Shown here piece after piece: positions 1 to 35,152 of a stretch of 35,152 nt of DNA. The DNA comes from Bacilli bacterium (GTDB taxonomy: Bacteria > Bacillota_I > Bacilli_A > RFN20 > CAG-826): positions 1-35,152 of the forward strand of contig JAFSUM010000036.1 of assembly GCA_017445245.1 (NCBI GenBank), in the 5' to 3' direction. How positions within the stretch are numbered: position 1 is the stretch's first letter; every line of letters begins with the position of its first letter. The notes under the pieces are model-generated. The model made no database searches. It was not told the origin of the DNA and saw only the letters and a program-made list of their open reading frames with translations. The translations under genes were made by a program, and so were the position numbers.

Positions 1-2
1 AA

Positions 3-110
3 AAACTAGACCTACTACCAAAACCGGAGGATCCGCCAAAGAAGAAACGCGGCAGGCCGAAAGGAAGCAAGAACAGGTCGAAATCCGACGGTCAGCCACA
101 ACAAGCATGA
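3..110 (+). CDS. C-terminal tail of a truncated-by-window gene, probable transposase
   Basis: An open frame enters from the left edge and stops at TGA 108-110, giving 35 residues that end in a basic tail with the core PPKKKRGRPKGSKN. This resembles an AT-hook (RGRP) and is a tail I associate with transposases of the IS1634/IS4-like type in gut Bacillota; that link is from memory and is not proven here. It lies directly against a truncated ATPase gene (139-471, opposite strand), which is what an insertion sequence end inside that gene would look like. I could not identify a terminal inverted repeat in 111-150. The other frames of this stretch are also short and open, so the frame choice rests on the composition of the tail. 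Confidence 0.4.
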   Translation, partial: KLDLLPKPEDPPKKKRGRPKGSKNRSKSDGQPQQA

Positions 111-138
111 CCGTATAGTCTAATCGATTGGGAAAGTT

Positions 139-471
139 TTACTTAAACGAAAAATTAAATTCGGCTTTGACAAATAGCTTTTTTCTTTTCCCGTTTTCGT
201 AAATCTTACCCGCCAATTGTTCGAGCATGTTCGAATATTGCGTTAAATCGGCGACAATCCAATTGGGCTGCTTGCTGAAATGCTCTTTGACCTGATTGAG
301 CAGGACGGTCTTGCCATAGCCGCGTGGCCCGACAATCAATTTGACTTTGGCCTCGGCGCTTTCGCTTTCGAAAACAGTCACGATATCGTTGAATTCAGCG
401 GTTCTGCTGATCACCGAATTCGGTTCTTCACCGAATGAGATATTGAATGGATTGAGATGTTTTTCAGCCAT
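139..471 (-). pseudogene. Truncated AAA ATPase (N-terminal third only)
   Basis: This 110-residue product begins like a family of bacterial/archaeal-type P-loop ATPases that are normally about 370-380 residues long. The Walker A motif GPRGYGKT is at residues 48-55. The sequence then continues in family style up to AEFNFSFK and stops, before any Walker B motif or the C-terminal part. The start is well supported by GGAGG at 479-483 on the coding strand. The right-hand side (the promoter side) is intact and carries an array of six TTTATCAT units; the left-hand side meets the probable transposase tail. I infer that an insertion element or rearrangement cut the gene and that the remnant is inactive, although a short ATP-binding peptide could still be made. 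Confidence 0.7.
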
Positions 472-504
472 GGTTCATCCTCCATTACTTTTGTAATACC
501 GCTT

Positions 505-580
505 TTTATCATTTCAAAAATTTTTTATCATCGTTTATCATCGTTTATCATTCCGAAAACTTTTTATCATTCTTTATCAT
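505..580. repeat. Iteron-like array, six TTTATCAT units
   Basis: Exact TTTATCAT octamers start at 505, 524, 534, 544, 563 and 573, so the steps are 19, 10, 10, 19 and 10 bases, close to one or two helical turns. Read on the strand of the truncated ATPase they are ATGATAAA units placed just upstream of its start. A short inverted repeat, ATTAC-TTTT-GTAAT (484-497), lies between the array and the ribosome site. Such phased repeats suggest several protein copies binding one face of the DNA. The function is inferred. Confidence 0.75.
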
Positions 581-640
581 TGACCCATTCATAAAAGGAA
601 AAGACAGCCCCATTAACAGAAACTGTCTTAAGCACATCTA

Positions 641-1333
641 TCAATACTTTACGAAGAGATCTAGCACCAACGCCCCAAGCGAATTGCCAAGGATACAAAT
701 TAGTAAACCCACCATCGAATTCGCGTTCCATACCCCTGCTGCGGCGATATAAAACATATTCGCAATGCAGTGCTGGAAGCCGCAATACACGAAGAAGGCA
801 ATGGGCACGACAATACCCGCGACCTTGCCAAACTGAGTCGGTAAACGGTTGAAGAAATAGATGGCGATATAGACGAGCATCCCGCATAAGGCGCTGCGAA
901 GGGCCATTAAGCCAATACTTTCCCCGTCAAACCCCATCACCCTGGCGTTGCCCGCGTTCATTACGGCCGTGGTAAACGCGCCTTCGGGACTAATAAAGGT
1001 CAGCCCATAAACGATAAAGCCAATCGCAAAGGCCCCTACCGCATTCCCTAATAGAATCCATAAGAGCCACTCGAAGACATTAAGACCTTTCTTATCGAGC
1101 TTCTTGTTACGGAAGGCCATACCGATCTTCCCCGTATAGAGGTTCAACTTGAAATAGCAAACTAGTAACAAACCCACCGGGAATAAGAAAGCCCCTAGCA
1201 ATTGGCTAGCAGAGAAAGAGCCATCGGGAACGTAGGCTTTGCTTAAGAGGAAGAGCACGCCCCCAAAAGCGATGGCCAGTCCAGCCAATATGCCATAGGC
1301 AAACACATTTAAACGACGAGCAAAAGGATTCAT
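641..1333 (-). CDS. Formate/nitrite transporter family protein (FocA-like)
   Basis: A 230-residue, very hydrophobic protein of the formate/nitrite channel (FNT) family. It carries the family marks LYTGKIG (first re-entrant segment) and FQHCIANMFYIAAA (central-gate His region), and six membrane spans can be drawn. The length is slightly short for FNT proteins (about 250-285), mostly through a shortened N-terminus. In a fermenter the usual role is export or uptake of formate made by pyruvate formate-lyase; nitrite or hydrosulfide transport is possible in this family and cannot be excluded. There is no clear ribosome site; a -10-like TACAAT ends 7 bases before the ATG, so the mRNA may be leaderless. 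It stands alone; the downstream gene on the same strand is the truncated ATPase with its own repeats. Confidence 0.85.
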   Translation of the reverse strand: MNPFARRLNVFAYGILAGLAIAFGGVLFLLSKAYVPDGSFSASQLLGAFLFPVGLLLVCYFKLNLYTGKIGMAFRNKKLDKKGLNVFEWLLWILLGNAVGAFAIGFIVYGLTFISPEGAFTTAVMNAGNARVMGFDGESIGLMALRSALCGMLVYIAIYFFNRLPTQFGKVAGIVVPIAFFVYCGFQHCIANMFYIAAAGVWNANSMVGLLICILGNSLGALVLDLFVKY

Positions 1334-1340
1334 GCCAACA

Positions 1341-1368
1341 ATTGTAGTTTCGTGGCATTACCTTGCAA
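1341..1368 (-). promoter_or_regulatory. Promoter of the formate/nitrite transporter gene
   Basis: On the minus strand TTGCAA (1363-1368), a 16-base spacer and TACAAT (1341-1346) lie so close to the ATG (1331-1333) that only 7 bases separate the -10 from the start codon. Transcription would begin at or next to the ATG, giving a leaderless mRNA. No Shine-Dalgarno sequence is present. Confidence 0.4.
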
Positions 1369-1460
1369 TGGGAAAACGAGGAAACGAAGCCTTTTTGTAA
1401 TTCATTGTATTTCTTTGTAATCCCATGCTTCCTGATAACCATAGATCCTGAATTTTTGTA

Positions 1461-1477
1461 TTGCATTACAGATGCAA
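1461..1477. repeat. Short inverted repeat upstream of the ATPase repeat array
   Basis: TTGCAT (1461-1466) and ATGCAA (1472-1477) flank 5 bases. It lies about 20 bases before the first of four 33-bp-spaced repeats and could be a separate operator. Six-base arms can also arise by chance. Confidence 0.35.
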
Positions 1478-1496
1478 CCGATTCAAAGGAATGTCA

Positions 1497-1607
1497 GTTT
1501 TGTGGGAAACACCGTTTTAAAGTATGTTGGTTTTGTGGGAAACACCTCTGTAGACCTTGTTAGTTTTGTGGGAAACGGATATATTTTAGGTGTTAGTTTT
1601 GTGGGAG
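1497..1607 (+). repeat. Four direct repeats at exact 33-bp period, last one overlapping the ribosome site
   Basis: The core GTTTTGTGGGAAAC starts at 1497, 1530, 1563 and 1596, so each step is exactly 33 bases (about three helical turns). Copies 1 and 2 extend to GTTTTGTGGGAAACACC. The fourth diverges after GTTTTGTGGGA, and its GGGAG (1603-1607) is the ribosome site of the following ATPase gene. GTTT and AAAC form short inverted arms within each unit. Only the core is shared and the 16-19 bases between cores are unrelated. The placement suggests self-control by a DNA- or RNA-binding product, possibly the ATPase itself. Confidence 0.85.
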
Positions 1608-1616
1608 AATTCCTTT

Positions 1617-3014
1617 ATGAGAGAACTTGATGAATATGAACTCGCGTTGCAATATGGCGAATACATCGAACGCGACGTCTATCAAAAGCTACTGAAATGG
1701 AAAGCGGAAGACGCTCGGCAACACAAGTGCCTCTTTTTAAGAGGGGCTAGACGTGTAGGTAAATCCTGTTTGGCCCTGGAATTCGCCCACAAGGAGTATA
1801 AATCCTTTATTAAAGTGTCCTTCGACAAGGCCTCAGATGACGTTCGGAGACTATTCGTGGATTCTCTGGAAGACTTGGATTATTTCTACGATCAGTTGTC
1901 CGTCGTTTACGAAACAAAACTTTACGAAGGGGAATCACTTCTCATTTTGGATGAAATCCAGCTTTTTAAGCCGGCGAGGCAGGCGATAAAGACATTACTT
2001 TTGGATGGACGTTACGACATATTGGAAACAGGTTCATTGGCTTCGATTGTCAAAAAAAGCAAAGACGACGAGAAATACTTGATCCCCAGTGAAGAGATCA
2101 AGATTGATGTCCTTCCCCTGACCTTCAAAGAATACCTTAAGGCCAATAAGAAGGATGACATGACCGAGTTCATCGAAAAGGTGATCGGGTCCAAAAAAAC
2201 CTTTCAAGCAGCCTACCGGAGTATTTATAAGGAATTCCGCGATTATCTTTTCGTCGGCGGCATGCCCAAATGTGTCGCCACCTACTTGAAAACTCGCGAT
2301 CTGACAAAGGTCGAGGAAGAAAAACGCGGTATCGTCGAACTCTATTATGACGATTTCAGCCTACAGGAAAACGTCAATTCTCTTTACCTGACATCCATCT
2401 TTAATCTCATTCCCAGCGAACTTTCCAATCACGATAAGCGTTTTAAGCTTTCACACATCCGTTCCAACGCCCGAGTGAGGGAATATGGTTCGGCTTTCAA
2501 ATGGTTAAAAGACGCCTATATCGTCAACATCTGTCACAATGCGACCGACCCTTCCGTCGTTCCCGTGCTAAACGCGGATGGAGATGACATCAAGGCTTAT
2601 TTCCTAGACACCGGTCTTCTATACACCCTGTCATTCATGAAAACGCAGGAAGACGAGCTTTTCTATAAATCCCTCGTCCACGATAAGCTGCACATCAACG
2701 AAGGAATGTTCATTGAAAACTACGTCGCCCAAGTTCTGAAGACGAAAGGGTACAAAGACCTCTTTTTCTACGAGAAACGCGATGCCAAAACATTCCGAAC
2801 GATCATGGAAATCAATTTCCTAACGATCGCGGGTAGAAGGGTCGCGCCGATCGAAGTCAAATCATCGGACGAAATCTCCCTAACGTCGATAAAGAAATTC
2901 AAGCAAACATTCGATGGGAAAGTAACCAACGGAATCGTCATCTATGATGGCGACTATAAAATCGAGGATAACATCACCTACCTCCCCGTATTTGCCTTGG
3001 ATTGGTATCTCTAA
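1617..3014 (+). CDS. ATPase with C-terminal DUF4143 (PD-(D/E)XK-like) domain
   Basis: A 465-residue AAA-type ATPase of the COG1373 kind. Walker A is GARRVGKS (residues 43-50), Walker B is LLILDEIQ, and the usual C-terminal DUF4143 region with a nuclease-like fold ends in MEINF...APIEVKS. In that motif the expected acidic residue (E-x-D-F) is Asn, so catalysis by the nuclease-like domain is doubtful. I chose ATG 1617, 9 bases after GGGAG, over an upstream in-frame GTG at 1590, because that extension is encoded by the repeat array. The gene stands alone with its own 33-bp repeat array and no partner gene. The function of this abundant family is not established; ATP binding is very likely and the nucleic-acid role is inferred. 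Confidence 0.85.
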   Translation: MRELDEYELALQYGEYIERDVYQKLLKWKAEDARQHKCLFLRGARRVGKSCLALEFAHKEYKSFIKVSFDKASDDVRRLFVDSLEDLDYFYDQLSVVYETKLYEGESLLILDEIQLFKPARQAIKTLLLDGRYDILETGSLASIVKKSKDDEKYLIPSEEIKIDVLPLTFKEYLKANKKDDMTEFIEKVIGSKKTFQAAYRSIYKEFRDYLFVGGMPKCVATYLKTRDLTKVEEEKRGIVELYYDDFSLQENVNSLYLTSIFNLIPSELSNHDKRFKLSHIRSNARVREYGSAFKWLKDAYIVNICHNATDPSVVPVLNADGDDIKAYFLDTGLLYTLSFMKTQEDELFYKSLVHDKLHINEGMFIENYVAQVLKTKGYKDLFFYEKRDAKTFRTIMEINFLTIAGRRVAPIEVKSSDEISLTSIKKFKQTFDGKVTNGIVIYDGDYKIEDNITYLPVFALDWYL

Positions 3015-3023
3015 GACATTACG

Positions 3024-3051
3024 AAAAACCCCGGAAGGCACGCTCCCGGGG
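3024..3051 (-). terminator. Intrinsic terminator of the small lipoprotein gene
   Basis: CCCCGG (3029-3034) pairs with CCGGGG (3046-3051), and on the minus strand the hairpin is followed by TTTTT (3028-3024). It sits just past the stop of the minus-strand lipoprotein gene and 9 bases beyond the convergent ATPase gene. Confidence 0.8.
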
Positions 3052-3072
3052 ATGATCGATAATAGGTAACGG

Positions 3073-3468
3073 TTAGTCGCCGATGCCAGAATCCGCAAAA
3101 GCGGTCTGGGTGGCGAGATAGACGCAGTTGTTCTTTTGCCCGGCCTTTTCGAGGAGAGTACCAGACGGGCCACGATTGCCGACCAGTTTCGAGGCATTGG
3201 CTTCGAACCAAGAAGAGGCGTGATCGATGTTGTCGAAGAAGAAGGCGAGGATCGCTTCGGGAACTTTAACGGCCTGGAGCGAGTTCGTAAGACCCTCCGG
3301 CTTGGTGACGTCTTCAATCGAGATGACGGTGTCCTTGCCATCAAGGAGGGAGACAGTGTAGCCCTTACCTTCGAGGTTGGCTTTGATGGTGCCCGCGTTG
3401 ACGGAAGCCGAGCAGCCACAGAGGGCGAAGGACGCGGCCAATAGGACGAAGTTTTTGAACGGTTTCAT
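3073..3468 (-). CDS. Small lipoprotein, function unknown
   Basis: A 131-residue predicted lipoprotein. The first 18 residues form a signal peptide with lipobox LCGC, so Cys19 would be lipidated and the mature protein held on the outer face of the membrane. The mature part (about 112 residues) resembles small alpha/beta lipoproteins common in gut Bacilli that contain a segment like FFDNIDHASSWFE and a C-terminal NCVYLAT strand; I cannot assign a function. The start is supported by AAAGGAG 7 bases upstream on the minus strand. It ends in a good terminator. The next gene upstream on the same strand is the Cys-repeat protein, 59 bases away, but a TATAAT between them suggests separate transcription. 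Confidence 0.75.
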   Translation of the reverse strand: MKPFKNFVLLAASFALCGCSASVNAGTIKANLEGKGYTVSLLDGKDTVISIEDVTKPEGLTNSLQAVKVPEAILAFFFDNIDHASSWFEANASKLVGNRGPSGTLLEKAGQKNNCVYLATQTAFADSGIGD

Positions 3469-3492
3469 GAGAGAACTCCTTTAATGATAAAG

Positions 3493-3498
3493 ATTATA
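3493..3498 (-). promoter_or_regulatory. Consensus -10 (TATAAT) before the small lipoprotein gene
   Basis: A perfect TATAAT on the minus strand lies about 25 bases before the lipoprotein start, giving a short leader with AAAGGAG. The -35 is weak (TTCTCC about 17 bases further up). Confidence 0.4.
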
Positions 3499-3527
3499 AA
3501 CCCTATTACGCGTAGGAGAAGAGGCGC

Positions 3528-3869
3528 TTAAGCGAAGAGGACAGCCAAAAGCATCATCAGTTCCATATGGCTTAGGGCACCTTCGATCTCATATAGATAA
3601 GGGCCGCAGTACTCCTTGATGCGGTTACCCTCTACTTCAACGAGGTAATTCCCGCAGTACCGTTTCAATCTCCTACCATCGAATTCGACAAGATAGGGAC
3701 CACAGTAAGTCTTGATACGATCGCCTTGGATTTCATAAACGTTTGGGCCGCAGTACCGCTTTACATAAGTGCCCGAAAGCTCATAAGTCCTAGGACCGCA
3801 ATAGTCCTTCATCTGGCCCCCGTTAATCTCATAAAGATAAGGACCGCAATAACGTTTGATTCGTGCCAT
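3528..3869 (-). CDS. Six-repeat beta protein with one Cys per repeat (beta-flower-like)
   Basis: A 113-residue protein built from six tandem 16-residue units of the form IKxYCGPYLYEIxGxR. Cysteines fall exactly at residues 8, 24, 40, 56, 72 and 88, five of the six units keep CGP (the fifth has CGN), and a hydrophobic tail (98-113) closes the chain. The pattern resembles the small repeat proteins called beta-flower in domain databases, whose short strand-turn-strand units form a closed ring; this is my recollection, not a search result. Six in-register cysteines could face one surface and bind metal or be modified. There is no signal peptide, so it is probably cytosolic. There is no clear ribosome site; GACAAT ends 6 bases before the ATG. 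Function unknown. Confidence 0.75.
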   Translation of the reverse strand: MARIKRYCGPYLYEINGGQMKDYCGPRTYELSGTYVKRYCGPNVYEIQGDRIKTYCGPYLVEFDGRRLKRYCGNYLVEVEGNRIKEYCGPYLYEIEGALSHMELMMLLAVLFA

Positions 3870-3875
3870 GCCATT

Positions 3876-3881
3876 ATTGTC
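3876..3881 (-). promoter_or_regulatory. -10 element 6 bases before the start of the Cys-repeat gene
   Basis: GACAAT on the minus strand, then AATGGC, then ATG (3869-3867). No Shine-Dalgarno sequence is visible. The same geometry recurs at several other genes in this window, which raises the weight of this weak hexamer. Confidence 0.35.
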
Positions 3882-4030
3882 AGTCCGGTAACGAAAAAGG
3901 CAACAGGAACCGCCAGGTAATAGGGAGGCACTGCCAAAGAAAGGCTGGTCCTTTTTCTTAAAGAAAGGCTATCCGTAGATATCTTTTGCCCAATGAACCC
4001 CGTTTCGCTTTTTTTCTTGTTCGCTTAGGC

Positions 4031-4036
4031 TATGCT
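4031..4036 (+). promoter_or_regulatory. -10 element 6 bases before the serpin gene start
   Basis: TATGCT (4031-4036), AGAAGT, then ATG 4043. No Shine-Dalgarno sequence. Predicts a leaderless mRNA and supports ATG 4043 rather than the in-frame ATG at 3986. Confidence 0.45.
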
Positions 4037-4042
4037 AGAAGT

Positions 4043-5341
4043 ATGAAACCTTCCCGCTTGCTCGTCCTTACTGCCTTGGCCCTTTGTGGGTGTAGTGTCA
4101 CCTCGTCGCTTTCTTCATCCTCCGAAGCCTCAAGCGAGACATCTTCGGAAGCTAAGACCAGCAGCGAAGATTCTTCGGTCGAACCCTCCTCCGAACCCGA
4201 GTCCTCTTCAAGCGTCTTACCTCAAACCCCGCGCATTTATGCCTCCCCATTAAGCGAAACCGTAACAAGACTCGACACCTCGTTCTCTAACGCAGGCGCA
4301 TTGGCTCTTGAACAGATCGCCTTTGGATTAGAAGGGGATGGTAATGCCGTCATCTCCCCCGCTTCTTATCTTCTTGCCATCGCAGGCGTCAACGACGTAT
4401 CCGCGAACATGGGCGTCTCCTTCCTAGGCCTGAACAAAGGCGATGCCAAAAAACTATTAGAAGCGTGGAACTACCATTACGAACGTCCTAGCGACAATTA
4501 CGACAGCGCCGAGCTAAGCGAAATGAAATCCCTCTTGCTCCATCAGCAAATCGGGGATGCCTACCGCTTCGACGAGAACAAGCGTCAACTCCTCGCGGAA
4601 GAGTACGAAAGCACCATGGTATCTAGTCTAGATTCCTACCACGAAGACGCGGTCGATTTCTTCCATAACGACGCAGGCTTTACGATCGAACCACCCGACC
4701 CGCACGCTACGACGGATGGCATCATCACCTATGGAGCCTTCAAGATGAAAGACTGCGTGGCCGATGACTTTGGTTCCAGCCAGCGTCCCTTTAACGGCAA
4801 GGATGTCGAATGCTATTCCTTCGGCAGCACCCTTTGGCCCGAATACTGGAATTACGCGAAAGCAGATCATTACTGCGTCTTTGAATTCAACGTAGCCTTT
4901 ACGAGCCTTATGGTCATCTTGCCCGATGTCGGTACCGAACTTGAAGACATCTCGCTTTCGGAAGCCTACCGCTTCTATAACGAAAACAAAAAGGTAACCA
5001 CCGTAGTCGGTTACGTACCTTATTTCCACGTCGCTTCCCAAAACGTTGACCTTACCAGTGCACTTTCTAGCCACCTAAGCGGCAAGGAAATCTTCTATGA
5101 CAATCTACTCGAAGATACCTGCGTCAATAACCTAAGCCTAAGCTCCATCCTCCAAACCAGCGACTTCGAATTCAATAAAGACGGCGTATCGGGCGAATCG
5201 ATCACGGCCGTCTATGTCTGTGGTTCCCCTGAACCCACCGAGCACGAAGTCACCTATCTTAACGTAGACCGCCCCTTCTATTGCCTGTCTTTAAAAGACG
5301 GGTTCCCCCTCTTCGCGAATAAAATCACCACGCTCAATTAA
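4043..5341 (+). CDS. Serpin-family lipoprotein (protease inhibitor-like)
   Basis: A 432-residue lipoprotein: signal peptide with lipobox LCGC (Cys17), a Ser/Glu-rich spacer to about residue 60, then a serpin domain. Family marks are NAVISPASYLLAIAGV near the start of the domain and the C-terminal signature NVDRPFYCLSLKDGFPLFANK. Serpins trap serine or cysteine proteases by cleavage of a reactive loop; a surface-bound bacterial serpin would act on host or competitor proteases. The hinge region (NKDGVSGESITAV) is poorer in small residues than in known inhibitory serpins, so inhibition is not certain. The start at 4043 is chosen by the signal peptide and the -10 at 4031. It overlaps the end of the convergent CstA gene by 8 bases. 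Confidence 0.8.
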   Translation: MKPSRLLVLTALALCGCSVTSSLSSSSEASSETSSEAKTSSEDSSVEPSSEPESSSSVLPQTPRIYASPLSETVTRLDTSFSNAGALALEQIAFGLEGDGNAVISPASYLLAIAGVNDVSANMGVSFLGLNKGDAKKLLEAWNYHYERPSDNYDSAELSEMKSLLLHQQIGDAYRFDENKRQLLAEEYESTMVSSLDSYHEDAVDFFHNDAGFTIEPPDPHATTDGIITYGAFKMKDCVADDFGSSQRPFNGKDVECYSFGSTLWPEYWNYAKADHYCVFEFNVAFTSLMVILPDVGTELEDISLSEAYRFYNENKKVTTVVGYVPYFHVASQNVDLTSALSSHLSGKEIFYDNLLEDTCVNNLSLSSILQTSDFEFNKDGVSGESITAVYVCGSPEPTEHEVTYLNVDRPFYCLSLKDGFPLFANKITTLN

Positions 5342-6851
5342 TGGGCTCTTCTTCTTTCGCATCTCCTGGCGGCTTCGGCAGCCAGTTTTTCCACCGTAAC
5401 GGGGCAAAGAGGACAAAGAGATAGAAGCCAAAGATCAAAACGGATACCCCAAAGCCTAAGGGATAGGCAACGGCAGCAGGAATAAAGCGTCCCAAAGCAA
5501 TGTTAGGTTCGGCGAGGATATAGGTTATAACGACCGCGGTCATGAGGAAGGCAGGTATCGCGGTGAACAAAGACCGTATTCGTTTATGGCCGTCCTGTAA
5601 CAAATAGCCCGTAATGACCCATAGGCACGCCGCGGCGAGCAACTGGTTGCTCCAGGCAAACCACCGCCAGAGCAACCCGAAGTTGCTCGGGGCCATGAAA
5701 TCCCACAAGCTGATGCCCGCGACCATAGCGAATAGTGGCAACGTTAGAATCAAGCGGTTCTTCAGTTTCTTTTGGTCTAGGTGTAACCACTCCCCGACGA
5801 TAAGGCGACAACTTCTTAAGGCCGTATCGCCACTGGTAATGGGACAGATAACAACGCCGATTACGGCTAAGACCGTACCAAAGGGACCTAGCAAGGTTGA
5901 AGCAATGGTATAGACCGAAGCCGAAGATCCCCCTACCGCATTTAGGCTTTGCCAGCCATCCGCTTCGTTGACGTGATAGAACGCCATCGCGGCCGCAGCC
6001 CAAATAAGGGCGATGACACCTTCTGCGACCATCGCGCCATAGAAGACCTGACGGCCCTCCTTTTCGCTTTTGATACATTTGGCAATCATCGGGGACTGCG
6101 TCGCATGGAAGCCACTTACCGCCCCACAGGCAACCGTCGTAAGCATGAACGGCCACCAGGGAAGACCGCCGTTTTGGGCGGAGAAGTCCTTGAAGTTGCC
6201 GATGATTTCTAACATCGGGTATGTACCTTGGTGGCACAAGATACCGATAATCGCGGCAAGGGCCATCGCGATGAGGATGACGCCAAAGACCGGATAGGCC
6301 TTGCCGATGATCTTATCGATAGGCACGACTGCACTTAATAGGTAGTAGCCCAAGATGATAATCATCCACACCCAAGCCACCACGCTTCCATGAGTCAAGG
6401 TCTCTAGTAACGTAGACGGCGATACAACAAAGACCGCGGTGACCAAAACCAGCAAGACAATGGAAAAGAACCTCATGATAATCTCAAAAGCCTTGCCGAG
6501 ATATTTACCCGATAGCTTGACAATGGACGCGCCTGTGTTGCGCGAAGAGATCATGCCGGAGAAATAGTCGTGCACCGCACCACCCAAGATGCAGCCAAAG
6601 ACGATCCAAAGGAAGACGATAGGACCAAATAAAGCGCCGCTTATCGCACCGAATATCGGGCCTGTGCCAGCGATATTTAGTAGCTCAATCAAGAAGGCCT
6701 TCCATTTTGGCATCGGGGTGATATCTACCCCATCCGGGCAATGCATTGCCGGGGTAGCACGCCCATCGGGCACGAAGATCTTCTCGGACACGCGAGAATA
6801 GATGAAGTAGCCCCCGATAAGCAGGGCCAAAGCGATGAAAAATGTCCACAT
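5334..6851 (-). CDS. cstA: CstA family transporter (carbon starvation protein A-like)
   Basis: A 505-residue multispanning membrane protein with strong CstA family marks, among them PKWKAFLIELLNIAGTGPIF and GAVHDYFSGM in the N-terminal third and SGFHATQSPMIAKC in the middle. It is shorter than E. coli CstA (about 700) and matches the shorter Gram-positive form. In E. coli, CstA and its relative BtsT import peptides or pyruvate; the substrate here is unknown. The start is supported by AAGGAAGG 9 bases before the ATG. Upstream a TATCAT -10 and a perfect 12-bp palindrome point to a regulated promoter. It is monocistronic and tail-to-tail with the serpin gene. Confidence 0.88.
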   Translation of the reverse strand: MWTFFIALALLIGGYFIYSRVSEKIFVPDGRATPAMHCPDGVDITPMPKWKAFLIELLNIAGTGPIFGAISGALFGPIVFLWIVFGCILGGAVHDYFSGMISSRNTGASIVKLSGKYLGKAFEIIMRFFSIVLLVLVTAVFVVSPSTLLETLTHGSVVAWVWMIIILGYYLLSAVVPIDKIIGKAYPVFGVILIAMALAAIIGILCHQGTYPMLEIIGNFKDFSAQNGGLPWWPFMLTTVACGAVSGFHATQSPMIAKCIKSEKEGRQVFYGAMVAEGVIALIWAAAAMAFYHVNEADGWQSLNAVGGSSASVYTIASTLLGPFGTVLAVIGVVICPITSGDTALRSCRLIVGEWLHLDQKKLKNRLILTLPLFAMVAGISLWDFMAPSNFGLLWRWFAWSNQLLAAACLWVITGYLLQDGHKRIRSLFTAIPAFLMTAVVITYILAEPNIALGRFIPAAVAYPLGFGVSVLIFGFYLFVLFAPLRWKNWLPKPPGDAKEEEPIN

Positions 6852-6882
6852 AGTACGTCGCCTTCCTTAATTCGTACTCTTT

Positions 6883-6903
6883 ATGATAGCACTCCTTAAG
6901 GAG
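6883..6903 (-). promoter_or_regulatory. cstA promoter -10 with adjoining 12-bp palindrome
   Basis: On the minus strand TATCAT (6888-6883) is preceded by the perfect palindrome CTCCTTAAGGAG (6892-6903), placed in the -10/-35 spacer. An operator in this place would control cstA. Its CTCCT/AGGAG arms look like Shine-Dalgarno sequence, but no gene starts beside them. No clear -35 is seen. Confidence 0.45.
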
Positions 6904-6958
6904 AATGGAGGTAGAAGCAATAAGAACGGCATAGCGGATATTGTCTTACATCATTTTT

Positions 6959-6985
6959 GTGGCTAAAATAAAGTTGAACTTTAGA
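6959..6985 (+). repeat. 27-bp repeat, upstream copy, just before the second ATPase/DUF4143 gene
   Basis: GTGGCTAAAATAAAGT, two variable bases (TG here), then AACTTTAGA. The same sequence with CC in the middle lies downstream of the gene at 8409-8435. The copy is directly 5' of the ribosome site (AAAGGG, 6994-6999). Its inner part AAAGT...ACTTT is inverted. Confidence 0.8.
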
Positions 6986-7005
6986 AAAGTCAGAAAGGGA
7001 ATTCT

Positions 7006-8292
7006 ATGGCCGTCATCAACAAGTATTACAAACGCGCGATCGAAGACGTCGTCGTACGCTCGTTTAAGAACAATAAGGTCGTCTCGATTTTAGGTGCAAG
7101 GCAGGTAGGCAAATCTACTTTGGTAGAGAACCTTTTCCCGAGAATGGAAAGGGCATCTTTAAAGACGGCCTTTATGATCAACCAAGCGAAGAGTAATCCC
7201 GACTCCTTCATCCGTGGCCTTTCGATTCCCGCTTTCATCGATGAAGCTCAAAGAGCGCCCGAAATCTTCGGCTCGATTCAGGAAGTCGTCGATAATAACG
7301 CATTCTATTCCCAGTTCATCTTGTCGGGTTCCAATAAGCAGAAAATCGACAAAAAGATCCGTGAATCCCTAGCCGGTCGCACCTCGATTATCGAAATCGA
7401 TGGCTTGTCCATGCGCGAGATATTCGGTGTTGAATTCCATGAACACTTCATTCCTACAAAGGAGTATTTGGATAAACGCAAAAAGTATTTAAAGGAATAC
7501 AAGGATATCTGGTTCTACATCCACCGCGGCTCCTACCCCGAGTTATATGACAACCCCGATAAGGACTGGGAAGAATTCTATTCGTCCTATGTCCAAACCT
7601 ATATCGAAAAAGATGTCTTAACCGATACCAGAATCAAGGACATCACCGCTTTTATCCGCTTCCTGACCTCCTGTGCGGCCAGAACGGGCGACATCTTGAA
7701 TTATGCAAACATCGCGAACGACGTCGGCGTTTCCCCCGTCACGATCAAAGAGTGGATATCGATCCTCGTTGAGACCAATATCATCTATCTCCTGCAGCCC
7801 TATTACAATTCCCACCTCAATCGAGCTATTAAATCGCCCAAGCTCTACTTTAGAGACACGGGTTTGGCCGCTTATCTTGCAGGCTGGCTTACCAAAGACC
7901 AATTGGAACGCGGTGCCAGAAACGGTTTCTTCTTCGAAACGTTCGTTGTTAATGAACTTATCAAATCCTTTGTCAACGAGGGCAAGGATTATTCGAAACG
8001 GGTCTTCTACTATAATGGCAAGGACAAGACGCGCCGCAAAAAGGACAAAGACGGCAACGTAACTGAAATAAGTATCGAATCCGAAATCGACTTCATCATC
8101 GAAGAAGATGGTGTCTTGTACCCCATCGAAATCAAAAAGAAGGATATACCTACCGCAGATGACGCATCCGCCTTTGATGTGTTGGATAAAGACATCAACA
8201 AAAAGAGGGGCATGGGCGTAATCTTCTCCTCCAATCCCAATAAGGCTTACCTAAGAGATAATCTGGTCTGCCTGCCTATTGAATATATTTAA
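7006..8292 (+). CDS. ATPase with C-terminal DUF4143 nuclease-like domain
   Basis: A 428-residue AAA-type ATPase of the COG1373/DUF4143 family. Walker A is GARQVGKS (residues 30-37), Walker B is AFIDEAQ, the sensor region is FILSGSNKQ, followed by the family segment SLAGRTSIIEI. The C-terminal domain keeps an apparently intact PD-(D/E)XK-like motif, ESEIDF...LYPIEIK, unlike the ATPase at 1617 where the Asp is Asn. The start has AAAGGG 6 bases upstream. It is a solitary gene flanked by two copies of a 27-bp repeat. Family function is unresolved; I infer ATP-dependent action on nucleic acid or on a partner protein, not a proven enzyme. Confidence 0.85.
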   Translation: MAVINKYYKRAIEDVVVRSFKNNKVVSILGARQVGKSTLVENLFPRMERASLKTAFMINQAKSNPDSFIRGLSIPAFIDEAQRAPEIFGSIQEVVDNNAFYSQFILSGSNKQKIDKKIRESLAGRTSIIEIDGLSMREIFGVEFHEHFIPTKEYLDKRKKYLKEYKDIWFYIHRGSYPELYDNPDKDWEEFYSSYVQTYIEKDVLTDTRIKDITAFIRFLTSCAARTGDILNYANIANDVGVSPVTIKEWISILVETNIIYLLQPYYNSHLNRAIKSPKLYFRDTGLAAYLAGWLTKDQLERGARNGFFFETFVVNELIKSFVNEGKDYSKRVFYYNGKDKTRRKKDKDGNVTEISIESEIDFIIEEDGVLYPIEIKKKDIPTADDASAFDVLDKDINKKRGMGVIFSSNPNKAYLRDNLVCLPIEYI

Positions 8293-8408
8293 GACAGCCC
8301 GTATAAACAAAAATGTTGGCTAATCCGCAATCAGACTGCGGAAAAGACGCAATTTGAGGCATGCATGTTACTGCATTTTGCGCAGATAACCTGTGGTTAA
8401 ACGCTTTG

Positions 8409-8443
8409 GTGGCTAAAATAAAGTCCAACTTTAGATTAGCCAC
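8409..8443 (+). repeat. 27-bp repeat, downstream copy, extended to an imperfect palindrome
   Basis: This copy runs GTGGCTAA (8409-8416) through AAAGT-CCA-ACTTT to TTAGCCAC (8436-8443), so its outer 8-base arms are perfectly inverted. The upstream copy at 6959 has lost the right arm. It lies about 115 bases after the ATPase stop and could be a binding site, a mobile-element end or a flanking duplication. Confidence 0.75.
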
Positions 8444-8468
8444 AAGCCTCGTTTCCATCCTTGCCTAT

Positions 8469-8496
8469 TGAAAAGCCGACCCTTGCTAGAGTCGGC
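8469..8496 (-). terminator. Intrinsic terminator of the starch-binding protein gene
   Basis: GCCGAC (8475-8480) pairs with GTCGGC (8491-8496), followed on the minus strand by TTTTC. It lies 12 bases past the stop codon. Confidence 0.75.
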
Positions 8497-8508
8497 TAAT
8501 ACAGTTGT

Positions 8509-10503
8509 TTAGGCCTGATGTTTCTTCTTTTTCTTGCTGACGAAGTACGCCGTTCCGATAGCGCCTAGGCCAAGGACTCCTGCGCCAAGGACGATCCAAA
8601 GGGTCAGGGTAAGCGGGGATTGGTCGTTAGAGGGACCTGAAACTATCCGTACCGTCCAATTCCCAGTCGTAGCGCGAGAGTGCAATTCCGTGTAGATAAC
8701 GGAAAGCGAAATATTGGTTTTAGTCGTATTGTGCACCGCACCATCCCTGTAGTAATTCCCGCTTGCAACATATGTTGACACCGTAGCGCTAGTGTGCAAA
8801 CCCGATGCACTGGCTGCAGTGGCAGTATCGTAATACGCAACCAAAGTACCAGCTTCAGCTACGGTCAAAGCGCAGACAGTCTGATTGGTCGCTCCGGCAA
8901 TCGCTCGTTCGATGTGATAAGCAGCTTCTGCAGCTTTTCCCTTGGTGGAATCCGTCGATATCGCGGCGCCCTTGGTCACCAAACAGTACAAAGGTCCACT
9001 CGAGGTGGGCACATTCGAGTTAGCCGATTGCCATTTTGTGGCACTTCCACCATAAGAATAGAGGATGAATTTACTGGCTCCGTTTAGGATTGAAAGTGGC
9101 AACCGATAAAGACCTCCTTTGGAATTAAAGGCCAGATTCTCAGTATAACCATAATAGCTATCGGTGAACTTACGCGTACCCCAATTTCCAGTTATTTTGT
9201 ATTCGGTATTACTTTTGCTTACGTACCAAGCGTGAACATAGGGTTCACCTGAATTATCCGTAAAAGCAGTTCCCGAAGCGTTCTTCATACTAACGTATAG
9301 ATAGCCCTTGGAATCATCATAGGAATTCTTGATGTAAATTTGGGTAGCGCTTGTCAAATAAATATCGTAATACCCAGTTTTGGCGACATAAATATTTGTC
9401 TCACTCGAGCCCAACGAACTGGTCGAATACGAGCCGCTTGCTTGGTTTAAAAACGACGAACCCTTAACGCGGCCGATTACATAGGAAGTGTATTCTTTCG
9501 GATTGATGGTGACGCGATATTGGTTATTCGAACCGCTTTTTGAAACGTATGTTCCAGCAATCAGTTCGTTGGTGTTTGTTTTGATCCCGGGAACGTAACC
9601 GTCATTTAGATACCAGCTAATCTGGTTCTCGATGTAGATATCCGTCGCACTGGCGTGTTCGTCGGCGTTGCCATAAGTTCCATTCGCATTGCTTTTGGTG
9701 CCATTGTCTTCATAAACATAGTGCATCAAATGGCTATTGTGGTAGGTTTCGAAAACAGGATACTGCATCGACGTAGCTTCGAAATCCCCGGACCCCTTCC
9801 AGGCAGAAGACCCATCAGTGATTTTGAATATATCTCCCTCTGTTAGCTTCTGATGCAGAATCATTCCCTTATCGTTTGTGTTATTGGTGTTCCTCTTCAT
9901 GCGGACGCCAGATGCGGTAGTCCATGTGCCACCGTTGGTAAAAGATCCTTCGCCGACCAACCACCAATTAGCTTTGGTTGAATCCGACCAAAAACCGGTA
10001 ACTTTATTGCCTTCTCCGATCCAGGCGGCACTCGTGCCGGCGATTGAATATGTATCGTTGGCATCAAGGCCGCTATCGCTAACCGAAATATCGACGGTTT
10101 GGGCATCAACGCCAGAAGCGTTCGTACGGCTGAAAATTATGGAATCATATTTGTCCACATCAACGATTGCATAATACGTATTACCACCGGCGGGATTAAT
10201 CGAACTAGGCGGCGTCATTGCAACGCCAGGCCAAGGAGCATTTTGCGTGACTTGTGGGGAAGTGGCAGTAGAGGAATCCCATGCGTACAGAAAGACACCG
10301 ACGACATCTGTTCGCCACCAACCGGCATCGATGAAATAAACAGTGTGCGAATTGTCCGCCTTTGTCTCCACCACCTCGTTTTCCTTAACCGCGCTGACGA
10401 CAGAGACACTCGCACCAACACCAAGTAGCATGGCAAAGCAGCCAAGCATAGCGATAGCCTTGGCCTTCTTTGATTTGAACCAATCTCTCAATCTCATTTT
10501 CAT
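8509..10503 (-). CDS. Membrane-anchored cell-surface starch-binding protein
   Basis: A 664-residue secreted protein. Residues 1-40 form a basic N-terminus plus hydrophobic segment (signal or anchor). Residues about 53-100 look like a CBM26-type starch-binding module (VYFIDAGWW...YAWDSS...APWPGVAMTP). Two or more similar beta modules rich in aromatic residues fill the middle. The C-terminus has a membrane span near residues 635-655 and a lysine-rich tail, without an LPXTG motif. No glycosidase motif is seen, so a binding rather than hydrolytic role is inferred. GGAGG precedes two ATGs; the second (10497) has the better 9-base spacing, the first only 3. Promoter overlaps two cre-like sites. Confidence 0.7.
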   Translation of the reverse strand: MKMRLRDWFKSKKAKAIAMLGCFAMLLGVGASVSVVSAVKENEVVETKADNSHTVYFIDAGWWRTDVVGVFLYAWDSSTATSPQVTQNAPWPGVAMTPPSSINPAGGNTYYAIVDVDKYDSIIFSRTNASGVDAQTVDISVSDSGLDANDTYSIAGTSAAWIGEGNKVTGFWSDSTKANWWLVGEGSFTNGGTWTTASGVRMKRNTNNTNDKGMILHQKLTEGDIFKITDGSSAWKGSGDFEATSMQYPVFETYHNSHLMHYVYEDNGTKSNANGTYGNADEHASATDIYIENQISWYLNDGYVPGIKTNTNELIAGTYVSKSGSNNQYRVTINPKEYTSYVIGRVKGSSFLNQASGSYSTSSLGSSETNIYVAKTGYYDIYLTSATQIYIKNSYDDSKGYLYVSMKNASGTAFTDNSGEPYVHAWYVSKSNTEYKITGNWGTRKFTDSYYGYTENLAFNSKGGLYRLPLSILNGASKFILYSYGGSATKWQSANSNVPTSSGPLYCLVTKGAAISTDSTKGKAAEAAYHIERAIAGATNQTVCALTVAEAGTLVAYYDTATAASASGLHTSATVSTYVASGNYYRDGAVHNTTKTNISLSVIYTELHSRATTGNWTVRIVSGPSNDQSPLTLTLWIVLGAGVLGLGAIGTAYFVSKKKKKHQA

Positions 10504-10687
10504 TTCCCTCCTCTGGCCTATATGCCAAATTCCTTAAATGCTTTTTGTTTTGGGGTTACTTCCCCATCAGGTTTCCCCTTAGGTTTTCTTTATGCTTATG
10601 TCTACCGCCCAAGCGCCCCTAATGAGCGACTGTGCTCATGCGTGTATACATACGCTATAAAATCGCTCCTACGAGGAACTTGGCTTT

Positions 10688-10715
10688 ATTATATGGAAAT
10701 GAAAACCTTTTGGAA
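10688..10715 (-). promoter_or_regulatory. Promoter of the starch-binding protein gene
   Basis: On the minus strand TTCCAA (10715-10710), a 16-base spacer and a perfect TATAAT (10693-10688). The -35 is covered by the cre-like sites at 10711-10736, so a bound repressor would block it. Confidence 0.55.
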
Positions 10716-10736
10716 GCGTTTTCGTAAACGGTTACA
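10711..10736. promoter_or_regulatory. Two overlapping cre/LacI-type operators
   Basis: CGTAAACGGTTACA (10723-10736) differs from the cre consensus TGWAANCGNTNWCA at one position. TGGAAGCGTTTTCG (10711-10724) differs at two. They overlap by 2 bases and cover the -35 of the starch-binding gene. CcpA or a LacI-family maltose/starch repressor is the likely binder; neither is encoded in the window. Confidence 0.6.
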
Positions 10737-10856
10737 TTGTAGGAAAATGGCCCTTTTTACCCATATTCATCGATATAGCCGTACTTTTTGGCAAATAGGG
10801 TTCCTTCTATCTTTTTTCACCCTCTTGGCGTTTCGTTTGCGCTGCCGGGGAATTCT

Positions 10857-10902
10857 TCCCCTGTGCAATGCAAACGCGCTATGATAGAAAAAACGTTTTC
10901 GG
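10857..10902 (+). promoter_or_regulatory. Promoter and operator of the first paralogous lipoprotein gene
   Basis: TTCCCT (10857-10862), 17 bases, TATGAT (10880-10885), then the perfect palindrome AAAACGTTTT (10890-10899) inside a cre-like 14-mer at 10889-10902. An operator right after the -10 is typical of repression by blocking the polymerase. Confidence 0.5.
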
Positions 10903-10942
10903 TTGTTCCAAAAAGGACCGCCAACATAAAGGACACGTAAAC

Positions 10943-12031
10943 ATGAAACGTATCAAGAAAACCCTTGTTCTCGCCACCTCGATGGTCGCTTTGATCGCCT
11001 GCGGAAACGGCGGTTCCCTAAACCAATCTTCCGCCGATGAAGGCTATGCAGAAATCAACGTCCGCGATGGCAAGAAAAGCCTGTTAGCCGCCTTCGAGAA
11101 ATCCTGCCTCCATGACGCCATCGCCCTTAATGGGCGCATCAAGGCAGAAGGTTCGCTAGAATGCTCCGCTTACAGCTATCGGGATTTCTACTCCTCCAAC
11201 CCTGGTTATTACTCTGGTTATTACTATCGCTCCTACGAGGTTAATTCGTTTAAGGGAGAACTGAAGGCCGATTACGAAATCGCCGCCTCCGTTGATGGTC
11301 TCCAAGCGATTGACGTAAACCAACTTCACTCCTCCGTCAACCTCAAAGGAAGCCACGACTGCAAGATCACTGCGGACACGGGCCTTAACATCCATAGCGA
11401 GCTCACCACTGACAGTTCTGCATACCTAACCAACAACCTCGTCTTCTTCAACTTCGATACAGGCCTTGCGAACTTCCTCGCCGAGTACTTCCGTTATCAT
11501 TACGGAACCAGCAAAATCTACTTCCCCGCTTCTATTCCAAGCAAAGCTTGTCCCCTGCTTAACTATTCCAACGTACAGGTTGCCACCCAGTTCATTTCCA
11601 AGGGCCTCGACTATAGTGAACTCTATGTTCCAGGTGCCGTTACGTATGGCCAAAAGGACAACAACTACAAAGCGGAACTCGCCTTGGATGTCGATACCAT
11701 CGTTTCCTTCTTTACGCTAACAAGCAACGGAACCTATACGCCAAATTTCGGCAAGAAGGCCGATCTAAGGAAAGCCTCCCTCGCCATCCGTTACACCACG
11801 GAAGGAATCACGGACATCAGTCTTGACATCGTCGGCACCCTTGATTGCCTTATGGGCAATTTGATGCCTTTGAACAATTATCGTTCCTACCCCGAAGACT
11901 TTGTCTTGTCCCCCGTTGTTGCCGACATCAACCTTGGCATCTTCTTCTCCTTTGCCTACGATCAACGGGTCACCCTTCCCAGCAACCTTGGGGAATACGC
12001 TCCCGTCGATCCTAGGACGATTTTCGGCTAA
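10943..12031 (+). CDS. Lipoprotein, first of three paralogues, function unknown
   Basis: A 362-residue lipoprotein with lipobox LIAC (Cys20). It shares an ordered set of motifs with the next two genes: a segment like AFEKSCLHDAIALNGRIKAEG, a DGLQAID strand, FNFDTGLANFLAEYFRYHYG, a C-terminal half ending in a FSFAYDQRVTLPSNLGEY-type strand. It lacks the long Ser/Pro/Glu linker of the others and is the most diverged of the three. I know no named family. The ATG at 10943 has AAAGGA 9 bases upstream; an in-frame ATG at 10868 would add a non-signal sequence. The cre-like site at its promoter links it to sugar control. Confidence 0.75.
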   Translation: MKRIKKTLVLATSMVALIACGNGGSLNQSSADEGYAEINVRDGKKSLLAAFEKSCLHDAIALNGRIKAEGSLECSAYSYRDFYSSNPGYYSGYYYRSYEVNSFKGELKADYEIAASVDGLQAIDVNQLHSSVNLKGSHDCKITADTGLNIHSELTTDSSAYLTNNLVFFNFDTGLANFLAEYFRYHYGTSKIYFPASIPSKACPLLNYSNVQVATQFISKGLDYSELYVPGAVTYGQKDNNYKAELALDVDTIVSFFTLTSNGTYTPNFGKKADLRKASLAIRYTTEGITDISLDIVGTLDCLMGNLMPLNNYRSYPEDFVLSPVVADINLGIFFSFAYDQRVTLPSNLGEYAPVDPRTIFG

Positions 12032-12058
12032 TCTTTGCGCCGATAATCCGCCAATAAG

Positions 12059-12083
12059 ACGAGGCCCAAAAACCTCGTTTTTC
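12059..12083 (+). terminator. Intrinsic terminator after the first paralogous lipoprotein
   Basis: ACGAGG (12059-12064), loop of 8, CCTCGT (12073-12078), then TTTTTCGTTT. Confidence 0.75.
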
Positions 12084-12115
12084 GTTTATTTTCGCAAAAA
12101 CGCGCACGCTCCCCC

Positions 12116-12144
12116 TTCCCATAGGCGCGCAACTCGTATATTAT
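12116..12144 (+). promoter_or_regulatory. Promoter of the second paralogous lipoprotein gene
   Basis: TTCCCA (12116-12121), a 17-base spacer and TATTAT (12139-12144). The -35 matches the TTCC-type hexamers seen at the pckA and starch-binding promoters. Confidence 0.5.
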
Positions 12145-12224
12145 CGTGCCAGCCTTGGGGCGACCTATTCGTCACGAAAGAATCCACCCTAGGGCCAGGG
12201 AATAAAAGAAAGGACATACCCCCA

Positions 12225-14414
12225 ATGAAATCTAGCAAGATTCTCCTCATCCTCGCCTCGGCGGCCCTCTTAGCCTCCTGTGGCGGTGGATCCACCTCCT
12301 CTGCTGCTGGCACTTCCAGCGCCGGCACTTCTTCCGCCGCGACCACCAGCGAAGCTTCTAAGCCCGCTGACACCTCCAACCCTGCCGACACCTCCAGGCC
12401 TGCCGACACCTCTGCCCAGCCCCCCGTCGTTAGCTCCGAACCCGAACCGGAACCTTCTTCCGAACCCGAACCGGAACCTTCCTCTGAACCCATCTATAGT
12501 TCCGCCGATGCCAAAGTCGGCAAAGAAGTTCTTCTTAAGTCCGTTCAGAAATCGCTTTCCAACGACGCCATCGCCATTAACGGCAACGCCGTTGCCAACG
12601 GCCGTGGCCATTCCATCGTCGGCGGTTCCTATGATGGTTCCAAAGAGACCTATTACGAAGGCGACATCCTTCTCACTGCCGCCTATAACCTCGATGCTGC
12701 CGTCAGCGGCCTCCAGGCGAAGAACCCCAACGACCTTAAGATTGCCCTCGAACTCAACGGCGCCCATGACCTCCAGGTGACCATGGATGGCGCTTCCGAG
12801 CCGCTCGTTGCCAACACGATGGAACTCGACGAAGGCGCTTACTTTGTCAACAAAGTCGGCTACTTCAACTTCAGCGAAACCTTCGCCACCCTCATGGCCC
12901 AATCCACCGGCTATCCCTATGGCGCTGGTAAAGTCCATACCCCCGCCGCCGAAATCCCCGATAGTGTCTTCCCCCTTCTCAACGACGAAGTGATCGGCCA
13001 GGCCGTCCAAGGCTTCGAGCAGATCCTCGCCTATGGCGACATGCTCTTCCCGGGTCGCATCAACTATGCGGTTGCCGGCAGCGAATGGAAAGTCGAACTC
13101 GCCCTTGACGCCGATAGCATTCTCAATCTCGTCAAGACGCTCGCTGGTGACGAAGTCGGCGCAATGTATTCCAAGATGATCGGCCTCCTCGACATCGAGG
13201 AATGCGCCCTCTCCATCGACTTCAACGACAGTTGCCTTGAAGCCCTCCACCTCGGCATCAACGCCAGCCTCGACGCCACCTATGGCGAAATGAATCCGAC
13301 TGGCGAGGAACCCCCCGCCGAAATCAAAGACAAAGAGTTCGTGGCGGATGTCCTTCTCCAGTTCGGCTTCGAGTTCTCCTATGGCGAAGAAGTCGCCCTT
13401 CCCTCCGACCTCGACACCTACGAAGAAGCCGTCTATAGCAATCCGCACGGCGGCCATTCGGATCGCAAATACATGGAAGCGGATGATGTTCTTGAGTTCA
13501 TTGAGGGCTATGGCTATAACCCCAACTACACCTCGGTCACGGCTATCAACGGCGAAACCGGCTCTAGCGACTATTCCGTCATCGGCGATGAAAAATGGGA
13601 CAGTTACATGGCCAGCCCCTCTCTTACCCTAAATGACGCCAGCATCAGCGCCCTAAAGGAATCCGGCATCAAATACCAGTTCTGGCTGGAGGGCGAAAGG
13701 CTCGTCGAACAAGTGAGTTTCGACTCTCCTGCGGGGGGAATGACCGTCAACGTCAACGCCACCGTTTACTTTGGTAGCGAAAACGGCTTCCGCTATGCTT
13801 CTTACTGCGAAACCCACCTCGTGGCTAGCACTGGCCAAGAAGCGACTCAATTCACCACGTTCGAATGGGGCTACGACGAACCCGTCGCTAGCACCGTCCA
13901 AGAACCCGTTCGCACCGAGTCCGAACCCGAACCGGAACCTTCTTCCGAGTCTGAGATTGAGCAATCCCAAGTAGTCATTGAAGCCACCGACATCACCCTC
14001 GACGAATTGAAGGAAATCGCCGCCAGCGTCGAAGACCCGGGCTATGACAAGCTCGACCTCTTCCGTGTCGGCGAAGAAGGCCTCGAACACTTCATGGAAG
14101 TCGATGCCGATAGCTCGATTTGGTCCTACGTTCAGAACTTCCAGTTCCACCTGAGCCTCCAAAACATCAAAGAGATGGAAGCCCAGCTCGGCTCTTCTGG
14201 CCTCCTCACCGCCGACTTCGCCGTGGCCGATGACATGATTATCGGTACCTTCACCTTCGAAGGTTCTGACAGCAAAGGCGGTTTCGAAGGTAAATCCGTT
14301 ATCACCTATGACCTTTCGACCCTCTACACCCTCTACGAAGCCACGCAGTACGATTACGAAGATGACACCAACGACTATGTCGACGTCGTGAAAATGGAGT
14401 GGAGCTTCCGCTAA
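12225..14414 (+). CDS. Large two-part lipoprotein, second paralogue
   Basis: A 729-residue lipoprotein with lipobox LASC (Cys19), then a long Ser/Thr/Pro/Glu linker with repeated EPEPEPSSE-type units to about residue 90. A first domain of roughly 320 residues is paralogous to the neighbours at 10943 and 14541 (VQKSLSNDAIAINGNAVANG; YFNFSETFATLMAQSTGYPYG). A second part of about 300 residues, broken by another EPEPEPSSE linker near residue 570, is unique to this copy. It has a markedly GC-rich, uniform codon use compared with its neighbours, suggesting high expression. ATG 12225 follows AAAGGA; the upstream in-frame ATG at 11901 lies inside the preceding gene and is not the start. Function unknown. 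Confidence 0.75.
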   Translation: MKSSKILLILASAALLASCGGGSTSSAAGTSSAGTSSAATTSEASKPADTSNPADTSRPADTSAQPPVVSSEPEPEPSSEPEPEPSSEPIYSSADAKVGKEVLLKSVQKSLSNDAIAINGNAVANGRGHSIVGGSYDGSKETYYEGDILLTAAYNLDAAVSGLQAKNPNDLKIALELNGAHDLQVTMDGASEPLVANTMELDEGAYFVNKVGYFNFSETFATLMAQSTGYPYGAGKVHTPAAEIPDSVFPLLNDEVIGQAVQGFEQILAYGDMLFPGRINYAVAGSEWKVELALDADSILNLVKTLAGDEVGAMYSKMIGLLDIEECALSIDFNDSCLEALHLGINASLDATYGEMNPTGEEPPAEIKDKEFVADVLLQFGFEFSYGEEVALPSDLDTYEEAVYSNPHGGHSDRKYMEADDVLEFIEGYGYNPNYTSVTAINGETGSSDYSVIGDEKWDSYMASPSLTLNDASISALKESGIKYQFWLEGERLVEQVSFDSPAGGMTVNVNATVYFGSENGFRYASYCETHLVASTGQEATQFTTFEWGYDEPVASTVQEPVRTESEPEPEPSSESEIEQSQVVIEATDITLDELKEIAASVEDPGYDKLDLFRVGEEGLEHFMEVDADSSIWSYVQNFQFHLSLQNIKEMEAQLGSSGLLTADFAVADDMIIGTFTFEGSDSKGGFEGKSVITYDLSTLYTLYEATQYDYEDDTNDYVDVVKMEWSFR

Positions 14415-14434
14415 TCCTCATTCCTAAACCCCTT

Positions 14435-14466
14435 AAGGGCGCCCTCAAAAGCGCCCTTTTCTTTTA
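14435..14466 (+). terminator. Intrinsic terminator after the second paralogous lipoprotein
   Basis: AAGGGCGC (14435-14442), loop of 8, GCGCCCTT (14451-14458), followed by TTCTTTTAG. A strong 8-bp GC-rich stem. Confidence 0.9.
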
Positions 14467-14484
14467 GTCATCTTTCAAAACAAC

Positions 14485-14490
14485 TATGAT
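14485..14490 (+). promoter_or_regulatory. -10 element of the third paralogous lipoprotein gene
   Basis: TATGAT about 50 bases before the ATG at 14541, immediately after the preceding terminator. The -35 is poor. Confidence 0.35.
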
Positions 14491-14540
14491 TTAGTCCATT
14501 AGGACATGAAAGCACATGTGTCACCTAGAAAGAACAATCC

Positions 14541-15707
14541 ATGAAATCGTCTAAAGTACTCCTTCTCCTCACTTCTATGGCCCTTTTAGCTTCTTGCGGT
14601 GGAGCCTCTTCTTCCGCGGCTACTAGCCAAGCCACCTCCGAGCCCGCTAAATCCACCATCGATTCTAGCGTAGAAACTACCTCCGTGGATTCTACCCCCA
14701 CCGCCACAAGCGAACCGGAACCTGAAAAGACCAGTGAAATCTCTTCCGAAGAATCTTCCGAAGAGTCTTCCGAAGAAAGCTTTATACCCGTCGATCCCAC
14801 TACGGGAAAAAACAAACTTTCCGCGGCCTTTGAGACATCCATCAACAACGACGCGATCGCTCTTGATGCCATTTTGATTGCCAATGGTAGATTCGATGGC
14901 ACCGTCGGCGGCGGCAATCAAAGCAATACCGTCAACACCGGCCATATCGACCTTAATGGAGGCTATATGCTCTCGGCCGCGGTTTCTGGCCTAAAAGCCA
15001 CCGATCCTAACGATGTCAAAGGCGCCGCCCGCCTAGTCGGGAGCCACGAACTAAACGCCACCGATACCAATGGCCTCAACTACCAAAACAAACTAGAAAC
15101 CGATTCCGCGGCCTACCTCAAGAATAACCGCGTCTACTTTAATTTCGACGAGCCCTTCGCCGATTTTATGGCCGAGACGACCGGTTACCCCTATGGGGCT
15201 GGCAAAATCTACTTCGACTCCTTCCTAGGCGAAGGCCTTCCCCTACTTACCGACGGCTTCATCCTGCAAGCCCTTGAAAGCTTCGACCAGGTCATTGCCA
15301 TGGGCGAGCGCTTCTTCCCTAATAGCATCACCTATAGTCAGACCTCGGAGAACTTCAAAGCCGAACTCAAACTCGATCACAATGCTGTGATCTATGCCTT
15401 GGATCTTCTTGGCGATAATATCCCGAACTGGGTCAAGTTCGCCTCCAAGGTCGATTTTAAGTCCTGCGACCTTACGATCCTCACCAACTCCGAAGGCATT
15501 GAAGACGTCATCTTGAATATCGACGGCGCCCTTCACACCACCTATGGTGAATTGATCCCCGAAGAAGGCGCTATTCCCCCAGGATGGGAAAACGAACCGT
15601 TGGACGCCGATTTAAGCGCATTTATCGGTTTTGCTTTCACCTATGGTGAGGATGTCGAATTCCCCACTGATCTTGATACCTACAAGCAGGGGCAGGTTTC
15701 AAACTAA
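14541..15707 (+). CDS. Lipoprotein, third of three paralogues, function unknown
   Basis: A 388-residue lipoprotein, lipobox LASC (Cys19), with a linker of Ser/Glu repeats (SSEESSEESSEE) to about residue 75. The body aligns by eye over its whole length with the first domain of the gene at 12225 and with 10943: AFETSINNDAIALDAILIAN, YFNFDEPFADFMAETTGYPY, a C-terminal AFIGFAFTYGEDVEFPTDLD. The first 19 residues are nearly identical to those of 12225, so the pair arose by recent duplication. The ribosome site is weak (AGAAAGA). Each of the three has its own promoter or terminator, so they are not one operon. A cell-surface binding role is a guess only. Confidence 0.75.
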   Translation: MKSSKVLLLLTSMALLASCGGASSSAATSQATSEPAKSTIDSSVETTSVDSTPTATSEPEPEKTSEISSEESSEESSEESFIPVDPTTGKNKLSAAFETSINNDAIALDAILIANGRFDGTVGGGNQSNTVNTGHIDLNGGYMLSAAVSGLKATDPNDVKGAARLVGSHELNATDTNGLNYQNKLETDSAAYLKNNRVYFNFDEPFADFMAETTGYPYGAGKIYFDSFLGEGLPLLTDGFILQALESFDQVIAMGERFFPNSITYSQTSENFKAELKLDHNAVIYALDLLGDNIPNWVKFASKVDFKSCDLTILTNSEGIEDVILNIDGALHTTYGELIPEEGAIPPGWENEPLDADLSAFIGFAFTYGEDVEFPTDLDTYKQGQVSN

Positions 15708-15752
15708 TGCCTTCTTCAATCACGCAATCTCTTTTCCGGCTCCCTTTTCCTG

Positions 15753-15781
15753 TTCCAAAGTCCTCATAAGAGGACTAGAGT
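15753..15781 (+). promoter_or_regulatory. Promoter with a palindrome filling the spacer
   Basis: TTCCAA (15753-15758), 17 bases, TAGAGT (15776-15781). The spacer is almost exactly the inverted repeat AGTCCTC-ATAA-GAGGACT (15759-15776). A regulator binding between -35 and -10 would control the membrane protein gene at 15808. MerR-type activators bind in spacers, but theirs are usually 19-20 bases; a repressor is equally possible. Confidence 0.5.
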
Positions 15782-15807
15782 TATAAGCCGAAAGGAGGAT
15801 TGCGTTT

Positions 15808-16338
15808 ATGGATAGCAAAATCAGCGCCGTCATCCGCGGCGTATTCATCATCGTCCTCGGCGTTTTGGTCGCCGTCTGCGGCGTCGGCACCGCGGTCAAT
15901 ACCTATTTTGGTGTCGTCTGCATCGTCGCCGGCGTCTTATTAATCGCCTTCTCGGCCCTCGCGATTTCGAAGAAGCTTCCTACGCCGGTTGGTTACTTGG
16001 TGCTAAGTGGCATCCTTATTACCATCGCCGTTGCCCTATTTATGAGCAGACTTTCCCTCGAAGTCATCGTCGGATTGCTTATCTACGGCATCATGGGCGC
16101 GGGATGTGGATTAATCGCGGCCGGAATCTGCGAGATCGTCAAACGCCAGATGGTGTTTGCCATCGTCGAGATGGGCTTAGGTGGCCTATTGGTCTTATTC
16201 ACCGCCCTTTACCTCGGCATTCCCGAATTCCAACAGGCGTTCTGGATTATCGTCGGCATCTTGATGATCGTCTTCGGCGTCTTCATCGTTGTTGCCGCCC
16301 TCGTCGACAAAAAGATCTACGCCAAGAAAAAGAAATAA
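15808..16338 (+). CDS. Six-span membrane protein, DUF308/HdeD-like
   Basis: A 176-residue integral membrane protein with six regularly spaced hydrophobic spans arranged as three similar hairpins, and a basic tail (KKIYAKKKK). The pattern and length match the HdeD/DUF308 type of small membrane protein; this is assigned by shape, not by a diagnostic motif. The role is unknown, though family members are tied to acid or envelope stress in enterobacteria. The start has a strong AAAGGAGG 9 bases upstream. It has its own promoter with a palindromic spacer and a terminator-like hairpin after it, so it is monocistronic and probably regulated. Confidence 0.7.
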   Translation: MDSKISAVIRGVFIIVLGVLVAVCGVGTAVNTYFGVVCIVAGVLLIAFSALAISKKLPTPVGYLVLSGILITIAVALFMSRLSLEVIVGLLIYGIMGAGCGLIAAGICEIVKRQMVFAIVEMGLGGLLVLFTALYLGIPEFQQAFWIIVGILMIVFGVFIVVAALVDKKIYAKKKK

Positions 16339-16358
16339 ACGTGGCTTTAGAAAGGATT

Positions 16359-16388
16359 GGCACTTCAATTTGGGGTGCCTTTTCTTTC
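16359..16388 (+). terminator. Probable terminator of the DUF308-like gene
   Basis: GGCAC (16359-16363) pairs with GTGCC (16375-16379), followed by TTTTCTTTC. The stem is short with an 11-base loop. Confidence 0.55.
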
Positions 16389-16419
16389 GTCCATTTGTGT
16401 GGAATACTTGGCGAGACGA

Positions 16420-16448
16420 TTGCAACGGGACACATTCTTCTCTAAAGT
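16420..16448 (+). promoter_or_regulatory. Promoter of the small RNA
   Basis: TTGCAA (16420-16425), exactly 17 bases, TAAAGT (16443-16448). No ribosome site or plausible reading frame follows, so it should drive a non-coding transcript starting near 16455. Confidence 0.5.
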
Positions 16449-16515
16449 ATAAGTGTAGCAATTACGTTACCCCCTAAAGCCCAGGCTGGCATCCGGCCTA
16501 GCCGAAACCCGGGTC

Positions 16516-16536
16516 CCGTAGTTGCCTACGGTTTTT
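16516..16536 (+). terminator. First of two tandem terminator-like hairpins in the small RNA
   Basis: CCGTAG, tetraloop TTGC, CTACGG, then TTTTT. This is a complete intrinsic terminator on its own, 5 bases before the next one. Confidence 0.6.
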
Positions 16537-16540
16537 GGAG

Positions 16541-16566
16541 CCTCCCCCTATTTAGGGGAGGTTTTT
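16541..16566 (+). terminator. Final terminator of the small RNA
   Basis: CCTCCCC (16541-16547), 7-base loop, GGGGAGG (16555-16561), TTTTT (16562-16566). Confidence 0.85.
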
Positions 16567-16707
16567 CTGTCCTAGTCCCGAAGGAGGAGGAATATCAGCA
16601 AGGCAAGAACGACCAGTGCCAGCAGCACGATCAACTTGACCAACATGACATCCCTTTCTTCGAAGAGGCCGGGCCGGACAGCCCAAATCGAGGGTAATCG
16701 AGAACAT
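16552..16707 (-). CDS. 51-residue reading frame behind a perfect ribosome site
   Basis: The ATG at 16707 follows AGGAGGT (16720-16714) by 6 bases, the best ribosome site in the window. The frame gives 51 hydrophilic residues beginning MFSITLDLGCPARPLRRKG and ends at TAA inside the hairpin shared with the small RNA on the other strand. It fully contains, in another frame, the 24-residue hydrophobic peptide at 16572-16646. It may be a real small protein, or a coupling frame that brings ribosomes to the nested peptide, as mok does for hok. No homology is recognised. Confidence 0.4.
   Translation of the reverse strand: MFSITLDLGCPARPLRRKGCHVGQVDRAAGTGRSCLADIPPPSGLGQKNLP
16572..16646 (-). CDS. 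24-residue hydrophobic single-span peptide, Ibs/type I toxin-like
   Basis: This frame, too short for routine gene calling, encodes a peptide with Met-Leu-Val-Lys, then 17 or so almost purely Leu/Val/Ile/Ala/Phe residues, and a charged Arg-Asp end. That is a single membrane span with the same build as Ibs-type toxins (short, Lys near the start, otherwise aliphatic). AAAGGG lies 5 bases upstream. It is nested in the 51-residue frame at 16552-16707, and its mRNA would collide tail-to-tail with the structured RNA at 16455-16566, as in TxpA/RatA and BsrG/SR4 pairs. Toxicity is a hypothesis; a harmless small membrane protein is the alternative. Confidence 0.5.
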   Translation of the reverse strand: MLVKLIVLLALVVLALLIFLLLRD

Positions 16708-16777
16708 TGAGTTACCTCCTATGTCCTCACTTCTTCTATAGTTCGTTTTTCCTTAACTTATAGAAAAACTTTCGGTT

Positions 16778-16806
16778 TTGCTTTTCGCCCTTATGGGTAC
16801 CATAAT
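16778..16806 (+). promoter_or_regulatory. Promoter of the four-span membrane protein gene
   Basis: TTGCTT (16778-16783), 17 bases, CATAAT (16801-16806), then a short leader with AAAGGAG. Confidence 0.5.
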
Positions 16807-16832
16807 TACTTTCGAAAGGAGAAACGCAAAAA

Positions 16833-17294
16833 ATGGCAAAGAACAAAATGTCCGGTTGGGCTATCGCGATCCTTGTCCTGACGATCATTTCCGCTGTCTT
16901 GCTCGTCATGGGTATCATCGCCTTCGCTGTCGCTCTTCCCGAGGTCAAAGCTGTTGCCGAGCAGGCCGCTCATGATAAAGGCCTTGTTGGTCAGGATTTC
17001 GATTTGGCTGTCGCTGTCGCGCTTGCTGCGGTCATTGCCGCCTTCGTGGTATCGATCGTGTTCGAAGTATTCCAGGTCATCGGCGGATTCCTCTTCTCCC
17101 TCAAGGGTAGATGGGGCGTCTTCTGCATCGTGGTCTCAATCCTCTCGGCTGCGACCAACACTTGGGAATTGATCTCCGCGATCAGCAATCGTAGCGGCGC
17201 TCTTACGATCGTCACTTCCGTCATTGCTCTTTTGGTCTCGGCTTTCCTTGTCGTCGCCTGCTTCATGCACCGCGCCGAAAACCGCCGCGCCTAA
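16833..17294 (+). CDS. Four-span membrane protein, function unknown
   Basis: A 153-residue protein with four clear membrane spans, near residues 8-34, 56-90, 94-118 and 121-146, and a short basic end (MHRAENRRA). A hydrophilic loop of about 20 residues follows the first span (VKAVAEQAAHDKGLVGQDFD). It resembles small uncharacterised membrane proteins of Bacillota; I recognise no family motif. The start is set by AAAGGAG 11 bases upstream. It has its own promoter and terminator. It is the first plus-strand gene after the structured RNA, so readthrough from that RNA could also reach it, crossing the small peptide gene in antisense. Confidence 0.7.
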   Translation: MAKNKMSGWAIAILVLTIISAVLLVMGIIAFAVALPEVKAVAEQAAHDKGLVGQDFDLAVAVALAAVIAAFVVSIVFEVFQVIGGFLFSLKGRWGVFCIVVSILSAATNTWELISAISNRSGALTIVTSVIALLVSAFLVVACFMHRAENRRA

Positions 17295-17313
17295 GGATAT
17301 CCCTAAAGAAATG

Positions 17314-17341
17314 GCCCGATTCAGCATCGGGCTTTTCTTTT
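17314..17341 (+). terminator. Intrinsic terminator of the four-span membrane protein gene
   Basis: GCCCGAT (17314-17320), loop TCAGC, ATCGGGC (17326-17332), TTTTCTTTT. Confidence 0.9.
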
Positions 17342-17419
17342 GGAATTCTTTGCAAAAACTCCCTCTTTAACGAAAATACAGAGGTTTTACCGTCTTATTT
17401 ACTATTACGTTTGCCGATT

Positions 17420-18907
17420 CTATTCGCCGTAGATGGTGTCAAGCGAAGGCGAGGCATAACCCTCGTTTTTCGCGTCCCCCCAAATAACATCCACCCACTC
17501 GGGGAAGTCGATGAAAGGGTTACGGTTATGTTGGAAATTGGTGTAGATGAGGTTATTGCGATGAATCTCATATTCGTCGACGGGATCGAGACGATGCCAT
17601 TCGAGCAGATCGCTTAAGACGCCCATCGTCGCAGATTCGTAATCCGACGAGGAAATGGCGACGCCACCCGAAGTCGCATAATCGACCAGAAGCAAATTCG
17701 GATTAAAGTCGGAGATGGCCCCTGCTTTGTTGGCGAAGTTGTTATAGCAAGCGGCCATATAGAAACAGGCGCGGGCAATGTCGCCTTTATCGCTATCCTG
17801 CGGTTCGAAGACGATGGTCGACTCGTCGCGGTCGTGCGGGTTTAGTGGCGCGCCGTTAAGATTACCCTGGCAATAAGAGTAACGTCCACCCGCATTGTCT
17901 GAAATGTGGTTACGGTCGACATAACCATACGGATTGTTGTTGTGCGTAGAGCCATTGACATATCCATCGCCCGAAAGGAGATGGTGCAAGTCGGTTCCGG
18001 CTGGCCCGGTCACCTTGCTGCCTTTAAAGCCACGAGACTGGCACCAAACGTGTTCGCGGTTTGTTCCGCCCTGCTGGCTATGGTCACCCCATTCGCGGAT
18101 ACGTCCGCTTTCGACCGTAACCCCATTCTCATCGCGGTTACGGTAAAGGGTATGAACATAAGGATTATCAGAACCCGGCTCGCTATTGCTTGAGCCGAAC
18201 TTATACCCAAGAACAGTATTGGTCTCGGCGTCATATTCGCCCTGCGTCATCGCCTCGGCGGGAGATAGTTCCCATTCGCGGTCGGTAATTTCATAAATCT
18301 TCCAAACATTTACGTAAGTATGGTAGGTGAAATCCTGAAGAATGCATTTGAGGTTTTTTAAGAGCTCGTTGCCCTGGCGCTGCGAAGTCGGCAAGGTTTC
18401 AAGAGGAGCATAGTACGAGCGGATGTCCTCTTCGCTAGAATCGTTAAGGTCCAAGAATGTGGTGGAGGCCCATTTGGCGGCAGTTGGGGTCCCACAGACA
18501 AGAGGTTCATAGCTACTTTGTTCAATCGACGATTCTTCGGAAGGCGAGGGTTCTTCGCTAGAGGGCATCTCGCTAGAAGGCTCTAGACTTGTGTCCTCTG
18601 ATACTTCCGAGGTGGCGACCTCGGAGGAGGGCTCGCTTGTATCTTCATTAGAAGAACTCGGAGAAGTCGATATTTCGATGGACGTGTCTTCTGTTTTCGG
18701 TCCACTAGACTCTTTTGAAGAAGGCAGGACACTAGATTCCGCGGCGGTGGAAGTCGTTTCGGAACTTGTGCGTTTGGAAGAGGAGGACGAGGAAGAGGAA
18801 GAACTCTGACGTGAGGATACCTCACTAGAAGATTTCAGGCCGAAATTACACGAACCGAGAACAAGGGCTAGGATCGTTACGGCAAATGGGGTCAGAGATT
18901 TCTTCAT
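17420..18907 (-). CDS. Endonuclease I family lipoprotein (secreted nuclease)
   Basis: A 495-residue lipoprotein: signal peptide with lipobox LGSC (Cys20), a Ser/Thr/Glu-rich linker of about 120 residues, then an endonuclease I (EndA/NucM type, His-Me finger) domain. Domain marks are NREHVWCQSRGF (His-containing core), GTDLHHL and VNGSTHNNNPYG, with conserved Asn/His metal ligands. Such enzymes cut DNA or RNA outside the cell, for nutrient recovery or escape from host DNA traps. I moved the start to ATG 18907, behind AGAGGA and at the head of the signal peptide; an in-frame ATG at 18955 would add 16 residues ahead of the signal. Monocistronic. Confidence 0.88.
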   Translation of the reverse strand: MKKSLTPFAVTILALVLGSCNFGLKSSSEVSSRQSSSSSSSSSSKRTSSETTSTAAESSVLPSSKESSGPKTEDTSIEISTSPSSSNEDTSEPSSEVATSEVSEDTSLEPSSEMPSSEEPSPSEESSIEQSSYEPLVCGTPTAAKWASTTFLDLNDSSEEDIRSYYAPLETLPTSQRQGNELLKNLKCILQDFTYHTYVNVWKIYEITDREWELSPAEAMTQGEYDAETNTVLGYKFGSSNSEPGSDNPYVHTLYRNRDENGVTVESGRIREWGDHSQQGGTNREHVWCQSRGFKGSKVTGPAGTDLHHLLSGDGYVNGSTHNNNPYGYVDRNHISDNAGGRYSYCQGNLNGAPLNPHDRDESTIVFEPQDSDKGDIARACFYMAACYNNFANKAGAISDFNPNLLLVDYATSGGVAISSSDYESATMGVLSDLLEWHRLDPVDEYEIHRNNLIYTNFQHNRNPFIDFPEWVDVIWGDAKNEGYASPSLDTIYGE

Positions 18908-18997
18908 GATTGTTTCCTCTCTAGCAATGCTAGAGCAAATATCCTTTTCCCTCAAGAAGAGAATATCTTTCCTGCTTGATTCTATTTCGCGTAACGA

Positions 18998-19003
18998 TAG
19001 GCT
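18998..19003 (+). promoter_or_regulatory. -10 element 6 bases before a GTG start
   Basis: TAGGCT, TAAGGC, then GTG 19010. No Shine-Dalgarno sequence at proper spacing. Leaderless mRNA predicted. Confidence 0.4.
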
Positions 19004-19009
19004 TAAGGC

Positions 19010-20011
19010 GTGGCAACCTATTTCATTACGGGAATTTCTGGCCTAGTAGGCAGTAACCTGGTTCGTGCAATTTTCGCGCATGACCCAGAGGCAACCGTCG
19101 TAGGACTCGTTTTTCCTGATGACCCCTGCCCCTATCTAGATAAAGAAAAAATTACTCTTGCCGAGGGAAATATCCTAGACATGGGTAGCTTAAAATCATT
19201 TTTGAAGACCAAAGTACCCGAAGGAAAACGTTACCTTATTCACGCGGCGGGTCGTATCTCGGTCTATCGCAACAACGATGACTTAACCTATAAAGTAAAC
19301 GTTGAAGGGACCCGAAATGTTTTGGAAGCCGCGAAAAGCGCACGTATCGATCGTTTTCTCTTTCTCTCTTCCGTAGACGCATTAGGCAAAGTGCCGATGG
19401 GGCAAGAGATCTTTGAGCAATCTTCCTATGACCCAACCCATCTAGAAGGTGTCTATTCCCGTTCTAAGGCCATAGCCTCCCAAATGGTCCTCGATAGCGG
19501 ACTTGATTGCATCATCGTTAACCCAAGCGCCATCCTAGGCCCTTATGACCCAGCCCATAATCCTATCGACGATGCGATCAAACGCTTCTTAAACAATAAA
19601 CTCCCCGCCGTCGTCAAAGGCAGTTATGACCTCGTCGATGTCCGTGATGTCGCGGAAGGCATTCTGCTTCTATTAGAAAATGGAAAGTCCAGGGAGAGTT
19701 ATCTTCTCACGGGCAACCAATATTCAATCCTCGATTTCATGGGGGTTGTCGCGAAAGTTTCAGGTAAGAAGCCTGTCCGCCATAAGGTACCAACTTGGCT
19801 AGTGAAAATAGCGTCGCCTTTTATCGAGTTTTCCGCGAAAAAGCGCGGTAAATCTCCCTTATTTACAAGTTTTGCCATCGATTGCTTGCAACAAAATAGT
19901 GCATATTCCCACGCAAAAGCCAGCGCTCTTGGCTATGCACCTAGACCGCTAGAAAAGACCGTAGAGGATACGGTCCAATGGATGAAAGAATCGGGCTATT
20001 TGGCAAGATGA
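19010..20011 (+). CDS. NAD(P)-dependent epimerase/reductase, extended SDR family
   Basis: A 333-residue extended short-chain dehydrogenase. The N-terminal nucleotide-binding motif is GISGLVGS, the strand LIHAAGRISVY follows, the catalytic Ser is in FLSSVDALG and the Tyr/Lys pair is in YSRSK. The overall order resembles dihydroflavonol-4-reductase-like and nucleoside-sugar epimerase-like members; the substrate cannot be read from sequence. The start is GTG, fixed by the motif near the N-terminus and by the -10 at 18998. Its 3' end overlaps the convergent EFR1 gene by 16 bases. A second, unrelated-looking epimerase is encoded nearby on the other strand. Confidence 0.85.
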   Translation: MATYFITGISGLVGSNLVRAIFAHDPEATVVGLVFPDDPCPYLDKEKITLAEGNILDMGSLKSFLKTKVPEGKRYLIHAAGRISVYRNNDDLTYKVNVEGTRNVLEAAKSARIDRFLFLSSVDALGKVPMGQEIFEQSSYDPTHLEGVYSRSKAIASQMVLDSGLDCIIVNPSAILGPYDPAHNPIDDAIKRFLNNKLPAVVKGSYDLVDVRDVAEGILLLLENGKSRESYLLTGNQYSILDFMGVVAKVSGKKPVRHKVPTWLVKIASPFIEFSAKKRGKSPLFTSFAIDCLQQNSAYSHAKASALGYAPRPLEKTVEDTVQWMKESGYLAR

Positions 20012-20901
20012 CTCTCAATAGGGTCAGGGATTTTGTGGGCCTTTAAAAGGGCGCGTTGCCGATCGAAGTATTTGTTGAAGAGTTTGAAATAGCCCTTCGT
20101 GTTCGCGTTGATATAGTCCGGATTCACGAAAGCGTCTTTTTCAAGCTTTGCATAACCATAATCGCCATTGACCTTCCAAGGGTTCATGATGCCGAAACGA
20201 ATCGCATCGACGGGGCAATTCAAAGTGCACCGCATGCACATGGCACATTTGGTCGGATGAATTTTGAGCTTGTCCTTTTTGTTCAAGTAGATCGCTTGCT
20301 GGGGGCAATTCTTAAGGCACTTCATGCAACGCGTACACTTCTTCGGTCGGAAGGAAACCAAGGGGGCGTTACAAAAAGGAGCGATCCATTCAATTTTGAA
20401 GAGGAAGGTCATGATGCGGGAAGGACCATATCGAATCGTCTCGGCCTTGCCTGAAAGTAGATCCTCCACAAAGGCCTGGCATAAAGCGGGCAGATAAAGA
20501 TACATCTGTTTCATGACGGGGTCTTTGTAACGAAAGACGATGTTATAGGGCATCAGGAAGTGCTTCTCCCCAACTTTCCGATATCCCTTTTGTTTCAAGA
20601 TTCTCGCTAATGTCACCGATGAGGAATTGTTTATGGGGAAAGGTTCTCCCGAGACCTTGAAGAAGAAATAATCCTTCGCGGCTTTGGGAAGAGCTTTGAT
20701 CTGATTCACAAATGTCTTAGGTGCATTAAAAGCGTGGATAGGATAACCAAAGCCAATAAGATCATAAGTGGATACGTCAACGGGAACGTTTTGCTCGACT
20801 AAATCTACCTCATGGCCGGCATTTTGAAAGGCTTTTGCAAGGAAAGAAGCACATAAACGTGTATTCCCCGTCCCGCTGAAAAAGCGCAGCAAAACCCGCA
20901 T
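19996..20901 (-). CDS. EFR1-type protein: flavodoxin-like domain plus two 4Fe-4S clusters
   Basis: A 301-residue redox protein. The N-terminal domain begins with a flavodoxin phosphate loop (SGTGNT, about residues 9-14). The C-terminal part has two 4Fe-4S motifs, CTRCMKCLKNCP and CAMCMRCTLNCP. This domain pair is known as EFR1-family ferrodoxin, common in anaerobic gut Bacillota; the electron partner is unknown. It starts 3 bases after the stop of the upstream epimerase gene on the same strand and lacks its own ribosome site, so translation is probably coupled and the two form an operon. A joint role in reductive modification of a metabolite is possible but unproven. Confidence 0.88.
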   Translation of the reverse strand: MRVLLRFFSGTGNTRLCASFLAKAFQNAGHEVDLVEQNVPVDVSTYDLIGFGYPIHAFNAPKTFVNQIKALPKAAKDYFFFKVSGEPFPINNSSSVTLARILKQKGYRKVGEKHFLMPYNIVFRYKDPVMKQMYLYLPALCQAFVEDLLSGKAETIRYGPSRIMTFLFKIEWIAPFCNAPLVSFRPKKCTRCMKCLKNCPQQAIYLNKKDKLKIHPTKCAMCMRCTLNCPVDAIRFGIMNPWKVNGDYGYAKLEKDAFVNPDYINANTKGYFKLFNKYFDRQRALLKAHKIPDPIESHLAK

Positions 20902-20904
20902 GAA

Positions 20905-21924
20905 TTACTTAAAGGAGCCCTCTTCGGGGTAGCAACGGTCCATCGTAGCTTGGATGGATTCTTCGAGTCCACCGCGGCCTATATGCAGCTCGGCGCAGAC
21001 GCGGTCAAGAACCTCGGGTTCGATGACGAGGTCCTTCGACATGATTTCCTTCATGACGAGCGAGTAATCCAAACCGCCTTCGAGTCCCTTCTTCCTGTCT
21101 TTGTTTTGAATCGCCTTGGCCCCGAGGACGCACATCCAGGTCGGCGGGCAGATGATTTTCTTCTTCACACCTTTGCACTGGCTCATGTAATCGAGCATCC
21201 AGCGGAAGGAACGATTCTCATCACCGATTGGATAACGCTCCCCGTCTTTGCCGTATTCGATGGCCCCGATCGCGCTTTCGGCGATATGGGTGACCGAAGT
21301 CATGGTCGTACCGCCTTTGGAGAAGAAGACGGTCTTATGACCGTTGACGTAACGATCGAGGAAGACGTCGCGCCAGATGGGAAGGCGCGCTTCCATCGAA
21401 CCGAAGATATAGGGGTATTCGAGAACAACGACCTCCATGTTCTTCTTTTGCTGGTTGAGCAAAGCAGCCTGCTCCACGCGGCAGCGGATATATGGATGTT
21501 TCTTAGCCAGTTCCATTTCGGGATAACGGCGGTCGAAATAGGCAAAGTAAGAATTAAAGCAAACAGCTTTCTTCACCCCTGCCCGTTCCGCGGCCCTAAA
21601 AGCCTTCGCGCAGGAATCGACGAGGCGGTAATGAAAGAACTCGTAAGAAGGTGCTTTCGGCGTATAACGATCATCAGGACCGATCGAATAAACCATGTAG
21701 TCATAACCCTTCATGGCCTCGACGAGTTCGTCCTCGCTGCAAGCAAAAACATCGAGGATCGTATTCGGAATTTCCTTAGGGAACCAGGAAGAAAGGTCCT
21801 TGTTCACCAAATCGTCGTCGAGAATGGAGATGGAGCCGACTTCGTATCCTCTCTCCAAGGCTAATTTGGCGGTGTAATAGCCGAGGAACCCGGTCCCGCC
21901 CAAAATCATGATTTTCTTTTTCAT
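20905..21924 (-). CDS. NAD-dependent epimerase/dehydratase family protein
   Basis: A 339-residue extended SDR. The dinucleotide motif GGTGFLG lies at residues 9-15, and PYIRCRVEQ occupies the place of the YxxxK catalytic motif, with Arg in place of Lys. That change is of interest: either the chemistry differs or a nearby Lys takes over. The start is ATG 21924, with AAAGGGG about 8 bases upstream; a longer in-frame start at 22002 would add 26 residues not typical of the fold. A TGGTACAAT extended -10 lies upstream. It is the first gene of a two-gene operon with the EFR1 redox protein, which suggests reduction or isomerisation of the same metabolite. Confidence 0.82.
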   Translation of the reverse strand: MKKKIMILGGTGFLGYYTAKLALERGYEVGSISILDDDLVNKDLSSWFPKEIPNTILDVFACSEDELVEAMKGYDYMVYSIGPDDRYTPKAPSYEFFHYRLVDSCAKAFRAAERAGVKKAVCFNSYFAYFDRRYPEMELAKKHPYIRCRVEQAALLNQQKKNMEVVVLEYPYIFGSMEARLPIWRDVFLDRYVNGHKTVFFSKGGTTMTSVTHIAESAIGAIEYGKDGERYPIGDENRSFRWMLDYMSQCKGVKKKIICPPTWMCVLGAKAIQNKDRKKGLEGGLDYSLVMKEIMSKDLVIEPEVLDRVCAELHIGRGGLEESIQATMDRCYPEEGSFK

Positions 21925-21951
21925 GGATGATCCCCTTTGGAATTTTCCGAT

Positions 21952-21960
21952 ATTGTACCA
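21952..21960 (-). promoter_or_regulatory. Extended -10 promoter of the epimerase-EFR1 operon
   Basis: On the minus strand TGGTACAAT, an extended -10 (TGn plus TACAAT), about 28 bases before ATG 21924. The -35 is not evident, as often with extended -10 promoters. Confidence 0.45.
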
Positions 21961-22043
21961 CCGCATTCTAAATAGGCACCCTAGAAAGATGAATCTTTCC
22001 AAAATGGGTTAAGGGCCCAAAAAGGGATGAATCGCTTCGCAGG

Positions 22044-22676
22044 CTATGGGAGAATTCGCTCGTCGAAAGTTAACCCTACCGAGGCAAAGATATCGCATAG
22101 TGAGTCCATGAGTTCTTTTTTAAGAGGAACGGCCATCGCTTTTGCCGTATCGGTATATAGATAACGATCCAGGATCAGCAATTTGTCGAAGAAATGGGCG
22201 ACAGTACTTTCACCGGTAGGTGGCAAGCCTTGTTGAATCTCCTTTAAGTTCAGCTCGCTAAAAAGCGGGCGCCCCTTGGCTTTGCCATACGCCAAAGCGC
22301 GTTCTGCCCCGATTTTACCTAGGGCATCCAGCCGATCTGCATCGCGAACGATTTTGTCTTCTAATGTCAAATCTGATTCGTCATGAAGATGAAAGCTCAT
22401 GCGCTTCATGGTCCGAATCATCGCCTTAGCAGCGGAGGCTTCATAACCGTTTTCCAGAAGACAATCATAGACATGGCCTTCCTGTTTTTCGGTATCTAGG
22501 CCAAGCTTTGAATCCAAGCAATCGTGAAGAAGCGCGCACCCTTCAACATAGGAAAGGTCACCGCCTTCTTTTGTTTGAATGACCCTCACAAACGCCAAAA
22601 CGCGATGGGCATGCGCTAAATCATGACCGCCAATGTCGTTTCCTAACGTCTTTTCTAAAAACCCTTCGATTGTCAT
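22044..22676 (-). CDS. HD-domain phosphohydrolase, YedJ/YpgQ-like
   Basis: A 210-residue HD superfamily protein. Metal-binding marks in order are HDLAHAHRV (first His), LLHDCLD (the HD pair) and DADRLDALG (last Asp). Length and order match the YedJ/YpgQ group of nucleotide or small phosphate-ester hydrolases; the exact substrate is unknown. It is not an HD-GYP c-di-GMP phosphodiesterase, although it lies next to a diguanylate cyclase. There is no ribosome site; a TATCCT -10 lies exactly 6 bases before the ATG, so a leaderless mRNA is likely. The promoter sits between this gene and the terminator of the upstream cyclase gene, so it is transcribed separately. Confidence 0.85.
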   Translation of the reverse strand: MTIEGFLEKTLGNDIGGHDLAHAHRVLAFVRVIQTKEGGDLSYVEGCALLHDCLDSKLGLDTEKQEGHVYDCLLENGYEASAAKAMIRTMKRMSFHLHDESDLTLEDKIVRDADRLDALGKIGAERALAYGKAKGRPLFSELNLKEIQQGLPPTGESTVAHFFDKLLILDRYLYTDTAKAMAVPLKKELMDSLCDIFASVGLTFDERILP

Positions 22677-22682
22677 AACAAA

Positions 22683-22688
22683 AGGATA
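22683..22688 (-). promoter_or_regulatory. -10 element 6 bases before the HD-domain gene
   Basis: TATCCT, TTTGTT, ATG on the minus strand. The same hexamer and almost the same 6-base gap (TATCCT, TTGTGT, ATG) occur at the glycosyltransferase gene at 24018. Confidence 0.5.
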
Positions 22689-22697
22689 CTAGATTCC

Positions 22698-22738
22698 AAA
22701 AAGAAAAGGCCCATGCATTTGGTTTCGTCATGGGCCTT
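22698..22738 (-). terminator. Terminator of the diguanylate cyclase gene, overlapping its stop codon
   Basis: AAGGCCCATG (22706-22715) pairs over 10 bases with CATGGGCCTT (22729-22738), with TTTTCTTTTT next on the minus strand. The stop TAA (22739-22737) is partly inside the stem. Confidence 0.9.
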
Positions 22739-23828
22739 AGTTCATTCGTTCGCGGCTTCCGTAATACTCGCGCTTTTGCAAATACATCGCATCGTCCGCC
22801 CGGTGAAGGATCTTGTCCACCGTGTCGTCCTTTTCACGGAAACTATAACCGATGGAGCAGACATAGCCCGCTTTTAGAATGGCCTCGTCCAATTCACGGA
22901 TAACCTCTTCGATTTCTCCTTTCGGCATATCGAGGCAAATGGCTTCGAACTCATCGCCGCCTAGACGGTAAAACTCGATTCGTCTCGTCGTATGGGCGAG
23001 AAAGATGCGGCCTACGGTTTTAAGAGCGATGTCCCCTGCCGCGTGACCCAGGGTATCGTTGATATTCTTCAAACCGTTAAGGTCGAATCCGATAAGGGCC
23101 GTGACGCGGTTTTTATACCTCGCATAATCAACGTAGAAGGTATGACGGTCAAGCAGCCCCGTAAGCGAGTCCCTTTTCCGGTAATAGACGAACATCGACA
23201 CGAAGAAGAAAAGAATCGAAGCCGCGGCCGTCGTGGAAAGGATATCCTCGACGACATCAAGCGTTTCCAGAGTCGTCGCGATACCATTGGCAAACAGGAT
23301 AAAGGCGGCGGCGATAGCCTGCGTCTTGTCGTTTTGACGGAAGAGCATGATCATCAAGACGGCAAGGTAGCCCAGATAGAACGCCGCGACCGCATGCGGA
23401 ATATAACCCCACGGCAAGACGCGAATAAAGACATTGTTCTCGCCATAATAGAAGAGCCAATGCGTCGCGGGTGACAATGAAACCAGAAGGCAATTCAAGA
23501 TGATTGGGATGCCAAGAATAATGTCTGTCTTAAAATCGGGCTTGCGGTAGGTAAGAATGACGAAATAGATGATGAATGGGCGAATCGTATAGCCCAAGAT
23601 TACCCCGACGTATTGGATCGGATACGTGACGGAAAGAGATTCAAAGCAGTATTCGATCGTGGTCGCGACGGACAAAACAAGTACCAACATCATGTCGATA
23701 AGCAAAAGCATGCTATGCCGCCGTAAGCGCGAGTTGCGATTCAAAAAGAGGACGAAAAAGCCGATTGCCATCACGACTAACGCAAAGTTATGCGTCAAAT
23801 AATACTTGAGGACGTCGACAAAATTCAT
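22737..23828 (-). CDS. Membrane-bound diguanylate cyclase (GGDEF)
   Basis: A 363-residue protein with about 6-7 membrane spans in residues 10-215 and a C-terminal GGDEF domain (about 220-355) that starts with RDSLTGLLDR. The active-site motif GGDEF is intact at residues 290-294, so synthesis of c-di-GMP from two GTP is likely. No RxxD inhibitory site is seen at the usual place. The membrane part could sense a small molecule or membrane state. On the coding strand AAAGGAG touches the ATG directly, too close for normal use, and TAACAT ends 7 bases before the ATG. No EAL, HD-GYP or PilZ gene is present in this window. Confidence 0.9.
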   Translation of the reverse strand: MNFVDVLKYYLTHNFALVVMAIGFFVLFLNRNSRLRRHSMLLLIDMMLVLVLSVATTIEYCFESLSVTYPIQYVGVILGYTIRPFIIYFVILTYRKPDFKTDIILGIPIILNCLLVSLSPATHWLFYYGENNVFIRVLPWGYIPHAVAAFYLGYLAVLMIMLFRQNDKTQAIAAAFILFANGIATTLETLDVVEDILSTTAAASILFFFVSMFVYYRKRDSLTGLLDRHTFYVDYARYKNRVTALIGFDLNGLKNINDTLGHAAGDIALKTVGRIFLAHTTRRIEFYRLGGDEFEAICLDMPKGEIEEVIRELDEAILKAGYVCSIGYSFREKDDTVDKILHRADDAMYLQKREYYGSRERMN

Positions 23829-23835
23829 CTCCTTT

Positions 23836-23841
23836 ATGTTA
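23836..23841 (-). promoter_or_regulatory. -10 element 7 bases before the diguanylate cyclase gene
   Basis: TAACAT, AAAGGAG, ATG on the minus strand. The apparent ribosome site has zero spacing to the ATG and would be at or just past the transcript start, so it is probably not used. Confidence 0.4.
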
Positions 23842-24005
23842 CGCCCGCATGGGTATACAGGTGAGGCTTTTCGTCAGTCACAATAGGCAAAATCCCCATA
23901 TTATCGGAAATGAAACCGCATACACGAAAAACTGATTTTTATCGATATTTAGCACATTTTGAGCGCAACAAGTTCTTTCCTTCCCCCTTCCCTTTTTCGA
24001 AGTGC

Positions 24006-24011
24006 TATCCT
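24006..24011 (+). promoter_or_regulatory. -10 element 6 bases before the glycosyltransferase gene
   Basis: TATCCT (24006-24011), TTGTGT, ATG 24018. No Shine-Dalgarno sequence. It fixes the start inside a longer open frame that begins at 23910. Confidence 0.5.
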
Positions 24012-24017
24012 TTGTGT

Positions 24018-24998
24018 ATGCCGATTGACGTTTCCATCATCATTCCGGTTTATAAAAACGCGAACTCGCTTTCCCGTTGCCTCGATTCGATTCTTAGCCA
24101 GGATTTCAAAGGCACGTATGAAGCGATTTTATGCGTAGATGATTCGGGAGATGGTTCGCTGCAAATTGCTGAAAACTATGCGAATCGCTACCCCGATAAA
24201 ATTGTCCTCCACCACCCTGATCACCGCATGGGACTATCCATTGCCAGACAAGAAGGGTTTGATTTGGCAAGAGGCGAATACATCTACGCCTGCGACGCCG
24301 ACGATGAGCTAAAAGAAAACGCCCTTCGAGTTCTCGTTGATACCATCCGCAAATACGACGCTGACCTCGTCAACTGCTCCTTCTATACCGCAAAAGGTTC
24401 AAAAGAGCATGCCCATGTCTATCCTTTTCGCTTGCCAACTCGCGTCTTTAACGCCGAAAAGGCCATCTCTTGTTTCATGATGGACGCGACCTTCCGCGCC
24501 TTTCTTTGGACCAAGTTATTCAAGGCTTCCTTGCTGAAATGCTACCCTCGCATCGTCCTCACCAAAAAAGGCGTCATGTTCGAAGACCTCGCTTTTGTCT
24601 CGGCCCTTCTTGCTAATTGCAAGAAAGTGGTCAATATCCCAACCCCTCTTTACTATTATTACCAAGACAATCCGGATTCCGAGGCTTCCAAGCCCCGTTC
24701 GGACCGGGCGCGTTGGCATCTTTCCGTCTTTGCTTCGGTCCGTCTTTATTTCGACCGCCTTGGTAACCCGAGATTGGTAAAAGCCTTCCGCAAAAGGAAG
24801 TTCCGCATCCGTCTCTCCCTTCTTTTCGATTTGAAGATGGACAAGAAAAACGGTTTGGGCAAAGAAGGTAAAAAGGAATGTCTTGCCGCCCTCAAAGCCG
24901 TCACCGCGAAAGAGTCCCTCGACGCGAACAACCCCTATTTCGCTGATTACGTTAGAGGCGTTATCGTCGAAAAAGACGACAGTTCTGTTTCAAAATAG
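24018..24998 (+). CDS. Glycosyltransferase family 2 (GT-A fold)
   Basis: A 326-residue cytosolic glycosyltransferase. It opens with the classic GT2 strand DVSIIIPVYKNANSL, has the DxD-type metal site in YIYACDADDEL and a KKGVMFEDLAF segment with the usual acidic ED pair. It is a poly-basic protein in its C-terminal third with no membrane span. The sugar donor and acceptor are unknown; a cell-envelope glycan or glycolipid is likely. The start at 24018 is chosen because the GT2 fold begins there and a -10 lies 6 bases before; the 36 extra codons from 23910 have no family match. The BioY gene follows after 21 bases and may be co-transcribed. Confidence 0.88.
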   Translation: MPIDVSIIIPVYKNANSLSRCLDSILSQDFKGTYEAILCVDDSGDGSLQIAENYANRYPDKIVLHHPDHRMGLSIARQEGFDLARGEYIYACDADDELKENALRVLVDTIRKYDADLVNCSFYTAKGSKEHAHVYPFRLPTRVFNAEKAISCFMMDATFRAFLWTKLFKASLLKCYPRIVLTKKGVMFEDLAFVSALLANCKKVVNIPTPLYYYYQDNPDSEASKPRSDRARWHLSVFASVRLYFDRLGNPRLVKAFRKRKFRIRLSLLFDLKMDKKNGLGKEGKKECLAALKAVTAKESLDANNPYFADYVRGVIVEKDDSSVSK

Positions 24999-25019
24999 GG
25001 CAAACCTGTTCGAAAAATC

Positions 25020-25574
25020 ATGAGAGAAACCAATTGGACGCGACGTATTGCAAAAGACGGGGTCTTGCTCGCCTTGCTTTGCGTCATCGGCATGTTCTCG
25101 ATCCCTCTTGCCGATAACGTCAAAGTCTCCTTGCAGCTTTATGCCGTCTTGGTGCTCTGCTTCCTCGTCGACGGTTTTCTCGATGCCCTCCTCATCACGG
25201 GCTGCTATTTGCTCATGGGCCTTTTCTTACCCATCTATGCCGGCTTCGGCGCAGGCATCACCCCGACGTTCGGCTATGTCATCGGTTTCGTCTTGGCCTC
25301 ACCGGTCCTGTATTTCCTTAACCGCTTGCCAATACACAAAATCCCTCGCCTCATCCTTGCTTCCCTAGCAGGCACCCTCATCATTTATGTTTCGGGCACC
25401 ATCTTCATGATGCTCTACCTGAACTGGGATCTTCCAAAGACCCTGCTTGTTTCCATCGTCCCCTACCTTCCGTTCGACGCGGTCAAAATTGCCTTGGCCA
25501 TTCTCACTTACTTAGCTATGCCTTCCTTCATCGTCGCCGAACCCGTCCGTAAAAAAGACAACTCGGATCCGTAA
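25020..25574 (+). CDS. bioY: BioY biotin transporter (ECF substrate-binding subunit)
   Basis: A 184-residue membrane protein with about six spans. Its core GLFLPIYAGFGAGITPTFGYVIGF matches the BioY hallmark region (L-P-V-F-A-G...G-P-T-x-G-Y-x-x-G-F) in shape and position (written here only to show the match; residues about 75-100). BioY binds and imports biotin with the shared ECF energising module, which is not encoded here. The role fits the biotin-dependent decarboxylase operon and the BirA ligase downstream. There is no good ribosome site, which suggests translation coupled to the upstream glycosyltransferase gene 21 bases away. No biotin operator (BirA with HTH) is seen. Confidence 0.85.
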   Translation: MRETNWTRRIAKDGVLLALLCVIGMFSIPLADNVKVSLQLYAVLVLCFLVDGFLDALLITGCYLLMGLFLPIYAGFGAGITPTFGYVIGFVLASPVLYFLNRLPIHKIPRLILASLAGTLIIYVSGTIFMMLYLNWDLPKTLLVSIVPYLPFDAVKIALAILTYLAMPSFIVAEPVRKKDNSDP

Positions 25575-25610
25575 TTTTATTAAATTAATAAGATTGTTAT
25601 TCAAATCGCT

Positions 25611-25639
25611 TTTCCACGCGCCTCGCGTTGGTCTATAAT
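25611..25639 (+). promoter_or_regulatory. Main promoter of the pckA-oad-birA operon
   Basis: TTTCCA (25611-25616), exactly 17 bases, perfect TATAAT (25634-25639). It is preceded by an AT-rich stretch (25574-25601) that could act as an UP element. Confidence 0.75.
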
Positions 25640-25650
25640 GCTTTCAAATT

Positions 25651-25670
25651 CGGGAAAAAATAGTTTCCCG
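25651..25670 (+). promoter_or_regulatory. Inverted repeat in the pckA leader
   Basis: CGGGAAA-AAATAG-TTTCCCG, 7-base perfect arms, just after the expected transcript start and before the ribosome site. It may be an operator or a stabilising 5' hairpin. Confidence 0.5.
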
Positions 25671-25689
25671 CGAAAGAGGATTAGAAAGA

Positions 25690-27375
25690 ATGTCCACCAA
25701 AGCCTTCTACAAAACGGAAGAAATCGGCAAAGGAAAGCCCGGTTTTTCTCGCACCCGCTCCATCATTGAAGCCGCCTTCTATGGCAACAACGTCGTCAAA
25801 ATCAATTCGCTGAAAGAAGCCTATGATTTGGCGCTTCGCTCCCCTGGCACCATCGTCACCGACATGCCCGTCTTCGAAGCCGAAAAGATCGGCCTCGACC
25901 GCGATGCCAAGGTCCTTCTCTTCAATGACGGCGCGATCACCGGCCGTTATGCGGCCGCTAGACGCATCCAGGGAGCCCCTGGCGTCAACAGCGAAAAGCT
26001 CGACAAGATCCTGATGGAAGCCGTCTATGACACCCGCTTCCGCAAGATGTACCACTGCGAAGCCTACGTCGGACTCGATCCCGAATTCATGGTCAAGGCC
26101 CACCTCCTCATCCCCGAAGGATTCGAGATGCTCGCCTACAACTGGCTCCTCAACTTCCAGTGGATCAACGACGAATATTACAAGATGTACGCTTCCTCCA
26201 AGCCCGTCGGAAACGGCAAGGAACCCGATATCTACATCTTCTCCGACCCCGCTTGGAAAGGCTCGGACCAGACCGACGTCTGCGAAGGAAAGTGCCTCGC
26301 CTATTTCGCCACCGAAGCCAACTGCGCCGCGATTCTAGGCATGCGCTACTTCGGCGAGCACAAGAAGGGCACCCTCACGATCGCCTGGGCTTGCGCTAAC
26401 CGCAATGGCTATGCCTCCTGCCATGGCGGCCAAAAGGAATTCACCCTCAAAGACGGTTCGAAGTTCGTCGCTTCCGTCTACGGCCTTTCCGGCTCTGGCA
26501 AATCCACTATCACCCACGCCAAACATAACGGCAAATACGGCATCAAGGTTCTCCACGACGACGCGTTCATCATCAACGACGAGACCTGCTCCTCCATCGC
26601 CCTTGAACCGACCTATTTCGACAAGACCAACGACTACCCCACCGGCTGCCCGGACAACAAATACCTCCTCACCGTCCAAAACTGCTCCTGCACCCGCGAC
26701 GAAGAAGGCCACGTCGTCTTGGTCACCGAAGACATCCGCAATGGCAACGGCCGCGCCATCAAGTCCAAACTTTGGTCGCCTAACCGCGTCGACAAGATTG
26801 AAGCCCCGGTCAACGCCATCTTCTGGATCATGAAGGACCCGACCCTCCCGCCGATCGTTCGCCTTAAGGGCGCCGCCCTCGCTTCCGTCATGGGCGCGAC
26901 CCTCGCCACCAAGCGTTCCACCGCCGAGCGGCTCGCTCCCGGCGTCGATCCCAACGCCCTCGTCGTCGAACCCTACGCGAATCCCTTCCGCACTTATCCT
27001 CTCGCTAACGACTACAAGAAATTCAAGCACCTGGTCGCCGAAAAGAACGTCGATTGCTACATCATCAATACTGGCGAGTTCATGGGCAAGAAAGTCCAGA
27101 AGGAAGACACCATCGGCTGCATCGAAGCCGTCGTCGACAAGACCGGCAAATTCGTGCCCTGGGGTCCCTTCTCCGACATTGAAATCTGTGAATGGCCCGG
27201 TTTCGTCCCGGACCTCAAGGATCCCGAATACGTCGATCAGTTGATCGCCCGTATGGAAGATCGCGTCCGTTTCGTCGAATCCCGCAAGACCGAAAAAGGC
27301 GGATTTGACGTCCTTCCCGAAGACGCGCTCGAAGCGATCCAGAAAGTCGTCGAGGAAGCCAAAAAGCTTAAATAA
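25690..27375 (+). CDS. pckA: Phosphoenolpyruvate carboxykinase (ATP)
   Basis: A 561-residue ATP-type PEP carboxykinase. It interconverts oxaloacetate + ATP with PEP + CO2 + ADP in the cytosol. The kinase P-loop GLSGSGKST is at residues 265-273 (Ser-Gly-Ser where many have Ser-Gly-Thr), the metal/phosphate site HDDAF at 289-293, and the adenine-side region KRSTAERLAPG follows later. Length is within the usual 520-600. The ATG has AAAGAGGA 9 bases upstream. It is the first gene of the operon with oadA 2 bases after its stop. In fermenters the enzyme often runs toward oxaloacetate while making ATP; with a decarboxylase next to it, it would tie PEP, oxaloacetate and pyruvate to ATP and sodium gradients. 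Confidence 0.93.
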   Translation: MSTKAFYKTEEIGKGKPGFSRTRSIIEAAFYGNNVVKINSLKEAYDLALRSPGTIVTDMPVFEAEKIGLDRDAKVLLFNDGAITGRYAAARRIQGAPGVNSEKLDKILMEAVYDTRFRKMYHCEAYVGLDPEFMVKAHLLIPEGFEMLAYNWLLNFQWINDEYYKMYASSKPVGNGKEPDIYIFSDPAWKGSDQTDVCEGKCLAYFATEANCAAILGMRYFGEHKKGTLTIAWACANRNGYASCHGGQKEFTLKDGSKFVASVYGLSGSGKSTITHAKHNGKYGIKVLHDDAFIINDETCSSIALEPTYFDKTNDYPTGCPDNKYLLTVQNCSCTRDEEGHVVLVTEDIRNGNGRAIKSKLWSPNRVDKIEAPVNAIFWIMKDPTLPPIVRLKGAALASVMGATLATKRSTAERLAPGVDPNALVVEPYANPFRTYPLANDYKKFKHLVAEKNVDCYIINTGEFMGKKVQKEDTIGCIEAVVDKTGKFVPWGPFSDIEICEWPGFVPDLKDPEYVDQLIARMEDRVRFVESRKTEKGGFDVLPEDALEAIQKVVEEAKKLK

Positions 27376-27377
27376 GC

Positions 27378-28748
27378 ATGGGCGTCAAAATCGTCGAAAC
27401 CGCGCTGCGTGACGGACACCAGTCCCTCTTCGCGACGCGCATGAACACCGAGGAAGTCCTCCTCGCTCTCGCCGAACTCGATAAGGTCGGCTATCACGCC
27501 ATCGAAATCTGGGGCGGCGCTACTTTCGACGCCTGTCTCCGTTTCCTTGACGAAGATCCTTGGGAACGTCTTCGCCTCGCCAAAAAGGTCTGCAAGAACA
27601 CCAAATTGCAGATGCTCTTCCGCGGTCAAAACATTCTCGGCTACCGTCACTATGCTGATGACGTCGTCGAAAAATTCGTGCAGAAGTCCATCGAAAACGG
27701 CATTGACATCATCCGTATCTTCGACGCGCTCAACGATATCCGCAACCTCGAAGCGGCCGTCCGCGCCACGAAGAAATACGGCGGCGAATGCCAAATCGCC
27801 CTTTCCTACACCACTTCGCCCGTCCACACCGTCGCCTATTACGTCGACCTCGCCAAGAAAATCGAATCTCTCGGCGCGGATAGCATCTGCATCAAAGACA
27901 TGGCGGGCGTCCTCCTTCCAAAGGACGCCTTCGAACTAGTCTCCGCGTTAAAGAAAAACACCAAGCTCCCCATCGAGCTTCATAGCCACTGCACTGCCGG
28001 CCAATGCGAAATGACCTACCTCAAGGCCATCGAAGCCGGCGTCGATATCGTCGACTGCGCCCTCTCCCCCTTCTCGGGCGGAACCTCGCAGCCCTGCACC
28101 GAATCGCTTAATCTCGCTCTCCGCGATACCCCCTATGACCCGAAACTCAATTCGGAGATGTTGGAGAAAGCGGCGGCAAAGATGCAACCCGTGCGTCAAA
28201 AATACCTCGCCAACGGCCTACTGAACCCCAAAGTTCTCTCGGTCAACGCGAACATCATCAAATACCAGGTTCCCGGTGGCATGCTTTCGAACCTCATCAA
28301 CCAGTTGAAACAGCAAGGCGCCTCCGACAAACTCGAAGACGTCCTTAAGGAAGTTCCTAACGTCCGTAAAGACATGGGGTATCCGCCTCTTGTCACCCCG
28401 CTTTCCCAGATGGTTGGCACCCAAGCGGTCCTCAATGTCATCTCTGGCGAGCGTTACAAAATGGTTCCTAAGGAAATCAACGAATACCTCCATGGCCGTT
28501 ATGGCGCTTCCCCTGCCCCGGTCGACGAGGAAATCCGCAAGAAGATCATCGGTGACGACAAGGTCATCACCTATCGTCCCGCCGACGACTTGAAGCCGGA
28601 GTTCGAAGAGCTCAAGAAGAAATATAAGGGCCTCGCTAAAAGCGACGAAGACGTCCTTTCAATCGCCTTGTTCGATCAAGTCGCCATCGACTTCATCACC
28701 CGCCGCAACGAGGCGGATAAGCCCATCAAGCTGAAAGTGAGCGTCTAA
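27378..28748 (+). CDS. oadA: Oxaloacetate decarboxylase alpha subunit (carboxyltransferase)
   Basis: A 456-residue carboxyltransferase subunit. It starts with the HMGL-like barrel motif ETALRDGHQSLFATRM and has the metal site LHSHCTAG, the Lys-containing SICIKDMAG, and a C-terminal PYC-OADA helical domain. It moves CO2 from oxaloacetate to biotin and releases pyruvate. The usual C-terminal biotinyl domain is absent; that part is encoded by the separate gene at 29053, a common split in Bacillota. The start lies 2 bases after pckA with no strong ribosome site, so translation is probably coupled. The last base of its stop is shared with the first base of the next ATG at 28748. Confidence 0.93.
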   Translation: MGVKIVETALRDGHQSLFATRMNTEEVLLALAELDKVGYHAIEIWGGATFDACLRFLDEDPWERLRLAKKVCKNTKLQMLFRGQNILGYRHYADDVVEKFVQKSIENGIDIIRIFDALNDIRNLEAAVRATKKYGGECQIALSYTTSPVHTVAYYVDLAKKIESLGADSICIKDMAGVLLPKDAFELVSALKKNTKLPIELHSHCTAGQCEMTYLKAIEAGVDIVDCALSPFSGGTSQPCTESLNLALRDTPYDPKLNSEMLEKAAAKMQPVRQKYLANGLLNPKVLSVNANIIKYQVPGGMLSNLINQLKQQGASDKLEDVLKEVPNVRKDMGYPPLVTPLSQMVGTQAVLNVISGERYKMVPKEINEYLHGRYGASPAPVDEEIRKKIIGDDKVITYRPADDLKPEFEELKKKYKGLAKSDEDVLSIALFDQVAIDFITRRNEADKPIKLKVSV

Positions 28749-29053
28749 TGATTCTCGAAGGCGTTTGGAAAAATCCCGAATCGGTCGGCATCAGCGATGC
28801 CATCCTGATTTCCCTTATCGCCATCTTGGTCGTTTTCGCCGTCCTCATCTTCATCATCTTGATCACGGCCCTCATCGAGATGGCCACGTCGACCATTCTC
28901 TCCAAGACGCAGATCATGCCTCGTAAGGAGAACAAACTTTTGGAGCATGACGAAGACGCCGTTGTGGCCGTCCTCGTCGCCACTATCGATTTCTATAACG
29001 AAACGGGCAAGGAAGCCCGCGTCAACTCAATCACCCGCTGGGAGGAAGACTAA
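28748..29053 (+). CDS. oadG: Oxaloacetate decarboxylase gamma chain (OadG-like)
   Basis: A 101-residue small membrane subunit. One long hydrophobic span (about residues 18-46) is followed by a soluble tail with VVAVLVATIDFYNETG, typical of OadG/OAD gamma proteins, which hold the alpha and beta subunits together at the membrane. It overlaps its neighbours by single bases on both sides (TAATG junctions), a sign of tight coupling. In some annotations the equivalent chain of methylmalonyl-CoA decarboxylase is called delta; the context with an oxaloacetate-type alpha subunit favours OadG. Confidence 0.85.
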   Translation: MILEGVWKNPESVGISDAILISLIAILVVFAVLIFIILITALIEMATSTILSKTQIMPRKENKLLEHDEDAVVAVLVATIDFYNETGKEARVNSITRWEED

Positions 29054-29415
29054 TGAAAAAAACCTACAAGATCAAAGTGAACGGCAAAGCCTATAAAGTC
29101 GAAGTCGAATCCGTCGAGGAAGTCGCTTCCGCTTCCCCTGCCGCCCCCAAAATCGAAAAGAAAGCGGAACCTAAAGTCGCTATCCCGACCCCCAATTCGG
29201 GCGCAAACGACGTCCTCTCCCCGATCCAAGGTTCAGTCATCAAGGTCCTCGTCAAAGTCGGTGACCACGTCAAGAAAGGCCAACCCTTGTTCGTCATCGA
29301 GGCCATGAAGCTCGAAAACGAAGTCCCCTCCCCCGTGGAAGGCGAAGTCGTCGAGATCCTCGCCAACAAGGGTCAATCCGTGGCCAGCAAGGAAATCCTC
29401 TGCAGGATCAAATAA
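29053..29415 (+). CDS. Biotin carboxyl carrier protein of the decarboxylase
   Basis: A 120-residue carrier: a short N-terminal strand region, a Pro/Ala-rich hinge (about 27-50), and a C-terminal biotinyl domain (about 52-120). The biotin attachment site is EAMKLEN with Lys86; the usual EAMKM has Leu here, seen in many decarboxylase carriers. The free carrier shuttles carboxyl groups from the alpha to the beta subunit. The ATG overlaps the stop of oadG. BirA, which would biotinylate Lys86, is encoded two genes downstream. Confidence 0.92.
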   Translation: MKKTYKIKVNGKAYKVEVESVEEVASASPAAPKIEKKAEPKVAIPTPNSGANDVLSPIQGSVIKVLVKVGDHVKKGQPLFVIEAMKLENEVPSPVEGEVVEILANKGQSVASKEILCRIK

Positions 29416-29418
29416 GCC

Positions 29419-30792
29419 ATGCCTTTTTGGGATACGATAAAAGCCTTCTTTGAAAGCAGCGGCATCGCCGGCTTCTTTGCAGACGGCGGCTGGCGCTATC
29501 TCATCATGATCGCGCTTGCCATCCTGCTTCTCTTCTTGGCTATTCGCAAGAAATTCGAGCCCTATTTGCTCTTGCCCATCGCCTTTGGCATGTTGCTCGT
29601 CAACTTGCCTTTCGTCGGCAAGGAAATCTTCGCAAAGGGCGCGACGGAATATAACGCCGTCTCCTTGGCCGCAGCTGCCGGTTTGTCTCCTGGGCAAGCG
29701 AACTATATCTTCGAGGTCTTAGGTACCGAAACGGCCAACACCAAAGCCATCGCGGGCGTCTTTAGCAGTGCGAACTGGGCCCCGACGAGCGATCTTGGCT
29801 TTACCGCCGACGTCATCACCCGCGTCAAAGACCTCTATAACGCCGATTATTCGGGCATCTTCGGATTCCTTTATTACGGCGTCAAATGGGGCATCTACCC
29901 CTGTTTGATCTTCCTTTGCATCGGCGCGACGACCGACTTCGGCCCCCTCATCGCCAACAAGAAGACCATGCTTCTAGGCGCGGCTGCCCAGCTTGGCATC
30001 TTCATCACCTTCATCGGTGCGATTGCCATCGGCAAAAACGGCCTTGGTTGGACCGCCTTCGACGCCAAGATCGCCTCTTCCATCGGCATCATCGGCGGCG
30101 CGGATGGTCCCACTGCCATTCTCGTCACCTCGAAATTGGCACCCGAATACCTTTCTTCCATCGCCATTGTCGCTTACTCCTACATGGCTTTGGTCCCCGT
30201 CATCCAACCTCCGATTATCCGTTTGCTCACCACCAAAAAGGAACGTTCCATCCACATGGATACGCCCCGCGAAGTCAGTAAGCGCGAGAAGATCATGTTC
30301 CCGATTATCGTCACGATCGTCACCTGCCTCCTCGTTCCTAGCGCCGCCCCCCTCATCGGTTGCTTGATGTTGGGTAACCTCGTCAAGGAATCCGGTGTCG
30401 TTCCGCAAATCACCGAAACTCTTGGCAAAACCCTGATGTATATCATCACGATCCTCCTCGGCATCTGCGTCGGTTGCACCGCCGAAGCTTCGACCTTCCT
30501 CACCGTCGACACCATCCTCATCTTCGCCCTTGGCATCTTGGCCTTCTCCATCGCGACCGCCTGTGGCGTACTCGGTGGCAAGCTCATGTGCCTTGCAACG
30601 CATGGCAAGGTCAACCCGATGATCGGTGCGGCTGGCGTATCCGCTGTTCCGATGGCGGCCCGCGTCGTCCATAAGGAAGGGCAAAAAGAAGATCCGACCA
30701 ACTTCCTTCTCATGCACGCGATGGGACCCAACGTCGCCGGTGTCATCGGGTCGGCTGTCGCGGCAGGCGTATTGCTACTCTTATTCCTCTAA
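29419..30792 (+). CDS. oadB: Sodium-translocating oxaloacetate decarboxylase beta subunit
   Basis: A 457-residue membrane protein with about 9-11 spans. It carries the family signature GGADGPTAILVTSKL (re-entrant loop with the key Asp) and the later GNLVKESGVVPQ and NPMIGAAGVSAVPMAARV segments. It removes CO2 from carboxybiotin and exports sodium ions. The soluble N-terminal stretch (residues about 70-130) is longer than in enterobacterial OadB, as in many Gram-positive homologues. It starts 3 bases after the carrier gene stop and ends 3 bases before birA. Confidence 0.93.
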   Translation: MPFWDTIKAFFESSGIAGFFADGGWRYLIMIALAILLLFLAIRKKFEPYLLLPIAFGMLLVNLPFVGKEIFAKGATEYNAVSLAAAAGLSPGQANYIFEVLGTETANTKAIAGVFSSANWAPTSDLGFTADVITRVKDLYNADYSGIFGFLYYGVKWGIYPCLIFLCIGATTDFGPLIANKKTMLLGAAAQLGIFITFIGAIAIGKNGLGWTAFDAKIASSIGIIGGADGPTAILVTSKLAPEYLSSIAIVAYSYMALVPVIQPPIIRLLTTKKERSIHMDTPREVSKREKIMFPIIVTIVTCLLVPSAAPLIGCLMLGNLVKESGVVPQITETLGKTLMYIITILLGICVGCTAEASTFLTVDTILIFALGILAFSIATACGVLGGKLMCLATHGKVNPMIGAAGVSAVPMAARVVHKEGQKEDPTNFLLMHAMGPNVAGVIGSAVAAGVLLLLFL

Positions 30793-30795
30793 TTC

Positions 30796-31485
30796 ATGCA
30801 CATCGTCCATTTCGCGGAAATCGATTCCACTTCTACGTACGCGAAAACGCATGCGGCTTCTCTCCCCGACCTGACTTTCGTCACCGCTTCTTATCAAAGC
30901 GAAGGCAAAGGACGGCAGGGAAGAACCTGGAAGGCTGAAAAGGACGAGAACCTGCTCTATAGTCTTTTCATCAAAAACGGCCCCATGGTTCAAGCGGGGC
31001 CGTTTCTTTCTCTTGTCGCCGCGGTGAGCCTTTCAGAAGTCCTAGAACGCGATTATAAGCTAGCTGCCTCCATCAAATGGCCAAATGACGTCTATATCGA
31101 TGGACGCAAAATCGCCGGGATTCTCCTCGAAGGAATCGGGGCCGAATGTCTCATCATCGGCATGGGCGTAAACGTCAACCAACTTTCATTCGATGGCGAA
31201 TACCGTATATCTCCGACCTCCCTTGCCCTTTGCCTCGGCGAAAAGGTCGATCTCGATACCTTTCAGCAACGCCTTTTCGCCCAACTTCTTGCAAATTTGG
31301 AAGAGCATGCAGCGAAAAACCGCTTCCTCGCTTATTACCGCGAACACGATTATCTCCGTGACAAGAAGGTCTCCTATGAAGGAAAAGAATATATCGTCAA
31401 AGGGGTAGACGCGGAATTCTCCCTTCTTTTAAAAAACGAAACCGAAGAACGCCATATCGTTTCCGGTGAGATTTCCTTTTTATAA
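30796..31485 (+). CDS. birA: Biotin-protein ligase, monofunctional
   Basis: A 229-residue biotin-protein ligase. The ATP/biotin loop is GKGRQGRTW (residues about 37-45), followed by SIKWPNDVYIDGRKIAGILLE with the catalytic Lys region, and a short C-terminal SH3-like domain. It lacks the N-terminal DNA-binding domain of the E. coli-type BirA, so it should not repress biotin genes. It activates biotin with ATP and joins it to the carrier Lys encoded three genes... within the same operon at 29053. The start lies 3 bases after the oadB stop with no own ribosome site. Confidence 0.92.
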   Translation: MHIVHFAEIDSTSTYAKTHAASLPDLTFVTASYQSEGKGRQGRTWKAEKDENLLYSLFIKNGPMVQAGPFLSLVAAVSLSEVLERDYKLAASIKWPNDVYIDGRKIAGILLEGIGAECLIIGMGVNVNQLSFDGEYRISPTSLALCLGEKVDLDTFQQRLFAQLLANLEEHAAKNRFLAYYREHDYLRDKKVSYEGKEYIVKGVDAEFSLLLKNETEERHIVSGEISFL

Positions 31486-31517
31486 GTGATATGTTCGATT
31501 TTTCAAACAGGGTCCCG

Positions 31518-32936
31518 TTATTCTTGCCCTAATAAAAGCATGTAATAACGGACCGCTTCGTGGGCAAAGACAATCGCGGAAAGATTTTCTTTTTCCCGTA
31601 ACGTCGGATAGAGAGCGAGAAGATCTTTGGCAGAGGGACAAAGGAAATGAAGGAGTCCCGCGATCGCGGTTAATATCGCCTCTTCCTCGTCCTCTAGTTC
31701 AGGCTCTTTTTCGATGGCCTTGGAAACATAAGGGGCGAGGAGGGACTTCCACTGCGTCTTTTCCGAAGTGAGTTTGGAGAGAAGAGAGAACGTGCCGTAA
31801 TTCTCGCTAACCCCATCGAACACTGTTTTCATGAAAGCGGCGAACCGTTCGTAGGGGGCTTGGCTTTGTTCATCGATAAGACTCGTCACACTAGCAAGGC
31901 CTTCCTGAATGTATTTGGCATAGGCTTCGCGGCTGATGCGGTCTTGGATTAGAGTGCACATATCATCGAGGAAGGCCTTTTGACCTCCCGTTTTGGAGAA
32001 GTCTTCCTTAAAGCGCTTCTCGGCATTGAAGACGTGCCGGATGTCGAGCATCATCGGTACGAACGTCGGCGGAAGCACTTCGATCCCTTCGCTAGAAAGA
32101 CGGGAAAGAATCTCGTTCTCCTTTTCGATAGAGAGAACGAATTCGTGCTCCTGTCCATAATGGACGAAACCAAACGAAGCAAAGGGAACCCGGGGGACGA
32201 GGTCTTCGGGGTTGATAACGTTATGGATGGAGGCGGCGCAGCTGCTATTGACTTGGCCGGCCCGCGGAGCGGCAAACGTGTACGTGTAGATGCGGGAAAG
32301 GTCGAGATTGGCCTTCCCGAAGCGTCTAGACGTGCGCTCGTTTTCGCCTAATCCGCGCGAAAGTTCGTCGGCAAACAAAGAGGCAACTCCGCCAGCCCGG
32401 CTATATCCGCACGCCCAAACGGCGATATCTCCTTTCGCCTTAATCCGTTTCAAATACGATTCGAATTCGACATAGAGCTTTTCGCTGGCCAATTGGAATC
32501 CTTCATGAGGCCCCGTCGGACCAAGGAGGACATTCGAGCCCCATTCGGCCCCATACCGCCCGCCGCGGATACCGACGGCGACCAAAAGGAACTTCTTCTT
32601 TCCTTTTTTGATTTTGCGGACACCAAAGACGAAGCCAAGGGAAGACGACGTTGCCTGATGGGCGTAATCCTCGCTAGCATAGATTTTGGTGAAACCTGCT
32701 TGCTCGAGATAGGAAATCGCATTGGCCCCACCGTTTTTCTGCAAATCCATCGAGGTGAAGCTACTAAGCGCGAGCCCAAACGACATCATGGCTAGCTTTG
32801 GCTGATACGCTTTCGGATCATCGAAAGCTTCGATATCGAAAGAAAGACTCCGCCAATACTCCGTCCTTCGGAAGGGAAGGGGGAAGCGTACCTCAACCTC
32901 GGGTTTAGCCTTTTTGAATAGCGATAAGAACCTCAT
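31518..32936 (-). CDS. Lipase class 3-like alpha/beta hydrolase
   Basis: A 472-residue predicted cytosolic hydrolase. The nucleophile elbow is GYSRAGG, where class 3 lipases have GHSLGG or GYSRGA, and the segment INPEDLVPRVP is the usual catalytic Asp region; a His further on (IRHVFN) may finish the triad. The N-terminal half carries a lipase-like DYAHQATSSSLGF stretch. There is no signal peptide or membrane span, unlike secreted lipases, and the C-terminal 170 residues are helical and of unknown role. There is no ribosome site; TAAAAT ends 8 bases before the ATG. It is convergent with birA, 32 bases away. Confidence 0.7.
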   Translation of the reverse strand: MRFLSLFKKAKPEVEVRFPLPFRRTEYWRSLSFDIEAFDDPKAYQPKLAMMSFGLALSSFTSMDLQKNGGANAISYLEQAGFTKIYASEDYAHQATSSSLGFVFGVRKIKKGKKKFLLVAVGIRGGRYGAEWGSNVLLGPTGPHEGFQLASEKLYVEFESYLKRIKAKGDIAVWACGYSRAGGVASLFADELSRGLGENERTSRRFGKANLDLSRIYTYTFAAPRAGQVNSSCAASIHNVINPEDLVPRVPFASFGFVHYGQEHEFVLSIEKENEILSRLSSEGIEVLPPTFVPMMLDIRHVFNAEKRFKEDFSKTGGQKAFLDDMCTLIQDRISREAYAKYIQEGLASVTSLIDEQSQAPYERFAAFMKTVFDGVSENYGTFSLLSKLTSEKTQWKSLLAPYVSKAIEKEPELEDEEEAILTAIAGLLHFLCPSAKDLLALYPTLREKENLSAIVFAHEAVRYYMLLLGQE

Positions 32937-32944
32937 CAGGCCAT

Positions 32945-32950
32945 ATTTTA
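32945..32950 (-). promoter_or_regulatory. -10 element 8 bases before the lipase-like gene
   Basis: TAAAAT, ATGGCCTG, ATG on the minus strand. No Shine-Dalgarno sequence. A weaker instance of the close-promoter pattern. Confidence 0.3.
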
Positions 32951-32988
32951 GGGCAGCCTTGTCCCTTTGTCGCTTTCTTTCTCAAAAG

Positions 32989-33002
32989 AGAAAAGGTTTT
33001 CA
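32989..33002 (+). promoter_or_regulatory. cre-like operator before the alpha-amylase gene
   Basis: AGAAAAGGTTTTCA matches the cre consensus at all but two of its defined positions (first base and the central C). It lies 25 bases before the -10 (33027-33032), around the expected -35, suitable for catabolite or starch repression. Confidence 0.4.
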
Positions 33003-33026
33003 GTTTCTTTTCGCCTATGCGCATGC

Positions 33027-33032
33027 TAACGT
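33027..33032 (+). promoter_or_regulatory. -10 element 6 bases before the alpha-amylase gene
   Basis: TAACGT (33027-33032), AGGGGT, ATG 33039. The AGGGG could serve as a weak ribosome site but would lie before the expected transcript start. Confidence 0.4.
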
Positions 33033-33038
33033 AGGGGT

Positions 33039-35152
33039 ATGAAACGCATCGTCCCCTCTTTTTTATTGGCCCTAGCTACCATGGTCCTCGCCTCCTGTGG
33101 CGGATCACCTTCCTCCATTTCCTCTTCTATTGAAGAGACAAGCGAAGGAACCCTCCCATCCAAGGAAGAGACTTCTATCGTCGAGAGTTCTTCGGAGTTT
33201 TCTTCCGAACCCGCGCCGGAGCCTTCTTCTGAGCCGGAGCCCGAACCTTCCTCCGAATTGGAACCTTCTAGCGAGCCCGAACCTGAACCGTCCTCTGAAC
33301 CGGAACCCGAGCCCTCTTCGGAACCCGAGCCCGAACCCTCCAGCGAGATTTCCTCGCAAGAGCCTTCTAGCGAGCCTAAACCTGAACCGTCCTCTGAACC
33401 GGAGCCTTCTTCGGAACCCTCCAGTGAACAACCTTCTTCCTCGTCTAAGACGAGCTCGTCCCAATTCACCCCTCCTGCGGGTTTAGGCGTTGCCGATGGT
33501 CCGATCCTCCACTGCTTCAACTGGAGCCTAAACAACATCAAGGCCAAACTTCCTGAAATCAAGGAAGCTGGTTTCCGCAGCGTCCAAGTCTCCCCGATGC
33601 AACCCCAGAAAGATCCTTACGTGGGCGATTGGAAGAACGAATGGTGGAAGCTTTACCAACCCCTTGGTTTCCATGTCGCCGTCAATAACGAAAATGTCCT
33701 CGGCACGAAGAGCGATCTGACCGCCCTTTGCAAAGCGGCCAAAGACGAAGGCATCAAAGTCGTCATGGACGTCGTCGCCAACCACCTCGCTAACGGCAAT
33801 AACAGAGGCGAACTCAATTACAACGTCTCCCAGCACGAATCCTACATCTATAACAACCAAGGTCAGACCATCCACGAATACACCGACTGCAACGATAGCA
33901 ACACCCGTAACGTCGTTTGGGGCAACATCGGCATGCCTGACCTCAACACTTCCAACAAAAAGGTGCAGGAACGCGTTATTTCCCTTTTGAAGGAATACGT
34001 CGACTGCGGCGTCGACGGTTTCCGCTTCGACGCGGCCAAGCACATCGAAACGCCCGAGGACGGCGATTATGCCTCCGATTTCTGGCCTAGCGTTTTGGGC
34101 GCCACGACCGACTACGCCACCGGCAAAGGAAAAGAAGCCCCCTACTATTACGGCGAAATCCTCTATACCTGCGGCGGCGGCCGTTCTTGGGAAGCTTATA
34201 CCAAGATGATGTCCATCTGCGATAACGACCAGGGCAGCGCGATGCTCGAGGCCGTCGTCACCAAAAACCTCGGTGGCCTCTCCCAGGATTATCAGACCGT
34301 CAACGATGGTTCCAAACTCGTCCTTTGGGCCGAATCGCATGATACCTATTCCAACAATGACGGATCGGGTTATTCCCTCACCAAGAACTTCTCCGAAGCG
34401 GACATGAACAAGACCTACGTGGTGCAGACTTCCCGCAAGGGCGCCTCTTCTCTCTACCTCTCCCGTCCTAATGGCACCATCGGTTCGGTCGGCTCCACCG
34501 CTTTCGAATCCGATTCCGTCCGCGCCATCAACCAATTCCACACCCTCTTCGTCGGAAAAGACGAAGCCATCTACAAAACGGACGGCGCCTTCATTAACGT
34601 CCGCGGCAGCGGAACTGAATGCGGTGCGGCCATCGTCGGCATCAATTCCGCCTCGACTCTTAATCTCAAATTGAACCTCGCCGACGGCAAATACGTCGAC
34701 CTCGTCAACGGAACTCGTTATACGGTTTCTGGCGGTAACGTCTCGGTTACTCTCCATGAGAGCTGTGCCATCCTCGTCCCGGCTAACGCCTCCATCAATC
34801 CCCCTTCTGGCGATGGTCCCGCGATTACCTTTAATTGCGATAAGCCCGTCTTCGCCGATTCGACGAAGCTTTCCATCACCGTCGAAAACGCTGACTCCGC
34901 CACCTACAAAGTCGATGGCAAACCCTCCGTCTCCTTCTCGGATTCCGCAGAGGTGAACGTTACCTCCTCTTCCGCCAGTGCACGCATCGGCATCACCGTC
35001 GAGGCCACTAACGAATTCGGCTCGTCCTCCAAAACCTTCTATGTCTACAAAACGAGCGCGGAAACCCTGCAATCCACCATTATTCTTATTAACGTCCCCG
35101 AAACCGCCTATCCCTTTATCTGGGCTTGGCCGACGGGTAAAGACGGCGCCTG
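33039..35152 (+). CDS. GH13 alpha-amylase lipoprotein (3' end outside the window)
   Basis: An open frame of 704 codons runs off the right edge. The signal peptide has lipobox LASC (Cys20). Residues about 30-145 are a Ser/Pro/Glu linker of EPEPEPSSE repeats. The catalytic barrel follows with the four GH13 regions in order: [21 protein letters not shown] (nucleophile Asp), GEIL (acid/base Glu) and WAESHDTY. After the barrel, a beta domain and Ig-like part lead into what looks like the start of a CBM26-type starch-binding module ([18 protein letters not shown]). It should cut alpha-1,4-glucans at the cell surface and partner with the starch-binding protein at 8509. A 514-residue frame on the opposite strand is a shadow. 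Confidence 0.92.

Follow-up and report, generated by a model that had tools for sequence, protein, structure and literature searches.

A conserved 33-bp tandem array upstream of AAA_14-DUF4143 ATPase genes, a putative private operator in the candidate defence family PDC-S01

What reads a row of evenly spaced repeats that runs into the ribosome site of an ATPase gene, and what might such a row do for the gene it precedes? This question is raised by a locus in a 35,152-nucleotide stretch of a Bacilli draft genome (contig JAFSUM010000036.1; hereafter the window, meaning the whole stretch of DNA analysed), in which a gene for a protein of 465 residues (1617-3014, forward strand) follows four similar sequences. 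We address it through the sequence of the array, its distribution among homologous genes, its relation to the encoded protein and its placement over the promoter.

The array in the window and across the gene family

The original prediction was of four copies of one sequence, 33 bases apart. The spacing is indeed exactly 33 bp in all three intervals; however, the copies are not all identical. The sequence GTTTTGTGGGAAAC is found exactly at positions 1497, 1530 and 1563, and the fourth copy, at 1596, reads GTTTTGTGGGAGAA, with two mismatches. Chance would produce 0.24 matches to GTTTTGTGGGAAAC per window when up to two mismatches are allowed, and four copies were obtained in none of 100 shuffles. 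Alignment in register with homologues extends the conserved site beyond that first noticed, to the 19-bp sequence TGTYRGTTTTGTGGGAAAC, which corresponds to TGT(C/T)(A/G) followed by GTTTTGTGGGAAAC. The window array is made up of four such sites on the forward strand, spanning 1492-1609 on the 5' side of the ATPase gene: TGTCAGTTTTGTGGGAAAC (1492-1510), TGTTGGTTTTGTGGGAAAC (1525-1543), TGTTAGTTTTGTGGGAAAC (1558-1576, overlapping the -35 box and spacer of a predicted promoter) and TGTTAGTTTTGTGGGAGAA (1591-1609, starting at about the predicted transcription start).

Bases outside the 19-bp sites are unrelated between units, in agreement with the original prediction. The GGGAG ribosome site of the ATPase gene also lies where it had been placed, within the fourth copy (1603-1607), 9 nt 5' of the ATG at 1617. 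An alternative GTG start at 1590, inside the array, figures in the mechanical list of open reading frames; it was rejected, the alignment of homologues supporting the ATG at 1617. We looked for further occurrences of the array sequence in the draft genome of the same organism (1.35 Mb, 74% complete) and found none away from the gene.

Homologous loci devoid of upstream repeats were also looked for. Relatives, viral contigs and the paralogues present in 24 genomes all supplied homologues, as did a search through bacterial and archaeal genomes; a gene was scored as having an array when at least 14 of 16 bases matched themselves at a shift of 32 to 34. In a first set, consisting of relatives, 64 of the 72 genes have an array by this definition, compared to 2 of 1,440 shuffles. 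A second set covers a broad range of taxa (Actinomycetota, Bacteroidota, Spirochaetota, Fusobacteriota, Pseudomonadota, Kiritimatiellae, Lentisphaeria and the archaeon Methanomethylophilus); here the array is present upstream of 67 of 80 genes, at a shift of 33 in 50 cases and of 34 in 17. When all sets are pooled and redundancy is removed, an array at 32-34 bp is found for 194 of 245 homologues (79%), against 5 of 4,900 shuffles, with about one fifth of the homologues falling short of this strict definition.

Other genes from the same loci served as a control, and only 10 of 358 possess a 32-34-bp array. Two of these ten are close members of the ATPase family itself, two or three resemble ATPases from elsewhere in the clan, and a further one, an artefact, reflects a run of Ns. 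Shuffles and same-locus controls together rule out chance or base composition as the origin of the array. Among pooled homologues, self-matching is enriched only at shifts of 32-34 and at their doubles. Arrays range from two to eight sites, three being found in 120 of 212 genes, and spacings between sites are of 33 bp (339 cases), 34 bp (87) or 32 bp (45). Selection on the period, which had been proposed from the window alone, is thus borne out by its presence in most of the family. The associated proposal of a protein lined up on one face of the helix at three-turn steps holds only approximately, since 33-34 bp correspond to 3.1-3.2 turns at 10.5 bp per turn. Family-wide, the period classes 32, 33 and 34 are discrete and seem to follow the clade.

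While the period is shared, the full site sequence is specific to each gene, and only a weak core, approximately (C/T)TTG(A/T)4(C/G)GTGNA, is common to the family. Adjacent copies within one array are 81% identical over the 18-bp site and 46% over the spacer; in orthologues whose proteins are 70-85% identical, the corresponding values are 68% for sites and 38% for spacers. These identities argue for selection on the site and on the spacing, not on the sequence of the spacer. In Bifidobacterium panos, paralogues of one genome carry different repeats, and one such repeat, when searched, was present only beside its own gene. This species (loci L257-L272, L148, L171 and L227) harbours about 18 paralogous ATPases in a genome of 1.9 Mb, most of them with a distinct array. 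No partner gene recurs, as the original prediction had it: the most frequent neighbour family occurs in at most 6 of 80 loci, and is itself another ATPase of this kind. With sites peculiar to each gene and no recurrent partner, the simplest candidate for reading them is the encoded protein itself.

The encoded ATPase and co-variation of its recognition helix with the sites

The product of the ATPase gene matches Pfam AAA_14 (72.7 bits, cut-off 27) and DUF4143 (76 bits, cut-off 28.1), and contains both a Walker A (GARRVGKS) and a Walker B (LILDEI) motif. Residues 17-463 match the PADLOC profile PDLC04786 of system PDC-S01 (E-value 6.3e-95), and the PDC-S01 profile is matched by all 30 homologues of alignment A1. 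Hence the protein family is not of an undescribed kind, as had been suggested for the unit, being already described as the widespread candidate defence system PDC-S01 (PMC12988326). NCBIfam and PHROGs held no usable family for the ATPase, and searching solved structures by sequence was uninformative.

AlphaFold models and PDB matches predict an AAA+ domain (residues 36-175, approximately), a helical part, a winged helix (about 255-345) whose recognition helix spans residues 287-299, and a PD-(D/E)XK nuclease-like domain (about 345-465). The model of the ATPase (pLDDT 89), with its AAA+ domain followed by the winged helix, aligns to PDB entries 2qen (Z 17.0 over 272 residues) and 2fna (Z 14.9), which are of the PABY2304/SSO1545 type; this fold also resembles STAND proteins and Orc1/Cdc6 (Z about 10 for Orc1/Cdc6). 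Modelled alone, the C-terminal domain resembles the PD-(D/E)XK nucleases McrC (6hz4_N, Z 9.3), Can2 (7bdv, Z 9.1) and Card1, and also DdmD. Foldseek gave no match below 0.001 for this domain (best 1.8e-3), so that the PD-(D/E)XK assignment is structural and motif-based. The nuclease motif is present in the family but not in the window copy, which retains E413 and K415 and has lost the acidic residue 400. At this catalytic position, 234 of 247 homologues have Asp and 11 have Glu, and the Asn of the window copy (codon AAT, 2814-2816, forward strand) is unique. With its array and ATPase motifs intact, the window copy may be nuclease-dead yet still self-regulating; the substitution may also be an assembly error.

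Does the private sequence of the sites change together with the protein? Co-change was scored on a tree of 212 genes, by counting the branches along which a position of the motif and a column of the protein are altered together, with permutation inside branch-length classes. Plain mutual information, with no tree correction, had given scattered hits due to clade structure and was set aside. In the tree-based analysis, residue 288 comes out on top of all 423 columns (p 0.014 by the maximum statistic taken across 14 motif positions), and for core motif positions 9-12 none of 1,000 permutations is as strong. The top pairs associate residue 288 with motif positions 10, 12 and 11, and residue 286 with position 10. 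The best nine-residue window of the protein is found around residue 284 (about 283-290), at the N-terminus of the recognition helix (p 0.003); the codons of R286-R288, in which co-variation with the repeat core is best, are located at 2472-2482 on the forward strand.

All 107 genes encoding R288 have T11, and all 107 have G12, versus 79 and 89, respectively, of the 105 genes lacking this arginine. Likewise, G10 is found in 134 of 162 genes with R/K286 but only in 7 of 49 without. Such associations would fit contacts between arginine and guanine. In a held-out group of 57 genes, 46 of the 56 testable ones have an array; G10 accompanies R/K286 in 16 of 24 genes versus 6 of 22 others (p 0.008) and G12 accompanies R288 in 19 of 19 versus 17 of 27 (p 0.002), both p-values being uncorrected for relatedness. 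In the stricter m>=14 subset, residue 288 still comes third over the full motif, but its maximum statistic loses significance (max p 0.60); among TG-core genes alone it falls to fourth or off the list, as expected where the core does not vary. We therefore regard the co-variation as moderate and subset-dependent, with a motif register that is uncertain in divergent genes, and as good but not conclusive evidence for recognition of the sites by this helix. It points to the encoded ATPase as the likely reader, in line with the self-controlling protein that had been envisaged.

Placement over the promoter and possible modes of action

A sigma-70 promoter is predicted at 1557-1585 on the forward strand from a consensus match only (9/12), with TTGTTA at 1557-1562, a 17-bp spacer and TATATT at 1580-1585. 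It overlies site 3 and the spacer ahead of site 4. From this promoter, the transcript would begin at about 1592, roughly where site 4 starts; site 4 covers the ribosome site too. Among 160 genes in which we identified a -10-like hexamer, 440 of 510 copies lie entirely 5' of the predicted start, and 37 fall entirely within the transcript, promoters being consensus guesses throughout. Two phases are observed for the -10 box: it either directly follows the GTG, the site then doubling as an extended -10, or lies 22-24 bp past the site start, which places the site over the -35. Such overlap with the promoter in two registers is more suggestive of repression than of contact-dependent activation.

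We consider it likely that the array is a private, self-encoded operator, to which the ATPase binds cooperatively and represses itself. The ATPase very probably recognizes the array of its own gene, to judge from sequence comparison, because the sites are private to each copy and change with the DNA-reading helix; it may also switch this gene off. The N-terminus of the recognition helix (R286, R288) would read the GTG core of each site of about 18 bp, and several protomers or dimers would sit side by side on the array, one per 33-34 bp. Once filled, the array would block transcription of the ATPase gene, because its sites overlie the -35 and -10 boxes and, in the window, the ribosome site too. 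Dilution, titration or a change of state, for instance of nucleotide state, would release the repression. Because site sequences differ from copy to copy, as many as about 18 paralogues of one genome could each act on their own gene alone. The array, its period and its presence across the family, as well as its uniqueness in the genome, its overlap with the promoter, the lack of a partner and the co-variation with the helix, are computed directly; we infer physical binding, cooperativity and repression rather than activation, along with any role of ATP or in anti-phage defence. In Thermus, TT_P0211 (AAA_14, DUF4143) is expressed 6.6-fold higher in the joint presence of a plasmid and Argonaute (PMC4406477), a hint, by analogy, that such genes may respond to foreign DNA.

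Several other readings of the array may be considered. Sites acting at the RNA level in the 5' UTR, an option left open by the original prediction, would account for the ribosome site being covered by copy 4 of the window; the great majority of copies nevertheless precede the predicted start of the transcript, in promoter DNA, and the distance from motif to start codon is not constant. This is the least probable explanation. A host regulator, either global or tied to a defence island, might bind the repeats through the weak core TTG..A/T..GTG found across the family. However, repeats that differ between the paralogues of one genome speak against a single shared host regulator. The repeat also stays with the gene in different phyla and changes in concert with the helix of the ATPase itself; we find this explanation highly improbable. 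A little less improbable, but still very unlikely, are repeats that serve as recognition sites for the replication, transposition or homing of the ATPase gene as a selfish or mobile unit. Iterons in the replication sense, the term chosen in the original prediction, are not supported. The family has a patchy, multi-copy distribution, with members in 60 plasmid records, 13 phage-like contig records and 32 viral-contig loci, and orthologues at 71-78% identity occur without the neighbours seen in the window; COG1373 is reported among genes shared between genera through transfer (PMC10782964). Among the plasmids checked, arrays are seen in Segatella copri, Phocaeicola vulgatus (two sites 66 bp apart) and Criblamydia, and one is present on a phage-like contig. 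In Segatella copri DSM 18205, the plasmid gene LK433_RS14125 (WP_006848557.1), whose product retains the nuclease motif, has three sites at a 33-bp spacing. Gene and array therefore travel together, and the array need not be a mobility site: transfer alone requires no array. Furthermore, the repeats flank the gene on one side only, where they overlap the promoter; neither inverted ends nor target duplications were seen around the window copy, no element boundaries were defined, and no exact empty site was found. The neighbouring formate/nitrite transporter does occur in two genomes (G011 and G013) with no adjoining ATPase, but the context of the transporter differs in these genomes as well. 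We also rejected the array as a viral target, the exact two-site pattern having no match in the viral contigs.

A less remote, though rather unlikely, alternative is that the ATPase assembles on the array in a safe state, the array acting as a tag of self-identity whose loss, occlusion or competition, for example during phage takeover, frees or activates the nuclease. Consistent with such a platform, the period of 32-34 bp is kept across bacteria and an archaeon in spite of diverging sequence, and arrays usually have three sites or more and are more regular than a simple repressor needs. The protein combines a STAND/Apaf-like and Orc-like ATPase fold with a McrC/Can2/Card1-like nuclease fold, its nuclease residues are near-invariant in the family, and the family is a listed defence candidate. 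In every case, however, the array covers the promoter of its own gene, a position that ordinary autoregulation accounts for, and no array was found away from the gene. It is a tentative thought, and a doubtful one, that in bacteria and archaea alike the largest candidate defence family of ATPase-nucleases would license its effector on a private DNA ladder of 33-34 bp, disturbance of the ladder during infection being the trigger.

Relation to known systems and neighbouring genes

The organisation described here has parallels in known regulators. MalT binds tandem boxes, and archaeal Orc1/Cdc6 proteins bind repeated sites near their own gene. Orc1/Cdc6 and their origin recognition boxes share the AAA+ and winged-helix combination, whereas here many paralogues occur per genome, each with its own array. 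Toxin-antitoxin operons and BrxR/CapW provide self-repressing control of defence genes, likewise through an operator that overlaps the promoter of a gene whose product may be harmful. Their repressor is a separate antitoxin or regulator; in the present family, ATPase, putative DNA reader and nuclease are joined in a single polypeptide, and every gene copy has a putative operator of its own. The archaeal ATPases SSO1545/PABY2304 and STAND regulators such as MalT and IniR have the same AAA+ and winged-helix fold. The ATPase domain of IniR resembles SSO1545, and IniR binds a promoter (PMC5760070). IniR is an activator of a different operon and binds DNA through a distinct C-terminal domain, while the proposed target of the window ATPase is its own promoter and a nuclease domain is attached; ATPases of the window type also differ from IniR in carrying one array per gene copy.

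PDC-S01, a PADLOC candidate system (AAA_14-DUF4143, COG1373), is the same single gene, and its ATPase and PD-(D/E)XK make-up has been published (PMC12988326). The published accounts consulted cover the protein only and describe no cis array (PMC12988326, PMC13356809); the window copy differs in lacking the catalytic Asp. Anti-phage roles of PDCs are candidates, with experimental validation pending for most of them (PMC12988326). Searching the open-licence literature on DUF4143, COG1373, PDC-S01 and 33-bp repeats, we found no description of the array, and the array and its co-variation with the protein appear to be undescribed so far. Self-operators are a known kind; what would be new is a one-chain ATPase-nuclease with a private, even operator ladder kept from bacteria to archaea. 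PDC-S01 is reported to rank as the fourth most common candidate defence system across prokaryotes and as the top single defence locus in rumen genomes (PMC12988326, PMC13356809). A gene-specific array that co-varies with the protein is a first mechanistic handle, one that points to the DNA read by the protein and to the residues used, and that offers a ready assay. The family further provides many natural, mutually distinct candidate repressor-operator pairs, and raises a structural question open to direct study, namely how an AAA+ ATPase would be arranged on a ladder with 33-34-bp steps.

The window contains a second PDC-S01 gene (7006-8292, forward strand), which belongs to another subfamily (PDLC04790). 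Upstream of this gene (6941-7006) and of its relatives (L085-L113), an interrupted dyad of about 34 bp, for example TGGCTAAAATAAAGTTGAACTTTAGAAAAGTCA, lies over the promoter. An array in every DUF4143 gene was accordingly rejected, as this sister-subfamily gene and its relatives have the dyad and no 33-bp array. The two PDC-S01 subfamilies may thus differ in operator symmetry, tandem in one and dyad in the other.

Other genes around the locus were also recorded. Adjoining it on the reverse strand (139-471) is a truncated remnant, 110 residues long, of a STAND/AAA_16-like ATPase, for which nSTAND_NTPase5 scores below cut-off; a relative 33% identical to this remnant is found beside the orthologue at locus L019. 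Downstream of the ATPase gene, a short reverse-strand protein (3528-3869) consists of about six tandem repeats of the (K/D)xYCGPYLYEIxG type, and a forward-strand gene (3986-5341) encodes a secreted, serpin-like inhibitor of proteases (Pfam Serpin, 3e-8) whose start resembles that of a lipoprotein; such a gene is unusual for a small bacterial genome. In other loci (L137:6670-7947, L146 and L151), AAA ATPases of a related type adjoin the main gene and have upstream self-matches at 32-33 bp too; the array feature may extend to further ATPase families.
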